In this document: piece after piece, positions 1-64,000 of the stretch
How the letters are laid out: every line of letters starts with the position of its first letter
How positions within the stretch are numbered: position 1 is the stretch's first letter
DNA from: Muribaculaceae bacterium
Lineage (GTDB): Bacteria; Bacteroidota; Bacteroidia; Bacteroidales; Muribaculaceae
DNA length: 64,000 nucleotides
Reading direction: 5' to 3'
NCBI GenBank assembly: GCA_017621225.1
Contig: JAGATN010000037.1
Coordinates: forward strand, 62,001-126,000
Notes under the pieces: model-generated
What the model was told of the DNA's origin: nothing
Database searches by the model: none
What the model saw: only the letters and a program-made list of their open reading frames with translations
Program-made: the position numbers and the translations under genes

Positions 1-1
1 G

Positions 2-982
2 GAGATACGCGACCGGGGCTTCGACTCTCAATTTTTCATCAACGGGCTTGCCGGATATTTCCGCGACCTGATGGTGGCACGCGACCCGTCGACGCTCTCG
101 CTCATCGAAGCCGGCGACGACGCGAAGCAAGCAATGGCCGAGCGCGCGGCAAAATGCACTACCGATTTCATATACAAGGCAATGTGCCTGTGCAACGATG
201 CCGACCTGAATTATCGCGTAGCATCGAACAAGCAGTTTCTCGTAGAACTGACTTTGGCTAAAATATGCCAATTACTCAGCTCCTCGTCCAGTAACGGTAG
301 CCACGGCGAGGGGCAGCTTAAGCCAATTCAGGCTACCCATCCGCGAACGACGGACAACGCCCAACGCGCGCCGCAAACCAACACGCCGCCGCAAGCAGCA
401 GCTCAACCGAAGCCTGCCGCCGCCAAGACCGTTGCCCCCGTTCACGCAACACCCGCACAACACATTCCCGTAGCGCCTCCGGCGCAGCCGGCCGCATCGG
501 CATCGATTTATGGCCGCAAAAACGCCACTACGCTTAAAGTGCCGTCGATGCACATGAACAGAACCGAACATACGGCCGCATCGCAGCCGACCGCATCATC
601 GCAAATCGGCGCAAAACGCGAAACTCCGTTTCCGCTATCGGCCTTCGAATCGGCGTGGAGCACTTACATAGCCACCCACCCCAAGTCGCACATACTCATC
701 AACACGATGCGCGTGGCCAACCCTACGCATAAAGGCAACGGCCTGTTTACCGTGACCGTCGAAAACGAGATGCAGCATGACCTGATGGAGCGTTCGAAGC
801 CCGACATACTGACATTTCTGCGCGATTCGCTGTCGAACGACACCATAGAGCTTGAAGTCCTGATAAACCAAGGCGACGAAAGCAAATACGTGCTAAACGA
901 CCGCGAGTTAGTTGCCGAAATGGTGAAAGAATCCCCGGAATTGAAAAAATTCATCGACGACTTCAAACTATCAATCAGTTAA
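2..982 (+). CDS. dnaX: DNA polymerase III gamma/tau subunit, C-terminal part (window edge)
   Basis: The reading frame is open from base 2, so the gene enters from the left and its ATPase domain lies outside the window. The first visible residues (GFDSQFFINGLAGYFRDLMVARD) match the collar region of DnaX that follows the AAA+ module. A Pro/Ala/Gln-rich linker occupies roughly bases 330-520. A compact C-terminal domain follows, probably the tau-like end that contacts other replisome parts. The clamp-loader role in the cytoplasm is known for the family. It is followed after 31 bp by a lipoprotein gene on the same strand and probably shares its transcript. An internal Met at base 71 is not the real start. 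Confidence 0.9.
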   Translation, partial: EIRDRGFDSQFFINGLAGYFRDLMVARDPSTLSLIEAGDDAKQAMAERAAKCTTDFIYKAMCLCNDADLNYRVASNKQFLVELTLAKICQLLSSSSSNGSHGEGQLKPIQATHPRTTDNAQRAPQTNTPPQAAAQPKPAAAKTVAPVHATPAQHIPVAPPAQPAASASIYGRKNATTLKVPSMHMNRTEHTAASQPTASSQIGAKRETPFPLSAFESAWSTYIATHPKSHILINTMRVANPTHKGNGLFTVTVENEMQHDLMERSKPDILTFLRDSLSNDTIELEVLINQGDESKYVLNDRELVAEMVKESPELKKFIDDFKLSIS

Positions 983-1013
983 CTCAACGATATCCAAACT
1001 CACCATACAAACA

Positions 1014-1520
1014 ATGGGAATAAACATAAAGACATACATCAGCAAAATAGCCTGTGTAGTAGCGATGTCGCTGGCAATTTGCGGCTGCTCGCGCGAAAAC
1101 TCATTGGAAGCCGACCTTCAACAGGCCGAAATGTCGGTGGCGCAAGGCGACATGCGCGCCGCAAGCAGCATATTGCGTCACATAGTGAAAGACGGCAAGA
1201 ACCTTTCGGGGCTTCCGGCAAGCAAACTCGCACGACTATCGCTGATATACATGCAAATAGCCGACAGCATGGACCAAAGCGAAAACGTGGCACTCGCCAC
1301 GCAATGCTACAATCAGGCGTTTACCGCCGACCCCGACAGCGCCACGCAGTTTTACTCGTCGGTGTCACCCGAACACACCCGATACACCGTAATGCTCTCG
1401 GCACTGTCGGGCAACCAGAACAATGCCGATTCGATACCCGAATTTGCCGACGACGCGTTCGGCAACGACATGGCCGAGGATTCGACCGCATCACACTCAC
1501 ACGACGCCACTCAACATTAA
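1014..1520 (+). CDS. Small lipoprotein, TPR-like
   Basis: 168 residues. The N-terminus has a signal peptide ending in a lipobox (AICGCS, Cys at about residue 24), so it is probably an outer-membrane or periplasmic lipoprotein. The mature part is helical and Ala/Gln-rich and resembles one or two TPR units (AEMSVAQGDMRAASSILRHI; ATQCYNQAFTADPDSA). The tail is acidic and His-rich. No enzymatic motif is visible. It lies between dnaX and the SUI1-like gene with short gaps, so it is likely cotranscribed. The function is unknown. Confidence 0.75.
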   Translation: MGINIKTYISKIACVVAMSLAICGCSRENSLEADLQQAEMSVAQGDMRAASSILRHIVKDGKNLSGLPASKLARLSLIYMQIADSMDQSENVALATQCYNQAFTADPDSATQFYSSVSPEHTRYTVMLSALSGNQNNADSIPEFADDAFGNDMAEDSTASHSHDATQH

Positions 1521-1532
1521 CGCACTCGAACA

Positions 1533-1865
1533 ATGGACTGGACTGAAGCATTAAAGGCATTCCGCGACGCAAACCCCGACTTGCCGGAAGGTTCGGAACA
1601 AGCCACATCGGAAAACAACGCAAAACCGACGTTGCCGCGACTCGACATATCGTACGAGCGCAAAGGGCGCGCCGGAAAGCCCGCCACCATAATTTCGGGA
1701 TTCACTTGCGACGACAACGAACTTCGCTCGATAGCCTCGACCATAAAAACGAAGATGGGCACGGGCGGATCGGCGCGCGGAAAAGAGATACTGGTTCAGG
1801 GCGACCGCCGCGAACAAGCCGCCGGACTGCTCAAAGAAATGGGCTATAAAGTACGCATATTATAG
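1533..1865 (+). CDS. SUI1/eIF1-like translation factor (YciH type)
   Basis: 110 residues. The C-terminal two thirds match the SUI1 fold: a basic strand (GRAGKPATIISGF), a helix (DDNELRSIASTIKTKMGTGGSARG), then EILVQGD and a final GYKVRIL strand. The GTGGS loop and QGD motif are typical of bacterial YciH, which binds the small ribosomal subunit and affects initiation fidelity. The first 45 residues are less conserved. It starts 12 bp after the lipoprotein and ends 22 bp before the helicase gene, consistent with one operon. Confidence 0.85.
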   Translation: MDWTEALKAFRDANPDLPEGSEQATSENNAKPTLPRLDISYERKGRAGKPATIISGFTCDDNELRSIASTIKTKMGTGGSARGKEILVQGDRREQAAGLLKEMGYKVRIL

Positions 1866-1887
1866 GCACACATCATCCTCCACTTTC

Positions 1888-4800
1888 ATGCTGTCAATAT
1901 ACAAAGCTTCGGCCGGTTCGGGGAAAACGTACAAACTTGCATTCGAATACATCAAACTCCTGCTCGGCTACAAGTCAGAAGGCACCGACAGGTATTACCT
2001 GAGCAAGAGCAACGCCAACCGACACCGCTCCATACTGGCCATTACGTTTACCAACAAGGCCACCGAGGAGATGAAGCGGCGAATAATACATGAGCTCGCC
2101 GTACTCGCCCAAATGGAGCCGGGATGGGAGAAGGAAAGCTCATATCTCGACGACCTCATAAAGCTGTTCGGATGCACGGTCGACGAGATACGCGCGGCAG
2201 CCGCAAACGCGCTGCGCAACATATTGTGCGACTTCAGCTTTTTCAACATAAGCACCATCGACTCATTTTTTCAGCTGATATTGCGCACATTTGCCCGCGA
2301 GGCCGAACTTACCGGAAACTACGAACTCGACCTTCACTCCGACTATGCGGTGGCTTACGGCGTGAACGAACTGTTTCAATCGCTGGCCATAACGCACGAC
2401 GACCCCGACACGCAACGAACCGTAAAGTGGATCACGGACTACCTAATGTCGAAGATGGAGCGAGGCGACTCCACGTCGCTGTTCAATCGCACCGCCAAGC
2501 TGCACAAAAATTTCATAAGGCTTATAAACGACCTCAACAACGAGACCCTCGCCACGCGCCATGCCGAGATATCGGAATATCTTGCCGACCATTCGCGCAT
2601 CGAAAATTTTCTCACTCAAATAAATGAGTATCGCCGCATACTCATAGCCGACATACAGCAGGCTTGCCACGATGCCCTCAGCGCCATCGACACGCATTGC
2701 GCCACGCTAAAATCGGGAGTCAACGGCAAGTTCACGAAACTGCTCGTTTCGCGCTCGACCGACACGAAGCTTGCCAAACCGTCGGCCATGATAATCGACG
2801 CGGCCGACGATCCGTCATCGACGTTCACCAACGGCCTGAAAAAGCAGATAGAAACCCACCCCATGCCTGAACTGGAACGAGCCATACAGTCAGCATGCCG
2901 CACAATAATCGACAACTACGGCATCATGATCACGGCTTCGCTCATACAGCAAAACATATTCGTGCTCGGAGTGCTTTCCAAGATATTCGGATTCATCGAG
3001 CAATTCCGAACGGAGAACAACACGCTGCTTCTATCGGACACCAATTCACTATTACGCAACATAATAGGCGAAGATGACACCCCATTCATATACGAAAGGC
3101 TCGGATTGCGCCTGCATCACTTCCTGATCGACGAGTTTCAGGACACTTCGCGAATGCAATGGGATAACCTCCGGCCCATGGTAAGCGAAAGCATCTCGAC
3201 CAATTCCGACTGTCTGATAATAGGCGACGAGAAGCAATGCATCTATCGATTCCGAAACTCCGACCCGTCGCTACTGCAACATCACATAGAGGAGCAATTC
3301 GCCGGACAAACAATGATAACCGGTAAGGCGGAGAACGAAAACACCAACTGGCGAAGCTCGGCCGACGTAGTGGAATTTAACAACGAACTGTTCAGACTGC
3401 TTGCCTCGGAATGCGGATGCGCCGACATATACGCAAACGTTTGCCAAAACACGGCACAGGCCGACCATCCGGGCTACGTCAAAATATCGGCAATAGAGGC
3501 CGACAGCGTTGACGAATATGCCGAGACCGCGCTCGAGCAGATGGCCGACGAGATAAAACGCCAAATCGAATCAGGCTACAAGGCATCGGAAATAGCGGTA
3601 TTGACACGTAAAATAGCCGAAGGCGAACGCGTGATAGAATATCTGATACATCGAATATCGACCGACGATGAATTTCCGAAATTCCGAATCGTCTCCGACG
3701 ATGCAATGCGCGTAGATTCGGCTCCATCGGTAAGACTGATAGTAAGTGCGCTGAAAATGATGGTGTCGGTCGACCAGACGGCACCGGACGAAGCGGCCAC
3801 ATCCGAACCCGCCGCCAGAAAGACGCGTCGCGACCTGATGAAATTCATAAACGTGTTTGAAATAATGTCGAACAAGGGCCTGCAACCCGATGAAGCGATT
3901 GGCGAAGCATTAAGGTCGCACAACAAATATGCATTGGACTTCAAGGCCGAAACATCGGTCAACAGCTTCAACCTCACGTCGCTCGTAGAGTGCATCATAT
4001 CGTCCGATTTCATATCCGATGATATGAAGGAGAATGAAAACATGTTCATATCGGCATTTCAGGACATTGTTTCTGATTTCAGCTCCACCGGAATAAACGA
4101 CATAAATTCATTCATAGACTGGTGGGATGAAAAAGGGCACAAATCGAAAATATCGGCACCGCAGGACGATGACTCGCTGAGAGTAATGACCATCCACAAG
4201 TCGAAGGGGCTCGAATTCAAATGCGTGCACATACCGTTTACGCAGCACAAGATGGTCAACTTCCAGTCGCACGAATGGTTTGACGGCCAATTGCTGACCG
4301 ACACGTTCAAGTTCATTGACCCCGAATTGATTCCGCCGCTCATCCCCATTGTTCCGGCCGGCGCGCTCGCCTACACCCCGTGGTGCGAACAATACGAACG
4401 CCGCAGGAAGGAGCAACTGCTCGACGAGCTCAACATACTATACGTGGCATTCACACGAGCCATCGACGAGCTCACGGTAAGTTACAGCAAACCCAAGTCG
4501 GCCACGTGCGATACGGCCGGGAGCTACATCAGCCTCGCCATCAACTCGCCAACGCTCCAATCGCACACGTCGCTTGACGGAACATTCATAAAAGGCACCC
4601 CCACCACGCCCAAACGCAACAGCCGAAGCAAATCGAACACCGTGCTCGAACCGTCGGAAAGCGTGTTTATGCCCGTCTACAAATCAAACGTCAGAAAGGA
4701 TTTGTGGGATAACATAAATCTCGATGACATACGCCCGATCGACTTCTCTTATTCGCGCCATAGAGGCATAGTGCTACACAACGTGCTGAGACGCACTCGC

Positions 4801-5178
4801 ACGTCCTCCGACCTGCCGAATGCAGTGGCCGAGGAAGTAAGAGCAGGATACATTCCGCACCACGAGGCGCAAAGCGTAATCGACAGTCTTGAGGCGGAAT
4901 TGTCAAGAGAGGAAGTAAAGCCCTGGTTCGACGGATTCACGCGCGTACTTTGCGAACGCGAACTGACAAGCGCCGACGGAAAGCATCACCGCCCCGACCG
5001 CATAGTGTGGACCGCCGGAGGCACCATCGACGTGATCGACTACAAATTCGGTCAAGAGAACAAAAACAAATATGCGCGTCAGGTAAATGATTACATTAGC
5101 CACATGAGGTCAATGGGCTACGACAATGTAAAGGGCTACGTGTGGTATCTCGATTCAGGCAAGATAGTTAAGGTATAG
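1888..5178 (+). CDS. UvrD/RecB-family helicase-nuclease (AddA-like)
   Basis: 1096 residues. The N-terminus carries Walker A (ASAGSGKT, residues 7-14), then motif Ia (ITFTNKATEEM), Walker B (LIDEFQDTSRMQW), motif III (IGDEKQCIYRFRNSDP), motif IV (NWRSSADVV), motif V (VMTIHKSKGLEFK) and motif VI (ILYVAFTRAID). A PD-(D/E)XK nuclease signature, IDVIDYK (residues 1047-1053), lies near the C-terminus. This order is that of the AddA/RecB subunit of bacterial double-strand-break resection enzymes. In related Bacteroidales an AddB-like nuclease commonly sits beside it (recollection). Here the next plus-strand gene is an R-M controller, so the partner is not adjacent. It is probably last in the dnaX operon. 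Confidence 0.9.
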   Translation: MLSIYKASAGSGKTYKLAFEYIKLLLGYKSEGTDRYYLSKSNANRHRSILAITFTNKATEEMKRRIIHELAVLAQMEPGWEKESSYLDDLIKLFGCTVDEIRAAAANALRNILCDFSFFNISTIDSFFQLILRTFAREAELTGNYELDLHSDYAVAYGVNELFQSLAITHDDPDTQRTVKWITDYLMSKMERGDSTSLFNRTAKLHKNFIRLINDLNNETLATRHAEISEYLADHSRIENFLTQINEYRRILIADIQQACHDALSAIDTHCATLKSGVNGKFTKLLVSRSTDTKLAKPSAMIIDAADDPSSTFTNGLKKQIETHPMPELERAIQSACRTIIDNYGIMITASLIQQNIFVLGVLSKIFGFIEQFRTENNTLLLSDTNSLLRNIIGEDDTPFIYERLGLRLHHFLIDEFQDTSRMQWDNLRPMVSESISTNSDCLIIGDEKQCIYRFRNSDPSLLQHHIEEQFAGQTMITGKAENENTNWRSSADVVEFNNELFRLLASECGCADIYANVCQNTAQADHPGYVKISAIEADSVDEYAETALEQMADEIKRQIESGYKASEIAVLTRKIAEGERVIEYLIHRISTDDEFPKFRIVSDDAMRVDSAPSVRLIVSALKMMVSVDQTAPDEAATSEPAARKTRRDLMKFINVFEIMSNKGLQPDEAIGEALRSHNKYALDFKAETSVNSFNLTSLVECIISSDFISDDMKENENMFISAFQDIVSDFSSTGINDINSFIDWWDEKGHKSKISAPQDDDSLRVMTIHKSKGLEFKCVHIPFTQHKMVNFQSHEWFDGQLLTDTFKFIDPELIPPLIPIVPAGALAYTPWCEQYERRRKEQLLDELNILYVAFTRAIDELTVSYSKPKSATCDTAGSYISLAINSPTLQSHTSLDGTFIKGTPTTPKRNSRSKSNTVLEPSESVFMPVYKSNVRKDLWDNINLDDIRPIDFSYSRHRGIVLHNVLRRTRTSSDLPNAVAEEVRAGYIPHHEAQSVIDSLEAELSREEVKPWFDGFTRVLCERELTSADGKHHRPDRIVWTAGGTIDVIDYKFGQENKNKYARQVNDYISHMRSMGYDNVKGYVWYLDSGKIVKV

Positions 5179-5189
5179 GCACAAAAAAA

Positions 5190-5288
5190 GGGTAAGCTTA
5201 CTACATCGCACCGCTACGACCCGGTACCGCTGCTTCGATCAAGACCTGACGGAGTTCCCGGGGAGCTGGTCGTGTAGGACTTACCCGG
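5190..5288 (-). ncRNA. ffs: Signal recognition particle RNA (small bacterial type)
   Basis: On the minus strand this segment contains GTCAGGTC...GAAGCAGC, the symmetric-loop and apical part of SRP helix 8 that binds Ffh. It is flanked by complementary arms (GGGTAAGTCCTACACGACC at the 5' end, GGTCGTAGCG...CTTACCC at the 3' end) that close one long hairpin of about 97-99 nt. A T7 tract follows the 3' arm (plus 5183-5189). A perfect promoter lies immediately upstream (5292-5322). The apical loop reads UCUUGAUCGA, not the usual UCCGGAAGGA, so the GNRA tetraloop is replaced by a UGAU-type loop. The gene is antisense to any readthrough from the helicase gene, which ends only 11 bp away. Confidence 0.9.
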
Positions 5289-5291
5289 CTG

Positions 5292-5322
5292 CAAAAGTAC
5301 AACCTTTTTTCCTTACGGCAAA
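5292..5322 (-). promoter_or_regulatory. Promoter of SRP RNA
   Basis: Read on the minus strand: TTTG (plus 5319-5322), a 19-nt spacer, then TACTTTTG (plus 5292-5299). This matches the Bacteroidetes primary sigma consensus TTTG-N19-21-TAnnTTTG exactly. The predicted start falls at about 5286-5288, the first base of the SRP hairpin. Confidence 0.88.
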
Positions 5323-5430
5323 CAAATACGGCAAAAAGTTTGTGGACAAGCACCTCTTTCACTTAAAATCGTCAGAAGTATGCGAAAATAGTCTATTTTA
5401 TAGTAAAAATACCTATATTTGCATACGGCA

Positions 5431-5461
5431 ATGCCGAAGCATAGCCTTCGGCATTTTTTTT
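5431..5461 (+). terminator. Rho-independent terminator
   Basis: A perfect 9-bp stem, ATGCCGAAG/CTTCGGCAT, with loop CATAGC is followed by eight T residues on the plus strand. It is the first plus-strand terminator after the helicase gene, so that transcript would run across the SRP gene in antisense. A TATATTTG -7-like element lies just upstream (5414-5421) without a -33 box; it could start a transcript of only about 35 nt. Confidence 0.8.
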
Positions 5462-5563
5462 CATAGGATTAAAAAGTTTTAAAGAGGCGGAGCGGCCGAG
5501 ACGGCTCTTTCGCCTCGTATTTTTGCCACATGAAAATAAACATTACAAGCTCGCACAATGGAT

Positions 5564-5624
5564 GCTAATTATTGTATGTTGTAGACGTATATTATTCACC
5601 ATAATTTTACAGACAATAATTAGC
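5564..5624 (+). promoter_or_regulatory. Inverted-repeat operator of the R-M controller
   Basis: Two perfect 12-bp arms, GCTAATTATTGT (5564-5575) and ACAATAATTAGC (5613-5624), enclose 37 bp. The right arm ends 2 bp before the ATG of the XRE gene and covers its ribosome-binding region. Position and symmetry fit autoregulation by the XRE protein, as in C-protein-controlled R-M systems. Alternatively the arms pair in the mRNA leader and hide the start. The rest of the 5179-5626 gap holds the SRP gene, the terminator and a GC-rich hairpin at about 5483-5516. Confidence 0.55.
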
Positions 5625-5626
5625 GT

Positions 5627-5842
5627 ATGAAAACAGATGTAGCACTTCTCAAAGAATTTGGGCTTAAAGTTCAACAACGGAGAAAGGAACTCGGCATCTC
5701 GCAAGAGGAGCTTGCATATCGAGCCGGAGTTCATCGTACATATATTGGTATGATTGAAAGAGCAGAGAGAAACATAACTCTCAGTAATCTCAAAAGAATA
5801 GCCGATGCATTACAAGTAGACATCAAAGATCTTTTCGATTAA
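5627..5842 (+). CDS. XRE-family regulator, R-M controller (C) protein
   Basis: 71 residues, almost entirely a Cro/C1-type helix-turn-helix: LGISQEELAYRAGVHRTYIGMIERAERNITLSNLKRIADAL. Size and sequence match C proteins of type II R-M systems, which time expression of the endonuclease. Its stop is 1 bp before the endonuclease ATG, so the two are a translationally close pair. A 12-bp inverted repeat overlaps its leader. The block is AT-rich compared with its chromosomal neighbours, which suggests acquisition. Confidence 0.85.
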   Translation: MKTDVALLKEFGLKVQQRRKELGISQEELAYRAGVHRTYIGMIERAERNITLSNLKRIADALQVDIKDLFD

Positions 5843-5843
5843 A

Positions 5844-6680
5844 ATGAATATGTTAACAATACAAGAAGCAGTAAATCAAATAAAATATTTAATAGAAGAT
5901 GCCATTGTTAGAGGTGGCATCGAAAGGAAAAACAACCTTATCCGCTCACAAACTCCTATATGCAAGCTCCATGACGCAGCAAAAGCCGCATTTATAGCAA
6001 ATGGCGTAAATCCAAACTTGATCGCACCGGCATATGGAAAACATACAGGAGAACAAAAATTAGCAGGATTCTTTAAGCGTAAAGACCAAGACATATGCTT
6101 TATGCCTAACAACTATCAAATGCACGAAGAAATTCTTGATTTTGATGGGATATTGAAGGGGCAAAAAGACCCATTCGGATATCAATTAACCGAACATATT
6201 TTATCCGTAAATGTAAGGAGTCAACTTAGCAGCACTGCTAAAAATTTTGATACACTTTATGAACGAACATTTGCAGAGGCTTTGAATTTACATTTGAGGT
6301 GTCCTGAAATGGTTCTTGGAGAATTTTATATGATTCCGGTATATGAGTACGATGACACCTTAGCCAAGAACAATATAGTGGGGTTCAAAAGAAATACGAA
6401 TATATCCAAACATTTGGAAAAATATATTTACTCGTTTAATGCGGTAAATGGGCGCAATACCACGGTTGGAGAAGAATACAAGTACGAACGTGTATGCCTG
6501 CTTATAGTAGATTTTAACCAGCCAACGCCCAAAATTTACAACACAAATGCGGAGTTGATAGCAGATCGTCTTTTGCCTGCCGACACCACTGCATCCATAG
6601 ACAATATGAGTTTTCCGAACTTCGCAACAGAATTAATAAGAATCTACGAACAAAGATTTGGGACAGGGAGATTTATATGA
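5844..6680 (+). CDS. Probable type II restriction endonuclease
   Basis: 278 residues. The assignment rests mainly on context: a controller gene 1 bp upstream and an adenine methyltransferase converging on it. Residues about 118-165 (ILSVNVRSQLSS..KNFDTLYERTFAEALNL) are laid out like the catalytic segment I recall for PaeR7I/XhoI-type enzymes (an E-A-K-S-Q stretch, then an NF-rich helix). Here the E and K positions read N and R, so I cannot point to a canonical PD-(D/E)XK triad. Its last 37 bp overlap the 3' end of the methyltransferase gene on the other strand. The recognition site cannot be read from the sequence. It is either a divergent active enzyme of its own family or, less likely, catalytically dead. 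Confidence 0.7.
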   Translation: MNMLTIQEAVNQIKYLIEDAIVRGGIERKNNLIRSQTPICKLHDAAKAAFIANGVNPNLIAPAYGKHTGEQKLAGFFKRKDQDICFMPNNYQMHEEILDFDGILKGQKDPFGYQLTEHILSVNVRSQLSSTAKNFDTLYERTFAEALNLHLRCPEMVLGEFYMIPVYEYDDTLAKNNIVGFKRNTNISKHLEKYIYSFNAVNGRNTTVGEEYKYERVCLLIVDFNQPTPKIYNTNAELIADRLLPADTTASIDNMSFPNFATELIRIYEQRFGTGRFI

Positions 6681-8506
6681 TAAATCTCCTCTAAATAGGC
6701 ATTTAATTCTTCGTCGTCAGAGATATTTCTGATACGATTAATTTGCACATCATTCAAAAACGGTATAGTAAACTTCTCTATAAAGTTTTTCTGATAACAT
6801 GGATACCCACCTTCGATGGCAACGCTTGTTGCTGTAATATAATAGTGCATAATATTAGAGTTGAGAATCTTCTGAATAACATCCAAGTTGTTGATTTCTG
6901 CGATAGGATTAATATCAAACAGATTGTTAGAAGTCTCACGAAAGTATATGCCATATCCATTAGTAAATAGACTGGTTTCATCCAAATCAATAAGAAAACG
7001 AGGAGTTTTACTAAAAGTTGGAGTATATAGTTTAACGCCTTTTCTATTTAATCCTTGGGTTCGACCATAACTATAAAATGGAGTATATTTGTGTTTGCCT
7101 TTTCCACGTTTGGCCAATATGTCCTTAACATAAATAAAATAGGCATAACAATGCGGATACAATGAAGCCATTTCATCTTCAGGAATTGGATTCATTTTTC
7201 CGTTAATCATCTTATATGGAAAAATAAAATGCCTTTCGTTGGAAGTAATGTCAGCTTGACATTTCATATCAGAAATTTTTACCGTGCTGCGTGTCAAGTG
7301 TTTTTCTACTTTCCAAGTAATATTATCTCGAACAAAATAAAAATAAGTGTCATCAGATGAAATCGGGAAGAAAGAGTAAACTTCATCTTTTAGAGTCGCA
7401 ATCCCAACACAAATGTTAAAGAGTTGACCAATAGGTTCGCCTACGGACTCAATTTGTTTTATTATGTATAGTTCATCGCCACATAGCAAACGCCATTTTT
7501 TTGCATTTAGCCCATCATATCGATTGGATGAAAAAAAGATAGCATTCAGAAAATCGGATGGAGTTTGATGATTCCTTATTCGTCCATACTCAATGGAATA
7601 ATTTTTTTGTTTATTAATGAAAGAAATAGCGGTATAAGTTTGGACATCAAAAACTTTAACAGCGTTAAAATCTACAATTTTATAGACGCATTGGTATCGT
7701 TGAAAATAAATTCTCAACGATTCTCCTGAGAGTGAGGTAAAGAAATTATTAGGAGTAATGTATCCTAATCTTCCTGTATCTGAAAGAAGGTTATGACCTA
7801 ACTCAAAAAAGGCAAAATAAAGATTGTAAGTGCCAAACGAGGTCGTAGCCCAATTAGACGCAAGGAAATTTCTGTTCTCATCCGTCAAATCTTGGAATTT
7901 CACATAAGGCGGATTTCCAACAATACAATCAAATTTTTGATTCCAGTTATGACGAAGACTATCACAACAAATAATGTTAATATCATCTGCAGAAATATTC
8001 TCCCCATAACTAAGAGCAAACAAGCTAATTAGTAGTTTAGCTCGTTTAACGTTGTAATCAAGGATGTCGGCGCCTCTAAGATTATTTTTAAGGATTTCAG
8101 AAATTGAGGAATTATATTTCCTAATATAATATTTTAAAATACCTAATAGAAATGCACCACACCCACAACTTAGGTCGACAATCGTCTCAGAACGAGTTGG
8201 AGCCACCGTATTAACAATATAATCAACAATATAGGCAGGCGTGAAGAACGCTCCGTTTAATATCCGGTCTGATTTTGGAATTAATAGTTCAAACGCAACC
8301 GATAATTCTTCAAGAGAATATTCTCCTAAGTCGGCAACATCTCTGTAAAGGGATGTATTAGTGGGGAAATTAGAAATGTACTCAGATAAATATTGAGAGC
8401 ATTCAACATTTATGTTATTAACCTCAATATAGCGAAGAATCAATGATTTCTCAATGTCTAATATACTATATTGCTTTATTATATTATTTAGAGCATTTGT
8501 ATTCAT
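6644..8506 (-). CDS. DNA adenine-N6 methyltransferase (gamma class, TaqI-like)
   Basis: 620 residues. The AdoMet-binding motif I is VDLSCGCGAF (about 110-119), preceded by GAFFTPAYIVDYI. The catalytic motif IV is NPPY (198-201). The order FxGxG before NPPY defines gamma-class adenine methyltransferases, as in M.TaqI and M.PaeR7I. The C-terminal half ends with a TaqI-C-like target-recognition signature (ILNSNIMHYYI...GGYPCYQKNFIEKFTIP). It protects host DNA against the adjacent endonuclease. It follows an XRE gene by 9 bp on the same strand. Its 3' end overlaps the endonuclease gene by 37 bp, an unusual tail-to-tail arrangement. Confidence 0.9.
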   Translation of the reverse strand: MNTNALNNIIKQYSILDIEKSLILRYIEVNNINVECSQYLSEYISNFPTNTSLYRDVADLGEYSLEELSVAFELLIPKSDRILNGAFFTPAYIVDYIVNTVAPTRSETIVDLSCGCGAFLLGILKYYIRKYNSSISEILKNNLRGADILDYNVKRAKLLISLFALSYGENISADDINIICCDSLRHNWNQKFDCIVGNPPYVKFQDLTDENRNFLASNWATTSFGTYNLYFAFFELGHNLLSDTGRLGYITPNNFFTSLSGESLRIYFQRYQCVYKIVDFNAVKVFDVQTYTAISFINKQKNYSIEYGRIRNHQTPSDFLNAIFFSSNRYDGLNAKKWRLLCGDELYIIKQIESVGEPIGQLFNICVGIATLKDEVYSFFPISSDDTYFYFVRDNITWKVEKHLTRSTVKISDMKCQADITSNERHFIFPYKMINGKMNPIPEDEMASLYPHCYAYFIYVKDILAKRGKGKHKYTPFYSYGRTQGLNRKGVKLYTPTFSKTPRFLIDLDETSLFTNGYGIYFRETSNNLFDINPIAEINNLDVIQKILNSNIMHYYITATSVAIEGGYPCYQKNFIEKFTIPFLNDVQINRIRNISDDEELNAYLEEIYHINLPVPNLCS

Positions 8507-8515
8507 CTATTCCTG

Positions 8516-8806
8516 CTATTTAATAGAGTCATTAATAGTGTCGGCGACTATATCAAGTATCAGGGTCGCATCTTTTTCAGAAGACACAACACTATACACT
8601 TTATTGGCAATCCACATATTTCTCAACTCGGAACTATCAATGTTGAGTTTTGATGCCAAAATTGGAATATGTTCTTCTTTTAGCGATCGTTGACCTCGTT
8701 CGTATCTACTATACATAGGGACATCAACCGAAAGGACTCTTGCAATATCTTTTTGTGCAAATCCCAACGATTCACGGCGTTGCCTAATGTATTCACAAAA
8801 CTTCAT
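8516..8806 (-). CDS. XRE-family regulator paired with the methyltransferase
   Basis: 96 residues from the ATG at 8806. A longer reading frame begins at a TTG at 8821, but that codon lies inside a palindrome and is unlikely to be the start. The N-terminal half is a helix-turn-helix domain (LGFAQKDIARVLSVDVPMYSRYERGQRSLKEEHIPILASKL). The C-terminal 35 residues are an extra helical tail, perhaps for dimerisation. It ends 9 bp before the methyltransferase start, so it probably sets methylase level. It is not similar enough to the 71-residue controller to be a recent copy. Confidence 0.85.
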   Translation of the reverse strand: MKFCEYIRQRRESLGFAQKDIARVLSVDVPMYSRYERGQRSLKEEHIPILASKLNIDSSELRNMWIANKVYSVVSSEKDATLILDIVADTINDSIK

Positions 8807-8812
8807 ATGCTC

Positions 8813-8886
8813 TATTGTCAAAATATGACAATAAAGTTAGTCAGATAATTTGAATACACCAAATTCATTTGTCACTTTTCGACAAA
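8813..8886 (-). promoter_or_regulatory. Two operator-like palindromes before the XRE-methylase unit
   Basis: The proximal site (8813-8833) has perfect 8-bp arms TATTGTCA and TGACAATA around a 5-bp centre and ends 6 bp before the ATG. The distal site (8868-8886) has arms TTTGTC and GACAAA around 7 bp. Both share the half-site TTGTC/GACAA, so one dimeric repressor, most simply the XRE protein encoded next to them, could bind both. No clean TAnnTTTG element lies between them. Confidence 0.6.
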
Positions 8887-8913
8887 CAGCCACAAGCATT
8901 TACCCTATTATGA

Positions 8914-10434
8914 TCATTGCTTTTTTCTTACGGGATCGCACGTCAACCCTACTCCGAGTTTCTTAAAGATCTTATGGTCGACTTCGCCGAGCATTACCGT
9001 TGAATGCACCTGACATCCATTGAATTGCGGAAGCATTTCGAGTGCGCGCCGGCAATTGTCGTCGTGCGGACTCAACACCGACAGGGCCACGAGCACCTCA
9101 TCGGTATGCAACCGTGGATTTTTGCTTCTCAAATAGTTTATCTTGGTGTTTTGTATCGGCTCTATCATATGCTGCGGTATGAGCTTCACGGCATGATCTA
9201 TTCCGGCCAGATGCTTCACGGCGTTGAGTATCAGGGCTGCGCTCGGACCGAGCAAAGCACTCGTTTCGGCCGTTATGATCGATCCGTCGGGCAGTTCCAT
9301 GGCCGAGCAAGGCACTCCGCTGCGCTCGGCGCGCTCCTTCGCAGCGACGGTGGGTTTACGATACGACGTATCGATTTTTGCCTGATTCATCAACAATGCA
9401 ATCTTGTTGACCTCGCTGTCGTTGCCCTCGCCCTGGGCCAAACGATTGAGAGCCGTGTAATAACGACGTATTATTTCATTTTTCGACGCCTCACAGCACA
9501 CCTTGTCGTCATTTATGCAGAATCCCACCATGTTAACGCCCATATCGGTAGGCGACTTATACGGATTTTCGCCATATATGCCTTCGAACAAGGCATTCAG
9601 CACCGGAAATATCTCGATGTCGCGATTGTAGTTGACGGCCGTTTTTCCATAAGCTTCGAGATGAAACGGATCAATCATGTTCACGTCATTCAGATCGGCC
9701 GTTGCAGCTTCATAGGCTATATTTACGGGGTGTTTCAGCGGCAGGCTCCACACCGGAAAGGTTTCGAACTTGGCATATCCGGCTTCTATGCCGCGTTTGT
9801 GCTCGTTGTAGAGCTGACTCAGGCACACCGCCATCTTTCCGCTGCCGGGGCCAGGCGCGGTCACTATCACGAGCGGCCGAGTGGTCACCACATAATCATT
9901 GCGGCCAAATCCGTCGTCCGAATCTATCAGCCCCACGTTTGTGGGATATCCCTCGATGGTATAATGAATGTATGTGGTTATGCCCATTCGCTCCAACTTG
10001 TGACGGAACGCATCGGCACTGCACTGTCCGTTATAGTGTGTGATAACCACCGAACTTACGAGGAAGCCGCGATTGCGGAACTCGGTGCGCAAACGAAGCA
10101 CATCCATGTCGTAGGTTATGCCCAGGTCGTTTCGCACTTTGTTTTTCTCTATGTCGAGGGCGCTTATCACTATCACTATCTCGGCATGGTCGCTGAGATG
10201 CGAAAGCATGCGCAACTTGCTGTCGGGTTGGAATCCGGGCAACACCCTGCTGGCATGATGATCGTCGAATAACTTGCCTCCAAGCTCAAGATATAGCTTG
10301 TTGCCGAACTGAGCTATGCGCTCTTTGATGTGTTCGGACTGAATTTTGAGATATTTCTCGTTGTCAAAACCGTATTTCATATCGGATGCAAAGATAATGC
10401 TTTTCAGTTGTTTTGGCATAACGTGACAACTCAT
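8914..10434 (-). CDS. DUF1846 family protein
   Basis: 506 residues. The sequence matches the DUF1846 family throughout (KYGFDNEKYLKIQSEHIKERI near the start, VVTTRPLVIVTAPGPGSGKMAVCLSQLYNE in the middle, GVNMVGFCINDD later). The APGPGSGK stretch resembles a P-loop. The family is widespread in Firmicutes and Bacteroidetes and has no settled function. The reading frame begins MSCHVMPKQ; the second Met (10419) is the more usual family start. It is a monocistronic-looking minus-strand gene with the R-M island downstream. Confidence 0.85.
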   Translation of the reverse strand: MSCHVMPKQLKSIIFASDMKYGFDNEKYLKIQSEHIKERIAQFGNKLYLELGGKLFDDHHASRVLPGFQPDSKLRMLSHLSDHAEIVIVISALDIEKNKVRNDLGITYDMDVLRLRTEFRNRGFLVSSVVITHYNGQCSADAFRHKLERMGITTYIHYTIEGYPTNVGLIDSDDGFGRNDYVVTTRPLVIVTAPGPGSGKMAVCLSQLYNEHKRGIEAGYAKFETFPVWSLPLKHPVNIAYEAATADLNDVNMIDPFHLEAYGKTAVNYNRDIEIFPVLNALFEGIYGENPYKSPTDMGVNMVGFCINDDKVCCEASKNEIIRRYYTALNRLAQGEGNDSEVNKIALLMNQAKIDTSYRKPTVAAKERAERSGVPCSAMELPDGSIITAETSALLGPSAALILNAVKHLAGIDHAVKLIPQHMIEPIQNTKINYLRSKNPRLHTDEVLVALSVLSPHDDNCRRALEMLPQFNGCQVHSTVMLGEVDHKIFKKLGVGLTCDPVRKKQ

Positions 10435-10545
10435 TTTTCTGACATTGCTTTCGGTTTATCAAAGCAAAAGCTCCTGCCACGAGGGAGCAGAAGCTTTGCT
10501 TAACTATTTTATGCAAAATGCGTTGGCTGCCCACAGGCACCATCG

Positions 10546-13035
10546 TCATCGTTGCGGTATGTCGACTTCGGTCTGTCGGCCATCGATGAGATAGTCGGTG
10601 AAATAGTCGACCAGACGCCAATAGAAATATTCGTCCATATATCCGAACGAGTGGCGCTGAGTAGGGATAAGCAGGAAGTCGAAACGCTTGTTGGCATTGA
10701 TGAGCGCGTTGGCCACGCGAATCGAGTTGCCCGGATGCACGTTATTGTCTATGTCGCCATGCACAAGCATAAGATGGCCCTTCAGGTTACGCGCTATTTC
10801 GGGATTGGTGCGTATCTGATACATGAACGTAGTGTCGCCCTTCTCGTTAACCACCTCTTTCACGCCATGGTGTGTTTCGCTCCACCAACGGTTGTAGATG
10901 CGGTTGTCATGGTTTCCGGCAGCCGACACGGCCACTTTGAAGAAATCGGGATACTGAAGCATGGCTGCCGTCGACATGAATCCGCCGCCCGAGTGTCCGT
11001 GGATGCCCACGCGGTTTATGTCGATATACTTATGACGAGCGGCCAACTGTTCGATAGCAGCTTTTTGGTCGGCCAATCCGTAGTCGCGCAGATTGCCGTA
11101 TCCGTAATTATGATACCACTTCGAGCGGTTGGGATGGCCACCACGGTTGCCCACGGTTATTACTATGAATCCGGCCTGTGCCAGGCGGTCGGTGCGCACG
11201 CTCATGCGAGTAAACGGATAGTTTGTGGCTTCGGTTTGAGGACCGGGGTACACGTAATCGATGATAGGATAGGACTTTTCGGGGTCAAAGTCGAACGGCT
11301 TGTACATCACGCCATACAGGTCGGTAACGCCGTCGGCAGCTTTCACCACGAACGTTTCGGGGAACTTGTATCCATTGGCTATGAGGTTTGAAAAATCTGA
11401 TTTTTCAAGCGTCATCACTTTATTACCCAAGTTATCATAGAGAGCGGTTTCGGGAATGGTGTCAACTCGCGAGAAATTGTTTACGAAATAGTGCGCGTTG
11501 TCATCAATCGACGGCGAGTGGAAGAAATCGCCCTTGTTGAGCAGCTTCACGTTGCCACCGTCGAGGCTTACTGAATATAAATGCTGATAGTAGGGATTTT
11601 CGCCTTCTTCACGTCCCATGCCGGTGAAATAAACCTTGCGGTTGGGCTCGTCGACCTTGAGAATCTGGTGTACGTGCCACGGGCCTTCGGTGAGTCGGCG
11701 CTTCATATTGCCCTGATCGTCATAGAGATACAGATGTGCCCATCCGTCACGTTCGCTCCACTGCACAAGCTCCTTGCCATTGTTGACCGATGCCAACGGA
11801 CGAACTTCCTGATAGGTGTTCATACGTTCTTCGATTATCGGCACGAGCGTGTCCTGACCCATGGTGTACGAGCAGATATCTATGCGATGAAGGTCGCGGC
11901 TCGAGCGCGTTACGAAGAAACGCTTGTCGTCGCCAAGCCATATGTTGGGCTGATCGTACATATGACGCTGCTTCTGCAAGCGCGGTCTGTAAGCTATCGA
12001 AAGGGTCTGATCCTTGAATCGCGAAGCATTAACCTCTTTTCGCGAGTTGTCGGTCATATCAAACACATAGAGATGCTCGATAGGCGAGTTCATTTCGCCC
12101 GGCATGTGATATTTGTAGGTTTCCAACGTGGGACGCGGCTCGGCCACTGAATTTATGACCCACAATTCCTTGACTTTTCGGTCGTCGGAAACCACGGTGG
12201 CGAAGTAACGGGAGTCGGGCGACCATACGCCATACACACCCTTGCGCTTGCCATTGCAAATGGTATCGGTGTTGAGATAACTGTAACCCTGTCCGTATCC
12301 AAAATCCTTTACGCCGTCGGTAGTAATCTGAATGTCGACTACCGTGGTGTCATTTTCGTCTTTTTTAAGCTTCTCGTAATCTTCACGCGACATTTTGTAA
12401 AGATTCAGATCCTTGGCATACACTACCGTCTGGCCGTCGGGCGACACCGATGCCCAGTAAAGTTGCTTGGTTTCTTCCTCCTTATCCTTCAGGTGCGTCA
12501 GCTTGCCGGTATTGAAGTCATATGAAAAATAGAATACTTCCTTGCCTTTAGGTTTTTTGGGCGATTTTTTCTTCTTACCCTCTTTTTGGGCTACCGAATC
12601 GGTCGGTTCTTCCTTCTTTGGCTTTACATCCTGGCTCGATACCACTTCGAACGTAAAGGTATGTCCGTCGTCGGCTACGTCGAGGTTTCGTATAGGCAAC
12701 GATGCGGCGATGAAGGGGTCTTTTACTATTTCGGTAAGCTCGGCCGCCATCTTGTCATGGTCGAACAGGGGCACTTTCTTGCGAGTTGCCGGATCTACGA
12801 CATACCATTTAGTGCCTTCGCCTGTTTTATACGCATACCAGAATTTGTCGCCCGACTTGAACCAATGCGGATCGACAGTAGTTGAAAACAACATGTTGCC
12901 AAGCTTGCTGCCGGCAAAGCGTTGAGCCAATTCATAGCGATTGTCGGTTGAACCCGGAGCATGACTGCCTTGGGCGTACACCGAAACCGACGTTGCCATA
13001 GCCAACACTGCCAAAAGGAGTTTGGATTTTTTCAT
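10546..13035 (-). CDS. Dipeptidyl peptidase IV-like serine peptidase (S9B)
   Basis: 829 residues with an N-terminal signal peptide, so periplasmic or outer-membrane associated. Residues about 60-560 form the beta-propeller. The C-terminal alpha/beta-hydrolase domain has the nucleophile in GHSGGG (Ser682), the acid in HGDIDNNVH (Asp763) and His795 in QRHSFG, the canonical S9 triad. It should release X-Pro or X-Ala dipeptides. A Lys/Glu-rich insertion (about residues 140-165) sits in the propeller and looks like a flexible loop. It has its own promoter at 13092-13123. A long hairpin at about 10455-10505 separates it from the DUF1846 gene. Confidence 0.92.
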   Translation of the reverse strand: MKKSKLLLAVLAMATSVSVYAQGSHAPGSTDNRYELAQRFAGSKLGNMLFSTTVDPHWFKSGDKFWYAYKTGEGTKWYVVDPATRKKVPLFDHDKMAAELTEIVKDPFIAASLPIRNLDVADDGHTFTFEVVSSQDVKPKKEEPTDSVAQKEGKKKKSPKKPKGKEVFYFSYDFNTGKLTHLKDKEEETKQLYWASVSPDGQTVVYAKDLNLYKMSREDYEKLKKDENDTTVVDIQITTDGVKDFGYGQGYSYLNTDTICNGKRKGVYGVWSPDSRYFATVVSDDRKVKELWVINSVAEPRPTLETYKYHMPGEMNSPIEHLYVFDMTDNSRKEVNASRFKDQTLSIAYRPRLQKQRHMYDQPNIWLGDDKRFFVTRSSRDLHRIDICSYTMGQDTLVPIIEERMNTYQEVRPLASVNNGKELVQWSERDGWAHLYLYDDQGNMKRRLTEGPWHVHQILKVDEPNRKVYFTGMGREEGENPYYQHLYSVSLDGGNVKLLNKGDFFHSPSIDDNAHYFVNNFSRVDTIPETALYDNLGNKVMTLEKSDFSNLIANGYKFPETFVVKAADGVTDLYGVMYKPFDFDPEKSYPIIDYVYPGPQTEATNYPFTRMSVRTDRLAQAGFIVITVGNRGGHPNRSKWYHNYGYGNLRDYGLADQKAAIEQLAARHKYIDINRVGIHGHSGGGFMSTAAMLQYPDFFKVAVSAAGNHDNRIYNRWWSETHHGVKEVVNEKGDTTFMYQIRTNPEIARNLKGHLMLVHGDIDNNVHPGNSIRVANALINANKRFDFLLIPTQRHSFGYMDEYFYWRLVDYFTDYLIDGRQTEVDIPQR

Positions 13036-13091
13036 TTTATTGAGATATAAGTAATTAATAGATTTTCAGGTAAAGAATTGCAAATTTTATG

Positions 13092-13123
13092 CAAATATAC
13101 GACTTTATATCAAAAAAACTCAA
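13092..13123 (-). promoter_or_regulatory. Promoter of the dipeptidyl peptidase gene
   Basis: On the minus strand: TTG (plus 13121-13123), a 21-nt spacer, then TATATTTG (plus 13092-13099), close to the Bacteroidetes consensus. The predicted start gives a leader of about 50 nt. Confidence 0.65.
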
Positions 13124-13271
13124 GTATCTCAGGAAAACGCATCATTTTAACGACATTTCATTAGCTATTACGCCGTTTATTGCGTAAGTTTGCACTCGGA
13201 TTTTCATCACTTATCTATCATTAACTTTTATCATTAACTTAAATCAAGACATCCTAAAAACTTAATTTCAA

Positions 13272-14567
13272 ATGAGACGATTATTATTCATTACGGCATG
13301 CTTCATAGCAGTATGTATGGGTGCTTGTTCGTCGGGCAGCAAGTCGCAACAACCCGACAAGACCGACTTCGTAACCGTACGCGACGGAGAGTTTTACATC
13401 GGTGATTCGATATACCGTTTCGTCGGCACGAACTTCTGGTACGGAGCATTGCTGGCTTCGGAGGAATACGGCGACCGCCAACGTCTGTCGAAGGAGCTCG
13501 ACAAGCTTCAGGAAACGGGCATTAACAATCTGCGCATACTCGTGGGCGGCGACGGCAAACCGGCCCCCTCGCACATAGAGCCGATATTGCAGTCGGAGCC
13601 GGGAGTGTATAACGACACACTGCTTGCAGGGCTCGACTATCTGCTCAACGAACTCGAACAACGCGGAATGAAAGCGGTGCTTTATCTCAACAATGCATGG
13701 GAATGGAGCGGCGGTTACGGAGCTTATCTCGAATGGACCGGACACGGCAAAGCCCCGATACCGGGCGTAGACGGCTATCAGGCATACGTAAACTACGTGA
13801 AGCAATTCGTGCTTTCCGACTCGGCAAAGGCATTGGCACTCAACCACGTGCGCAACATAGTAGGCCGCACCAACTCGATAACCGGCAAGCCATACACCGA
13901 GTCGCCCGCCATAATGGCATGGCAAGTGGCAAACGAGCCGCGCGCATTCAGCGCCGAAGGCAAGAAAGCGTTGGCCGACTGGATCCGCACTACGGCGCGC
14001 ACCATAAAGGAGATAGACACCAATCACCTCGTGTCGACAGGCAGCGAGGGCAAATATGGCTGCGAATCGGATCTCGACCTGTGGACCGAAATACATTCAT
14101 ATCCTGAAATCGACTATGCCAACATCCACATATGGCCATACAACTGGAACTGGATTACGCCCCAAACGGTGGTAGAGGATGGCGACAACGCATGCGCGAT
14201 GACCCTCGCATACATCAACGAGCATTTCGAGCGCATAAGCCCGCAAGGCAAACCGCTGGTGCTTGAGGAGTTCGGCTATCCGCGCGACTCAATGGCCATT
14301 GCTCCAGGATCGCCCACGAAGGGAAGGGATCGCTATTATGAATATGTATTTTCAATAATACGCGACTCCGGAAAGATAAACGGCTCAAACTTCTGGGGCT
14401 GGGGAGGCTACGCCAACCCGCAGCATCGCACATGGCAAAAAGGCGACGACTATTCGGGCGACCCGGCTCAGGAAGACCAAGGACTGAATTCGGTTTTTGC
14501 CACCGACTCCGGCACCATCGAGATAATAAAGAACTTCAGTCGCGACCTCAAATCGATAAATCGATAA
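13272..14567 (+). CDS. GH5 (subfamily 7-like) endo-beta-mannanase, lipoprotein
   Basis: 431 residues with a signal peptide and lipobox (MGAC, Cys19), so anchored to a membrane and probably cell-surface exposed. The TIM-barrel carries the GH5 acid/base in WQVANEP (Glu222) and the nucleophile in LEEFG (Glu333). Other mannanase-like stretches are GTNFWYGA and HIWPYNW. The expected reaction is endo-cleavage of beta-1,4-mannan. A TAAGTTTG -7 element lies at 13185-13192. No SusC/SusD pair is directly linked, so this is not an obvious utilisation locus. Confidence 0.9.
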   Translation: MRRLLFITACFIAVCMGACSSGSKSQQPDKTDFVTVRDGEFYIGDSIYRFVGTNFWYGALLASEEYGDRQRLSKELDKLQETGINNLRILVGGDGKPAPSHIEPILQSEPGVYNDTLLAGLDYLLNELEQRGMKAVLYLNNAWEWSGGYGAYLEWTGHGKAPIPGVDGYQAYVNYVKQFVLSDSAKALALNHVRNIVGRTNSITGKPYTESPAIMAWQVANEPRAFSAEGKKALADWIRTTARTIKEIDTNHLVSTGSEGKYGCESDLDLWTEIHSYPEIDYANIHIWPYNWNWITPQTVVEDGDNACAMTLAYINEHFERISPQGKPLVLEEFGYPRDSMAIAPGSPTKGRDRYYEYVFSIIRDSGKINGSNFWGWGGYANPQHRTWQKGDDYSGDPAQEDQGLNSVFATDSGTIEIIKNFSRDLKSINR

Positions 14568-14645
14568 AACGTCATTGAACCAAGCAAACAGTACGATTGT
14601 TTCATAGGCATCAGTTATGAATATAATATTTAAGCAGATAAGTCA

Positions 14646-15152
14646 ATGAAACAGAAATTATTCTTTATTATGATCAGCTTGCTTGGCATGACCGCATGGC
14701 AAAGCTGTAGCGATGACGACGATGACAAGAAGCCCGTTCCGCCGGTAGAACAATCGTATATCGACGCATTGAAAAATCTCTACCCCAATGCCACAAAAGT
14801 GGAGTGGGAGCGCAAGGGAATGTACACAGTGGCCGAATTCGACCAGCCTTCGGGCATCGACACGGAAGTATGGTTTAACGCATCGGCCAAGTGGGCAATG
14901 ACAGTCAGCGACTACGACAATAATCTGAGCCTCATTCCCGCCGAGGTAAGCAATGCTTTCAAAGCCGGCGAATATTCGTCGTGGGTCATCGACGAGATAA
15001 AATATTACGAACGCGAGATAGGCGATTTTTACCTGATCGACGTCGAGAAGAAAGGCAGCCAGGACATGGATCTTTACTATTCGCCCGACGGAACCTTGAT
15101 AAAAGCCATTCCCGAAAATGACGTAGCAATATTGCCCGACATGGGTATATGA
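14646..15152 (+). CDS. PepSY-like lipoprotein
   Basis: 168 residues. The signal peptide ends in a lipobox (WQSCSDDDDD, Cys21) followed by Asp repeats, a pattern linked to surface export of Bacteroidetes lipoproteins. The mature part has two alpha-beta units (YPNATKVEWERKGMYTVAEFD...EVWFNASAKWAMT) of the putative PepSY-like family, usually present in several periplasmic copies in Bacteroidales. The ligand is unknown. A strong hairpin terminator follows. Confidence 0.8.
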   Translation: MKQKLFFIMISLLGMTAWQSCSDDDDDKKPVPPVEQSYIDALKNLYPNATKVEWERKGMYTVAEFDQPSGIDTEVWFNASAKWAMTVSDYDNNLSLIPAEVSNAFKAGEYSSWVIDEIKYYEREIGDFYLIDVEKKGSQDMDLYYSPDGTLIKAIPENDVAILPDMGI

Positions 15153-15177
15153 CATAATCCATGCCGACACAAATCGA

Positions 15178-15216
15178 GTAGGAGGTAAACACTAATCACA
15201 GGTGTTTATCTCCTAC
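15178..15216 (+). terminator. Hairpin terminator
   Basis: Arms 15178-15192 (GTAGGAGGTAAACAC) and 15202-15216 (GTGTTTATCTCCTAC) pair over 15 bp with one G-T pair, then TTTC. It closes the GH5/PepSY-like unit. The rest of the gap to 15403 is AT-rich leader for the receptor gene. Confidence 0.7.
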
Positions 15217-15403
15217 TTTCGTATCTACATACCTATCATGCCACCGCACATATCATTCTTACTAAAGTGTGGCAGTTTCTCGCCAAATATTCTAAATTTT
15301 AATAACACGATTTATTTAATAAAAACTAAACAATAATGAAAAAGCCATGAAATATATGTTGATGAATTTTGCACCGTGAATCAGAAACGAAACAACAATC
15401 ACA

Positions 15404-18154
15404 ATGAAAAAAGTAATGTCAACTTTTTTGGTCGCGCTTGCTTCAAGTCTGACCATATTAGCGACTGACAGTCCGAAATACGGACAACTTAAAGGTCGTA
15501 TCCTTGACAATGAGAAGAACCCTTTGCCGGGTGCGGTGGTTATCATCGACAGTAACAAACTGTCAACCGTTACGGATCTCGATGGCTACTTCTCGTTTGC
15601 CAATCTGCCATCTGGGAATCACAATCTGAAAGTGACCTATATCGGGTTTCTTCCGGTGAGCAAAACGATAGTGGTAACTGACGCATCGACCGTTGACGAC
15701 ATTGTAATGTCGGATACGTCACGAGAGTTGAATGAAGTGGTGGTAACCGGCGTTTTCTCCGGGCAGCGGAAAGCGATAAATACACAAAAGAACAACATCA
15801 ACATAACGAATGTAGTGTCCGCCGATCAGATAGGCAAATTCCCTGACTCGAATATCGGCGACGCACTCAAACGCATAAGCGGCATCAACGTGCAGTATGA
15901 TCAGGGAGAGGCCCGTTTCGGTCAGGTGCGCGGGACTCCGGCGGAGTTCAGTTCGGTGACTATCAACGGTTCAAGACTGCCGTCGGCTGAGGGAGACATT
16001 CGCAATGTTCAGCTTGACCTAATTCCATCCGATATGATTCAGACAATCGAGGTCAGCAAGACTCTTATGCCGGACCAGGACGGCGATGCCATCGGCGGCT
16101 CAATCAACCTCGTCACTAAAAACTCACCGCATAGATTTACAATCGGAGCTGTCGCAGGAACAGGTTTCAACTGGATAAGTCGCAAGACGCAGATGAACTT
16201 CGGCATCACACTTGGAAACAGGTTCTTCAATGACCGCTTCGGAGTGATGCTTGCAGTGTCTTATAACAATGCCCCCGCCGGGTCATATAATACGGAATTT
16301 ATATGGGAGAAGGATGACAAAGGCAACATCTATTTAAGCGACTATCAAATAAGGCAGTATTATGTCACCCGCGTGCGTCAGAGTTATTCGTTGTCACTCG
16401 ACTGGAAATTCAATGACTTTAACAAGATTTGGTTCAAAGGCATTTTCAACAATCGCAACGACTGGGAAAATCGCTACCGCACGACGCTTAAGGACATAAC
16501 TCCGGAAGGCAAGGCCGATGTCAGAATCCAGACCAAAGGTGGCACGCCCGACAACCGCAACGCTCGTCTGGAACGACAGCGCACTATGGATTTCACTCTC
16601 GGCGGCGAGAACCGTATCGACATTTTCGGTATGGACTGGAAATTGGGATATGCGAGAGCTTCCGAGGAAAGACCCAACGAGCGCTATATCGATTATAGAC
16701 TGAAAAAACAGAAGTTCAGTTTCGACTTCTCAAATACGCGCGAGCCCCTCGCCACTCCCGAAAAAGGCTCAACAATGACCCTCAACGATGATTTTTCGCT
16801 CAAGGAGCTGACACAGCAGCAGGAAGATATTGCTGAGATAGATTTCAAGGCTGCCATCGATTTCAAGACAAAACTCAACGACAGTGCAAAGCTCAAGTTC
16901 GGCATCAAGTTCGTCAACAAGACCAAGAACAAGGAAATTGATTTCTACGAATACACGCCCCTTGACGAGAAAGGGTTCGACAAGGATGCTTTCACCCATA
17001 CGGTCGATATGACCACAGACCGCTTTATGCCTTCGTCGAAATATCAGACCGGAACATTCATCGACAAGCATTTTCTCGGTTCGCTGAACCTTGACGACAA
17101 AGACCGGTTTGACAGTGAACAAGTGGCCGAAGAACTCGCAGGTAATTATCATGCGAGAGAGAATGTCACTTCGGGCTACGTACGCATCGACTCCAGGCTC
17201 GCTGACAATCTTCAGCTCATGGGAGGGCTGCGTGTCGAGAACACCGACTTGCGATACACCGGCAGAATCTATGACGACGAGACAGGAAAGGTGTCGAAAA
17301 CCGCACCGGCAAACTCCGGCTACATAAATTTCCTCCCCTCGCTTCTTCTGAAATGGGAAATCGACAAGGATTTTCTGTTCCGTTCCGGCTACAACCAGTC
17401 GATATCCCGTCCGAAATATTCGGCACTCGTTCCGGGTATGAACATAAAGCGAGGCGACAATGAGATAAAGATCGGCAATCCGGGACTGAAAGCCACCACA
17501 TCCCACAACCTTGATGTCAACGCCGAGTATTACTGGAAGTCGATAGGTCTTGTGTCGGTCGGTCTGTTCTACAAACGCATCGAAGGCTTCATAGTCGACG
17601 AAGTCGCATACAACAAGGAATATGAAGGAAATGTCTGGACGAAGTTCACTCAGCCAAAAAATGGCGGCAATGCGAGTATACTCGGTGTCGAGGCGGCGTG
17701 GCAGCGAGATTTCAGCTTCATCACACCGGCCATAAAATGCCTCGGACTTTATGCGACTTACACCTATACCCACTCCCGCATAACCGACTTCAATTTCGAG
17801 GGGCGCGAAAACGAGAAGGGACTCAGCCTGCCCGGTTCGCCTAAGCACACGGCCAACCTCTCGCTATATTTCGACAAGTGCGGACTGTCGGCCCGCCTGT
17901 CGTTCAACCATACCTCGTCATTCATCGACGAAATGGGTGCAAGCAGTTTCTACGACCGCTACTATGATGCCGTGAAATATATGGACTTCAATGTCAGCTA
18001 TACATTCGGACGAAAGGCCAAACTCACCTTCTTTGCTGATGTCACCAATCTTCTTAATCAACCACTCCGCTACTATCAAGGAAGCAAGAATCATACAATG
18101 CAGCAAGAATATTATGGCGTGAAACTAAACGGCGGCGTCAAAGTAACATTCTAA
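15404..18154 (+). CDS. TonB-dependent outer-membrane receptor
   Basis: 916 residues. After a signal peptide comes a carboxypeptidase-regulatory-like domain (GQLKGRILDNEKNPLPGAVV, about 27-110), a TonB-box-like segment (LNEVVVTG), the plug (DQIGKFPDSNIGDALKRISG...GGSINLVTK, about 120-240) and a 22-strand barrel ending in GGVKVTF. It imports a substrate across the outer membrane using TonB energy. There is no SusD partner. The only linked gene is a phosphoesterase 25 bp downstream, suggesting a phosphorylated or phosphate-related ligand, which is inference. Confidence 0.92.
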   Translation: MKKVMSTFLVALASSLTILATDSPKYGQLKGRILDNEKNPLPGAVVIIDSNKLSTVTDLDGYFSFANLPSGNHNLKVTYIGFLPVSKTIVVTDASTVDDIVMSDTSRELNEVVVTGVFSGQRKAINTQKNNINITNVVSADQIGKFPDSNIGDALKRISGINVQYDQGEARFGQVRGTPAEFSSVTINGSRLPSAEGDIRNVQLDLIPSDMIQTIEVSKTLMPDQDGDAIGGSINLVTKNSPHRFTIGAVAGTGFNWISRKTQMNFGITLGNRFFNDRFGVMLAVSYNNAPAGSYNTEFIWEKDDKGNIYLSDYQIRQYYVTRVRQSYSLSLDWKFNDFNKIWFKGIFNNRNDWENRYRTTLKDITPEGKADVRIQTKGGTPDNRNARLERQRTMDFTLGGENRIDIFGMDWKLGYARASEERPNERYIDYRLKKQKFSFDFSNTREPLATPEKGSTMTLNDDFSLKELTQQQEDIAEIDFKAAIDFKTKLNDSAKLKFGIKFVNKTKNKEIDFYEYTPLDEKGFDKDAFTHTVDMTTDRFMPSSKYQTGTFIDKHFLGSLNLDDKDRFDSEQVAEELAGNYHARENVTSGYVRIDSRLADNLQLMGGLRVENTDLRYTGRIYDDETGKVSKTAPANSGYINFLPSLLLKWEIDKDFLFRSGYNQSISRPKYSALVPGMNIKRGDNEIKIGNPGLKATTSHNLDVNAEYYWKSIGLVSVGLFYKRIEGFIVDEVAYNKEYEGNVWTKFTQPKNGGNASILGVEAAWQRDFSFITPAIKCLGLYATYTYTHSRITDFNFEGRENEKGLSLPGSPKHTANLSLYFDKCGLSARLSFNHTSSFIDEMGASSFYDRYYDAVKYMDFNVSYTFGRKAKLTFFADVTNLLNQPLRYYQGSKNHTMQQEYYGVKLNGGVKVTF

Positions 18155-18179
18155 ACAACAACATTATAATACAACGATA

Positions 18180-19103
18180 ATGATACGCAAACTTTTATTC
18201 GCGGCAGGGGCTCTCTTAATGAACATTGGAGCCACCGCACAAGACTCGATTCCCAAAGGAGAAGTAAACCTGATGGTCATATCAGATGCCGGACGCAACG
18301 GATATTACGAACAAACTGCTGTGGCAGCCACTATGGGCAAGGTTGCCGAACAGATCGGACCGGATGCGGTGCTCGCCTTAGGCGACACCCATCACTACGG
18401 CGGCGTGCAGAGCGTTAATGACCCGCTATGGATGACAAACTATGAACTTATCTATACCCATCCCGAACTGATGGTCAACTGGCATCCCATATGCGGCAAC
18501 CACGAGTATCGCGGCAACACACAGGCGATGGTCGATTACTCCGGCATATCGCGTCGATGGGAGATGCCTTCGCGGTACTATTCCAAAGTATTTGAAGATG
18601 ACGGCACTTCCGTAAGGGTTGTGTTCTTGGATACCACTCCGCTTATTGACAAGTACCGCGAAAAAAGCAACACATATCCCGATGCGGCAATTCAGGATGT
18701 GGGAGCCCAACTCGAATGGATAGAACAGACTCTTGCCAATGCCAAAGAGGACTGGACTGTTGTTGTAGGACATCATCCGATCTATGCCTTCACCGACAAA
18801 TCGGAATCGGAAAGAACCGATATGCAGAAGCGAGTCGATACAATTCTCCGCAAATATGATGTCGATATGTATATCTGTGGTCATATCCACAACTATCAGC
18901 ACATACTCCGAACGGGGTCTGACATTGACTATGTGGTCAATACATCCGGCGCCCTGACACGAAAACCGAAAAAGACCGAGGGTACGGTATTTTGCAGCGA
19001 TGCTCCCGGGTTTTCAGTCCTGACAGCCGACAAAAACAATCTCCGACTGCATCTGCTCAACAAAGACGGACATATCATCCATACTGTCAAGCGAAACAAA
19101 TAG
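18180..19103 (+). CDS. Secreted metallophosphoesterase (purple acid phosphatase-like)
   Basis: 307 residues with a cleavable signal peptide (to about residue 20, GATAQ). Metal-binding motifs of the calcineurin-like fold appear in order: ISDAG, LGDTHHYG, GNHEY, VVGHHPIY and CGHIHNYQH. It should hydrolyse phosphomonoesters in the periplasm or at the surface. It is cotranscribed with the TonB receptor, so the pair may scavenge an organic phosphate. The first motif reads DAG where many relatives have D-x-H or D-x-G. The substrate is not predictable. Confidence 0.88.
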   Translation: MIRKLLFAAGALLMNIGATAQDSIPKGEVNLMVISDAGRNGYYEQTAVAATMGKVAEQIGPDAVLALGDTHHYGGVQSVNDPLWMTNYELIYTHPELMVNWHPICGNHEYRGNTQAMVDYSGISRRWEMPSRYYSKVFEDDGTSVRVVFLDTTPLIDKYREKSNTYPDAAIQDVGAQLEWIEQTLANAKEDWTVVVGHHPIYAFTDKSESERTDMQKRVDTILRKYDVDMYICGHIHNYQHILRTGSDIDYVVNTSGALTRKPKKTEGTVFCSDAPGFSVLTADKNNLRLHLLNKDGHIIHTVKRNK

Positions 19104-19150
19104 CACAGAAACAGAAGACAACAATATTCTGACAAATAACCGCAATTGTA

Positions 19151-19190
19151 GCGCGGCGTGACGCATAAAAGCGACATCGCCGCGCCTTTT
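19151..19190 (+). terminator. Terminator of the receptor-phosphatase operon
   Basis: Stem GCGCGGCG (19151-19158) with CGCCGCGC (19178-19185), loop of 19 nt, then CTTTTATAT. Confidence 0.6.
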
Positions 19191-19313
19191 ATATAGCGGC
19201 GAGCTGTTTCGCGCCGAAAAATGGCCTAAAAAGGCTACGTTTTTTGTCATTATGATTTTTTTATCTATCTTCGCCAAAGATAATCTACAATCATCACATA
19301 AACAGCATTTGCC

Positions 19314-20435
19314 ATGAAACAAGTAAAGGAACTCAAAGGCAGGGTGGCCTCTCTCGACATACTTAGAGGATTTGATATGTTTCTGCTTCTATTTTTTCAG
19401 CCCGTATTGGTACATTTCGGCAGGGTCGCCGACTTGCCTTGGCTGAACGATATTCTGTATCAGTTTGAGCACGAAACGTGGGAAGGATTCAGGGCGTGGG
19501 ATATGATAATGCCTCTGTTCATGTTCATGGTGGGCACCTCAATGCCATTCTCGTTTGCTAAATTTCTCAACGGAAACAACCGCCGCGCACTATACATCAA
19601 GATACTGAAACGCGTAGCGTTGCTTTACATATTCGGTATGATAGTGCAAGGCAATCTGCTCAGCCTCGACACCCACAGCATACGCCTATACTCCAACACA
19701 TTGCAGGCAATAGCCGCCGGATATCTGATAGCGGCGGTGATAAAGCTCAACCTTTCGATACGCAAGCAGCTGATGGCTACGTTGGCGTTGATGATAATAT
19801 ACTGGATACCAATGACATTTTGCGGCGATTTCACTCCCGAAAACAATTTTGCCGAAGCCGTTGACCGCATAGTGCTCGGCCGCTTCCGCGACGGCGTTCA
19901 TTGGGATGATTCAGGCATATGGCACTTCTCGGAATGGTACACCTACACCTGGATATGGAGCAGCCTGACGTTCGGTGCCACCGTAATGCTTGGAGTTTTC
20001 GCCGGACAGATAATAAAACGCAGCACTGACAAGGGGCACACCTTCGTAATGCTGGCATTGGCAGGCGTGATATGCATAGTTCTCGGTTTGGTGTGGGGAT
20101 TACAGATGCCCATAATAAAACGCCTCTGGACATCGAGCATGACTTTATTTGCCGGTGGCATCTCATTCTTACTAATGGCCGTTTTCTATTTCTGGATCGA
20201 CTACAAGGGCCATTCAAAAGGGCTTAATTGGCTGAAAATATATGGAGCCAACGCCATAACGGCTTACGTGATAGGCGAGGTCATAAACTTCCGCAGCGTA
20301 GTGTCGTCGGTAAGCTTCGGCCTCCAGCCCATTTTAGGCGATTATTATCAAGTGTGGCTTACGTTTGGCAACTATATGATATTGTTCCTGATACTGTACT
20401 ACATGTACCGTCAGCGCATTTTCCTGAAACTGTGA
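19314..20435 (+). CDS. DUF5009 / HGSNAT-like multi-pass membrane protein
   Basis: 373 residues with about ten membrane helices. The N-terminus (RVASLDILRGFDMFLLLFF) and RAWDMIMPLFMFMVGTSMPFS match the family related to heparan-alpha-glucosaminide N-acetyltransferase (NagX-like, DUF5009). Relatives move acetyl groups across a membrane to a sugar amine; the activity here is unproven. It sits alone on the plus strand between the phosphatase terminator and a minus-strand small ORF whose stop lies 1 bp from its own. Confidence 0.82.
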   Translation: MKQVKELKGRVASLDILRGFDMFLLLFFQPVLVHFGRVADLPWLNDILYQFEHETWEGFRAWDMIMPLFMFMVGTSMPFSFAKFLNGNNRRALYIKILKRVALLYIFGMIVQGNLLSLDTHSIRLYSNTLQAIAAGYLIAAVIKLNLSIRKQLMATLALMIIYWIPMTFCGDFTPENNFAEAVDRIVLGRFRDGVHWDDSGIWHFSEWYTYTWIWSSLTFGATVMLGVFAGQIIKRSTDKGHTFVMLALAGVICIVLGLVWGLQMPIIKRLWTSSMTLFAGGISFLLMAVFYFWIDYKGHSKGLNWLKIYGANAITAYVIGEVINFRSVVSSVSFGLQPILGDYYQVWLTFGNYMILFLILYYMYRQRIFLKL

Positions 20436-20436
20436 A

Positions 20437-20583
20437 TTAGAACATTCGGCTTACTACACGCCGCATAAAACGTGCGGCGGCCCTCATCCTTATTCTTTTA
20501 GCAATGAAGGAGGACCCGACAAATCCGCATGCCGAAGTATAGAGACATATCATAAACAATGCCGATGCGCATAAGGCAACCAT
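20437..20583 (-). CDS. Putative 48-residue membrane-type small protein
   Basis: From ATG (20583-20581) the frame gives 48 codons: a hydrophobic N-terminal half containing ALFMICLYTSACGFVGSSF, then a very basic tail with RIRMRAAARFMRRVVSR. That is the plan of a small membrane or membrane-active peptide, or a short lipoprotein-like signal (TSAC). It lies about 40 nt downstream of a strong TATCTTTG promoter that has a Crp-like palindrome 21 bp further upstream. It matches no family I know. It could be a chance frame in a regulatory RNA; promoter support is better than coding support. Confidence 0.35.
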   Translation of the reverse strand: MVALCASALFMICLYTSACGFVGSSFIAKRIRMRAAARFMRRVVSRMF

Positions 20584-20631
20584 ATGTAACGATTAAATTA
20601 GGTACGAAATCAGAGCGTCAAATTAACGTCG

Positions 20632-20676
20632 CAAAGATACTATGACGCAATGACTTTTACTGTGCCATTTGGCACA
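20632..20676 (-). promoter_or_regulatory. Promoter with Crp-type palindrome
   Basis: On the minus strand a perfect palindrome, TGTGCCATTTGGCACA (20661-20676), is followed by 21 nt and then TATCTTTG (plus 20632-20639). The palindrome takes the place of the -33 box, centred about 43 bp before the expected start. The same layout and spacing occur at 24444-24488. It would drive transcription toward 20437. Confidence 0.65.
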
Positions 20677-20715
20677 ATCTGAACGTCGGCAATGTTTTTT
20701 AGGGCACAAACGCCA

Positions 20716-21756
20716 TCAGCGCGCCACGGCCTTATCGAGCCAATCGGATATTACTTTGAGAGTTTCGGCCGATATGTCGCCGGGCAACGTTGAATATTCC
20801 TGAACCGAACCCGTTTGGCACTTCTGAAACAAATGATTGTGACCATCCATCAAAACCACGTCGGCCGACGGATTAAGTGCTTTAATGGTGTCGAGATTTC
20901 CGGGAAGCACCTGACTGTCCTTGCTGCCGTTTATGGCAAGCCACGGCATGCCGACGGATGCAATGTCGACCGCCGGATCGTAACGCAACATGGAGCGATA
21001 CCACGGCGAGAGCAATGCCGATATTTGTTTTTGCAGCGACTCTTGAACGTTGGGCAGTTTTGCGGCATCGCCAAGATGTTCGTTAAATGCCATTGTCAAA
21101 GATATGCGCGCCGACGCATCGGGCAGCTCCGATTTTGCCAACGACAGAAGTTTTCGTTGCAGCGATTCGGCATCCCAACGCCCCATTGCGGCCATTGCGA
21201 TGGCCCTGCTTTGCGACATTATGATGGAGTCGCCGCTCCAAGCCGGCCCGGCAAGAGTTACTATGAAATCCACGGCCTTGTTATGGCCGGTGGCGTTGCG
21301 AACGGCACTGGTTCCACCCGACGAATGGCCGATTATGCCAACCGGCAATGAAGGATAAATGGAGTCGACCAGAGCCACGGCCGCAGCAACGTCGGCAGCA
21401 TCGGTATCGATGGTGGCACCCACGGCATCCGCTGCATTTGCAAATCCGCGATCATCGGCGCGAAGCACCACATAGCCCGCCGCCGACAGATATTCGGCCA
21501 ACGTTTTAAACGGTTTTTTACCCATTATCTCCTCATCCCTATTCTGCACGCCGCTACCGGTAGCCAGCACAATGGCGGCCTTAGGCTTCGCCGATGCGTC
21601 GGGAATGGTAAGGGTAGCTCCCATGGCCACGCCGTCGTCGGCCACAACAACAACTTCACGTTCATCGAAATCGCGGCCATACATGGCCGTCGAACAAGCC
21701 AACGCCAACATCAGGGCGCATGCAATACGGTTCATAACACAGTGATTCATATTCAT
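20716..21756 (-). CDS. Secreted alpha/beta-hydrolase
   Basis: 346 residues with a signal peptide (ALACSTAMYG). The fold is an alpha/beta-hydrolase: oxyanion region LATGSGVQNRDEE, nucleophile motif GHSSGG, acid in INGSKDSQV and His in DGHNHLFQ. It resembles periplasmic S9/DUF-type esterases or peptidases of Bacteroidetes; the substrate is unknown. It is the last gene of a four-gene minus-strand operon, 3 bp after the PagL-like gene, which suggests an envelope or lipid role, by inference. Confidence 0.82.
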   Translation of the reverse strand: MNMNHCVMNRIACALMLALACSTAMYGRDFDEREVVVVADDGVAMGATLTIPDASAKPKAAIVLATGSGVQNRDEEIMGKKPFKTLAEYLSAAGYVVLRADDRGFANAADAVGATIDTDAADVAAAVALVDSIYPSLPVGIIGHSSGGTSAVRNATGHNKAVDFIVTLAGPAWSGDSIIMSQSRAIAMAAMGRWDAESLQRKLLSLAKSELPDASARISLTMAFNEHLGDAAKLPNVQESLQKQISALLSPWYRSMLRYDPAVDIASVGMPWLAINGSKDSQVLPGNLDTIKALNPSADVVLMDGHNHLFQKCQTGSVQEYSTLPGDISAETLKVISDWLDKAVAR

Positions 21757-21759
21757 ATA

Positions 21760-22950
21760 TTATAATCTAACGCCGATGCCGAGCATCAAATTTTGAGGCT
21801 CCTTGAAATCGCCAAGCCGATAACCTACGTTAAGAAACAGACGGTCAGACACAAATGTCTTTAACGTAAGCATCTGATACAGTCGTTTCTCTCCCTCGGG
21901 ATTCAGCATATCGTACCCCAATCCGGCATTTATGGCGAATATGGGCATGGTAAATTCGGCATGGGCCGAAAGCCCAACGCTTATTTGTTTTGAAAACGGA
22001 GGTCGATAGAACTTCACGTTATCGCCCGAACTACCGTCGACCCAATATTTATCCAATCCGGCACTTTCGTCGTACTGCATATCGAGCGACACGCCGGCCG
22101 AAAGCCATCGGTTGAACTTGCGCATGGGCGCGAACTGCAACCCGGCAACGCCAAACCGGCCCGAACACAACGTGGGCGAATCGTAAATTGAAACTATGCG
22201 TTTGCGCCACGCGCCATACGCTATTATGTCGTAAAACCACTCGGGACGGTCGGCCACGGCTTCAAGCCCGCCATCGACAATGCGCACATCGTCGGGTTCA
22301 TTGAGCAGATACGCCAATCCTATCGATGCCCCCAACGAGTTTACGCCCGCATTGGGCTGCGAGGTATTTCCATTCGAAAAATGAGTGGCACCTACGCCCA
22401 ACGACATTTGCCAACGCCTCGCCAAACGGTAATGCAGCTTCAGGCTCACCCCCATATGGGCCGTGACCGAAGTGCTCACGGCAGCATTTTCATCGGGATC
22501 GTCCTTATTGTAATGCTTCCACCCGAATGCCGCTCCGAACTCCCATTCATATCCAAGCCACAGCTTACTGCCGAAATGAGCTATCGGAGCGCCCTGATAC
22601 ACATATGCCGATATTGGAGTGCCTAAAAGTTCGTTGGCAAAAAACGTGCGCACGCTCAACCCTACGCCCTGATAAGCACCGCGATACAGCATTCCGTATC
22701 GCGAATAGGGGCTAAAGCTGAAATCGGCCCTAATGGCACCCGAAAAACTTCGGTTGATGGATTTGTCGTTCCGATTTATCCCTTTAAGATATGAGTTGGT
22801 TTGCGGAACCAATGCCGGCGAGGCTTCGATGCCTACGCGCCAGTCGAGAGGGAGCGAAAATCCCGACGGAATGCTATCGGCGCTTGCACTGACGGAATGC
22901 GCCAAAACCACAAACGCCATTATTAAGTATTTAATGAATCTATTTTCCAT
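21760..22950 (-). CDS. PagL-like acyloxyacyl hydrolase (lipid A deacylase family)
   Basis: 396 residues with a signal peptide (VSASADS). The key motif is THFSNGNTSQPN: His190 and Ser192 match the catalytic H-x-S of PagL lipid A 3-O-deacylase, within outer-membrane beta-strands (WQMSLGVGATHFS; IGLAYLL). It is about twice the size of PagL itself, with extra predicted strands after residue 240 and a terminal aromatic-poor strand ending GIGVRL. It probably trims acyl chains from lipid A or a related lipid in the outer membrane. Its start overlaps the upstream lipoprotein gene by 11 bp. Confidence 0.8.
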   Translation of the reverse strand: MENRFIKYLIMAFVVLAHSVSASADSIPSGFSLPLDWRVGIEASPALVPQTNSYLKGINRNDKSINRSFSGAIRADFSFSPYSRYGMLYRGAYQGVGLSVRTFFANELLGTPISAYVYQGAPIAHFGSKLWLGYEWEFGAAFGWKHYNKDDPDENAAVSTSVTAHMGVSLKLHYRLARRWQMSLGVGATHFSNGNTSQPNAGVNSLGASIGLAYLLNEPDDVRIVDGGLEAVADRPEWFYDIIAYGAWRKRIVSIYDSPTLCSGRFGVAGLQFAPMRKFNRWLSAGVSLDMQYDESAGLDKYWVDGSSGDNVKFYRPPFSKQISVGLSAHAEFTMPIFAINAGLGYDMLNPEGEKRLYQMLTLKTFVSDRLFLNVGYRLGDFKEPQNLMLGIGVRL

Positions 22951-23869
22951 CTGACACTGTGATTTTGTAGTTTACCGGTTCCGAAACCGAACAACTGAAA
23001 CGAGTGACGTTTTCGCGCCCCGACACCGGCATTACGAACGTCATGTCACCGCTTATCTCGGCAGTCACATAATATACCGAAACATTAACGTCGACCTTCG
23101 AATCGGCCGGAACGTCGACCTGCACGCGCGAGTCGGAGTCGGGTCGGGGATAATACGACGTTTCATCGATGTTAATCTGCAGCGGATCGCTCATCCCCCA
23201 CTGACCATCCACGCATTGCGGCACTTGCATTTTCACCGTCAATCCGTCGGCCCAAGCGTCGCGCGTGCGCACGCGGCGATAGGCCGGCTTGTTGAGATAT
23301 GGCGATATTTCCATACGATAGCTCGACTGTCCGCGATTGTCGATGTGATATGTCGTAGTCCTGACCAGGAAATTCTTATCGACTTCAATCGGAAAATCGT
23401 AATCGACGCTTTTCAACTCCATCGACCGGCCGGGCAACACCGTCACGAAAACATTCTCGAATGCATAGCCATAGTCAAGTTCGAAATTGAAATGCCACTC
23501 TAAGCCATGCGGGCTGGAATGTTCGGTGCTTTTAAAAGTAAGTTTGTCGTTTCCCACGAATACGTCAAGCATGCTCGACGCACTCGTAACATTAATGCGT
23601 GCTATTTGCGACACCGGACTATCACCGGCTATTACGTTTCCCGATTTGTCGTAACAGGTCACGTTTTTACTCGTAAGCAAGTCATATGGCCCGAAACCTT
23701 TAAGATCTTTTCGGCTGAAAGCGATGGTTTCCTCCCCGCCGTCGCCATCCAACTCTATGTAAACGTCGTCACCGGGAACATAATCTACGAATATGTCGTT
23801 ATTGCAGGCCGTCACGACAATTGCGACCATTATGCGCAATAACAAACCAATTGATTTCGAATGCATCAT
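22940..23869 (-). CDS. Lipoprotein with beta-sandwich-like domains, unknown function
   Basis: 309 residues. The signal peptide ends in a lipobox-like VVTAC (Cys about 22). The mature protein is rich in beta strands (ELDGDGGEETIAF; MELKSVDYDFPIEVDK) and resembles BACON- or fimbrillin-like Bacteroidetes surface lipoproteins only in general character. There is no catalytic motif. The start is 1 bp after the stop of the DKNYY gene, and the end overlaps the PagL-like gene, so translation is coupled. Confidence 0.72.
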   Translation of the reverse strand: MMHSKSIGLLLRIMVAIVVTACNNDIFVDYVPGDDVYIELDGDGGEETIAFSRKDLKGFGPYDLLTSKNVTCYDKSGNVIAGDSPVSQIARINVTSASSMLDVFVGNDKLTFKSTEHSSPHGLEWHFNFELDYGYAFENVFVTVLPGRSMELKSVDYDFPIEVDKNFLVRTTTYHIDNRGQSSYRMEISPYLNKPAYRRVRTRDAWADGLTVKMQVPQCVDGQWGMSDPLQINIDETSYYPRPDSDSRVQVDVPADSKVDVNVSVYYVTAEISGDMTFVMPVSGRENVTRFSCSVSEPVNYKITVSDGK

Positions 23870-23870
23870 A

Positions 23871-24422
23871 TCATCGTCCTATTTTGCGCCCCATATAATA
23901 CGTGCTCCACGTATCCTTGGCATATCCGTCGCCAAGAACCTCAAAGCTGCTCTCGGAAGCGCCCTTTATCTTTGCGCCGCGATAATACACATTCCATGTA
24001 TCCTTGGCATATCCGTCGCCGAGAACCTTGAAGCGGCTCTCGGACGCACCCTTTATCTTTGCGCCGCGATAATACACGCTCCACGTATCCTTGGCATATC
24101 CGTCGCCAAGAACTTCAAAGCTGCTCTCGGACGCGCCTTTTATTTTCGCGCCGCGATAATACACGCTCCACGTATCTTTGGCATATCCTTGTTTAAGTAT
24201 CTTGAACGACGAAGCGTTAGCACCCTCAACCTTTCGTCCGTCGAAAAACACATCATAGTTGCCTATCACGTACTTTGGGCGGTGATGCCTCCGACCGCCG
24301 CGCTCGTCACGCATTTCACGCTTGCAATCGTCATCGTCGTACTGTCCGTTAGGAAATACGGTCGACGATGAAAAGATCAGCGACAATAGCAGCGCCATCG
24401 ATATTATGATTCCTGATTTCAT
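23871..24422 (-). CDS. DKNYY-repeat secreted protein
   Basis: 183 residues from the ATG at 24422. A longer frame starts at a TTG (24446) that falls on the promoter -7 element, so I reject it. A signal peptide (GIIISMALLLSLIFSSS) precedes a charged linker and four to five 29-residue repeats (YAKDTWSVYYRGAKIKG, then ASESSFEVLGDG), the DKNYY-family motif. The repeats are nearly identical at protein and DNA level. The function is unknown; it leads an envelope operon and its promoter carries a Crp-type palindrome. Confidence 0.8.
   Translation of the reverse strand: MKSGIIISMALLLSLIFSSSTVFPNGQYDDDDCKREMRDERGGRRHHRPKYVIGNYDVFFDGRKVEGANASSFKILKQGYAKDTWSVYYRGAKIKGASESSFEVLGDGYAKDTWSVYYRGAKIKGASESRFKVLGDGYAKDTWNVYYRGAKIKGASESSFEVLGDGYAKDTWSTYYMGRKIGR
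23874..24260 (-). repeat. 87-bp tandem repeats inside the DKNYY gene
   Basis: Three full 87-bp units with partial units at both ends. Copies differ by few bases, for example Ser/Asn and Ser/Arg changes. Such near identity allows gain or loss of units by slippage or recombination, so length may vary between strains. Confidence 0.9.
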
Positions 24423-24443
24423 AGTTTTCCTTTTTATACATTG

Positions 24444-24488
24444 CAAATATACTGTTTTATAACTTTATGGACTGTGACATTTGTCACA
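24444..24488 (-). promoter_or_regulatory. Promoter with Crp-type palindrome (DKNYY operon)
   Basis: On the minus strand a perfect palindrome TGTGACATTTGTCACA (24473-24488), identical in form to the enterobacterial CRP consensus TGTGA-N6-TCACA, lies 21 nt before TATATTTG (plus 24444-24451). There is no -33 TTTG, so activator-dependent transcription is likely. A Crp/Fnr-family gene lies 370 bp upstream on the same strand and is the obvious candidate regulator, by inference. Confidence 0.7.
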
Positions 24489-24608
24489 TCGCAACATAGA
24501 AACATCGAATTTCACATAGCGATGGAGCAAAAATACACTTCGCACGCATTATAAGCAACACTCCAACGTCAGCCATTTCAATATTTTATGAAATATAAAG
24601 CAGTATTA

Positions 24609-24772
24609 AGAGTATGTTTACTTTTAACTTTATGAAATCTTTAGAGGTCTTTCAGGTCTGTTTGGCGATTTCATTCAGTCGTTATGGCACCCCATAACTC
24701 CTTCACTCAATCTCCAAACATAATCTGAAATTCTATCTAAATCTTATCATAAGCCAAAAGTAAACATACTCT
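24609..24772 (-). repeat. Hairpin repeat family A, copy 1
   Basis: A 164-bp element with terminal inverted repeats AGAGTATGTTTACTTTT at both ends and a central palindrome (GTTATGG/CCATAAC). Nearly the whole length can fold into one imperfect hairpin. It is about 90 percent identical to copy 2 (28793-28956), lying in the opposite orientation. It encodes no protein. It occupies most of the gap between the DKNYY promoter and the Crp/Fnr gene. MITE-like by structure. Confidence 0.8.
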
Positions 24773-24856
24773 AAACAATAGACGCAATAACCTGCAATAA
24801 ATTACATCGTTTTTCACATTTAACATTCCGGCGAGCCGCAATAAGCTGACAAACCG

Positions 24857-25411
24857 TCACGAATTGCTTTTGCGAAAACGATAGAGCTGCCGGCGCGATA
24901 TGTTTAGATACGAAGCAATGTCGTCAACCGTCAGCAGATCGAATATGCGAGGACATCGCCCCAACAGCCTTTTATATCGCATTTCGGGCGTGAATCGATA
25001 ATTATCGAGGGCATTTATGTAAGCCTGATCAAACAATGCCTGAAGCAAAGTGGCGTTAAGTGAGGCATCTTCCACAAAATGGTCACGCATCAGCGACGCC
25101 GGCACCTCATATACCTCCGAATAATCCAACGCTATCACATCTACGGGCATGGCACGTCCAAGCATCACGCTCATATAATTGGCCAATATGGAGTCGCCGA
25201 ATACGAATCCCACGCTTTTCATGCATCCATGGTCATCGATGAGCGAATGTTTGAACCCGCCGCTAACCACCCAGCCAACCGATTTGAGCAATTGACCGGA
25301 ATGCGCAAAATATTCACCTTTGGCATATCGGCGCAACACCCCGTTGCGCATGCACACTTCGCGCCACTGCGAGAAATCAAATTCGACTTCAAACGTATTA
25401 AATCTATTCAT
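24857..25411 (-). CDS. Crp/Fnr-family transcription regulator
   Basis: 184 residues. The N-terminal cyclic-nucleotide-binding-like domain shows YAKGEYFAHSGQLLKSVGWVVSGGFK and later FVFGDSILANYMSV. The long dimer helix region is AYINALDNYRF. The C-terminus carries a helix-turn-helix (TVDDIASYLNISRRQLYRFRK). Bacteroidetes members of this length often lack cAMP-contacting residues, and the effector cannot be predicted. Two palindromes of Crp type within 5 kb are candidate targets. Confidence 0.85.
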   Translation of the reverse strand: MNRFNTFEVEFDFSQWREVCMRNGVLRRYAKGEYFAHSGQLLKSVGWVVSGGFKHSLIDDHGCMKSVGFVFGDSILANYMSVMLGRAMPVDVIALDYSEVYEVPASLMRDHFVEDASLNATLLQALFDQAYINALDNYRFTPEMRYKRLLGRCPRIFDLLTVDDIASYLNISRRQLYRFRKSNS

Positions 25412-25540
25412 ACTCCACCTTATGGATGCTTATGGCCGTCATTTCCGACCGCCCGCACTATACATACATTTCATCCTCACCACGGCCCTTGCTAAGGATA
25501 TGTCATTACGCAAAAAACGTGAGCCAACTATGCCACGTCT

Positions 25541-25706
25541 AAGGAACTGTTTGAATTTATTTGTCGAAGGAATTGAGAGGATTTGTCAAGTAGATTTTTG
25601 ATATTTATGAAGGAGTTATGGGGGCCCATAATGACTGAATAAATATCAACAAGATGCTGACAAAGACCTCAATGACAAGACTAAATAAATTTTTAAACAG
25701 TTTCTT
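25541..25706 (+). repeat. Hairpin repeat family B, copy 1
   Basis: About 166 bp, ends AACTGTTTGAATTTATTT and AAATTTTTAAACAGTTT in inverted orientation. Internal pairing includes TTTGATATTTAT with ATAAATATCA and GAGGATTTGTCA with TGACAAAGACCTC, so the whole element folds as one hairpin. The centre (GGAGTTATGG, then CCATAATGACTGAAT) is shared with family A. A second copy is at 28628-28792. Non-coding. Confidence 0.8.
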
Positions 25707-25717
25707 AATTTGAAGGT

Positions 25718-25819
25718 CGTAGGAAAAACCATTTTGCACAGATGTAACAATAGCAACCCACGCTGTTACGCGTGAGAACCACTATGCTATCTCTCGCACA
25801 TGTTTGTGAATTTCCTACG
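25718..25819. other. Structured intergenic element flanked by CGTAGGAAA inverted repeat
   Basis: Perfect 9-bp arms CGTAGGAAA (25718-25726) and TTTCCTACG (25811-25819) enclose about 84 bp with an internal CACGC/GCGTG stem. It begins 11 bp after hairpin element B1. No ORF and no clear promoter. Together with B1 it explains most of the 540-bp gap at 25412-25951. It could be a small RNA, a further repeat family or an element remnant. Confidence 0.4.
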
Positions 25820-25951
25820 TTCTCAAACTACAAGATAGGCATAACGTTTCTTCTTTAATTCCAATATGTCGACCGATAGTCCGCGACTATCGCCGTGGCA
25901 AAGATAAAACATTTTTCGCATTACCGCATAACGGCACGTGAAATATAAAGC

Positions 25952-27397
25952 CTAATCGCCGTCGGCCACCTTCGTGGCGGGAAGTGCAAATACGAATTCC
26001 AACCCTTTCGTCGCGGAATCCTGCACCATTATATATCCACCCATGGCGTTGATTATTCTCCGCACGAGAGGCAATCCCAGTCCGGCACCGCCATTTTTAC
26101 GCGAACGCCCGTAATCCACTCTATAAAACAGATCGAAAAGCCTGTCGCGATGTTCGCCGTCAACTCCTATGCCATTGTCGGCGAAAGAGAACAACAGCAA
26201 TTCGCCCTCTCGCCGTAGCCGGCGCAACGATATCTGCGTTCCACCCGAATGTTGGGCGGAGTTATATATCAGATTAAGCATGGCATTGGTAAGCAACGAT
26301 TCGTGGCCTTCCACGCAACAATCGTCGGGCACATCGAGCACGAACGTCATCTCGTCGGCAATATGACCTTGCTTGACATCCTCCATGAGCTGAACCATCA
26401 TATCGTGAAAATTGATGGTCGACGTCTTCACCATGCCTTTGTTTTCCTGAAGACGCATTACCATCGACACGTCATTTATAATGGTGGTGAGGCGATCGGT
26501 GTTTTGCTGTGCGCGCAAAAGAAATTTGTTTCTAAGCTCGTCAGGCATATCCTTTGAGTCGAGCACGGTATCAATGTACCCCTTTACTATGCCTACCGGG
26601 GTGTTGAGTTCGTGACTTATGTTCATCACTATCTGACGTTCGTAATACCACTTCTCCTGTTCGGCATGAATCTTGTCGCGATATAGCGTAAGCAGATTCT
26701 TCGACACGTCGCCAAGCTCATCTTTCGAAAAATTCAGGGAATCAATGTCGTCGGGCAGATTGTCGGATGAAACGGCCCGTGCAAAATCTCTCAGCGTGTA
26801 CACATTTCGGCAAACGGCCATTGCACCGAAATAGGCCAGTACCGACGAAACCAATCCAAGCGCTATCACCACTATCCACACCATGGGGTCGATGCTTAAA
26901 AAGTCTGTCACCTCCCCTTCATAAGGCAATGCGGCAAACGAATAAATCTTATTGTCAGGACTTTTCTTTGAGCTGATCATACTTTTTTCGTCGTTATGAA
27001 CCACATCCTTTACCGCTTGCTGACCGCTCTCCTTGAGCAATTTATTATACTCCGAATTGACCTCGCCGTTGCTGTCGTAAAACGGTATAGTGACGGCCGG
27101 ATTGTCGGCAACCATATTGCCAACGCTGTCATAAACCGTAATGCGCAATGGCGCAAGAGTAGTGTTGTCGGTAAACAGACGAATAAAATCGACCGTCTTT
27201 TGCAAATCCACGCCACGTTCGTAAGCATCAATCACCGTGTTGTTGACATTGAGCAATCGGTTTTCGAGATTCTCTTTTTGCCGCTGCTTCTCATGCTCCA
27301 CAAAGTGAACTATGGTTATGCCTATTATGAGCCACAACAATCCTATGAATGGTAAAAATAGTTTCCAATGCAACTTTAATATGTGTTTATCAGACAT
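25952..27397 (-). CDS. Membrane sensor histidine kinase
   Basis: 481 residues. A first membrane helix (about 13-32), a periplasmic sensor loop (33-170), a second helix (171-195), a HAMP-like linker (YTLRDFARAVSSDNLPDD...KDELGDVSKNLL), the HisKA box NISHELNTP (phospho-acceptor His262) and HATPase boxes NLIYNSAQHSGG, FADNGIGV and GGAGLGLPLVRRI. No response regulator is adjacent, so it is an orphan here. A 246-bp gap upstream (27398-27643) shows nothing further. Confidence 0.9.
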   Translation of the reverse strand: MSDKHILKLHWKLFLPFIGLLWLIIGITIVHFVEHEKQRQKENLENRLLNVNNTVIDAYERGVDLQKTVDFIRLFTDNTTLAPLRITVYDSVGNMVADNPAVTIPFYDSNGEVNSEYNKLLKESGQQAVKDVVHNDEKSMISSKKSPDNKIYSFAALPYEGEVTDFLSIDPMVWIVVIALGLVSSVLAYFGAMAVCRNVYTLRDFARAVSSDNLPDDIDSLNFSKDELGDVSKNLLTLYRDKIHAEQEKWYYERQIVMNISHELNTPVGIVKGYIDTVLDSKDMPDELRNKFLLRAQQNTDRLTTIINDVSMVMRLQENKGMVKTSTINFHDMMVQLMEDVKQGHIADEMTFVLDVPDDCCVEGHESLLTNAMLNLIYNSAQHSGGTQISLRRLRREGELLLFSFADNGIGVDGEHRDRLFDLFYRVDYGRSRKNGGAGLGLPLVRRIINAMGGYIMVQDSATKGLEFVFALPATKVADGD

Positions 27398-27643
27398 AGA
27401 ATTGACCTTTTATTAATTACACACTCCACACATTTATTCATTAGTTACGTATATGCCTCTCTACTTCATAAGTCTCGCAGAATTAAATAAGTTGACGTTT
27501 CGTTTAATAAACAACAACTCAGCCCACACTTTAGTTTGCGTAACCTTATGATATGTCACAAATTGGAGCTTTACAACCGGCAGGCCATCACGCCAACCGC
27601 ACACCCTGCCCCATCAACCGTAAATCTCGATTTATATGTTTAC

Positions 27644-28099
27644 CTACTTTTTAGGGAACGTTTCAGAAATTTGCTTCGACACACGCTTAATGGCTTCTTT
27701 CAAATCTTTAGAATAGCTAAGCCCCAAGCCAAAAGCGCCTCGGCACGATGCTACCGGTCGACCTGTCATATAATCGATAAAGTTGACCGTAACTACAGCT
27801 TCTTCGGTTTGATTTATACCATACTTAACCAACAAAAGCCTATCACGTTGTTGCGATGTAAGTTCATTAATGCGAATGTCGCTGACCAACTGCAATCTTG
27901 AAGACTCAACCGCATCAAACAATTGAATCTCGTACTCCATCAGCTCTGCCGGAATACGATATGTGTTATTATTTATTATTGAGGCATACTCATATTTCGA
28001 CAAATCGACTCTATTGGAAACTGTCGATTTCGATGTGGTACAGGCTGAGAGCGCCATAATCACAACAACGATGAGAAAATATTTAATCCGACTAATCAT
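27644..28099 (-). CDS. Small lipoprotein, unknown function
   Basis: 151 residues with a lipobox (ALSACTTS, Cys20). The mature domain (TYRIPAELMEYEIQLFDAVESSRLQLVSD...VNFIDYMTGRPVASCRG) looks like a small alpha-beta periplasmic fold and has no known motif. A TACTTTTG -7 element lies upstream (plus 28143-28150), giving a separate transcript. The rest of the 28100-28348 gap shows nothing. Confidence 0.7.
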   Translation of the reverse strand: MISRIKYFLIVVVIMALSACTTSKSTVSNRVDLSKYEYASIINNNTYRIPAELMEYEIQLFDAVESSRLQLVSDIRINELTSQQRDRLLLVKYGINQTEEAVVTVNFIDYMTGRPVASCRGAFGLGLSYSKDLKEAIKRVSKQISETFPKK

Positions 28100-28348
28100 A
28101 CGAATGTGTTAATAGCTGATTCGACATTAAAATAAACACTCGCAAAAGTAATCAATTTTCCAAATCCGCACCATCCAACACCAAAAAATCTTCAGAAAAA
28201 ATCCGTAAAGACCCCGAGCTTTTATAGTTGATTAAACTTGTTCACAGCGTTTGCCATAATGCCATCCGCCATGCCAAAAGACTATCGAAATGAAAGTGCC
28301 CTGACAATTTCCATACGCTCATACCGGTATAGATGAAGATGACAGCCT

Positions 28349-28396
28349 AAAAAACAAGCGACTTAACTTAGTGATTTTTCACTTTGTTAAGTCGCT
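28349..28396 (-). terminator. Terminator downstream of tRNA-Leu
   Basis: Perfect 11-bp stem AGCGACTTAAC/GTTAAGTCGCT with an inner AGTGA/TCACT stem. On the minus strand it is followed by TTGTTTTTT, so it ends the tRNA transcript. Confidence 0.85.
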
Positions 28397-28403
28397 TTCG
28401 CGG

Positions 28404-28485
28404 TACCCAGACCCGGGATCGAACCGGGATGGATTGCTCCACTGGTGTTTGAGACCAGCGCGTCTACCGATTCCGCCATCTGGGC
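28404..28485 (-). tRNA. tRNA-Leu (anticodon CAA)
   Basis: On the minus strand the acceptor arms are GCCCAGA and TCTGGGT with discriminator A. The D-arm is GGCGGAATCGGTAGACGC, the anticodon stem-loop CTGGT-CTCAAAC-ACCAG (anticodon CAA), and the T-arm CCCGGTTCGATCCCGGG. A short variable arm (TGGAGCAATCCA) fits a class II leucine tRNA. No CCA is encoded (CCG follows). About 82 nt. Confidence 0.95.
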
Positions 28486-28496
28486 GTTTGCGGCTA

Positions 28497-28528
28497 CAAA
28501 GATAGGCATTGTTTACGAAGCGTGCAAA
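28497..28528 (-). promoter_or_regulatory. Promoter of tRNA-Leu
   Basis: On the minus strand: TTTG (plus 28525-28528), 20-nt spacer, TATCTTTG (plus 28497-28504), a full consensus match ending 11 bp before the tRNA. Confidence 0.85.
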
Positions 28529-28627
28529 CTTTTAATCTTTTTTTTGGCACCGATTGTGAAAGTTTAAAAAATTAAGCTATCCTTAAGCGTTAGTTCAAAG
28601 ATTTTTGCGTAAGTTTGCGTTATTCTC

Positions 28628-28792
28628 AGAAACGGTTTAAATTTATTTGTCGAAGGAATTGAGAGGATTTGTCAAGTAGATTTTTGATATTTATGAAGGA
28701 ATTATGGGATTCCATAATGACTGAATAAATATCAACAAGATGCTGACAAAGACCTCAATGACAAGACAAAATAAATTTTTAAACAGTTTCTC
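28628..28792 (+). repeat. Hairpin repeat family B, copy 2
   Basis: About 165 bp and nearly identical to copy 1 (25541-25706), same orientation. Differences cluster at the left end and in the centre, where GTTATGG...CCATAAT has become ATTATGG...CCATAAT and so forms a full A-T pair. It directly abuts family A copy 2, making a composite block of about 330 bp between tRNA-Leu and glgB. Confidence 0.8.
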
Positions 28793-28956
28793 AGAGTATG
28801 TTTATTTCTGGCTTATGTTAAGATTTAGAGAGAATTTCAGATTATGTTTGGAGATTGAGTGAGGGAGTTATGGGGTGCCATAACGACTGAATGAAATCTA
28901 CAAACAGAACTGAAAGGCCTCTAAAGTTTTCATAAAGTTAAAAATAAACATACTCT
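28793..28956 (+). repeat. Hairpin repeat family A, copy 2
   Basis: 164 bp, ends AGAGTATGTTTATTT and AAATAAACATACTCT. Compared with copy 1, a C in the left arm and the G that pairs with it in the right arm have both changed, to T and A, so pairing is preserved. It ends 41 bp before the glgB start and lies in its leader or promoter region. Confidence 0.8.
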
Positions 28957-28997
28957 AAGTAATCTGATTGTCTAACTAAAAAAATCAAGTAGTGGCA

Positions 28998-31178
28998 ATG
29001 CCTAAAGCTAAAAAGTTACTCAACATCGTAAAAAACGATCCTTGGCTCAAACCCTTCAACGAGGCCATTGAAGGACGGTATAACGATGCCGTCAAAAAAG
29101 AAAAAGAATTAGTGAAGGAGTGCAAATCGCTCAACGACTTTGCCAACGCTCATAAATATTTCGGCATGCACCGAAATGCCGACGGATCGTGGACATTTCG
29201 CGAGTGGGCGCCAAACGCCACTTCGATAACCCTCGTGGGCGACTTTTCCGACTGGCAGGAACTGGCCCGTTACCAACTGGAGCGCATCGACCAATCAGGC
29301 GTATGGGAAATAAACCTGCCGGCCGAATGCCTGCACCACGGCGATTACTACAAGATGATGGTGCACTGGGATGGAGGCCAAGGCGAACGAATTCCGGCCT
29401 ACGCCACCCGCGTGGTGCAGGATGAAAACACCCACCTGTTCTCGGCCCAGATATGGGAACCGGAAAATCCTTACAAATGGCAGGTCGACGGATTCAAACC
29501 CGACACAAAGCCGCTGCTTATATACGAATGCCACATCGGCATGGCCCAGGAACGCGAAGGCGTTGGAACATACGTCGAATTCCGCGACCTGATACTGCCC
29601 CGAATAGCAAAAGACGGTTACAATGCCATTCAGATAATGGCCATACAGGAACATCCTTATTACGGATCGTTCGGATATCACGTGTCGAATTTCTTTGCCC
29701 CTTCAAGCCGATTTGGAACGCCCGAAGAACTAAAATCGCTCATCGACCGGGCACACGAACTCGGCATAGCAGTGATAATGGACATCGTTCACTCGCATGC
29801 CGTGAAAAACGAGCTTGAAGGCCTCGGCCGCCTCGACGGAAGCTATGACCAATATTTTTACGGCGACGGCAGGCGCGAACATCCCGCGTGGGATTCGTTA
29901 TGCTTCGACTACGGCAAAAACGAAGTGTTGCACTTCCTGTTGTCGAACTGCAAATATTGGCTTGAAGAATTCCGTTTCGACGGATTCCGTTTCGACGGCG
30001 TAACGTCGATGCTATACTACAACCACGGTCTCGGACAAGCGTTCAGCTGCTACGACGACTATTACAATGGCAATCAGGACACAAACGCCATAACATACCT
30101 CACGCTTGCAAACAAGCTGATACATCAGATAAACCATTCAGCCATAAGCATCGCCGAGGAAATGAGCGGCATGCCCGGCCTCGCCATACCGGTAAAGGAC
30201 GGCGGCATCGGATTCGACTACCGAATGGCAATGGGCATACCCGACTATTGGATCAAGACCCTGAAGGAAAAGAAAGACGAGGATTGGCACCCGACGTCCA
30301 TTTTCTGGGAGCTAACCAATCGACGAGCCGACGAAAAGACCATATCGTACGTCGAGAGTCACGACCAAGCCCTCGTGGGCGACAAAACGGTGATATTCCG
30401 ACTCATCGACGACCAGATGTATTGGCATATGATGAAGTCTGACGACAATATGACCGTGGCTCGAGGCATGGCTCTCCACAAAATGATACGACTCGTCACG
30501 GCTTCAACCATCAACGGTGGGTACCTCAACTTCATGGGCAACGAATTCGGACATCCCGAATGGATCGACTTCCCGCGCGAAGGCAACGGATGGTCATACA
30601 AATATGCGCGTCGCCAATGGAGCCTCGTCGACAGCAACGACCTCAAATATATGTATCTCAATGCCTTCGACAATGCAATGATTTCACTGATAAGCGAAAA
30701 ATACAATTTCCAGGCGCTTCCGGTCGAAAAGCTGTGGGAAAAAGACGACGATCAGGTTCTTGCATACAAGCGCGGCGATTTGGTTTTCGTGTTCAACTTT
30801 AACCCGTCAAAATCATTTTCCGATTACGGCATACTCACGCCTCCCGGCGAATACGAAGTGGTGCTTTCAACCGACAATCCCGACTTCGGAGGATACGGCA
30901 ACGTCGACGAGCAGGTGCATCACCTTACCATATCCGACAAGCTGTATGCACCCCACGGCGTTGAATGGCTGAAACTTTATCTCCCTGCCCGATCGGCTCA
31001 AGTGTTGCGCTTACGCAACGTGCCCGCTCGAAAGCCGACAGCCGAAAAAACACAGTCAAAAGACACAAAAGCCCCGAAAGCCGTTAAGACCACCAAAGCA
31101 GCCAAGACTACTAAAGCTGTCAAAACCACCAAGACAGCCACAAAAGCATCTGCCAAGAGTAAAGCGTCATCAAAATAA
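28998..31178 (+). CDS. glgB: 1,4-alpha-glucan branching enzyme (GH13)
   Basis: 726 residues from the ATG; a GTG two codons earlier (28992) is possible. An N-terminal CBM48-like domain (WTFREWAPNATSITLVGDFSDW) precedes the GH13 barrel: nucleophile region FRFDGFRFDGVTSM, general acid region IAEEMSGMP and VESHDQALVGDK. The family forms alpha-1,6 branches in glycogen. The last 49 residues are a Lys/Thr/Ala-rich tail made of TTKAxK-type repeats (15 Lys), not part of the enzyme fold and similar in composition to histone H1-like tails. Hairpin elements B2 and A2 fill its upstream region. Confidence 0.93.
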   Translation: MPKAKKLLNIVKNDPWLKPFNEAIEGRYNDAVKKEKELVKECKSLNDFANAHKYFGMHRNADGSWTFREWAPNATSITLVGDFSDWQELARYQLERIDQSGVWEINLPAECLHHGDYYKMMVHWDGGQGERIPAYATRVVQDENTHLFSAQIWEPENPYKWQVDGFKPDTKPLLIYECHIGMAQEREGVGTYVEFRDLILPRIAKDGYNAIQIMAIQEHPYYGSFGYHVSNFFAPSSRFGTPEELKSLIDRAHELGIAVIMDIVHSHAVKNELEGLGRLDGSYDQYFYGDGRREHPAWDSLCFDYGKNEVLHFLLSNCKYWLEEFRFDGFRFDGVTSMLYYNHGLGQAFSCYDDYYNGNQDTNAITYLTLANKLIHQINHSAISIAEEMSGMPGLAIPVKDGGIGFDYRMAMGIPDYWIKTLKEKKDEDWHPTSIFWELTNRRADEKTISYVESHDQALVGDKTVIFRLIDDQMYWHMMKSDDNMTVARGMALHKMIRLVTASTINGGYLNFMGNEFGHPEWIDFPREGNGWSYKYARRQWSLVDSNDLKYMYLNAFDNAMISLISEKYNFQALPVEKLWEKDDDQVLAYKRGDLVFVFNFNPSKSFSDYGILTPPGEYEVVLSTDNPDFGGYGNVDEQVHHLTISDKLYAPHGVEWLKLYLPARSAQVLRLRNVPARKPTAEKTQSKDTKAPKAVKTTKAAKTTKAVKTTKTATKASAKSKASSK

Positions 31179-31203
31179 CGCCTCACATCCGATAGACTAC
31201 ACC

Positions 31204-31234
31204 GAAGGCCGCGCATCAATCATACGCGGCCTTC
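31204..31234. terminator. Bidirectional hairpin between convergent genes
   Basis: Perfect 10-bp stem GAAGGCCGCG (31204-31213) / CGCGGCCTTC (31225-31234) between glgB and the convergent SGNH gene. T tracts are weak on both sides. Confidence 0.55.
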
Positions 31235-31287
31235 GTCATCTTCATTCGCCATAGGATAGAGGCGGCATCACGCCTCGCCCCACGCGC

Positions 31288-32391
31288 TCATTTATGCTTC
31301 TTCAATATTTTCTTCAGCTTTTCGGCCACTACGTTGCCCTCCTTCTTCATGCCGAAATCGGTGTAATGCACCACATCCACCCATGAATCGGGATCAAGAC
31401 CTATCTCCTCGCGCGACAAATAATACAAATCCTTCACGCCCTCTTTGCGCAATATGTCGTAAGCCTCATGCTGGGCATCGTTAAGCGTGTTGTAACTGGC
31501 GTGACGCTGCTCGTCGACCTCGTCGCTACTATATCCGGCATGCTCCACAAGCAGTATCGGCGCAGTACGTTTGGCACGCACCTGATGCACGGCATCGATT
31601 ATCAGCTTCTTCACTTCCTCTTTTTCACGGCGATCGTTATTGGGCAAGAAGTCAAACACATACACCGCAGCATCAACGTCGGTCATATACCTGATCACGG
31701 GCTCCTCGATGTAGGCATTGCCCGAAAAACCAAGATTTATCACCGGCCGACGAAGCTTTCGGCACACCACGTTGGTCCACGCCATGCCGGGTCGCGACGA
31801 GCATGCACCCTGAGTTATCGACGTACCGTAAATTATCACCGGCTTCACATCGGTGGGAGCCGGAACGAAACGAAATGAGTCACCGTCGGCCACGCCAACC
31901 TCCATCCACTTCACGCCATTATACGTAGGCAGAAACAGTGCGTATTCCTGATCGCCGGGCTTTGGGCGACGGTCTACGTTAAACGTGTACGTCACGGTAT
32001 CGGCAAAATGATAGCTGCCGGCGCAGAACGAATCGGAGCCATCGGCATTCAGGCGATAAAGGTCGACGCCCGACACTCCGGTGGTGGGCATATGCGCCAT
32101 ACTCCAGCCGCCCGTAACGCCATAACGCACCTTAACTACCTTTGCATCCGTCACAAATCGAAGCGCCAGTCCGGCCGAATGCCTCGACAGATTCCAGACG
32201 GCTCCTCGCACTTCCGACTTGGCCGACGCGGGAAACCTCGCATAGTTACCCTCATCCCATCCCTGGTTCCATATGTTGCTGACGTTGCCCGACTTTTCGA
32301 GTTGCGGATTATGCCATTGCCACTGCACGGCACCGGCGCTAAGCCATGAGAACACACATAGCAAACTCACGATAAATTTCATTGTTGTCAT
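31288..32391 (-). CDS. Secreted SGNH/GDSL-family esterase
   Basis: 367 residues with a signal peptide (WLSAGAV). A beta-rich N-terminal domain (about 20-175, with GVSGVDLYR) precedes a GDSL-type hydrolase: block I IYGTSITQG, block II NLGFSGNAY, block III region FDFLPNN and C-terminal Asp/His in DSWVDVVHYTDFG. The two-domain plan is that of Bacteroidetes carbohydrate esterases; deacetylation of a glycan is likely but not proven. It has a TAATTTTG -7 element (plus 32442-32449). Confidence 0.85.
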   Translation of the reverse strand: MTTMKFIVSLLCVFSWLSAGAVQWQWHNPQLEKSGNVSNIWNQGWDEGNYARFPASAKSEVRGAVWNLSRHSAGLALRFVTDAKVVKVRYGVTGGWSMAHMPTTGVSGVDLYRLNADGSDSFCAGSYHFADTVTYTFNVDRRPKPGDQEYALFLPTYNGVKWMEVGVADGDSFRFVPAPTDVKPVIIYGTSITQGACSSRPGMAWTNVVCRKLRRPVINLGFSGNAYIEEPVIRYMTDVDAAVYVFDFLPNNDRREKEEVKKLIIDAVHQVRAKRTAPILLVEHAGYSSDEVDEQRHASYNTLNDAQHEAYDILRKEGVKDLYYLSREEIGLDPDSWVDVVHYTDFGMKKEGNVVAEKLKKILKKHK

Positions 32392-32531
32392 ATATTTGAT
32401 GATTAATTAATTGTTCCTGCATACAGTAATGTGACTGCCCACAAAATTATATTAAAATTGTGACATTCAAGCACTATCCGACCCATAATTTTTCTCCAAA
32501 GGGAAAAATAAATTCTTTATTCTGCGGTGTA

Positions 32532-32566
32532 AGAGTATGTTTACTTTTGGCTTATGTTAAGATTTA
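32532..32566 (+). repeat. Truncated family A hairpin element
   Basis: 35 bp identical or nearly so to the left end of the family A copies (AGAGTATGTTTACTTTTGG, then CTTATGTTAAGATTTA), then similarity stops abruptly. It is an end fragment. The rest of the 32392-32729 gap holds the SGNH gene leader, a TACATTTG -7-like element (32585-32592) and an AAGTAAC/GTTACTT long-range pair, with no supported gene. Confidence 0.75.
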
Positions 32567-32729
32567 AAATCTCACGATTTTTATCTACATTTGCGATTAA
32601 GTAACTCGCACAAATTAACTGATACATAATTATGAAGTCTCTCCATCGTGAAAAACGCCGAAAAGACGAATGAGGATGTGTCAGCCCATAGGGTTACTTG
32701 AGTTTTTTAATTATAACTAAGAGTTATTT

Positions 32730-33959
32730 ATGATGAAGAAACTTGCAGCAATGATTGCAGCGGCCGCGACGCTGTGCGCCTACGCCGTCGACCCGATCGA
32801 CAAGAGTATCGATATAAGTGCGCGCGAAGACGGACTGAACACGTCATCGCTGTCGATGGTGCGGTCGCTCATGCGTTCGCACGCGCCGGAGTGCCAATTT
32901 AATGATAACGTGGATTTCAGCGCATGGCAGGGTCGAGTGGCCGAGGAGATGACGCGACTGATGCGCCACCCCGAAGCTCCGGCTGCCGAGCCGCGACTGG
33001 TGGCCTCGGCGCAGCGCCCCGGCTATCGCATAGAGCGTTGGGAAACGTTTCCGCTGCCCGATGCCGTGGTGGGCGTTTTCGTGCTGATTCCGGATGGCGT
33101 GGATGCCGATCATCCCGCGCGCGGTGCGGCGCTCTGCATTCCCGGCTTCGGGCAGACCAAGGAACTGCTCGCCGGCGAAGCTGAACGCAATTATATGCTT
33201 GAGGCTTCGAGACCCGAGGGGGAGATTAAGCAGGCCTCGATGGCGCGGTTTTTCGCCGAACAGGGCCTCGTGGCAGTTGCGGTCGACAATGTATCGGCCG
33301 GAGAGCTGTCCGACAACGGCCGATTTGACTACGTGCACACCGCCCGCCATCTTCTGGAACTCGGCTGGAGCTGGCTGGGGCTCACGTCGTGGCAAGACAG
33401 AGTGGTGCTCGACTGGATGAAGACCCTGCCGGAAGTTCCCGCCGACCGCATAATAGTTTCAGGGTTCTCGCTTGGCACAGAGCCGCTGATGGTTCTCGGT
33501 GTTACAGATCCGTCAATCTATGCGTTTGTCTACAACGATTTTCTCTGCCGCACTCGCGAACGCATCCTATCGCTCACGGCTCCCGACGACAACGGTTATC
33601 GGCAGTTTCCCAACAATATCGACCATCTCATTCCGGGCTTTCTGGCCAAATTCGACTTCCCCGACCTTGTGGCTGCCATGGCTCCGCGCCCGGTCATATG
33701 CACGGAAGGAGGGCTTGACCGTGACTTCCGACTGATTCAACGAGCTTATGCACGCGCGGGCGCTCCGGCCGATGCCTTTGAGTATCATCACTATGCCATG
33801 TTCGAGGCCGACTCTACCCGATCGGTCGACTTGGAGGTGGTGCCTGCGGGCATTGACAAATGGGAATACTTCCGTCTCTGCAACGTTGACCCGCCTCACC
33901 ACTATTTCAAGACCGAACACGTTCGCCCGTGGCTCGACCGCATTCTGCCCAAACGCTGA
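32730..33959 (+). CDS. Secreted alpha/beta-hydrolase, acetyl-esterase-like
   Basis: 409 residues with a signal peptide (ATLCAYAV). The fold shows an oxyanion loop LCIPGFGQTKELL, nucleophile motif GFSLGTE, acid in EGGLDRDF and a likely His in EYHHYAMF. It resembles the Abhydrolase_7/dienelactone-hydrolase group often linked to acetylated polysaccharides. It is alone between an A-element fragment and the Fic gene and has unusually high GC. Confidence 0.8.
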   Translation: MMKKLAAMIAAAATLCAYAVDPIDKSIDISAREDGLNTSSLSMVRSLMRSHAPECQFNDNVDFSAWQGRVAEEMTRLMRHPEAPAAEPRLVASAQRPGYRIERWETFPLPDAVVGVFVLIPDGVDADHPARGAALCIPGFGQTKELLAGEAERNYMLEASRPEGEIKQASMARFFAEQGLVAVAVDNVSAGELSDNGRFDYVHTARHLLELGWSWLGLTSWQDRVVLDWMKTLPEVPADRIIVSGFSLGTEPLMVLGVTDPSIYAFVYNDFLCRTRERILSLTAPDDNGYRQFPNNIDHLIPGFLAKFDFPDLVAAMAPRPVICTEGGLDRDFRLIQRAYARAGAPADAFEYHHYAMFEADSTRSVDLEVVPAGIDKWEYFRLCNVDPPHHYFKTEHVRPWLDRILPKR

Positions 33960-34030
33960 TTTCGCGTTCGTCCGCTCGGATTGTCTCATCTCAGCTACCT
34001 TTTCTCGTTCACATCCACATAAAAATCCCC

Positions 34031-34079
34031 AAAAAGGTTGTATCGATATAACCTTTTTAGCGATTTATCGCTATCTTTG
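34031..34079 (+). promoter_or_regulatory. Palindromic operator and promoter of the Fic gene
   Basis: A 28-bp palindrome (34031-34058), AAAAAGGTTGTATC then GATATAACCTTTTT, has a single mismatched pair. It is followed by the -7 element TATCTTTG (34072-34079). A second copy of one half (GATACAAC, 34084-34091) lies after the -7 element. Binding here would cover the -33 region, consistent with repression. The encoded Fic protein ends in a winged-helix-like domain and is a candidate autoregulator. Confidence 0.6.
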
Positions 34080-34102
34080 TGCGGATACAACACAAATTCC
34101 GT

Positions 34103-35170
34103 ATGAAATATCTTAATATCAAAAAAGCACTTGCCGCTTGGCAGAACATACAACCCCTATCTGAAAAAGACAGGGAAAGACTTAGCCGTCGTTTTACCGT
34201 AGATTTCAACTACAATAGCAATCATATCGAGGGCAACACGCTGACTTATGGACAGACAGAAATTCTGTTGCTATTCGGCAAGGTAATTGGAGAGGCTGAT
34301 GTGCGTGACGTGCAAGAAATGACAGCAAGCAATGTCGGCCTGCGAATGATGACAGAGGAAGCCGCCGTTAAAAATATGCCGTTGACGCAGAACTTCATAC
34401 GGACATTGCACAAGACCCTCATACGCGAGGATTACACCGTCTATCGCAGTTTGCCGGGTGGAGTGCAGACGAGCTACGTGATACACGCAGGGCAATATAA
34501 GACACGCCCCAACAGCGTAATCACAAGATACGGTGACAGATTCGAGTATGCCTCGCCGGAGGAAACGCCCGGACTCATGATTGACTTGGTCGACTGGTAC
34601 AATGCTGCCGAACAGGAGGGGAAACTATCACCCGTTGAGTTGGCTGCGTTGTTCCACTACCGATATATACGCATACACCCCTTTGAAGACGGTAACGGAC
34701 GTATCGCAAGGCTAATGGTAAATTACATTCTAACACGCCACAACTATCCGATGATTGTAGTCCGCAGCCGCAAGAAAAGCGAATATCTTGAAGCGCTACA
34801 TCAGGCCGACCTCGAAGTAGGCCCTGTGCCAAGCGATGGCGCCCATGCCGACATCAACGAAATACGCCCATTCCTTAAATATTTCAACGAATTGGTCGCG
34901 ACTGAGGTATATAACGACGTGCTGTTTATAAGCGAGAAAAATGAAAATGTCTGGTGGTATGATGGCGAACGAATTTCATTCCGCTCACCAAACTACACCA
35001 AAATTCTGAACGCCATGCGAACACAGCCTTCACTTACACTCGCTGACATGAAAGAAGATACCGGCATCAGCATAACAGCCATCCAAAAACTGCTTGACCG
35101 GCTCATAGACAACAAATATGTGGAACGCGGCGAAAAGGATGGAAGTTGGAGAGTATTCCTGACACAATGA
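34103..35170 (+). CDS. Fic-domain protein (putative AMP transferase) with C-terminal winged helix
   Basis: 355 residues from the ATG at 34103. A GTG at 34079 is excluded because it overlaps the -7 element. The inhibitory motif S-N-H-I-E-G (residues 39-44) is N-terminal to the Fic core, making this a class II, self-inhibited Fic. The active loop is HPFEDGNGR (192-200) with the catalytic His192. The last 70 residues (TLADMKEDTGISITAIQKLLDRLIDNKYVERG) form a winged helix. Such proteins usually transfer AMP to a target protein; the target is unknown. No antitoxin gene is adjacent. Confidence 0.9.
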   Translation: MKYLNIKKALAAWQNIQPLSEKDRERLSRRFTVDFNYNSNHIEGNTLTYGQTEILLLFGKVIGEADVRDVQEMTASNVGLRMMTEEAAVKNMPLTQNFIRTLHKTLIREDYTVYRSLPGGVQTSYVIHAGQYKTRPNSVITRYGDRFEYASPEETPGLMIDLVDWYNAAEQEGKLSPVELAALFHYRYIRIHPFEDGNGRIARLMVNYILTRHNYPMIVVRSRKKSEYLEALHQADLEVGPVPSDGAHADINEIRPFLKYFNELVATEVYNDVLFISEKNENVWWYDGERISFRSPNYTKILNAMRTQPSLTLADMKEDTGISITAIQKLLDRLIDNKYVERGEKDGSWRVFLTQ

Positions 35171-35342
35171 GACCTACGAATAATTAGGCCGATTTATCGT
35201 CAATTCTTGGACTTGTTCCCCGGCGTCATCAAATTAATATTATAACCAAATGCAAGTCTATCGATGAAGTAAAAACTGCGGCTTTCAACCCGCTTTAGTT
35301 TGTTTTTTAACACCAAAATCCGTCAGGTTTAAAAAAATATGT

Positions 35343-35350
35343 TACCTTTG
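35343..35350 (+). promoter_or_regulatory. -7 element before psd
   Basis: TACCTTTG, 32 bp before the psd start, matches TAnnTTTG; no good -33 box at the right distance. Confidence 0.5.
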
Positions 35351-35382
35351 CATATTCATAACACAGATTCGAATCGTTCGTA

Positions 35383-36060
35383 ATGAAAGTAAAAATACAT
35401 CGTGAAGGCACTAACATATTGATCATATTGCTGTTAATACTTGCAGCGATCAATGCCACCGCATGGATGTTTATCCGTCCGGCCGCCATTCCGATATCTT
35501 TTTCCATCATATCGGCGATAATCTACTTGCTGATTCTCAACTTTTTCCGTTCGCCACGCCGTCACTTCAAAGGCAATCCCGACAACGTAGTGGTTAGTTC
35601 GGTCGACGGAAAGGTAGTGGCGCTCGAAGAAGTGTTCGAGGACGAGTGCCTGCATCGCAAGGCGATACAGCTGTCGGTGTTCATGACCATTTTCAATGTA
35701 CATGCCAATTGGTTTCCCATCGATGGCGAAGTAATTTCGGTGAAGCATCATTCCGGACGCTTTATGTCGGCCTATCTCCCGAAATCAAGCACCGAAAACG
35801 AACGTTCGTCAATACTCATTCGAGCCAAGAACGGTCAGGAAATTCTCGTGCGACAAATAGCCGGCGCCGTGGCTCGACGCATTGTAACGTATGCCGAACC
35901 GGGCGAAGAAGCTTCCATCGAAAACCATCTTGGATTCATCAAACTTGGGTCGAGAGTCGACATTTTCCTGCCGCTCGACTCTGATATATATGTAAAGATC
36001 GGCGACAAGACTACCGGTGGCATTACCGAAGTTGCTCGTCTGAAACCACAATCTGTTTGA
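35383..36060 (+). CDS. psd: Phosphatidylserine decarboxylase
   Basis: 225 residues, the short (archaeal-type) Psd. Two hydrophobic segments lie at about 11-28 and 35-53. Conserved stretches are FMTIFNVHANWFPIDG and the self-cleavage motif LGSRVDIFLP, where cutting between Gly189 and Ser190 would yield the pyruvoyl cofactor. It converts phosphatidylserine to phosphatidylethanolamine at the inner membrane. The next gene, pssA, begins 1 bp later, so the two steps are cotranscribed. Confidence 0.92.
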   Translation: MKVKIHREGTNILIILLLILAAINATAWMFIRPAAIPISFSIISAIIYLLILNFFRSPRRHFKGNPDNVVVSSVDGKVVALEEVFEDECLHRKAIQLSVFMTIFNVHANWFPIDGEVISVKHHSGRFMSAYLPKSSTENERSSILIRAKNGQEILVRQIAGAVARRIVTYAEPGEEASIENHLGFIKLGSRVDIFLPLDSDIYVKIGDKTTGGITEVARLKPQSV

Positions 36061-36061
36061 T

Positions 36062-36775
36062 ATGTTACGTAGCTTAAAAGCATACATTCCAAACACCATC
36101 ACATGTATGAACATGCTCTCAGGAGCCATTGCATGTGTATTGTCTTTTCACTATTCCGAATCATTCGGCTCATTGCTTGGATATCAATGGGCATTCATAT
36201 TCATCGGCGCGGCCGCCATTTTCGACTTTTGCGACGGCGCGGCGGCGCGACTGCTGAAGGCTTATTCCGATATGGGCAAGGAACTCGATTCCTTATCCGA
36301 CCTGATAAGCTTCGGCCTTGCTCCGGCCCTGCTGATGTTTAACACCATCAACTACTTCAACGGCAACGTTGACGCGCTCACGCCTTGGGCGTTTGCCGCG
36401 CTCTACATAGTAGTGATTGGAGGGCTGCGTCTGGCCAAATTCAATGTCGACGACAGGCAGACCACCTCGTTCATAGGCCTCCCCATACCGGCCAACGCCA
36501 TTTTCTGGATAGGAACGATGGCCTGGATGCACGCGCACGGCTACATAGGCAACATCCCCACCCTGCTGCTTATATTCATAGTAGCATCGCTGATGGTCAG
36601 CCGTATGCGCATGTTCTCCCTGAAATTCAAGAATTTCGAATGGCGCGAAAACTTCCGACGCTACGTCATAATCGGTGCGGCAATACTGTTTGTAATTACC
36701 GAAGGCGTGCCAGGCCTCGCGTGGACAATAATACTCTACATACTCATTTCGGCCGTAGCGCGCAAAGAGGCTTGA
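36062..36775 (+). CDS. pssA: CDP-diacylglycerol-serine O-phosphatidyltransferase
   Basis: 237 residues with about seven membrane helices. The CDP-alcohol phosphotransferase motif is complete: DGAAARLLKAYSDMGKELDSLSD (D-G-x2-A-R-x8-G-x3-D-x3-D). It makes phosphatidylserine, the substrate of Psd. It sits directly after psd. The family type is the Bacillus/archaea-like PssA, common in Bacteroidetes. Confidence 0.92.
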   Translation: MLRSLKAYIPNTITCMNMLSGAIACVLSFHYSESFGSLLGYQWAFIFIGAAAIFDFCDGAAARLLKAYSDMGKELDSLSDLISFGLAPALLMFNTINYFNGNVDALTPWAFAALYIVVIGGLRLAKFNVDDRQTTSFIGLPIPANAIFWIGTMAWMHAHGYIGNIPTLLLIFIVASLMVSRMRMFSLKFKNFEWRENFRRYVIIGAAILFVITEGVPGLAWTIILYILISAVARKEA

Positions 36776-36864
36776 CCGCTCGGCCCCGATCATTGCCATA
36801 CAACATTTAACGGCATCGATCGTTGTTATTTAATATGCATAACAACCTTTCTCTCTAACTAAAA

Positions 36865-37215
36865 ATGTCATTTTTTCTACTTATATTACTATTCCTGATA
36901 GGCGTCATAGTATGGCCCATGATTAAATTGGCCACTACCGTCCACAGTTATCAGAAAAACGTTCGCAATGCTTTCAGGTCGATGAACGACGAAGCTGAGC
37001 GTCAACGCAACCGAAATTATGCCGAAAATCGTCGTGGCGGATGGACTCGCCCGCAAACCAAAAAGAAAAAGATAACCAACGATATGGGCGAATACGTGGA
37101 ATGGGAAGAAGTTTCCGTCACCGAATCGACCGAAACAACCACGAGCGGCAACGAAAGCGCCAAAACATATACGCGCGAAGAACAGGTCACCGACGTGAAA
37201 TGGGAAGACATCTGA
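36865..37215 (+). CDS. DUF4834 family membrane-anchored protein
   Basis: 116 residues: one N-terminal membrane helix (FFLLILLFLIGVIVWPMI), then a charged, probably disordered cytoplasmic tail ending EEQVTDVKWEDI. The family is Bacteroidetes-specific and has no function. The linkage with psd-pssA and yjbR is commonly seen in the phylum. Confidence 0.8.
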   Translation: MSFFLLILLFLIGVIVWPMIKLATTVHSYQKNVRNAFRSMNDEAERQRNRNYAENRRGGWTRPQTKKKKITNDMGEYVEWEEVSVTESTETTTSGNESAKTYTREEQVTDVKWEDI

Positions 37216-37219
37216 CGCC

Positions 37220-37584
37220 ATGAACTGCGAAGAAGCATATGCATATCTGACGACTTTGCCGCACGCCGAGGCCACATTTCCGTTCGACGACGTTTCGCTC
37301 GTGATGAAAGTAGGCGGCAAGATGTTTGCGCTCCTCCCTCTCGACGCCCCCGACGGGATAACGTTGAAATGCGATCCGGAGAGGGCCATAGAGCTTCGCG
37401 AACGATACGCCTCAGTAAAGCCGGCCTGGCATTTCAACAAAAAGCACTGGAACACGGTGTTTTTCGCCCCCCGGTGCTTACCGACGAGCAGATACGCCAA
37501 CTCATCGACCACTCTTACCGGCTGGTGGTGGCAAAACTGCCCAAAGCCGTGCGCAGCCGGATTGACGATTTAGAGGTCGTTTAA
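37220..37584 (+). pseudogene. MmcQ/YjbR-family gene with frameshift
   Basis: The first frame encodes a normal YjbR N-terminus (TLPHAEATFPFDDVSLVMKVGGKMFALL...KKHWNTVFF) and then loses similarity. The family C-terminus (LTDEQIRQLIDHSYRLVVAKLP) continues in the next frame. The switch falls at a C6 tract (37467-37472); one more C would restore a single frame of about 121 residues. It may be a real mutation, a sequencing error at a homopolymer, phase variation or slippage. The family is a CyaY-like fold sometimes called DNA-binding. Confidence 0.8.
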
Positions 37585-37614
37585 CCACATCTCCGAAACA
37601 ACATTTTTTGAACT

Positions 37615-38289
37615 ATGTACTACATCGAATCGCTATATCGGTTTTTTGAAGAAATATCGCGAAACAACAATCGCGAATGGTTTGCCGCAAACAAACATCG
37701 CTACGACGACCTGCGCCAACAATGGATGGCCGACCTCGACCGCCTGACATCGCACATGGCATCGTGGGAGCCCGACCTCGCCGGTCAGAATGCCAAGTCA
37801 GCGGCCTATCGGTTCTACCGCGACACTCGTTTCTCGCCCGACAAATCGCCCTATAAGCATTATTTCGCGGCCGCCATAAGCGCATATGGCCGAAAGTCGC
37901 AGCACGCCGCATACTACTTACAGATGGGTCTGCCTACATCGTATGGCGACTCCGGGCTCTACGGAGGCCTCTGGTGCCCCGACAGCAAGACGCTCAACAA
38001 GGTGCGACGCGCCATAGTCGACAACATCGAAGAATTCGAATCGATAATACACTCCGACCCGATGAAACGCCTGTACCCCGAATGGGTAGGCGAGGCGCTG
38101 AAAACGGTGCCGAAAGGATGGGATCGAAACCACCCGAACGCAGATTTGCTCCGGTTAAAGGATTACGGCAAATACCACCATTGCGACGAGCGATTTTTCC
38201 TCGACCCTTCGTGGCCCGAGCGCGCTTCCGAATTGTTCAGAGTGTTGAAGCCCCTCAACGACTTCCTCAACTACTCAATCGACGAGTAA
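37615..38289 (+). CDS. DUF2461 family protein
   Basis: 224 residues. The family signature is clear: FFEEISRNNNREWFAANKHRYDD at the start, then YRDTRFSPDKSPYKHYFAA and GLYGGLWCPDSKTLNKVRRAI. The function is unknown. It starts 30 bp after the YjbR-like gene and is likely the last gene of this cluster; it converges on the sialate operon with a 7-bp gap. Confidence 0.85.
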   Translation: MYYIESLYRFFEEISRNNNREWFAANKHRYDDLRQQWMADLDRLTSHMASWEPDLAGQNAKSAAYRFYRDTRFSPDKSPYKHYFAAAISAYGRKSQHAAYYLQMGLPTSYGDSGLYGGLWCPDSKTLNKVRRAIVDNIEEFESIIHSDPMKRLYPEWVGEALKTVPKGWDRNHPNADLLRLKDYGKYHHCDERFFLDPSWPERASELFRVLKPLNDFLNYSIDE

Positions 38290-38296
38290 TCGGGGG

Positions 38297-41200
38297 TCAG
38301 TCAACCGACACCACCGATACCTTGGGCGTACGTATGCGAGGCTTCAGTTCGCCCCCTATCACATATACCTTATTGCCCAAAACGGCCAGTGCTACTCCGG
38401 CGCGCGCAAATTCGCTGCCCGAAGCAATCACGCTCCATTTCTTTTCCGACGGATCAAACAGCAGAACGTCGCCGTTAAAACGATACCATTCGATGGGATG
38501 CGACAGATAGTCGGGCTGCTGATTCTGCAGTGCGCTCAGAAACACATCTTTGTTCACTCCGCCCACCACGAGTATTCGTCCGTCGGCGAGAGTCGAAGCC
38601 ATGCCTCCACCCACCGAGAGGTCGTCGCCCGATGCCGCGAGCGGTCCGGCGATGTTACGCCATTTGTTTGACTTCACGTCATATTCGCAACCGCCGAGTT
38701 CGAGCGTGGCCGGCTTGTCGGCTGTTTTTCCGGCAAATCCGCCCCACAGATAAATCTTATTGCCCGAAGCGGCCATCACAGGCTGCACGCGATTGTTTCC
38801 GGGTATGTCGCGAAGCCGTTTCCATCCCTCCTCGCACTTGTCAAGGTCAAGGCATATCAAAACGTTCGACGGCGCGCCGTCAACGTTTCCTCCCGCCAGA
38901 TATATCTTACGACCCAAAGCGCAGCAAGCCATATTGTCCATCGTGAAAGGAAGCGAAGGCAGCGGCGTGATCACCGCCTTGCCGTCGGTCACTCTGAGCT
39001 GCCACGCTTCGGAGAGCGCGCCGCTGTCCGAAACGCCACCCGCCATTATCATGGTGCCGTCGGCGGTCACTGCCGACGCCCCATAGGCCATGGGCTGAGG
39101 CAAACGGCCTATCAGTGTCCGCTCATATCCGCCGTCACTGCCGGGAGTCAGCTCATATATGCCCGAATAAAACTTCTTCTTACTGTCGCTGCCGAGCGGA
39201 TTGACCGGGAAATTGCAACCGCCGGCCATTATCACCTTGCCGCCAACGCCACCGGCAAAGCAAGCCGAAACGCCCGATTCTATTCCTCGATCGTCAAATG
39301 ACGGTTCTTCAGCTTCAATCTTAAACGTCGACGCGGGCAAGCCATCCTCGTTCACCAGATTGGCCCGCGTAAAAGGCTGCCATGCATATCGCACGCAGCA
39401 AGGATTGTCAACCTTCATATTACGTACTATTATTTCATTATTTTCCACGGTAGCCTCCGCCGGATAATACAATCCGTCTATCCGGGCCACCTCAAACGTT
39501 CGCAACGCACCTCCATCAGAGGCATGCATTCCGTTCCCGTTGGCCATGCTTATCCTTATGGCATTGCCATCTCTCACGGCCTTCATCGGAACCGGCCCCG
39601 ACGATGCCACGTTGCCGAATCCATACAATTTGTTCAATGCTATGCGCCCCAGGCGCTCCCCTACGGGCTTTTTGTTGCGCGGATGCACGTCAAGCGAGTC
39701 GCCATAATCATGCGTCACGGCCATCTCCACACCCTCGTATCGGTCGGCCAGACGGCGCTGGCTGTCGCGGAACTGTGGCCACGACGGTCTGTTCAGCGAA
39801 CTGAGCTGCGCAAAGTAAAAAGGCAGCTCCGCATTGTCGAAATAGTTGCGCCAGCTCTCAATCAACAGGCCAAACAAAGCTTCGTGCACCTCTATGTTGT
39901 GAGCATTCGACTCGCCCTGGTACCATATTACGCCGGCTATGGGATAGTGCCCCAACGGACGTATGCCCGATGCAAAGAGATAGCTCGGCTCATACGGATG
40001 ACGCTGGCCGGCAGCAGTGCCCGAATTTTCGGCAGCGCGCCGTTGCGCCCACGGCTGCACGTAATCGTTGCCTCGCCAATTAAGCAATATTTCGGGCAAT
40101 CCGTGCTCAAGCGTCTCCACGTCGATCCACGATTCGGTTCCCGAACCGCCAACGGCATTGCATATCACCCCTATCGGAACGTTGGGCAGGCTGTCGCGAA
40201 GCATCTTGCCGAAATAGTAGGCTATGGCCGAAAATCTCGAGGCCGAAGCGCTGTCGCACTTTTGCCAGTGCGTCGGAACGAAATAGTCCAAATTGTTAAC
40301 GGCTTCGAGAGCCTCGTCAGGCCATTTGCGGCCATCGGTTATGTAACGCGCCTTCATGTCATACAGGCGCAACATATTGTCGGCATCTATCTTATGGCGC
40401 GGCACCGAGTTGCTAAGCCTGAACTCCATATTCGATTGTCCGCTTGCAAGCCAAACTTCACCTACGGCCACATCGTCAATGCGCACGGTTTCGGTGCCGT
40501 CGGTAACGGTAAGCTCATATCCGGTGCCCTCCGTCATTGCAGGCAGGGTAATTGTCCAGTCGCCGCGATTGTCGGCAACCGAGCTGCCCGAATTTTCGCC
40601 TATCTTGGCGCGCACCGTCACTCCGGCATTGGCCTTTCCATTTATCGTTATCGGCTTGTTGCGCTGAATCACCATTCCCGGTTGATAAATGGCCGGGAGC
40701 CGCAATCCTCCGTAATCGCCGGTAATGCCACTATATGCCGTTCTGGCAAGTATTTCAGCCCCTTTCACGTCGGGATGTATGGCATCAGGCATCAGATTGC
40801 TGTGGTCGCGCAAGGCAGCGCCGAAATCTATCACTTCCGAGCCGGTGGCCTCCGCCACGCGTTCAATGGCCTGTTGCGCCTCGTCGCGCCAGTCGCGGGT
40901 GCCCGATTTGAATCTGTGATGCGACGCTCCGAGCGGAGTAAGCCTCGACAATATCACCCTCACATCGGGATTGACGGCACGAAACGTATCCACGAGAGCC
41001 ACGTAGTCGCTCACGAAACGGTCATTGTAGTTTGGCCAGTTGCGCGGATCCGTATCGTTGACACCGAGGTGTATCACCACTATGTCGGGTTTGTATGACA
41101 GCGCCGACGAATACTCCGGCTGATCGACATACGGAAAATGACCGGCTCTTAGGAGCGTTGCGCGCGAACGCCCGAAATTGCGCACCTCATACCCGTCGCC

Positions 41201-41398
41201 GAGCATGCGCTGCAATTGCGACGGATAACAGTTCACCTCCCTGTCAGGCAACAGATAACCGTAAGTAATGCTGTTACCCACGCAAGCCACCTTTATGGGC
41301 TTGACGGCATACGCGGCCACTACCGTAACCGCCGCCATCAATGCCGCCAGGCTCACGCGCCACGGCATCGCCAATACCTTAAAGCCTTTTGTCATCAA
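38297..41398 (-). CDS. Three-domain GDSL / sialate O-acetylesterase / NanM-like mutarotase fusion
   Basis: 1033 residues with an N-terminal hydrophobic signal, so periplasmic. Domain 1 (about 33-225) is a GDSL esterase (VGNSITYG, HLGVNDTD, DAIHPDV). Domain 2 (about 230-650) is a sialate O-acetylesterase (EVWLASGQSNMEF, VGGSGTESWI, VIWYQGESNAHN). Domain 3 (about 690-1033) is a Kelch-like cyclically permuted mutarotase (MAGGCNFPVNP, IMAGGVSDSG, YLWGGFAG, VIGGEL) related to NanM. It would remove O-acetyl groups and speed anomer conversion of sialic acid. Its start overlaps the nanE stop by 4 bp, giving coupled translation. Confidence 0.88.
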   Translation of the reverse strand: MMTKGFKVLAMPWRVSLAALMAAVTVVAAYAVKPIKVACVGNSITYGYLLPDREVNCYPSQLQRMLGDGYEVRNFGRSRATLLRAGHFPYVDQPEYSSALSYKPDIVVIHLGVNDTDPRNWPNYNDRFVSDYVALVDTFRAVNPDVRVILSRLTPLGASHHRFKSGTRDWRDEAQQAIERVAEATGSEVIDFGAALRDHSNLMPDAIHPDVKGAEILARTAYSGITGDYGGLRLPAIYQPGMVIQRNKPITINGKANAGVTVRAKIGENSGSSVADNRGDWTITLPAMTEGTGYELTVTDGTETVRIDDVAVGEVWLASGQSNMEFRLSNSVPRHKIDADNMLRLYDMKARYITDGRKWPDEALEAVNNLDYFVPTHWQKCDSASASRFSAIAYYFGKMLRDSLPNVPIGVICNAVGGSGTESWIDVETLEHGLPEILLNWRGNDYVQPWAQRRAAENSGTAAGQRHPYEPSYLFASGIRPLGHYPIAGVIWYQGESNAHNIEVHEALFGLLIESWRNYFDNAELPFYFAQLSSLNRPSWPQFRDSQRRLADRYEGVEMAVTHDYGDSLDVHPRNKKPVGERLGRIALNKLYGFGNVASSGPVPMKAVRDGNAIRISMANGNGMHASDGGALRTFEVARIDGLYYPAEATVENNEIIVRNMKVDNPCCVRYAWQPFTRANLVNEDGLPASTFKIEAEEPSFDDRGIESGVSACFAGGVGGKVIMAGGCNFPVNPLGSDSKKKFYSGIYELTPGSDGGYERTLIGRLPQPMAYGASAVTADGTMIMAGGVSDSGALSEAWQLRVTDGKAVITPLPSLPFTMDNMACCALGRKIYLAGGNVDGAPSNVLICLDLDKCEEGWKRLRDIPGNNRVQPVMAASGNKIYLWGGFAGKTADKPATLELGGCEYDVKSNKWRNIAGPLAASGDDLSVGGGMASTLADGRILVVGGVNKDVFLSALQNQQPDYLSHPIEWYRFNGDVLLFDPSEKKWSVIASGSEFARAGVALAVLGNKVYVIGGELKPRIRTPKVSVVSVD

Positions 41399-42588
41399 AG
41401 TTTTTTAGCTATTATGTCACCGAGCAGCATATGGCTCTTGACCATCATGCGCGGTATGTGAAACGGGCCTTTGAATATGTTGCCTTTGGCCATCTGGGCC
41501 ACCGAACCGTCGCGATGCAGATAGCCGAACCATTCGCCATACACCGGATCCGACAGATACTCATAAGCCCACTCGTTGACGAGCCTGTGCATTTCGAGAT
41601 ATTTCGGATCATCGGTAAGATCGTAGGCATACAGAGTGGCTATGATAGCTTCGGTCTGAGGCCACCAGAACTTCATGTCCTGCGAATAATCCTGTGGCGG
41701 GAAATGCTTGCAGTCGCGGAAATTTATTATGCCGCCATACTCGTTATCCCAGCCCCAGTTCCATGACCATTCGAGTATTTTTATGCCCATCTCAATCAGA
41801 TCCTTGTCGCCACGGTGCTTTCCTTCTTCAAGTATGAACCACGCCGTCTCTATGCAATGACCCGGATTTATCACTCGCCCGTTGCACGTATCAATGAGCT
41901 TGCCGTCGGGGGTAACCATTTCAAGCACGGCCTCGAATTCGGGATGCATGAAATAATTTTTTATGGCATAAAGCGACCGGTCGATCTGTTCGGTAAGCGA
42001 CTCATCGTCAATCGCCGCGCGTATGCGCGAAGCCGTATTGATCAATATCATGGTTATGGAGTGGCCTATGGCCTGCTGCGTGGGCAGATATTTCTGCTCC
42101 AGCAATCCCGGCGTGGAGATGAAGCGCTGTATATCCTTGAACAGGCGCAACGCCTTTTCGGCATATTCGCGCAAGCCGGTAGCTATGGAATATTCCGACA
42201 TGGCTATCGCCGCAAAGCATTCCGAAAACACGTAACGGCGCTTGCGCAGCGGTTGGCCCGTAGCGGTCACTTCGAAATACATACGTCCGTCCGTATCGAA
42301 GCAATGCGCTTCGATGAAATCCAGACAGCTCTTTGCCATCTCGAGATATTCGGGGCGTTTTTCGACATTGTTGTATGCAAACGAATAAACGAAGGCACAA
42401 CGGCCCTGAAACCATACCGATTTGGTCGAATCCATCAGTTTGCCTTCGCGGTCAACGCACGTGTACACGCCGCCGTTCTCGCGGTCGAGGCCGAATTTGA
42501 GCCAGAACGGCAGTATGTCGCCGGTCAAATCCTTGCGATAACGTTCGTGCCACTCTTTAAGATAGCTCATCGTATCGAGATTCCACAT
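41395..42588 (-). CDS. nanE: N-acylglucosamine 2-epimerase family (ManNAc to GlcNAc)
   Basis: 397 residues, an (alpha/alpha)6-barrel of the AGE/RenBP family (GVYTCVDREGKLMDSTKSVWFQGRCAFVYS; NPGHCIETAWFILE; WWPQTEAIIA). In Bacteroides this enzyme replaces the NanE/NanK route of E. coli and makes GlcNAc from ManNAc. It follows the lyase by 42 bp. A second Met (42570, MSYLKEW) may be the real start. Confidence 0.88.
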   Translation of the reverse strand: MWNLDTMSYLKEWHERYRKDLTGDILPFWLKFGLDRENGGVYTCVDREGKLMDSTKSVWFQGRCAFVYSFAYNNVEKRPEYLEMAKSCLDFIEAHCFDTDGRMYFEVTATGQPLRKRRYVFSECFAAIAMSEYSIATGLREYAEKALRLFKDIQRFISTPGLLEQKYLPTQQAIGHSITMILINTASRIRAAIDDESLTEQIDRSLYAIKNYFMHPEFEAVLEMVTPDGKLIDTCNGRVINPGHCIETAWFILEEGKHRGDKDLIEMGIKILEWSWNWGWDNEYGGIINFRDCKHFPPQDYSQDMKFWWPQTEAIIATLYAYDLTDDPKYLEMHRLVNEWAYEYLSDPVYGEWFGYLHRDGSVAQMAKGNIFKGPFHIPRMMVKSHMLLGDIIAKKL

Positions 42589-42630
42589 ATCATCTACTTT
42601 TAACGGGTGAATGTCTGTTTATCTATTTTT

Positions 42631-43548
42631 TCAAAGCTGATTGCAGCGTTCAAAGAAACCGATGGCTTCCAGTTCGCGCTTCATTGCGGCTTCTTCCTCG
42701 TCGGTAAGATTCTGGAACGGCGTGCGGTTTTTACCCATGTCAAGGCCTATGAGCTTCATTATTCGCTTGCCGCCCACTATGTTGCCGCGATAACGGCATA
42801 TCACGTTTATTACATCCTGTGCAAAATTCTGATGCTCACGAGCGCCTTCGAGGTCGCCGCGCTTCCAGCAATCTATTATGGCGGTCAGTTCGCGTCCGTT
42901 GTAATTGGTGGTTCCGCCTATTCCTCCGCGCGCGCCACCCATCGCAAGCGACGGCAGTATGGTTTCATCCTGTCCGTGAAGCATGTCGTACTTGCCGTTT
43001 TTGTACAGGCGGCACTGATTGTACTCATAGATGCTCTCAAACGTATATTTTATTCCGGCAAAGTTGTCGACCCTTCCGTCCACGGCCTCAAGCAGCTTCA
43101 CCATGGGCAGGTAAGCACCGTTGAATGCCGGGATGTGGTAATAATAGAACGGTAGCTCGGGCGCGCCGGCTGCAATCTCCTCGATATATTTCACGAGCTC
43201 CTCCACGCGGCCTATTTTCGGGAATGGAGGCGCCATGGCACCGATGCCCCATGCGCCCAGTTCGGCAGCGTGGCGTGCCAGTTCGCGGCTCGATTTCACG
43301 CAGCAACTCCCCACGTGCACTATCACCTTGAAGTCCTTGTTGGCATATTTCACCCATTCTTCGGCCAGTCGCTTGCGTTCGTCGTCGGTGAGCATGTAGC
43401 CCTCGCCCGACGAGCCGTTTATGAACACGCCTTTAAGGCCGTTTTTCTTCAACATTGCGGCATAAGGCGCAATCATGTCGTAATTTACTTCACCGGCTTC
43501 GTTAAACGGAGTAAACGGTGCATCTATCAAGCCCTCTATTTTTTCCAT
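42631..43548 (-). CDS. nanA: N-acetylneuraminate lyase
   Basis: 305 residues from the ATG at 43548. A longer frame from 43596 would overlap the transporter gene and adds non-conserved residues. The DHDPS-type barrel shows GSSGEGYMLTDDER, FYYYHIP (Tyr137) and FAGIKYT with the Schiff-base Lys167, matching NanA. It splits N-acetylneuraminate into ManNAc and pyruvate. Second gene of the operon. Confidence 0.9.
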   Translation of the reverse strand: MEKIEGLIDAPFTPFNEAGEVNYDMIAPYAAMLKKNGLKGVFINGSSGEGYMLTDDERKRLAEEWVKYANKDFKVIVHVGSCCVKSSRELARHAAELGAWGIGAMAPPFPKIGRVEELVKYIEEIAAGAPELPFYYYHIPAFNGAYLPMVKLLEAVDGRVDNFAGIKYTFESIYEYNQCRLYKNGKYDMLHGQDETILPSLAMGGARGGIGGTTNYNGRELTAIIDCWKRGDLEGAREHQNFAQDVINVICRYRGNIVGGKRIMKLIGLDMGKNRTPFQNLTDEEEAAMKRELEAIGFFERCNQL

Positions 43549-43585
43549 AATATATTCTGTTTTCAAATAAGCATTAATTTCATTG

Positions 43586-44839
43586 TCATTTTGCATCGTC
43601 GGTTTTTGGCTTCAGTAGCAGCAACTGCATCGCCATTGCCACTAACAGCACCCCTGCCATAAGCGCAAATCCGAGACCGAGGTTTCCGCTCTTGGCCCAT
43701 GAGCCAAGCACTTCGGTCACCAATGCACCGGCAAACACGCCGGTCATGTTCATGAGGCCATAGGCCGAAGCGCGCTGACGCGCCGGCACGAACTGGCAGA
43801 GTATCGGCATGTTGTTGGCATCGAACATTCCATAGCCGAGGCCGAAGAACAAGCCTGCTCCAATGGCGGCATACACATTGTGCCCCACGCCGATAAACAC
43901 GAGTGCGGGAATCATCATGGCCATGCCGATGGAACTGGTATATATTCGTCCGCGCACATTTTTGCGAACCCAACGGTCGGATAGCGGGCCGCCGACCATG
44001 ACGCCTATGAACGACGACAAGGCAATGGTGATGGTGGCCATGGGGCCTGCCTCGGAGGGCGATATTCCAAGGCTGTCGGCAAACAGCGTCGGGAGCCAGT
44101 TTTTCGTAGCCCATCCGGGAAGCGAACTCGACGCGAAGAAAAACAATATGACCCAGAAAGCCACATTCGAGAATATCATGGCAAAGCTGCGCCACACCGA
44201 CTCGACGTTGCGCGATCCTTCACGCTCTATGTTTTGCTGTTCGGCCGGAGTGCGGTTTTTATCGCGGAGCGCCACGATGAGCATCACGGCATATATGATG
44301 CCTATCACGCCGAACCAATGAAACGTTTGCTGCCATGAATATGCGTGGGCCACGGTGGCACCGAATCCGCCCAACGCCTGACCGACGTACAATCCCGTCA
44401 TATGTATTCCGATTGCAAGGCTTCGCGAAGAGCCGGTGAAGTAATCGGCTATGAGCGACAGTCCCGCCGGTATGTACAGCGCCTCGCTTACTCCCATAAG
44501 CGCCCTGAGCCAGAATATTTCGTCGAAGGTGGTGCAGTAGCCCATTAGCAATGTAACCGTCGACCACACGCCGAGCGAACAAACTATTATCCACTTTCGG
44601 CTGAGACGGTCGGCAACCACGCCGCTCACCGGGCTCATAAATCCGTAAATCCATAAAAATATGGCCATCAGTCGGCCGAAATTGGCCGGATCTTTTATGG
44701 CTGAAATGGTCTCGCCCATCGACATCTGCATGGTCGAAAGCATCTGACGATCCATATAGTTCAACAATGCCACTACCCATAGCAGCCCTACCACTACCCA
44801 CGGGTAAAGATTTTTCTTCGATGTAGCCATAGCTGTCAT
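43586..44839 (-). CDS. nanT: MFS transporter, sialate type
   Basis: 417 residues, twelve membrane helices, anion:cation symporter-like MFS (LLNYMDRQMLSTMQMSMGE; GVVADRLSRKWIIV). Position directly before nanA and nanE points to sialic acid uptake across the inner membrane, as for B. fragilis NanT. It is first in the operon and has its own consensus promoter. M1 or M4 could be the start. Confidence 0.85.
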   Translation of the reverse strand: MTAMATSKKNLYPWVVVGLLWVVALLNYMDRQMLSTMQMSMGETISAIKDPANFGRLMAIFLWIYGFMSPVSGVVADRLSRKWIIVCSLGVWSTVTLLMGYCTTFDEIFWLRALMGVSEALYIPAGLSLIADYFTGSSRSLAIGIHMTGLYVGQALGGFGATVAHAYSWQQTFHWFGVIGIIYAVMLIVALRDKNRTPAEQQNIEREGSRNVESVWRSFAMIFSNVAFWVILFFFASSSLPGWATKNWLPTLFADSLGISPSEAGPMATITIALSSFIGVMVGGPLSDRWVRKNVRGRIYTSSIGMAMMIPALVFIGVGHNVYAAIGAGLFFGLGYGMFDANNMPILCQFVPARQRASAYGLMNMTGVFAGALVTEVLGSWAKSGNLGLGFALMAGVLLVAMAMQLLLLKPKTDDAK

Positions 44840-44873
44840 TTTCTATTAGATTTCAGGATTTAAGCTTATATCG

Positions 44874-44903
44874 CAAATTTACTACTTTTTTTGAACACTA
44901 CAA
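44874..44903 (-). promoter_or_regulatory. Promoter of the sialate operon
   Basis: On the minus strand: TTG (plus 44901-44903), 19-nt spacer, TAAATTTG (plus 44874-44881). It lies just after the frd terminator on the same strand, so the nan genes start a new transcript. Confidence 0.75.
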
Positions 44904-44910
44904 CATTATG

Positions 44911-44948
44911 TAAAAAAATTTGAGAAGCCCGCACCAGGCAGGCTTCTC
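44911..44948 (-). terminator. Terminator of the frdCAB operon
   Basis: On the minus strand GAGAAGCC pairs with GGCTTCTC (plus 44941-44948 and 44922-44929), followed by AAATTTTTTT. It begins 34 bp after the frdB stop. Confidence 0.85.
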
Positions 44949-44982
44949 AAACATTTGATATTCGTCTATGCTTTTACGCCGA

Positions 44983-45738
44983 TTAGTCAGCGCACTTTGC
45001 TTTGATGAATTCACGATTAAGACGAGCGATGTTGCTCAACGGAATGTTCTTGGGACATTCGGCGGCGCAAGCACCGGTATTGGTACAGTTGCCGAAGCCG
45101 AGTTCGTCCATTTTCTTCACCATTGCGCGGGCGCGACGTGCGCGTTCAACCTGACCCTGGGGAAGAAGTGCAAACTGGCTTACCTTAGCCGACACGAAAA
45201 GCATTGCCGAGCCGTTCTTGCAAGCTGCAACGCAAGCGCCGCAACCTATGCAAGTAGCAGAGTCCATAGCCACGTCGGCCACTTCCTTCGAAATGGGAGT
45301 AGCGTTGGCATCGGGAGCGCCGCCACAATTGAACGAAACATAACCGCCGGCCTGCTGTATCTGGTCGAATGCATTGCGGTTCACCATAAGGTCGCGAATC
45401 ACCGGGAAAGCGGCCGAGCGCCACGGTTCGATGGTAATTACGTCGCCATTTTTGAACTTACGCATGTGAAGCTGACATGTGGTTATGCCCTGCACGGGTC
45501 CGTGGGGATGACCGTTTATGTAAAGAGAGCACATGCCGCAAATACCCTCGCGACAGTCGTTATCGAATACGACGGGTTCTTCACCCTTTTCCACGAGCTT
45601 CTGATTGAGCATATCAAGCATTTCGAGGAAGCTGCTTCCGGTCGAAACGTTGTCGAGTTCGTACTCAACGAACTGACCTTTTTCCTTAGGGCTGCGCTGA
45701 CGCCAGATTTTTAATTTTACGCTTATTGTAGTTTCCAT
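44983..45738 (-). CDS. frdB: Fumarate reductase / succinate dehydrogenase iron-sulfur subunit
   Basis: 251 residues. The 2Fe-2S ligands are in [21 protein letters not shown]...C, the 4Fe-4S in [11 protein letters not shown] and the third cluster in [16 protein letters not shown]. It carries electrons between the membrane cytochrome b and the flavoprotein. It follows frdA by 5 bp. In anaerobic Bacteroides the complex works as fumarate reductase. Confidence 0.95.
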
Positions 45739-45743
45739 CTTTT

Positions 45744-47771
45744 TTACGACTTATAGTTACGGGTTTGCACTTTTATTGCCTCATATTTGAGCGGTTCCTT
45801 GAGAAGTACCGGTTTTTCGTTGTCGCCGGTATATTTCCAACAGCTCACATACATATAGTGCTCGTCGTCGCGGGCAGCCTCGCCGTCAGCCGTCTGATAT
45901 TCTTCGCGGAAATGAGCGCCGCATGATTCGTTGCGGTGTAGCGCGTCTATGGCCATCATCTTGGCCATCACAAGGAAGTCTTCGAGACGAAGTGCCTTTT
46001 CGAGTTCGGTGTTGAGGTCGTCGGCCTTACCTACGATTCGAAGGTCGCTGTAGAATTCTTTTCTTACTTCTTCGAGTTCGGCAAGAGCCTTCACGAGGCT
46101 CTGGAGAGTACGGCCCATACCTACGAGATTCCACATCACATGACCGAGACGTTTGTGTATTTCGTCGGGCGATTTGGTACCCTTTATGTTCATAAGCTTC
46201 TCGATACGTGCGCGAACATCCTTTTCGGCCTTGTCAAATTCAGGAGCGTCGGTAGAGAAGTGAGGCACCTTGATTTGATCGCTGAGATAGTTCTGCATAG
46301 TGTAAGGAAGCACGAAGTAACCGTCGGCCAGACCCTGCATAAGAGCCGATGCGCCGAGACGGTTGGCACCGTGATCGGAGAAGTTACATTCACCGATAGC
46401 AAACAAGCCCTTGATTGAGGTCTGCAATTCGTAATCGACCCAAATGCCACCCATCGTGTAGTGCGATGCGGGGAATATCATCATCGGGGTTTCATAAGGA
46501 TTGTCGTCAGAGATCATCTGATACATATCGAACAAGTTGCCATAACGGTCGCGTACCACGTCGGCACCGAGACGCTGTATAGCATACTTGAAGTCGAGGT
46601 AAACGGCATTGCCGGTACCTACGCCATAACCTGCATCGCAACGTTCCTTGGCGGCGCGGCTTGCTATGTCGCGCGGGCAAAGGTTCCCGAATGCCGGATA
46701 GCGACGTTCGAGATAGAAGTCGCGATCTTCGTCGGGGATGTCGGTAGGTTTCTTCTTGCCGGCGCGGATAGCTTCGGCATCTTCTTTCTTTTTGGGCACC
46801 CAGATGCGTCCGTCGTTACGAAGCGATTCGCTCATAAGCGTAAGCTTCGACTGGTCTTCGCCATGCACGGGGATACAAGTGGGGTGTATTTGCGTAAATG
46901 CGAGGTTCGACAGATAAGCACCCTTTCTGAAAGCCTGTATTGCAGCCGATCCGTTGCAACCCATGGCGTTTGTCGAAAGGAAGAATGTGCGTCCGTAACC
47001 GCCGGTTGCAAGAACTACGGCATGAGCTGCATAGCGTTCTATTTCGCCGGTAACGAGGTTGCGCACGATGATGCCGCGCGCGCGGCCGTCGATGATTACG
47101 AGGTCGAGCATTTCGCGACGATTGAACGAGCGAACCTGACCTTTCTGTATCTGACGGTTGAGCGATGCGTAAGCACCGAGGAGAAGCTGCTGGCCTGTCT
47201 GACCCTTGGCATAGAACGTACGCGATACCTGTGCTCCGCCAAACGAACGGTTGGCCAAAAGGCCGCCGTATTCGCGGGCGAAGGGAACGCCCTGCTGCAC
47301 GCACTGGTCGATAATGTTGTTTGACACTTCGGCAAGACGGTACACGTTGGCTTCGCGCGAACGGAAGTCGCCGCCTTTCACGGTGTCGTAGAACAGACGA
47401 TACACCGAGTCACCGTCGTTCTGATAATCTTTTGCAGCATTGATACCACCCTGTGCGGCGATTGAGTGCGCGCGACGGGGGCTGTCCTGTATGCAGAAGT
47501 TCCATACGTTGAAACCAAGTTCGCCAAGCGTAGAGGCAGCCGAGGCACCTGCCAGACCGGTACCCACGACTATGATGTCGAGGTTACGCTTGTTGGCGGG
47601 ATTCACTAATTTCTGATGAGCTTTATAGTTGGTCCACTTTTCGGCTACGGGGCCTTCGGGTATCTTGGAATCAATCTGATATTCTGGGAGCTTTGAGGAT
47701 TCGATGTCGGCATAATCCTTCATTATTGGGGTAGAGTCTATCATTCCCTCTACTTGCTTTAAGTCTGCCAT
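45744..47771 (-). CDS. frdA: Fumarate reductase / succinate dehydrogenase flavoprotein
   Basis: 675 residues. The FAD dinucleotide fold is [21 protein letters not shown]; the covalent flavin His is in [12 protein letters not shown]. Active-site stretches TQIHPTC and [24 protein letters not shown] are intact. It catalyses fumarate/succinate interconversion on the cytoplasmic face. Length and order C-A-B match the Bacteroides frd operon. Confidence 0.95.
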
Positions 47772-47804
47772 ATCTGTGATTGTGTTTGATTTTCGTTAGT
47801 AAAT

Positions 47805-48692
47805 TTATTCTTCGGTCGATTCCTCGCACTTGGTGCATTCAGCCTTTTGGCCTGCGCAGCCTTCGTGATTGCCGGTGCAACCTTCGTGGTTACCTTCGCA
47901 ACCTTCGTGATTGCCGGTGCAGCCTTCGTGATGATGTCCGGCGCAGCCTTCCATCGACACTACTACTTCAGCAGCCTCGCAGCATTCAACCTCGGCACCG
48001 CTTACTATCGGGCAATTTGCATAGTTACCGTTGTTGGCATTAACGGTAAATACCAATGCTTCGGCAATGAACAGAGCCACTACGAGCGAAGTCCACCAGT
48101 TGGCTATGCACTTCAGGCGGGGGAGCCAAGTATCATTGTCCCAACCTGCCGACTGGAACATCGACCAGAAACCGTGAGTCATATGGAACCACAAAGCGAT
48201 GAATCCGATGATGTAGACCACGGGAGTAACCCAGCAAGAGAATGCGGCGTTGATGAAATACATACCGTTCGCGGGATCGGGATCGTGCTGACCGAGAATT
48301 TCGGCAAGCTGCATCTTTGCCCAGAACTGAATCATGTGAACTACAAGGAAGGCCAGAACGACGATGCCGAGCACCAGCATGTTTTGCGAAGCCCATTCAA
48401 CCTGTTTGGGCTTTGAAGTTACGGCATAACGATCGTTACCGCGAGCCTTACGATTTTGCAGCGTGAGCCACAATGCATAGATGATGTGAATGATAAACAA
48501 AGCGGCAAGGCCGATAGATGCTACCAGTGCATACCAATTGGCACCGAGAAACGCACATACGGCGTTATAACCCGCAGGCCAGAAGATTGCAACTCCGTTC
48601 ATCAGCACGTGAAACGTAACAAATAGGACAAGGCACACGCCCGTGACTGCCATCACGAGCTTCCTTCCTACAGATGAGCTTGTTAACCACAT
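47805..48692 (-). CDS. frdC: Fumarate reductase cytochrome b subunit with Cys/His-rich tail
   Basis: 295 residues. Five membrane helices with haem-ligand His candidates (FVTFHVLMNG, IHIIYALW, VHMIQFW, WFHMTHGFW) match SdhC/FrdC of Bacteroidetes, which is usually about 225-235 residues. Here residues 247-295 add a cytoplasmic or periplasmic tail of repeated EGCxGNH heptads with six His and seven Cys, ending CTKCEESTEE. Cys falls every seven residues from position 258 to 286, suggesting metal binding or disulfide bonding. First gene of the operon, consensus promoter upstream. Confidence 0.92.
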   Translation of the reverse strand: MWLTSSSVGRKLVMAVTGVCLVLFVTFHVLMNGVAIFWPAGYNAVCAFLGANWYALVASIGLAALFIIHIIYALWLTLQNRKARGNDRYAVTSKPKQVEWASQNMLVLGIVVLAFLVVHMIQFWAKMQLAEILGQHDPDPANGMYFINAAFSCWVTPVVYIIGFIALWFHMTHGFWSMFQSAGWDNDTWLPRLKCIANWWTSLVVALFIAEALVFTVNANNGNYANCPIVSGAEVECCEAAEVVVSMEGCAGHHHEGCTGNHEGCEGNHEGCTGNHEGCAGQKAECTKCEESTEE

Positions 48693-48756
48693 AGCGTTTG
48701 TGAAATTTTGAGTTATTTATTAGATTTGATTAGTATTTCCATTTGCTTAATTACTG

Positions 48757-48787
48757 CAAAAGTAAGCTAAATATGTCGGCATTCCAA
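48757..48787 (-). promoter_or_regulatory. Promoter of frdCAB
   Basis: On the minus strand: TTG (plus 48785-48787), 20-nt spacer, TACTTTTG (plus 48757-48764). A divergent TAATTTTG (48808-48815) on the plus strand may serve the glucosaminidase gene. Confidence 0.75.
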
Positions 48788-48893
48788 CTATTAATGAAAA
48801 AAATCTTTAATTTTGTTGTCGTTTTCGGCCGTTTTTAACGTCAAATCGACCAAACGGGCCTTGACGCATCATATTTTTTCATACAAAACGTTA

Positions 48894-49538
48894 ATGACGA
48901 GATTATTCATATTAGTGGCCATGCTGTCGGCATCATTGTCAATGACTGCCCGCGACACCGTGCCACCCGACACAATAGTGATACCCGATTACATCCAATT
49001 TCCGGGCGACGAGGGCTTCGAACCCGCCATGGCCGAAATCGACGCCACGATACCCATTTTAGGGCTTCCGGAGATAGATGTCGAACGGATGTATCGGTTC
49101 GTAGCCGACCAAAATCCCGACTTCGACCGCAAGATAGCCGAAGCATTCTACGAGATAGGCCACGATTATGGCGTGCGCGGCGACATTGCCCTGTGCCAGG
49201 CCATACTCGAAACCGGATGGTTTGCATTCACGGGAGGCACCGCCGTAACACCCGACCAGCACAATTACTGCGGATTGGGGGTGACGAAATTAGGCATGAA
49301 GGGGCACTCGTTCGAGTCGATCGACGAAGGGGTGACGGCTCACATACAGCACCTGTATGCATATGCGTCGAAACACCCTCTGCCTTCAGGGCACAAGGTG
49401 ATCGACCCTCGCTTCAAAATGGTGAAACGCGGCACGGCATCGACATGGGCCGACCTAAACTACCGATGGGCCATGAACGACAAATACGGACAGCATATCA
49501 TATTGCTCTACAACCGTATGGCCGCGTTCCGATTCTGA
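48894..49538 (+). CDS. Secreted glucosaminidase-domain protein
   Basis: 214 residues from the ATG at 48894 (start of the signal peptide MTRLFILVAMLSASLS). The earlier frame start at 48813 adds an implausible leader. The domain is the mannosyl-glycoprotein endo-beta-N-acetylglucosaminidase-like fold: ALCQAILETGWFAF (catalytic Glu in LETG), HNYCGLGV, GVTAHIQHLYAYA. It probably cleaves peptidoglycan. Its stop codon directly touches the metY stop (TGA-TCA). Confidence 0.85.
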   Translation: MTRLFILVAMLSASLSMTARDTVPPDTIVIPDYIQFPGDEGFEPAMAEIDATIPILGLPEIDVERMYRFVADQNPDFDRKIAEAFYEIGHDYGVRGDIALCQAILETGWFAFTGGTAVTPDQHNYCGLGVTKLGMKGHSFESIDEGVTAHIQHLYAYASKHPLPSGHKVIDPRFKMVKRGTASTWADLNYRWAMNDKYGQHIILLYNRMAAFRF

Positions 49539-50819
49539 TCATTGCGCAAGCGCCTGCTCGATGTCGGCTATTATGTCGGCCACGTTTTCTATGCCCACCG
49601 ACAGACGTATCAAGTCGGGCTTCACGCCGGCTTCGATAAGCTGCTCGTCGGTAAGCTGACGATGCGTGTGGCTTGCCGGATGCAAAACGCAAGTGCGCGC
49701 GTCGGCCACATGAGTCACTATCGCCACGAGCTTCAGGCTGTCCATGAACCGTATTGCCACGTCGCGCCCGCCCTTGAGGCCGAACGAAATGACGCCGCAC
49801 GAACCGTTGGGCATGTATTTTTTAGCCAGCTCGTGATACTTATTGCCGGGGAGTCCGCTGTAATTCACCCATGCCACCTTATCGTTGGCCTGAAGATATT
49901 CGGCCACTGCCTGCGCGTTGCTGCAATGGCGCGGCATGCGAAGATGCAATGTTTCGAGCCCGAGATTGAGCAAAAATGCGTTCTGAGGCGACTGTATGCT
50001 GCCCAAGTCGCGCATAAGCTGCGCCGTGGCCTTAGTCATATAAGCCATCTTTCCGAACGCTTTGGTATAAGTGAGTCCGTGATACGACTCGTCGGGAGTG
50101 CACAATCCGGGGAATTTGTCAGGATGAGCCTCCCAGTCGAAATTACCGCTGTCGACCACTACTCCCCCCACGCTCGTGGCATGTCCGTCCATATACTTGG
50201 TAGTTGAATGCACCACTATGTCGGCGCCCCATTCAAACGGACGGCAATTTATGGGCGTTGGGAAGGTATTGTCGACTATCAACGGCACGCCGTGGGCATG
50301 CGCCACGCGCGCAAACTTCTCGATGTCGAGCACGTCGAGACTCGGATTGGATATCGATTCGCCAAACAGCGCCTTGGTGTTCGGGCGAAAAGCCTTCGAC
50401 AATTCTTCGTCGGAAGCATCGGGGCTTACGAACGTAACGTCGATGCCGAGCTTTTTCATCGTCACGGCGAAAAGGTTGAACGTTCCGCCGTATATGGCCG
50501 ACGAACATACGAAATGGTCACCGGCCTGACATATGTTGAAAATGGCATAGAAATTTGCAGCCTGACCGCTCGAGGTAAGCATGGCGCCCACGCCGCCTTC
50601 GAGAGCCGCTATTTTCGCGGCCACCGCATCGTTGGTGGGATTTTGCAGGCGGGTATAGAAATACCCGCTTTCTTCGAGATCAAACAGACGGGCCATCTGT
50701 TCCGTCGAGTCATATTTGAACGTAGTGCTCTGATATATCGGCAATACTCTGGGTTCGCCGTTGCTCGGTTTCCAACCTCCCTGAACACAAAGTGTTTCTG
50801 CGCTGAATTTCAATTCCAT
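49539..50819 (-). CDS. metY: O-acetylhomoserine sulfhydrylase
   Basis: 426 residues, Cys/Met metabolism PLP enzyme. The N-terminus (ETLCVQGGWKPSNGEPRVLPIYQSTTFKYD) and length fit MetY, not MetB. The PLP Lys is in VVHSTTKYMDGHAT. The C-terminus has HPASHTHRQL. It makes homocysteine from O-acetylhomoserine and sulfide. Divergent from the alcohol dehydrogenase gene across a palindrome. Confidence 0.92.
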   Translation of the reverse strand: MELKFSAETLCVQGGWKPSNGEPRVLPIYQSTTFKYDSTEQMARLFDLEESGYFYTRLQNPTNDAVAAKIAALEGGVGAMLTSSGQAANFYAIFNICQAGDHFVCSSAIYGGTFNLFAVTMKKLGIDVTFVSPDASDEELSKAFRPNTKALFGESISNPSLDVLDIEKFARVAHAHGVPLIVDNTFPTPINCRPFEWGADIVVHSTTKYMDGHATSVGGVVVDSGNFDWEAHPDKFPGLCTPDESYHGLTYTKAFGKMAYMTKATAQLMRDLGSIQSPQNAFLLNLGLETLHLRMPRHCSNAQAVAEYLQANDKVAWVNYSGLPGNKYHELAKKYMPNGSCGVISFGLKGGRDVAIRFMDSLKLVAIVTHVADARTCVLHPASHTHRQLTDEQLIEAGVKPDLIRLSVGIENVADIIADIEQALAQ

Positions 50820-50854
50820 GTAGTTTATAGGTTTATGGTTTACTTATTTTTTTT

Positions 50855-50896
50855 GCAAAGTACGCAAAAAATCCCTGATTTTTTACGTACTTTGTG
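50855..50896. promoter_or_regulatory. Palindrome between divergent metY and alcohol dehydrogenase genes
   Basis: Arms GCAAAGTACGCAAAAAATC (50855-50873) and GATTTTTTACGTACTTTG (50877-50894) pair with one G-T around a CCT centre. Each arm carries GTACTTTG, one base-pair step off the TAnnTTTG form, pointing toward each gene. It may be a shared operator or a mirrored promoter pair. Confidence 0.5.
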
Positions 50897-50924
50897 ATAA
50901 TTATTTCATTTTAAACCCTCAACT

Positions 50925-52094
50925 ATGAACGATTTTACATATTATACCCCTACGAAATACGTGTTCGGGCGCGGAGTGGAGAGCAAGGCAGGCGAACTGT
51001 CGAGCTCCATCGGACTGAAAAAGGTGTTGCTCGTTTACGGCGGCGGATCGGTGGTCAGAAGCGGACTGCTCGACCGCGTAAAGGAGTCGCTCACAGCCTC
51101 GAACGTCGACTTTCTGGAGTTCGGAGGCATACAGCCCAACCCCACCGACGACCGCGTGTATGAGGGCATCGAGATATGCCGCCGCGAGAATGTCGACGGC
51201 ATGCTTGCCGTGGGTGGCGGCTCGGTCATCGACACGGCAAAAGCCATTGCGCTCGGCGTGCCTTACGAAGGCGACTTCTGGGATTTCTACGCAGGCAAGC
51301 TCAAAGCCGAAACGGCGCTGCCCGTGGGCGTGGTTCTGACCATCCCGGCAGCGGGCAGCGAGGGTTCGGGCAACTCCGTGATCACCAAACTCGACGGACT
51401 TCACAAGATAAGCCTGCGCACCGAGAGCGCCCTCAGGCCCAAGTTTGCGCTTATGAACCCCGAGCTCACGTTCACCCTGCCTCCCTATCAGACGGCAAGC
51501 GGAATAGCCGACATGATGGTGCACATTTTGGAGCGCTACTTCACAAACACCCCCGACGTGGAGATAACCGATCGCGTGGCCGAGGGCGTGCTCAAAGCCA
51601 TAATCGAGGAGGCTCCGAAAGTAATGGCCAACCCGACCGACTATCAGTCGCGCGCCAACATAATGTGGAGCGGCACATTGGCCCACAACGGCATCTGCGG
51701 AACCGGGCGCGCGGAAGATTGGGTGTCGCACGCCATGGAGCATGAAATAAGCGCCGTGTATGGCGTTACGCATGGCGCCGGACTGGCGGTAGTGGTGCCG
51801 GCCTGGATGACGTTCATGGCACGCAACCATCCGTTTAAGATAGCCCAGTTCGGCCGCCGCGTATTCGACGTGAAAGCCGCCGACGACAAGCTCGCCGCCA
51901 CCGAAGGCATCGAAGCTCTGAAAGCATTCTGGGGCAGCCTCGGCCTGCCTGTGACCTTTGCCGGATTAGGCATAGAGGCTCCCGACATCGACCTGCTCGT
52001 CAGCAAGCTTCACGAAAACAAAGGCGAGGTGATAGGAGGATATTACCGCCTGAATCGCTCCGACACTGAAATAATATACCGACTGATGATGTAA
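50925..52094 (+). CDS. Iron-containing alcohol dehydrogenase (butanol dehydrogenase type)
   Basis: 389 residues. The nucleotide-binding loop GGGSVIDTAKAIA and the metal-site region DWVSHAMEHEISAVYGVTHGAGLAVVVPAWM match NADPH-dependent YqhD/BDH enzymes. It reduces aldehydes to alcohols, a redox sink in fermentation. Followed 3 bp later by a GNAT gene, probably cotranscribed. Confidence 0.9.
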   Translation: MNDFTYYTPTKYVFGRGVESKAGELSSSIGLKKVLLVYGGGSVVRSGLLDRVKESLTASNVDFLEFGGIQPNPTDDRVYEGIEICRRENVDGMLAVGGGSVIDTAKAIALGVPYEGDFWDFYAGKLKAETALPVGVVLTIPAAGSEGSGNSVITKLDGLHKISLRTESALRPKFALMNPELTFTLPPYQTASGIADMMVHILERYFTNTPDVEITDRVAEGVLKAIIEEAPKVMANPTDYQSRANIMWSGTLAHNGICGTGRAEDWVSHAMEHEISAVYGVTHGAGLAVVVPAWMTFMARNHPFKIAQFGRRVFDVKAADDKLAATEGIEALKAFWGSLGLPVTFAGLGIEAPDIDLLVSKLHENKGEVIGGYYRLNRSDTEIIYRLMM

Positions 52095-52097
52095 GCC

Positions 52098-53036
52098 ATG
52101 GAGATACGCCGTTACAGCCCCGATGCAGAGAGAGCGTGGAACGAGTTCGTTTCACGCGCCCGACAGCAGTCGGTGCTGTTCGACAGAGGCTACATGGACT
52201 ATCATTCGCAACGTTTCACCGACCACTCGCTCATGGCCTACGACTCCCACGGGCGAGTGGCGGCTCTTTTGCCGGCCAACAGCTGCGGCGACACCCTGCA
52301 TTCGCATCAAGGACTCACTTACGGGGGATGGATAACGCCCATGCGCCACTTCAACGCATCGACCATGCTGAAGCTGTGGGATGCCATGTTGGAACACTTG
52401 GAGCGCGAAGGGTTCAAACGACTCATCTACAAGCGCTGTCCGGCCATATATTGCCGCATACCGGCCGACGACGATATGTATGCGCTGTTTCGCAGCGGAG
52501 CCACGCTGACGGCGTGCAACCTGTCGTCGGCATTTCCGCTTGACGGCAACCGCATCACCAATCAGAGCCACCGAAGCGGTTTGGTGCGCGCGGCGCGCGC
52601 CGGAGTCACTTGCCGACGCTCGACCGACATCGACGGCTTCATGGCGATGCTGGCGCGGCGCCTGCTCGAGCGCCACGACGCCATTCCGGTGCATACCGCC
52701 GACGAGATAAAACTGCTCATGGGCCGGTTTCCCGAAAAAATCAAGCTATACGAGGCATTCATTGAGGACAAAACGGTTGCGGGCGCGCTGATATATCAGT
52801 CGGCAACGGTGGCCCACACGCAGTATCTCACCACGAATGAAAGTGGGCGCGCGTGCGGCGCGCTCAACGCCCTGATAGAGCATGTGGTCGGCGACCTCGG
52901 CGCATCGATCGGCTATTTCGACTTCGGGCATTCGTGCGAGGATGGGGGCCGAAAGCTCAATGCAGGCCTTGAAATGCACAAGAGCGGCCTTGGGGGCCGC
53001 TCGATATGCTATGACATTTACACGCTCAATATTTAA
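52098..53036 (+). CDS. FemAB-like GNAT acyltransferase
   Basis: 312 residues. Two GNAT-like halves are visible (WNEFVSRARQQSVLFDRGYMDYH near the start; FIEDKTVAGALIYQS...YLTTNESGRACGALNALIEHV later), the layout of FemAB/BioF2-like acyltransferases. A typical member adds an aminoacyl or acyl group to a cell-envelope or metabolite amine; the acceptor is unknown. The last 4 bp overlap the queC stop on the other strand. Confidence 0.75.
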   Translation: MEIRRYSPDAERAWNEFVSRARQQSVLFDRGYMDYHSQRFTDHSLMAYDSHGRVAALLPANSCGDTLHSHQGLTYGGWITPMRHFNASTMLKLWDAMLEHLEREGFKRLIYKRCPAIYCRIPADDDMYALFRSGATLTACNLSSAFPLDGNRITNQSHRSGLVRAARAGVTCRRSTDIDGFMAMLARRLLERHDAIPVHTADEIKLLMGRFPEKIKLYEAFIEDKTVAGALIYQSATVAHTQYLTTNESGRACGALNALIEHVVGDLGASIGYFDFGHSCEDGGRKLNAGLEMHKSGLGGRSICYDIYTLNI

Positions 53037-53710
53037 TTGATAACGTCGCCGTTTTCGTCGCACGGTATTCCCGCCGCCCGAAGCGCTTCGCGACGCTCCA
53101 CGCAAGTGCCACACTTACCGCAATGGTGCTCAAGCCCTTTGTAGCAAGAGTAGGTAAGCGAATAGTCGACACCCAAAGCCTTTCCGCGCTTCGCAATGTC
53201 GATTTTAGTCATGTCGGTGTATGGAGCCCTCAGTTCAAGATTCTCGTAAGTGCCGGCGGCAATCGCGGCAGCCATCGAATCGACGAATTCGGGTCGGCAA
53301 TCGGGATAAATGGCGTGGTCGCCGCTATGATTGGCTATCATCACGGCCTTCAGGCCACGGCTTTCGGCCAGTCCGGCCGCCACGGCAAGCATTATGCCGT
53401 TTCTGAACGGCACCACCGTCGACTTCATATTGCCGTCGGCATAATGCCCCTCGGGGATGGCATCGGCACCTTCGAGCAGCGAACTCTTGAAATGCCTGCC
53501 CATGAACGACAGATCGATCTCGACGAGCTCTATGCCCAACTTCCGGCAATTGGCGCGGGCGCATTCGGCCTCTCGCGCATTTTGATTGGCTCCATAGCTG
53601 AAATTGACGGCAAGCGCTATTGACTGCGCATATTCATGCAGCATGGTAGTGGAATCCATGCCACCCGACAACACCATAACGGCATCTTTTACGTTCGACA
53701 TAAGCTCCAC
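53033..53710 (-). CDS. queC: 7-cyano-7-deazaguanine synthase
   Basis: 225 residues. The PP-loop is VLSGGMDSTTML. Zinc ligands are in SCYKGLEHHCGKCGTC. It converts carboxy-deazaguanine to preQ0 in queuosine synthesis. It starts 2 bp after queF. M4 (53701) may be the true start. Confidence 0.93.
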   Translation of the reverse strand: MELMSNVKDAVMVLSGGMDSTTMLHEYAQSIALAVNFSYGANQNAREAECARANCRKLGIELVEIDLSFMGRHFKSSLLEGADAIPEGHYADGNMKSTVVPFRNGIMLAVAAGLAESRGLKAVMIANHSGDHAIYPDCRPEFVDSMAAAIAAGTYENLELRAPYTDMTKIDIAKRGKALGVDYSLTYSCYKGLEHHCGKCGTCVERREALRAAGIPCDENGDVIN

Positions 53711-53712
53711 TA

Positions 53713-54183
53713 TTAAAAGTTGTTACGAAAAGCCGCAAGCATGCGCTGTCGCGCCATATCCTGATGCTCGGAGTCGGCATAGTTGGCAAACGGATATATC
53801 GAGATGCCGCCACGCGGAGTGAACAGCCCTATCACCTCGAGGTAGCGCGGATTCATCAGGGCCACGAGATCCTTCATTATGATGTTGACGCAATCTTCGT
53901 GAAAATCGCCGTGATTTCGGAAGCTGAACAGATAGAGCTTCAAGCTCTTACTCTCCACCATGTCCTCGCGCGGAATATAATTGATTATTATCTTTGCGAA
54001 GTCGGGCTGACCCGTTTTCGGGCAAAGCGACGTAAACTCAGGACACATAAACGTAACGAGATACTCGTTTTCGGGATGCTTGTTTTTAAACGTTTCAAGC
54101 AGTTCAGGCGCATATTGCACGGGGTATTTCACCCCCGAAGCGCCCAGCAGGCTTATGCCCGACAAATCATCATCCGATCTCAT
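53713..54183 (-). CDS. queF: NADPH-dependent preQ0 reductase
   Basis: 156 residues, short (YkvM-type) QueF. The catalytic Cys lies in [13 protein letters not shown]; the QueF motif [21 protein letters not shown] is intact. It reduces preQ0 to preQ1. It lies between pflA and queC in one transcript. Confidence 0.93.
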
Positions 54184-54199
54184 ATTGCAATCAGTTTTA

Positions 54200-54925
54200 T
54201 CAATTAACTATCACCGTTTTGAAATATTCCTTAAACAGGCGTTCGGCGCGCTCTATCTGCGAGGGAGTGTTTTCCTTCACATCCTTCAGCTTATAATCCC
54301 ATCCCATGGCCGCATACTTATGCACGCCGAGAGTGTGATAGGGCAAAATCTCCACGCGCTCAATGCATTCGTATTGTCCGAGAGCCTCGCCGAGCGAACG
54401 TATGTCGTCCTCGGAATCGCTGTATCCGGGCACGAGCACGTAACGCATCCAGAACTTGCGCCCGTGGTCGTTGAGCCATTTGGCGGTTGCGAGCGTGCGC
54501 GCATTTTCGCGTCCGGTCAGCTCCTTATGACGCTGCGGATTGAACTGCTTCACGTCGAGCAGCACGAGGTCGACCAGACCGAGCAGACGCTCCACATTCT
54601 CGTTCCAAACGCCACCGTTGCTGTCGAGGCACACGTGGATGCCTTTGCTTTTCAGCTCCTCCACCAACGGAATCAGAGCCTCGGCCTGCACCGTCGGTTC
54701 GCCTCCCGAGAACGTAATGCCCCCCTTCTTACCGAAAAAAGGCTTCTGGCTCACCGCCATCTCCACTATTTCGGATTGCGGCGTCAGCCGTCCGCCATTC
54801 GCGTCGATGGTGTCGGGATTGGCGCAATATAGGCACTTGAACGGACATCCTTGTAGGAAAACGACGAGCCGGAGACCCGGCCCGTCGAAAGTTCCCATAC
54901 TTTCGTATGAATGTACTTTTATCAT
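54200..54925 (-). CDS. pflA: Pyruvate formate-lyase activating enzyme
   Basis: 241 residues, radical SAM. The cluster motif CPFKCLYC (about 31-38) follows [14 protein letters not shown]. Gly-rich FSGGEP and the C-terminal region [17 protein letters not shown] match PflA. It installs the glycyl radical on PflB, encoded 9 bp upstream in the same operon. Confidence 0.95.
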
Positions 54926-54934
54926 AAGCTATGC

Positions 54935-57163
54935 TTACATTTTTTCGTGGAATGAGCGGCTTATCACTTCAAGCTGATGCTCACGGCTAAGCTTAACGAA
55001 GTTTACGGCATATCCCGACACGCGGATGGTGAGCTGCGGATATTTTTCAGGATGTTCCATTGCGTCGTAAAGCATTTCGCGGTTAAGCACGTTAACGTTA
55101 AGATGGTGTGCACCCTTGGTGAAGTAACCGTCGAGCATCGTAACGAGGTTTTCGATACGAGCCTCGGTAGTCGGGCCAAGCGACTTGGGTATTATCGAGA
55201 AGGTGTTGCTTATGCCGTCCTGCGAGTCGCGGTAGCGAAGCTTGGCCACCGAGCTCAACGAAGCTATTGCGCCGTTCTTGTCGCGGCCGTGCATCGGATT
55301 GGCACCGGGAGCGAAGGGAACGCCTTTCAGGCGGCCGTCGGGAGTGGCACCGGTCTTCTTGCCATACATGACGTTCGACGTGATGGTGAGCAGCGACAGC
55401 GTGGGACGCGCATTCTTGTAAACGGGAAGCTTCTTCAACTCCTCGCTGAAGAAATAAACGAGGTCGACGCCAAGGTGGTCGACGCGGTCGTCATTGTTGC
55501 CGAAGCAGGGGAATTCGCCTTCGATGTCGAAAGCCTCGGTGAGGCCTATCTCGTTTCGACGAGCCGTTACGGTGGCATACTTGATGGCCGACAGCGAGTC
55601 GATGGCTATCGAGAGGCCGGCAACGCCGTAAGCCAGGTTGATGCGCGGGTCGGTATCCACGAGGGCCATCTGAGCCTTTTCGTAGTAATACTTATCGTGC
55701 ATGTAGTGTATGATGTTCATGGCTTCGTTGTAAACGCGGGCCACTTCGGTGAGCACCTTCTTATAGTTGCTCATCACTTCTTCGAACTTGAGAGTGTCGT
55801 TGGTAAGCACCGGAATGCCTTTCACGATAACGGTGCCGGTGTTTTCGCAACGTCCGCCGTTAATGGCAAGCAACAGAGCCTTTGCGAGGTTGGCGCGTGC
55901 GCCGAAGAACTGGATCTGCTTTCCGATTGCCTGATATGACACGCAGCAAGCAATGCCGTAGTCGTCGCAGTTGCGCACTTCGCGCATGAGCGTATCGTTT
56001 TCGTACTGGATCGAGCTTGTGTCGACCGATACCTTTGCGCAGAATTCCTTGAAACCTTCGGGCAATTCGGGGCTCCAGAGGATGGTAAGGTTGGGTTCGG
56101 GCGACGGGCCGAGGTTGTAAAGCGTCTGAAGGAAACGGAACGAAGTCTTCGTAACCTTGGTGCGACCGTCGTTGAAACGACCGCCTATCGCTTCGGTAAC
56201 CCAAGTGGGGTCGCCGGCGAATATGTCGTTGTACGACTGCATTCTCAGGTGGCGAACCATGCGCAGCTTCATTACGAACTGGTCGATAAGTTCCTGGGCG
56301 AACACTTCGTCGATTTTGCCATGAGCCAAATCGTATTCGATGTATATGTCGAGGAACGACGATACGTTTCCGAGCGACATGGCGGCACCGTCCTGTTCCT
56401 TAACGGCAGCAAGGTAAGCCATGTAAACCCATTGAACGGCTTCCTGAGCGGTAGTTGCGGGGCGACCGAGCTCGAGGCCGTAGTATTCGCCCATTATCTT
56501 CATTTCGTTCAGAGCCTTTATCTGTTCGGCCACTTCTTCGCGCAGACGCACACGAGCGTCGTTCATCGGGCCGGTAAGGTTGCGCAGATCTTCTTTTTTA
56601 GCTTCGATGAGACGGTCGATGCCGTAAAGCGCCAGGCGGCGATAGTCGCCGATGATGCGTCCGCGAGCATAGTTGTCGGGCAGACCGGTAAGGAATCCCA
56701 GCGAACGGAACGTGCGTATTTCTTCGGTATAAACGTCGAACACGCCGTCGTTATGCGTTTTACGATAATGTGTGAATATGTCTCTTACTTTCTCATCAAC
56801 CTCAACGCCGTTTTCGCGGCAAGCTTTCTCAACTACCTTGAAACCGCCGAAGGGCTTGATGGCACGTTTCAGCAGTTCATCGGTCTGCAAGCCGACAATC
56901 AGTTCATTTTCGCGGTCGATGTAACCGGCCTTGTGAGAAGTGATGGTTGACACGGTCACGTTGTCCAACGATCTAACGCCGTTGTTGTTACGTTCCTCCT
57001 CAATGGCTTCCAGACACAGATTCCACAAACGTTTGGTGCGTTCGGTCGGACCCTTCAGGAAAGAAGCGTCGCCTGTGTAAGGAGCAATGTTTTTGCTCAC
57101 GAAATCGCTCACATTGATCTCCTTGCTCCAAGGACCGTCAATGAAGTTTTTGTTCAGTTCCAT
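54935..57163 (-). CDS. pflB: Formate acetyltransferase (pyruvate formate-lyase)
   Basis: 742 residues. The paired catalytic cysteines are in [10 protein letters not shown]. The radical glycine is in RVSGYAVNF (Gly717). It splits pyruvate into formate and acetyl-CoA without oxygen. Consensus promoter upstream at 57341-57371. First gene of pflB-pflA-queF-queC. Confidence 0.96.
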
Positions 57164-57340
57164 AATAACAATGGTTAATGTTTAAAAAGTGTTTCTATTT
57201 ATCTCTAATACTTTTATTAAGGATGAATAGTGTTTCCGCTTTTTCTGCAACGTACAGCAGGTGTTTTAATCCGGTAAAAGATATTAATCAAAGTAGTGAT
57301 TTATTGCACTGTTACAGATACTATTTCTTCTATTCGGGTG

Positions 57341-57371
57341 CAAAGATATACACTTTTTCTCATATTGGCAA
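57341..57371 (-). promoter_or_regulatory. Promoter of pflB operon
   Basis: On the minus strand: TTG (plus 57369-57371), 20-nt spacer, TATCTTTG (plus 57341-57348). The leader is about 170 nt, long enough for control, but no known riboswitch is recognisable in it. Confidence 0.7.
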
Positions 57372-57440
57372 TACGCGTATGACGAAACCCCGAAAAAGGC
57401 ACACGTTTTATCATTTTTTGCAAACGAACATTAAAAAATG

Positions 57441-57471
57441 TTGTGAATGCGATGCTTTTGTTTTAATTTTG
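57441..57471 (+). promoter_or_regulatory. Promoter of the C10 protease gene
   Basis: TTG (57441-57443), 20-nt spacer, TAATTTTG (57464-57471). It shows that the reading frame beginning at 57447 is not the real start and supports ATG 57543. Confidence 0.72.
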
Positions 57472-57542
57472 CAGTGTATATCAGTAGCTTAATAACGATT
57501 AATCTATTTCTAAACATAATAATTTCACAATTCATCCAGCTT

Positions 57543-59864
57543 ATGAGGAAATTTCTACTCCTGTTTTTCATCGGGCTCATGGCCATGCTGTTGCCAACGG
57601 CAGCGCTTGCCCGACAGATTTCGTCATCGGAGGCAAGGCAGATAGCCGAACGCTTCCAGCAAAAAGGATCGGCAACGCCGACCGGAGCGACTCCCGTCGC
57701 CGCATCACTGAAACTGGCCTACACGGCCACTACCGAGCAGTCGGCCACGCCGGCATACTACGTTTTCGAACGCGGCAACAACGCCGGATTCATCATCGTG
57801 TCGGCCGACGACCGCCTTCGCGACATTCTCGGATATTCGTATTCCGACAAATTCGACCCCAACGACATGCCCGAAAACATGAAGTGGTGGCTCGACGAAT
57901 ACAAACGCGAGATAACGGCATACCTCAAATACCTCGAATCGCCCGAAGCTTCGAGGGCCACTACCACGGCCACGCTCCATGTGGCACAGCCCGTCAGCTA
58001 CACGCCCGTCAACGGGCCTTTACAGCCAAAGCTGACTAAGTTTGACGACGGCAATGCACAAACGGCAGCCACTCCGGCTTCCGACCCCTCGCAGTGGAGC
58101 GCCATAGCGCCTTTGGTCACGGCACAATGGAACCAAGACGCACCGTTCAACAACATGTGCCCGACTTACGGCTCAGATCGTGCCGTTACCGGATGCGTTG
58201 CCACCGCCATGGCTCAGATAATGTACTATCACAAATGGCCGCAAGGCCCCGGAAGCGGCTCGTACAGCTACGTGCACAACGGAGCGTCGATAAGTTTCGA
58301 CTTCGGAGCCACCACCTTCGACTGGAACAACATGATAGACAATTACAAATCCTCTTACACCAACGCACAAGGCCGCGCCGTGGCCCAACTCATGGCCGCT
58401 TGCGGCACTTCGATAAAAATGCAATACTCCCCCGATGGCAGCGGATCATTTGACAATCTGGTTTCATGGGCGTTGGTAAAATATTTCGGCTACGATGCCG
58501 ACACTCGTTTCGTAAAGCGTGACGGATACACTCTCGACGAGTGGAACGAGCTGATATACAACGAGCTGTCAAACGACAGACCGGTAATGTTAGGCGGTCA
58601 AGCCAATTCAGGCGGCCACGCATTTGTTTGCGACGGTTACGAAGGCAACGGATACTTCCACATAAACTGGGGATGGGGTGGAGCCTACGACGGGGGGTTC
58701 ACCTTGTCGGCCCTGAACCCCGGCGGACAAGGGATAGGCGGTTTTGAAGGTGGCTACAACAGCAGTCAGGATGCCGCCATAGGCATACAGCCACCCTTCG
58801 ACGGATCGGAAGAACGATCATTTTACGTGCTTACTGATGGTGATTTTTCAAGTACCGGCACTCATCAGTTCCGACTCGATGGCCTCGCATACACCCTATA
58901 TCCCGAAGAGCAAGCCGTAACTTATGCCATCGAAGTGGTGCCCGAAAACGGTGGCGAGAGCCAAATGTTTGCATCATCCACTACAATAAATATGCCGGCA
59001 GCCTCCCTTGACGGAGGAGGCCGTGGTTACAGAGGCATTCCATTCACGGCAACGCCGTCAGGACTTTCACCGGGCAAATACAAGGTATATCCGGCTTTCA
59101 TACGAAGCAACTCGACGTGGGATCGCATCAGATGCCCCGAAACGAGCACAAGATATGTAGACCTGACCGTATCGGAGGCCGGCGACTACATTTACGGCAA
59201 CTCCACACCCGACGCCAAGGCCGACATCAAAGTTACCGAATTCATGCCCAATGGCAATCTGTCACCGACAACCCAACCAAGTTTCAAAATCACCATCGTA
59301 AACAATGGTGACGGCGCATATTCTGGTGATATTAATCTACGCGTATTACAGAATCAATCGGCAGTAGCATCAATAAGGCTCACCGGTATCAGCATAGCTC
59401 CCGGCAGCTCTTTATCAGGAACATTTACAATAAGTAAGTTGTTCGAGCCGGGCACTTACGATGCCTTCTTCACCGACAGCGCCGGCAATCCCATCAACGC
59501 ATCGGAGTTCAGCTTCACCATCCCCGACGGAAGCGGTGAGCCTGACGGCGAGTTGACGTTATACGGTTTTTCACCCGATAAATTCTACAAAGGCTACTCT
59601 TGCAGGCTGGATTTCAAAATAGCCAACACGAGTAGCTCAATCATCTCCACAAACTTAACATTCAACATATACGCTCCAAACCAAACCACTCCGGCCATGT
59701 CGGTAAATGTCGGCTCGGTAAGCATCGATCCAAATACCGACGAGGGCTACTATATACCGGGATGGCACACAAGCGATCTGCCGGCCGGACAATACGAATT
59801 GGTGGTTACCGACGACAATGGCAACGAATTAGGCGAACGCGCCCCAATTGCCATATTCGACTAA
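57543..59864 (+). CDS. C10 (streptopain-like) cysteine protease, ends at in-frame TAA
   Basis: 773 residues from the ATG at 57543, with a signal peptide (LLPTAALA). A Spi-type propeptide follows (ISSSEARQIAERFQQ to about 130). The mature protease has Cys218 in TGCVATAMAQ and His359 in SGGHAFVCDGY, then YFHINWGWGG. After about residue 440 come Ig/CARDB-like beta domains. The frame stops at TAA 59862-59864, but the same frame continues open directly after it into BspA-like repeats and a sorting tail. As it stands the protease lacks that tail. Confidence 0.88.
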   Translation: MRKFLLLFFIGLMAMLLPTAALARQISSSEARQIAERFQQKGSATPTGATPVAASLKLAYTATTEQSATPAYYVFERGNNAGFIIVSADDRLRDILGYSYSDKFDPNDMPENMKWWLDEYKREITAYLKYLESPEASRATTTATLHVAQPVSYTPVNGPLQPKLTKFDDGNAQTAATPASDPSQWSAIAPLVTAQWNQDAPFNNMCPTYGSDRAVTGCVATAMAQIMYYHKWPQGPGSGSYSYVHNGASISFDFGATTFDWNNMIDNYKSSYTNAQGRAVAQLMAACGTSIKMQYSPDGSGSFDNLVSWALVKYFGYDADTRFVKRDGYTLDEWNELIYNELSNDRPVMLGGQANSGGHAFVCDGYEGNGYFHINWGWGGAYDGGFTLSALNPGGQGIGGFEGGYNSSQDAAIGIQPPFDGSEERSFYVLTDGDFSSTGTHQFRLDGLAYTLYPEEQAVTYAIEVVPENGGESQMFASSTTINMPAASLDGGGRGYRGIPFTATPSGLSPGKYKVYPAFIRSNSTWDRIRCPETSTRYVDLTVSEAGDYIYGNSTPDAKADIKVTEFMPNGNLSPTTQPSFKITIVNNGDGAYSGDINLRVLQNQSAVASIRLTGISIAPGSSLSGTFTISKLFEPGTYDAFFTDSAGNPINASEFSFTIPDGSGEPDGELTLYGFSPDKFYKGYSCRLDFKIANTSSSIISTNLTFNIYAPNQTTPAMSVNVGSVSIDPNTDEGYYIPGWHTSDLPAGQYELVVTDDNGNELGERAPIAIFD

Positions 59865-62477
59865 GAGCAGGGATTATGGTTTGGCACTGACGGCACCGAA
59901 GCTCAAATAGTGGCCAATCCCGAAGGAGCTTATACCGAAACGTTGATTCGCATTCCGGCGACCATCGAATACAACGGCGCCACGCTCAACGTCACCGCCA
60001 TTGCCGACGAAGCGTTCTACAACTGCACCAACCTGCACACCATATTCATAGAGCCTGCGGCCATGCTGTTTGGCAATGCAGAGAGCGTATTCTCGGCGCT
60101 GCCCGACGATGCCGAATTTTACGTGGCCCACGATGCCTACGACGCATACGCCACGGCGTTGTCGCCGCTTGGCCGAAACGTTTACTCGACCATCAATAGG
60201 CTCGAATGCGACTACCGCAACGATCCGCTAGCGCTGAAAACGGGCAAGGAGTTCCGTTTGCTTCTGCGCCCCATTCCGACAAGCACCCAAATCAACCCGA
60301 ACTTCTCGGTCGACATTACCAACAATCTGCTTGAGCCTGTCGCTCAAACTCCCGCCGACGGCAACATAGAGTTCGTGTTCAAGGCCGTCAACGCCGGCAG
60401 CGGCACGATGGTAATCACCTCCGAACAGCCCGGACTGGCACCATTGACGATCCCGTTAAAAATAGCCGACGACGATACCCCCATCGAATTTGAAATCACG
60501 GCCGAAAGAAGCTCGATACATGTCGACGAGACGTTGCAGCTCACCACCAATCTGGCCGAGGGAAGCACTCCCGAATGGAGCTCGTCGGACACTTCGGTAG
60601 CCACCGTCGATGCCAACGGCCTCGTAACCGCCGTATCGGCAGGCAAGGCCACCATCACCGCTACGCTCGGCAACTCGTCGGCTACATTCGACATCACCGT
60701 AACGCTGAAGCCGTCGGAGCTGAACTATGAAGTGACGTCGGAAGAAGATCTCACCTGCAAGGTTGTAAGCAACAACTATTCATATTCAGGCGACATAGTG
60801 ATTCCGGCAACTACCGAAATCGACGGCAAGACGTATCAAGTGACGGAGATTGGTAACGGAGCATTCGGATACAGCAACATCACTTCAGTAATCATACCCG
60901 AAGGTATTTTAACCATTAATGTAGTTGCATTTGAACATTGCTCCAAATTGACATCAATCACCATCCCGGCATCGGTAAAATACATTAATGAAAATCCATT
61001 CCGTAGTAGCTCAAGCCTTATGAATATAAATGTCGATGCCGACAATCAGAGCTATAAATCGGTTGACGGAGTGCTGTTTTCGAAAAACGGGAAAAGCATC
61101 CTTGCTTATCCGGGAGGCAGATACGGCGAATACGACATACCGACCGGCACGGAAATTATCGGACAGGATGCTTTTTCCGGATGCAAAATCTCTAAAATAA
61201 ACATACCCAATACCGTTACTAAAATTAAACAATGGGGCATAGCTTATTCAGACGTAACGGAGATACACATACCGGAATCGGTTCTGTATCTTGGTTATGA
61301 AGCCATTTCATATCACAACAATCATTTAACGAAAATAACGGTTGATGACAACAATCCGCATTACATGGCCATCAACAACGTTTTGTTCAACAAGAGCATT
61401 CCCGACAATGAAAAAGAAGGCATAACAGGATACGAAACCTATATGTCGCACATCATTGCCTGCGCAGCGATGAAAGAGGGCACATACACCATCCCCGAAT
61501 CAGTAACGCACCTGGATCCATCCTCGTTTGACTACACCCGGCTTTCGTCGGTTATAATGGGCGATAATGTCGTATACATCGGACGCCGCGCTTTCTACAC
61601 CAGCGACATTGAGTCCATAACATTGTCGGCCAATATTGAGACCTTGGAATATTCTGTTTTTTGCCATTGCAGAAATTTAAAATCATTGACAATACCCGAC
61701 AAAGTTGTTAAAATAGCCACGCAGCTATGCCTTGATTTAACGTCATGCATCGACATAGTAATAGGCGAATCAGTTTCGACAATAGGCCGGCAAGCATTCA
61801 AACGTTCTAACCTCGGAACAGGCGATTACAAGATCACATCGCTTAATCCGGCTCCGCCTACATTGGATGACGACGAAGTATTCTCAGACGAAGATTATAC
61901 CGGCACTACGCTCTACGTTCCGAAAGGTTCGCTCGACGCTTACCGCAATGCCGATGGCTGGAAAAACTTCGTCACCATCAAGGAGTTGGGTAGCGACGTC
62001 AAGCCCACATCGATAACGCTCAACACCACTACCGAAACGCTCGAGAAAGATGAAGCGCTGCAACTCACGGCTTATGTGCATCCCGACGATGCCGAAATGC
62101 CCACGCTCGTATGGAGCTCGGCCGACGAGTCGATAGCCACTGTCGATCAGTCGGGCTTGGTGACCGCCGTAGCTGCCGGAAGCACCGTGATAACGGTTCA
62201 TTCGGCTGACGACGCCACTCTCGGCGCATCGTGCAGCATCACCGTCACCGACAAATCGGGCATCGATGGCGTTGACAACGGCGAAGTGAAGATTCGCGCC
62301 GTCAACGGAGCGATAGAGGTGAGCGGCGTAGAAGCCGGCACCGAGATAATGGTCTACAATGCTTCGGGTCGCCTGATGGCATTGCGCCGCGCCGAAGCCG
62401 CCACGACTCGCATAAGCCTCGAAAAGGGCATCTACATAGTTCGCGTGGCAAAGCACACGGCCAAAATTTCGTTGTAA
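59865..62477 (+). pseudogene. Second half of the C10 protease gene: Ig-like, BspA-type LRR and sorting tail
   Basis: 870 codons in the same frame as the protease, separated only by one TAA. The first residues (EQGLWFGTDGTEAQIVANPEGAY) continue a domain smoothly and there is no promoter or leader between. An ATG at 59910 exists but starts mid-domain. Domains: BspA-like repeat (AIADEAFYNCTNLHTIFI), a Big_2 Ig-like domain (WSSSDTSVATVDANGLVTAV), six or more BspA-type LRRs (TSVIIPEGI, SITIPASV), a second Big_2, then a Por/T9SS-like C-terminal sorting domain (IMVYNASGRLMAL...KGIYIVRVAKHTAKI). Best read as one gene of about 1640 codons broken by a nonsense change. Confidence 0.75.
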
Positions 62478-62497
62478 GCTTTTCTAACAGATAATTC

Positions 62498-62538
62498 AAA
62501 GCCCGCCATTGGAGATTTGACTGCCAATGGCGGGCTTT
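62498..62538. terminator. Bidirectional terminator
   Basis: Perfect 15-bp stem AAAGCCCGCCATTGG (62498-62512) / CCAATGGCGGGCTTT (62524-62538) between the repeat-protein frame and the convergent portal gene. Confidence 0.8.
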
Positions 62539-62555
62539 GTCATGCATGGCAATCG

Positions 62556-63926
62556 TCAGGCCGTGGCCATGAGCCTGTTGCGGCTACGGCGAAACGACTG
62601 GAAGGTCTCGAATATGTCATGGAGCGCCACGCGGGCATTGCGCGTCTGCGCATCGAAAAGCGATGCCGACATTGCCGAGCCCGACATCTGCCCCTGGAGG
62701 GGGCCGTGCACGCCCGAAATCTGCTTGAACATATCCATTTGCAGCTTCAGCAGCTCGGAGGCGCCGGCACTTCCGCCTGGCGACATTATCTGCTGCGGCA
62801 TGGCGTTGCCGTACAGCGGTATACGGTAAGGCAATATGCCCCGGCAGTCGCTCCACGTTTCGGCAATTTCATCCCACGTCATGTCGTCGGGTTTGGCATC
62901 GAGCGGATAGAGCAACACTCCTTTAGCGCTCACGCTCAGAATGTGATCCATCAGCGTCACCAACCGGTTGACGTAGCGCTGCTGATCTATGACATCCTCC
63001 ACGCATGAATGCACCTCGCCGTCGGTAAGCGGATAGAGCTTCACGGCAAACGGATGCAGCTGATGGCGGTAGGGCGAATCCATCTCGTCGAGCAGCACCC
63101 CCGACGGAGCATAGTAACGGCAGTGCCACCGCAACGTGCGGCAATCGTTGGTGCGCAACGCCTGCAAGCCCTTGGCCTTGCGCATCGACGATATGCCTTT
63201 CAGCGCCTGCGCCTCGGAGCGCCCCACCATGAACAATCGGCGCGTTTCGGGGTCGAAGCAGCGCGTGGCGCTTCGGGCCTCGAGGGTCCACACCTCTATG
63301 ACGCGGCACTTTCCGGGCTGCGGCGTGTAGAAGTCGGTTTCGGAAAGCGAGCCCCCCTGGTCGATGCCGTAGAGGTGCCACAATTCGTCGGCCGACAATT
63401 TTTTGCCGCCGAAACGGGCCATCATCTCGTGCCGCCCCATGTCATGGAGCATCCCCACCACCTCGATGTCGCCGCCGCGCGGATCGGTATGCGGATTCAC
63501 GAAAAATCGGTCGGGACTTACGTTGTCGACCCATACGCCGGTGCCGCCGAGACGCTTTTCGACCGTCACTCGCTGTATGGCGCACCCCGATATCAGAAAC
63601 TCCTCGAGCAGACGGCTGTCGAGCTCGTCAAGCTGATTGTCGATTATGGCCTGCGGCGAGAGGCCGTCATCGGCAGGCAGCTTGTAGTCGTCGCTGCTGC
63701 GAAAGTATCCAATGAGGTTCTTCACCATTTGGCGTATGAGGTTGTTACTCATTGGCCGCTGTCCGTTCAAGGCGGCATAGTCGCCTTCGGTCATGATGCG
63801 TCCGTCGGGGCTGCGCATCGGCTCGTCCCACTGCCGGCCATAGGCAAAGCGCTTGCAGCGTTGGCGGTTTTCGCGCATGCGACCGCCCGACAGCCATGCT
63901 TCATGTGCAAGATTAAGATAATTCAT
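62556..63926 (-). CDS. Phage portal protein (P22-like)
   Basis: 456 residues. The N-terminus RENRQRCKRFAYGRQWDEP is the typical opening of portal proteins; NNLIRQMVKNLIGYFRS and later SCVEDVIDQQRYVNRLVTLMDHIL and GVHGPLQGQ fit the P22/Bcep-like portal clip and wing regions. A portal forms the DNA gate of a tailed-phage capsid. It suggests a prophage or prophage remnant continuing to the right of the window. Composition is close to the host genes, so it may be long resident. Confidence 0.75.
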   Translation of the reverse strand: MNYLNLAHEAWLSGGRMRENRQRCKRFAYGRQWDEPMRSPDGRIMTEGDYAALNGQRPMSNNLIRQMVKNLIGYFRSSDDYKLPADDGLSPQAIIDNQLDELDSRLLEEFLISGCAIQRVTVEKRLGGTGVWVDNVSPDRFFVNPHTDPRGGDIEVVGMLHDMGRHEMMARFGGKKLSADELWHLYGIDQGGSLSETDFYTPQPGKCRVIEVWTLEARSATRCFDPETRRLFMVGRSEAQALKGISSMRKAKGLQALRTNDCRTLRWHCRYYAPSGVLLDEMDSPYRHQLHPFAVKLYPLTDGEVHSCVEDVIDQQRYVNRLVTLMDHILSVSAKGVLLYPLDAKPDDMTWDEIAETWSDCRGILPYRIPLYGNAMPQQIMSPGGSAGASELLKLQMDMFKQISGVHGPLQGQMSGSAMSASLFDAQTRNARVALHDIFETFQSFRRSRNRLMATA

Positions 63927-63944
63927 CAGTGTCGTTGGGTTTAG

Positions 63945-64000
63945 TTAACATTGGTCGAATGAATCGAACGGCAACAGCCCTTCGTCAAACCGATATACTC
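63945..64000 (-). CDS. 3' end of an upstream gene (window edge)
   Basis: On the minus strand the frame ending TAA at 63945-63947 reads VYRFDEGLLPFDSFDQC. It stops 18 bp before the portal start and is probably the tail of another phage gene. A second frame is also open here, so the call is weak. Confidence 0.3.
   Translation of the reverse strand, partial: VYRFDEGLLPFDSFDQC

Follow-up and report, generated by a model that had tools for sequence, protein, structure and literature searches.

The elements of families A and B in this Muribaculaceae genome are miniature non-autonomous transposons (MITEs), and the hairpin in their interior also lies at both ends of IS5-family insertion sequences (ISs) in related genomes. 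This hairpin is conserved in shape more than in letters, an indication that folding as such serves the mobile element in some way.

The window, by which we mean the whole 64,000-nucleotide stretch of DNA that was analysed, contains four such elements in two families, as described in the initial annotation, whose coordinates took in one or two flanking bases. By blastn, A1 and A2 are 93.3% identical and B1 and B2 94.6%. The claim that A and B share only a central core also holds, the similarity between them being confined to 49–58 bp of the core at 79–84% identity. No open reading frames are found in the 162-bp elements, and in all four the strand reading GGAG...GACTGA folds better than its complement. 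A core pattern allowing up to three mismatches gives four matches in the window (three exact and one with a single mismatch), with 0.00 expected from shuffles. The family C element of the window has the ends GTAACTC.../...GAGTTAT.

Table 1. Features located in the window. The ends of A1, A2, B1 and B2 were taken directly from the window sequence, and flanks are given on the hairpin strand.
Feature	Position	Strand	Description
MITE A1	24610..24771	-	162 bp; flanks TTA/TTA, identical
A1 conserved hairpin	24639..24741	-	model R1, 82.2 bits
MITE B1	25543..25704	+	162 bp; flanks TAA/TTA, differing
B1 conserved hairpin	25572..25674	+	model R1, 83.8 bits
MITE B2	28629..28790	+	162 bp; flanks TCA/TCA, identical; immediately adjoins A2
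B2 conserved hairpin	28658..28760	+	model R1, 81.7 bits
MITE A2	28794..28955	+	162 bp; flanks TCA/TAA, differing
A2 conserved hairpin	28824..28926	+	model R1, 85.3 bits
Left-end fragment of A element	32533..32566	+	blastn, 35 nt at 97.1% to A1
Family C element without central hairpin	32601..32727	+	by eye against C copies L302-L305; no model match

Rather than few or no further copies, the whole genome yields 46 matches to the same core pattern at up to three mismatches (the reversed pattern gives 0), and a covariance model of the hairpin, which included A and B rows, finds 57 matches at E<=1, 55 of them at E<1e-8, on 27 contigs. Only one of these 57 hairpins sits within an open reading frame of 100 or more codons. 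The 40 A and B copies with located ends range from 154 to 164 bp; identical 3-bp flanks surround 31 of them, and 30 of the 31 flanks read TNA. Given the assumed ends of family C, its flanks are non-identical in 4/4 copies.

A and B are thus short (below about 600 bp), non-coding and dispersed in many copies, with terminal inverted repeats (TIRs), target-site duplication and a partner TIR. The non-autonomous mobile element proposed from the window is substantiated by the TNA flanks, the many dispersed intergenic copies and TIRs shared with IS5-family elements of related genomes. For family A the partners are L288 (right end 18/18, left end 16/18) and L286 (17/18 and 15/18); the family D end is identical to that of L275 over 25/25 positions; an exact TIR partner for family B or C was not found. 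ISs with matching TIRs, which the initial annotation proposed to seek, are present in related genomes (L288, L286); the elements' own genome yielded no intact IS carrying A or B ends. Since the 162-bp elements encode no DDE transposase, A and B are not IS5-family members in the sense of autonomous ISs, only non-autonomous relatives. Two candidate loci were rejected: on contig C30, the A ends that appeared to bound a full IS flank a recA-like gene, the right end being a deletion derivative, and L177, considered as an IS with two cores, is a pair of distinct B elements with other genes between them.

Closer examination of the hairpin reveals a structure of about 100 nt with a 7-bp apical stem, below which lie two conserved tandem G.A steps. 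Among 36 representatives, 81.6% of cells pair, versus 59.7% when shuffled; in the outer arms, which were not used for selection, the figures are 75.4% and 52.0%, and nearly every outer pair shows compensatory change. Covariation is 0.573 against 0.208, a large excess of compensatory change that bears out the earlier suggestion that the hairpin itself is selected; the central-pair differences and the paired arm change on which that suggestion was built are visible in the window copies and hold on the large scale. The two tandem G.A steps are unpaired in 36/36 representatives and complementary in 0/36 at four columns, some letters of which belong to the search pattern while columns 47-48 lie outside it. 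G.U closes the apical stem in 29/36 rows, and on the GGAG strand G.T and G.A are depleted less than A.C and C.T. Hairpins whose arms differ keep one frame. The left hairpin of locus L299 is now a perfect palindrome, one clear correction event. No Rfam family corresponds to the hairpin, matches being sub-threshold only.

Beyond what was visible in the window, IS5-family ISs contain this same hairpin, and the genome that holds A and B has at least four hairpin families, these two included. By model search, seven IS5-family loci (L264, L265, L267, L269, L270, L272 and L290) have the hairpin at either end, just inside the TIRs and about 30 nt from each end, and the paired hairpins point inward. 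Paramuribaculum intestinale DSM 100749 (L126), a cultured strain, is another carrier. In L269 the stems of the two end hairpins are quite different from each other. The transposases of hairpin-bearing elements group as one clade, and no additional domain was seen in the one transposase searched with Pfam (L107). The model finds no match in L286 and L288, with A-type ends, or in L275, with D-type ends, so not all such transposases require the hairpin; in MITE families A and D it is combined with ends that belong to hairpin-less IS5 elements. In genome G007, the IS L264/L118 and the 162-bp MITE L255 have the same ends and core. A related form of the hairpin occurs in sphingomonads. A plasmid search with a sphingomonad element gave no match, and thus no transposase is tied to those copies; the model likewise finds no match at IS5 genes carried by four plasmids from other taxa (L294-L297). 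In a phylum-wide model search with strict filters, which scored only 13 candidates per genome and gave 13 rather than 57 even in the elements' own genome, that genome stood alone among 296, a result of little weight.

On balance we favour a reading in which IS5-family DDE transposases mobilise A and B in trans, and in which selection maintains the single-strand shape, fixed in architecture but with exchangeable pairs, of a hairpin that has a cis-role in transposition. These transposases would use TIRs of the form GAGTATGTTTAC... or GAAACTGTTTAAA... and generate duplications of a TNA target; between such TIRs A and B carry one hairpin copy of about 100 nt. The hairpin may act in cis, as a folded single strand or a cruciform near the ends, and such a role could be why the MITEs keep it. 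The symmetric placement at both IS ends and the retention in non-coding elements point to a cis-role; the hairpin is probably a mobile module, a structural cis-part of transposition, whether as DNA or as RNA. Against this reading stand the ISs with A-type or D-type ends but no hairpin, the failure to find an intact IS with A or B ends in the elements' own genome, the lack of an additional domain in L107, and hairpin strands that show no significant bias relative to GC skew (23/57, p 0.18) or coding direction.

That the hairpin instead works as RNA is unlikely, though a serious alternative. It would then lie in the leader of the IS transposase message and damp read-through expression or be processed, and in MITEs it would insulate or stabilise host transcripts so that insertions harm little. 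The G.U closing pair, the restriction of good folding to the GGAG strand and one L265 hairpin, which ends 36 nt before the transposase ATG in sense, all agree with this, yet each such IS has a second hairpin at its other end in antisense, the MITEs retain the hairpin without a gene, and no Rfam family matches it. Nor is there significant bias of hairpin strand relative to coding direction in the elements' own genome (27/57, p 0.79), and the neighbours run in varied directions (among 40 copies with both neighbours called, opposite/opposite 15, same/opposite 9, same/same 8 and opposite/same 8).

Two explanations dispense with selection on the fold or with a role for the hairpin, and we consider both improbable. 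Template switching (quasipalindrome correction) could homogenise the inverted repeats and so pair the arms, as the palindrome of L299 illustrates, but it would erase the tandem G.A mismatches that every representative keeps, and hairpins with different arms nonetheless keep the same frame. The hairpin might equally be a passenger, the MITEs being collapsed IS ends whose shared core reflects common ancestry; the G007 pair and the single clade of hairpin-bearing transposases speak for this, but it leaves unexplained why almost all outer pairs show compensatory change, and the combination of the hairpin with ends of hairpin-less ISs. A REP-type origin, with mobilisation by a RAYT (Y1 transposase), is very improbable: GGAG with a stem-loop after it is similar to REP units, but the TIRs and TNA flanks contradict this origin, and we rejected it after PF01797 (Y1_Tnp) gave 0 matches in the elements' own genome (93.8% complete), the control search being positive in 5/14 known genomes.

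The elements resemble IS5-family ISs (NF033580) of the TNA-target group, which we take to be IS1031-like, in TIRs of the form GA..NTGTTT, 3-bp TNA flanks and a DDE transposase (PF13340 and PF01609); they differ in that A and B are non-coding and that, in one clade of these ISs, the conserved hairpin lies within both ends. RUP, Correia and BrickBuilt of Porphyromonas gingivalis are examples of bacterial MITEs that an IS mobilises in trans. A and B are likewise short and intergenic, with TIRs, target duplication and a hairpin fold, but their interior hairpin is kept by compensatory change, has fixed G.A steps and is common to several TIR families. Integron attC sites and IS200/IS605 ends are hairpins of mobile DNA whose shape is conserved and which are read in single-stranded form; the present hairpin is likewise conserved in shape, with single-strand reading only putative, but is linked to DDE transposases and to neither an integrase nor a Y1 transposase. 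PINSR of Prevotella intermedia is also a non-coding Bacteroidales repeat, 188 bp long and dispersed, but its authors state that it is without TIRs (PMC4755523), which A and B possess. In the openly accessible literature searched, we recognised no description of IS5 elements with such hairpins, or of MITEs of this kind, from Bacteroidales.

Hairpins in MITEs are usually seen as mere consequences of their inverted ends. In the present elements the interior hairpin retains its shape although almost all outer pairs vary, preserves mismatches expected to be lost under correction, and recurs both in MITEs with other ends and at the two ends of coding ISs; together these make the reader of a DDE-transposon end hairpin a directly testable question. 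The covariance model detects copies by the tens in a genome, whereas Rfam offers no family for them. More tentatively, the hairpin may be a transferable cassette, recognised as a folded single strand by its shape and its two tandem G.A steps, that is a working end-part of one IS5-family DDE clade and was passed to MITEs with the TIRs of other IS5 clades, with a related form in sphingomonads. If so, a group of DDE transposons thought to read only double-stranded ends would have a structure-read part, in a logic comparable to that of attC sites or IS200/IS605 ends.

The A and B elements of the window are mobile elements, namely miniature non-autonomous transposons (MITEs) that differ in their terminal inverted repeats (TIRs), and the hairpin that they share is tied to the ends of IS5-family insertion sequences (ISs). 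A1 and A2 are 93.3% identical and B1 and B2 94.6%, and likeness between the families is limited to a centre of 49-58 bp with 79-84% identity. The core pattern, allowing up to three mismatches, matches four times in the window against 0.00 expected, and the better-folding strand is the same, GGAG...GACTGA, in all four elements. The 3-bp flanks are identical for A1 and B2, not for B1 and A2. An ORF at 23871-24446 (minus strand) of the window contains near-identical repeats of type GDGYAKDTWSVYYRGAKIKGASESSFEVL.

Hairpin elements of the window, with folding energies (kcal/mol, short flanks included) of the GGAG strand and its complement
Element	Position	Strand	Length	GGAG strand	Complement
A1	24610-24771	minus	162 bp	-73.0	-58.0
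B1	25543-25704	plus	162 bp	-68.8	-46.0
B2	28629-28790	plus	162 bp	-67.4	-51.9
A2	28794-28955	plus	162 bp	-67.9	-55.8

Throughout the organism's own genome (2.53 Mb), the core pattern matches 46 times at up to three mismatches and the reversed pattern never; a covariance model of the hairpin, whose rows included A and B sequences among others, yields 57 matches, 55 of them at E < 1e-8. The genome has families A, B, C (loci L302-L305) and D (L298 and L299, two hairpins apiece). Both ends were sought in 44 of the 57 copies, the other 13 being eight at contig ends, four family D hairpins and one chimera. Identical 3-bp flanks (TAA 15, TTA 12, TCA 3, TTG 1) border 31 of 40 A and B copies, which measure 162-163 bp (A, n=14) and 154-164 bp (B, n=26), and 0 of 4 family C copies, whose ends are assumed ones. 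ORFs of at least 100 codons make up 86% of the 815,355 bases examined, and one hairpin centre of 57 lies inside such a frame. A reading frame of 100 codons or more ends in the flanking TNA in 8 of 44 copies (e.g., L011, L014, L015, L073, L076); the triplet serves as its stop codon, and insertion thereby regenerates it. The cores run forward in 37 cases and reverse in 9, though contig orientation should be arbitrary, and 8/8 copies at contig edges are forward, possibly an assembler effect.

Elsewhere, a search of genome contigs with a general core pattern returned at least 108 stretches; titles among the matches listed are mostly Bacteroidales, with sphingomonads accounting for three, the label Lachnoclostridium for one and an unnamed bacterium for another. 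Within the family the general core occurs in 23 of 247 genomes, the reversed-pattern control giving 0 in every genome listed. When 24 selected genomes were scanned with the model, 20 gave matches at E<=1e-4 (maximum 94 per genome). Twelve of the 24 lacked a pattern match; the model matched 8 of these and had no match in the other 4. The sphingomonad loci (L148, L149, L225), found by pattern, have arms pairing in the same frame and visible inverted ends; their model scores of 52-58 bits are circular, all three being model rows. In Sphingopyxis MAGs, at L148 and L225, the hairpin is part of an element that has inverted ends of its own and also another hairpin; no transposase was found for these elements. 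A TIR plus identical 3-bp flanks accompanies 65 of 157 segments, a count that includes a few by chance and was raised by a score favouring such flanks. TIR-bearing segments are mostly 160-164 bp, and segment ends vary (GAAACTG, GAGTATG, GAAGTTG, GAATCTG, GAGCCTG, GTAAGTC and others). B-type ends enclose either of two different cores, and A and B are adjacent in another genus too (L403).

At the locus on the right-hand side of A2, which holds a glucan-branching-enzyme-like gene (identified by eye), the model matches in 0 of 9 relatives; tRNA-Leu is visible in the stretches of four. Spacer divergence, together with the shortness of some stretches, prevents an empty site from being placed precisely. 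At nine sites about 14 nt of the A end is all that is left. Seven of these remnants (L077, L078, L081, L060, L052 and L079 among the loci) have a TNA triplet on either side, the two triplets being identical in five cases, which is what slippage across the hairpin with near-precise deletion would give. Locus L250 (genome G169) is a chimera whose arms differ in type: the left one comes from one kind of hairpin and the right one from an A-type MITE, and the junction is at the core, which suggests recombination there.

The shape of the hairpin is under selection. Among 184 distinct general-core matches (up to three mismatches, counting near-copies), the two central pairs that are free to vary read TT/AA in 85, CA/TG in 47, CG/CG in 29, and TA/TA and TG/CA in 4 each, the remaining 15 lacking full pairing. 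The 157 segments were reduced to 42 representatives at <80% identity, and to 36 rows once two chance matches and four truncated or chimeric sequences were dropped. A gap-free alignment on the core alone gives 80.5% standard pairs, compared with 59% when shuffled (maximum of 500 shuffles, 62.2%) and 40-46% when slid. The MAFFT alignment gives 81.6% paired versus 59.7% shuffled and 39-47% slid, covariation of 0.573 versus 0.208, and both-side changes in 33 of 37 pairs; 0/500 shuffles reach the observed result. Shuffles ignore the relatedness of rows and slides keep it. Because the row-selecting patterns fixed most core letters and required 5/6 apical pairs, the test was repeated with the 29 outer pairs only, yielding 75.4% versus 52.0% shuffled for the 36 rows, 74.0% versus 52.1% with four dropped real cores restored, 72.1% versus 50.6% for all 42, and 77.1% versus 59.7% for the 14 MITE-type rows alone.

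Template-switch (quasipalindrome) correction also makes arms match, and one instance is visible at L299 (C38:18700-19700), where a family D hairpin has become a perfect palindrome through such natural correction. As the sole explanation of the arm pairing it is nevertheless very improbable, for next to the apical stem there are two tandem G.A steps whose four columns fail to pair in 36/36 rows. Most of their letters lie inside the search pattern; the GA of columns 47-48 lies outside it and is present in 34/36 and 36/36 rows. Palindrome correction is not, then, the only cause of the pairing. The apical stem is closed by G.U in 29 of 36 rows, and, with this closing pair excluded, G.T and G.A cells number 105 and 85, where the columns predict 157 and 130, and A.C and C.T cells 51 and 28, where they predict 117 and 82. 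Since G.T and G.A are the less depleted, the strand that matters is probably the GGAG strand.

No Y1 transposase was found in the own genome. PF01609 has three matches there: one is an intact gene on contig C41, and the other two are fragments of a single disrupted gene on C45. The intact gene also matches NF033580 (IS5 family) and PF13340, and the inverted end of its IS, perfect over 24 nt, agrees with the B left end at 14/18 bases. The ends of two IS5-family elements of related genomes, L288 and L286, agree with the A right end at 18/18 and 17/18 bases and with the A left end at 16/18 and 15/18, and an end of a third, L275, agrees with family D at 25/25. Judged by these ends, such elements are a better match to the MITEs than the C41 IS is. 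The model has no match in L288, L286 or L275 (some bases beside L275 being masked), no A-type IS was found in the own genome, and the search for an exact partner IS of B or C ends found none.

Other IS5-family elements carry the hairpin. Genome G007 has elements of about 1.12 kb with inverted ends of about 125 nt and the core in each end, one of them (L112) flanked by TTA/TTA, and a 162-bp MITE (L255) sharing their ends. A transposase search over the 247 genomes matched in 32 and returned 30 loci, of which seven (L264, L265, L267, L269, L270, L272, L290) have model matches at both ends, seven have one, L284 has a weak match at its stretch end and fifteen have none, with rows from L265, L267, L289 and L291 being part of the model. 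The one match at L289 lies in a MITE next to the IS, one that combines B-type ends with another core, and L269 has two hairpins with different stems in the same frame (CAATGC/GCATTG and CGTAGC/GCTACG). A 24-row transposase tree, from which four hairpin loci were left out for shortness, groups L265, L267, L268, L270 and L272 in one clade (support 99/97), separate from the clades with A-type ends (L107, L286, L288) and D-type ends (L275, L282); L268 has a model match at one end only.

The main alternative to a cis-role, that the hairpin acts as RNA, draws on L265, where one hairpin ends 36 nt ahead of the transposase ATG, and we regard it as unlikely. In the own genome, tests of hairpin strand against GC skew (23/57, p 0.18) and coding direction (27/57, p 0.79) were negative. 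The strongest result against a cis-role is the existence of ISs with A-type and D-type ends that lack the hairpin. Because the hairpin is symmetrically placed at both IS ends and is kept by MITEs that code for nothing, we infer that it plays a cis-role in transposition.
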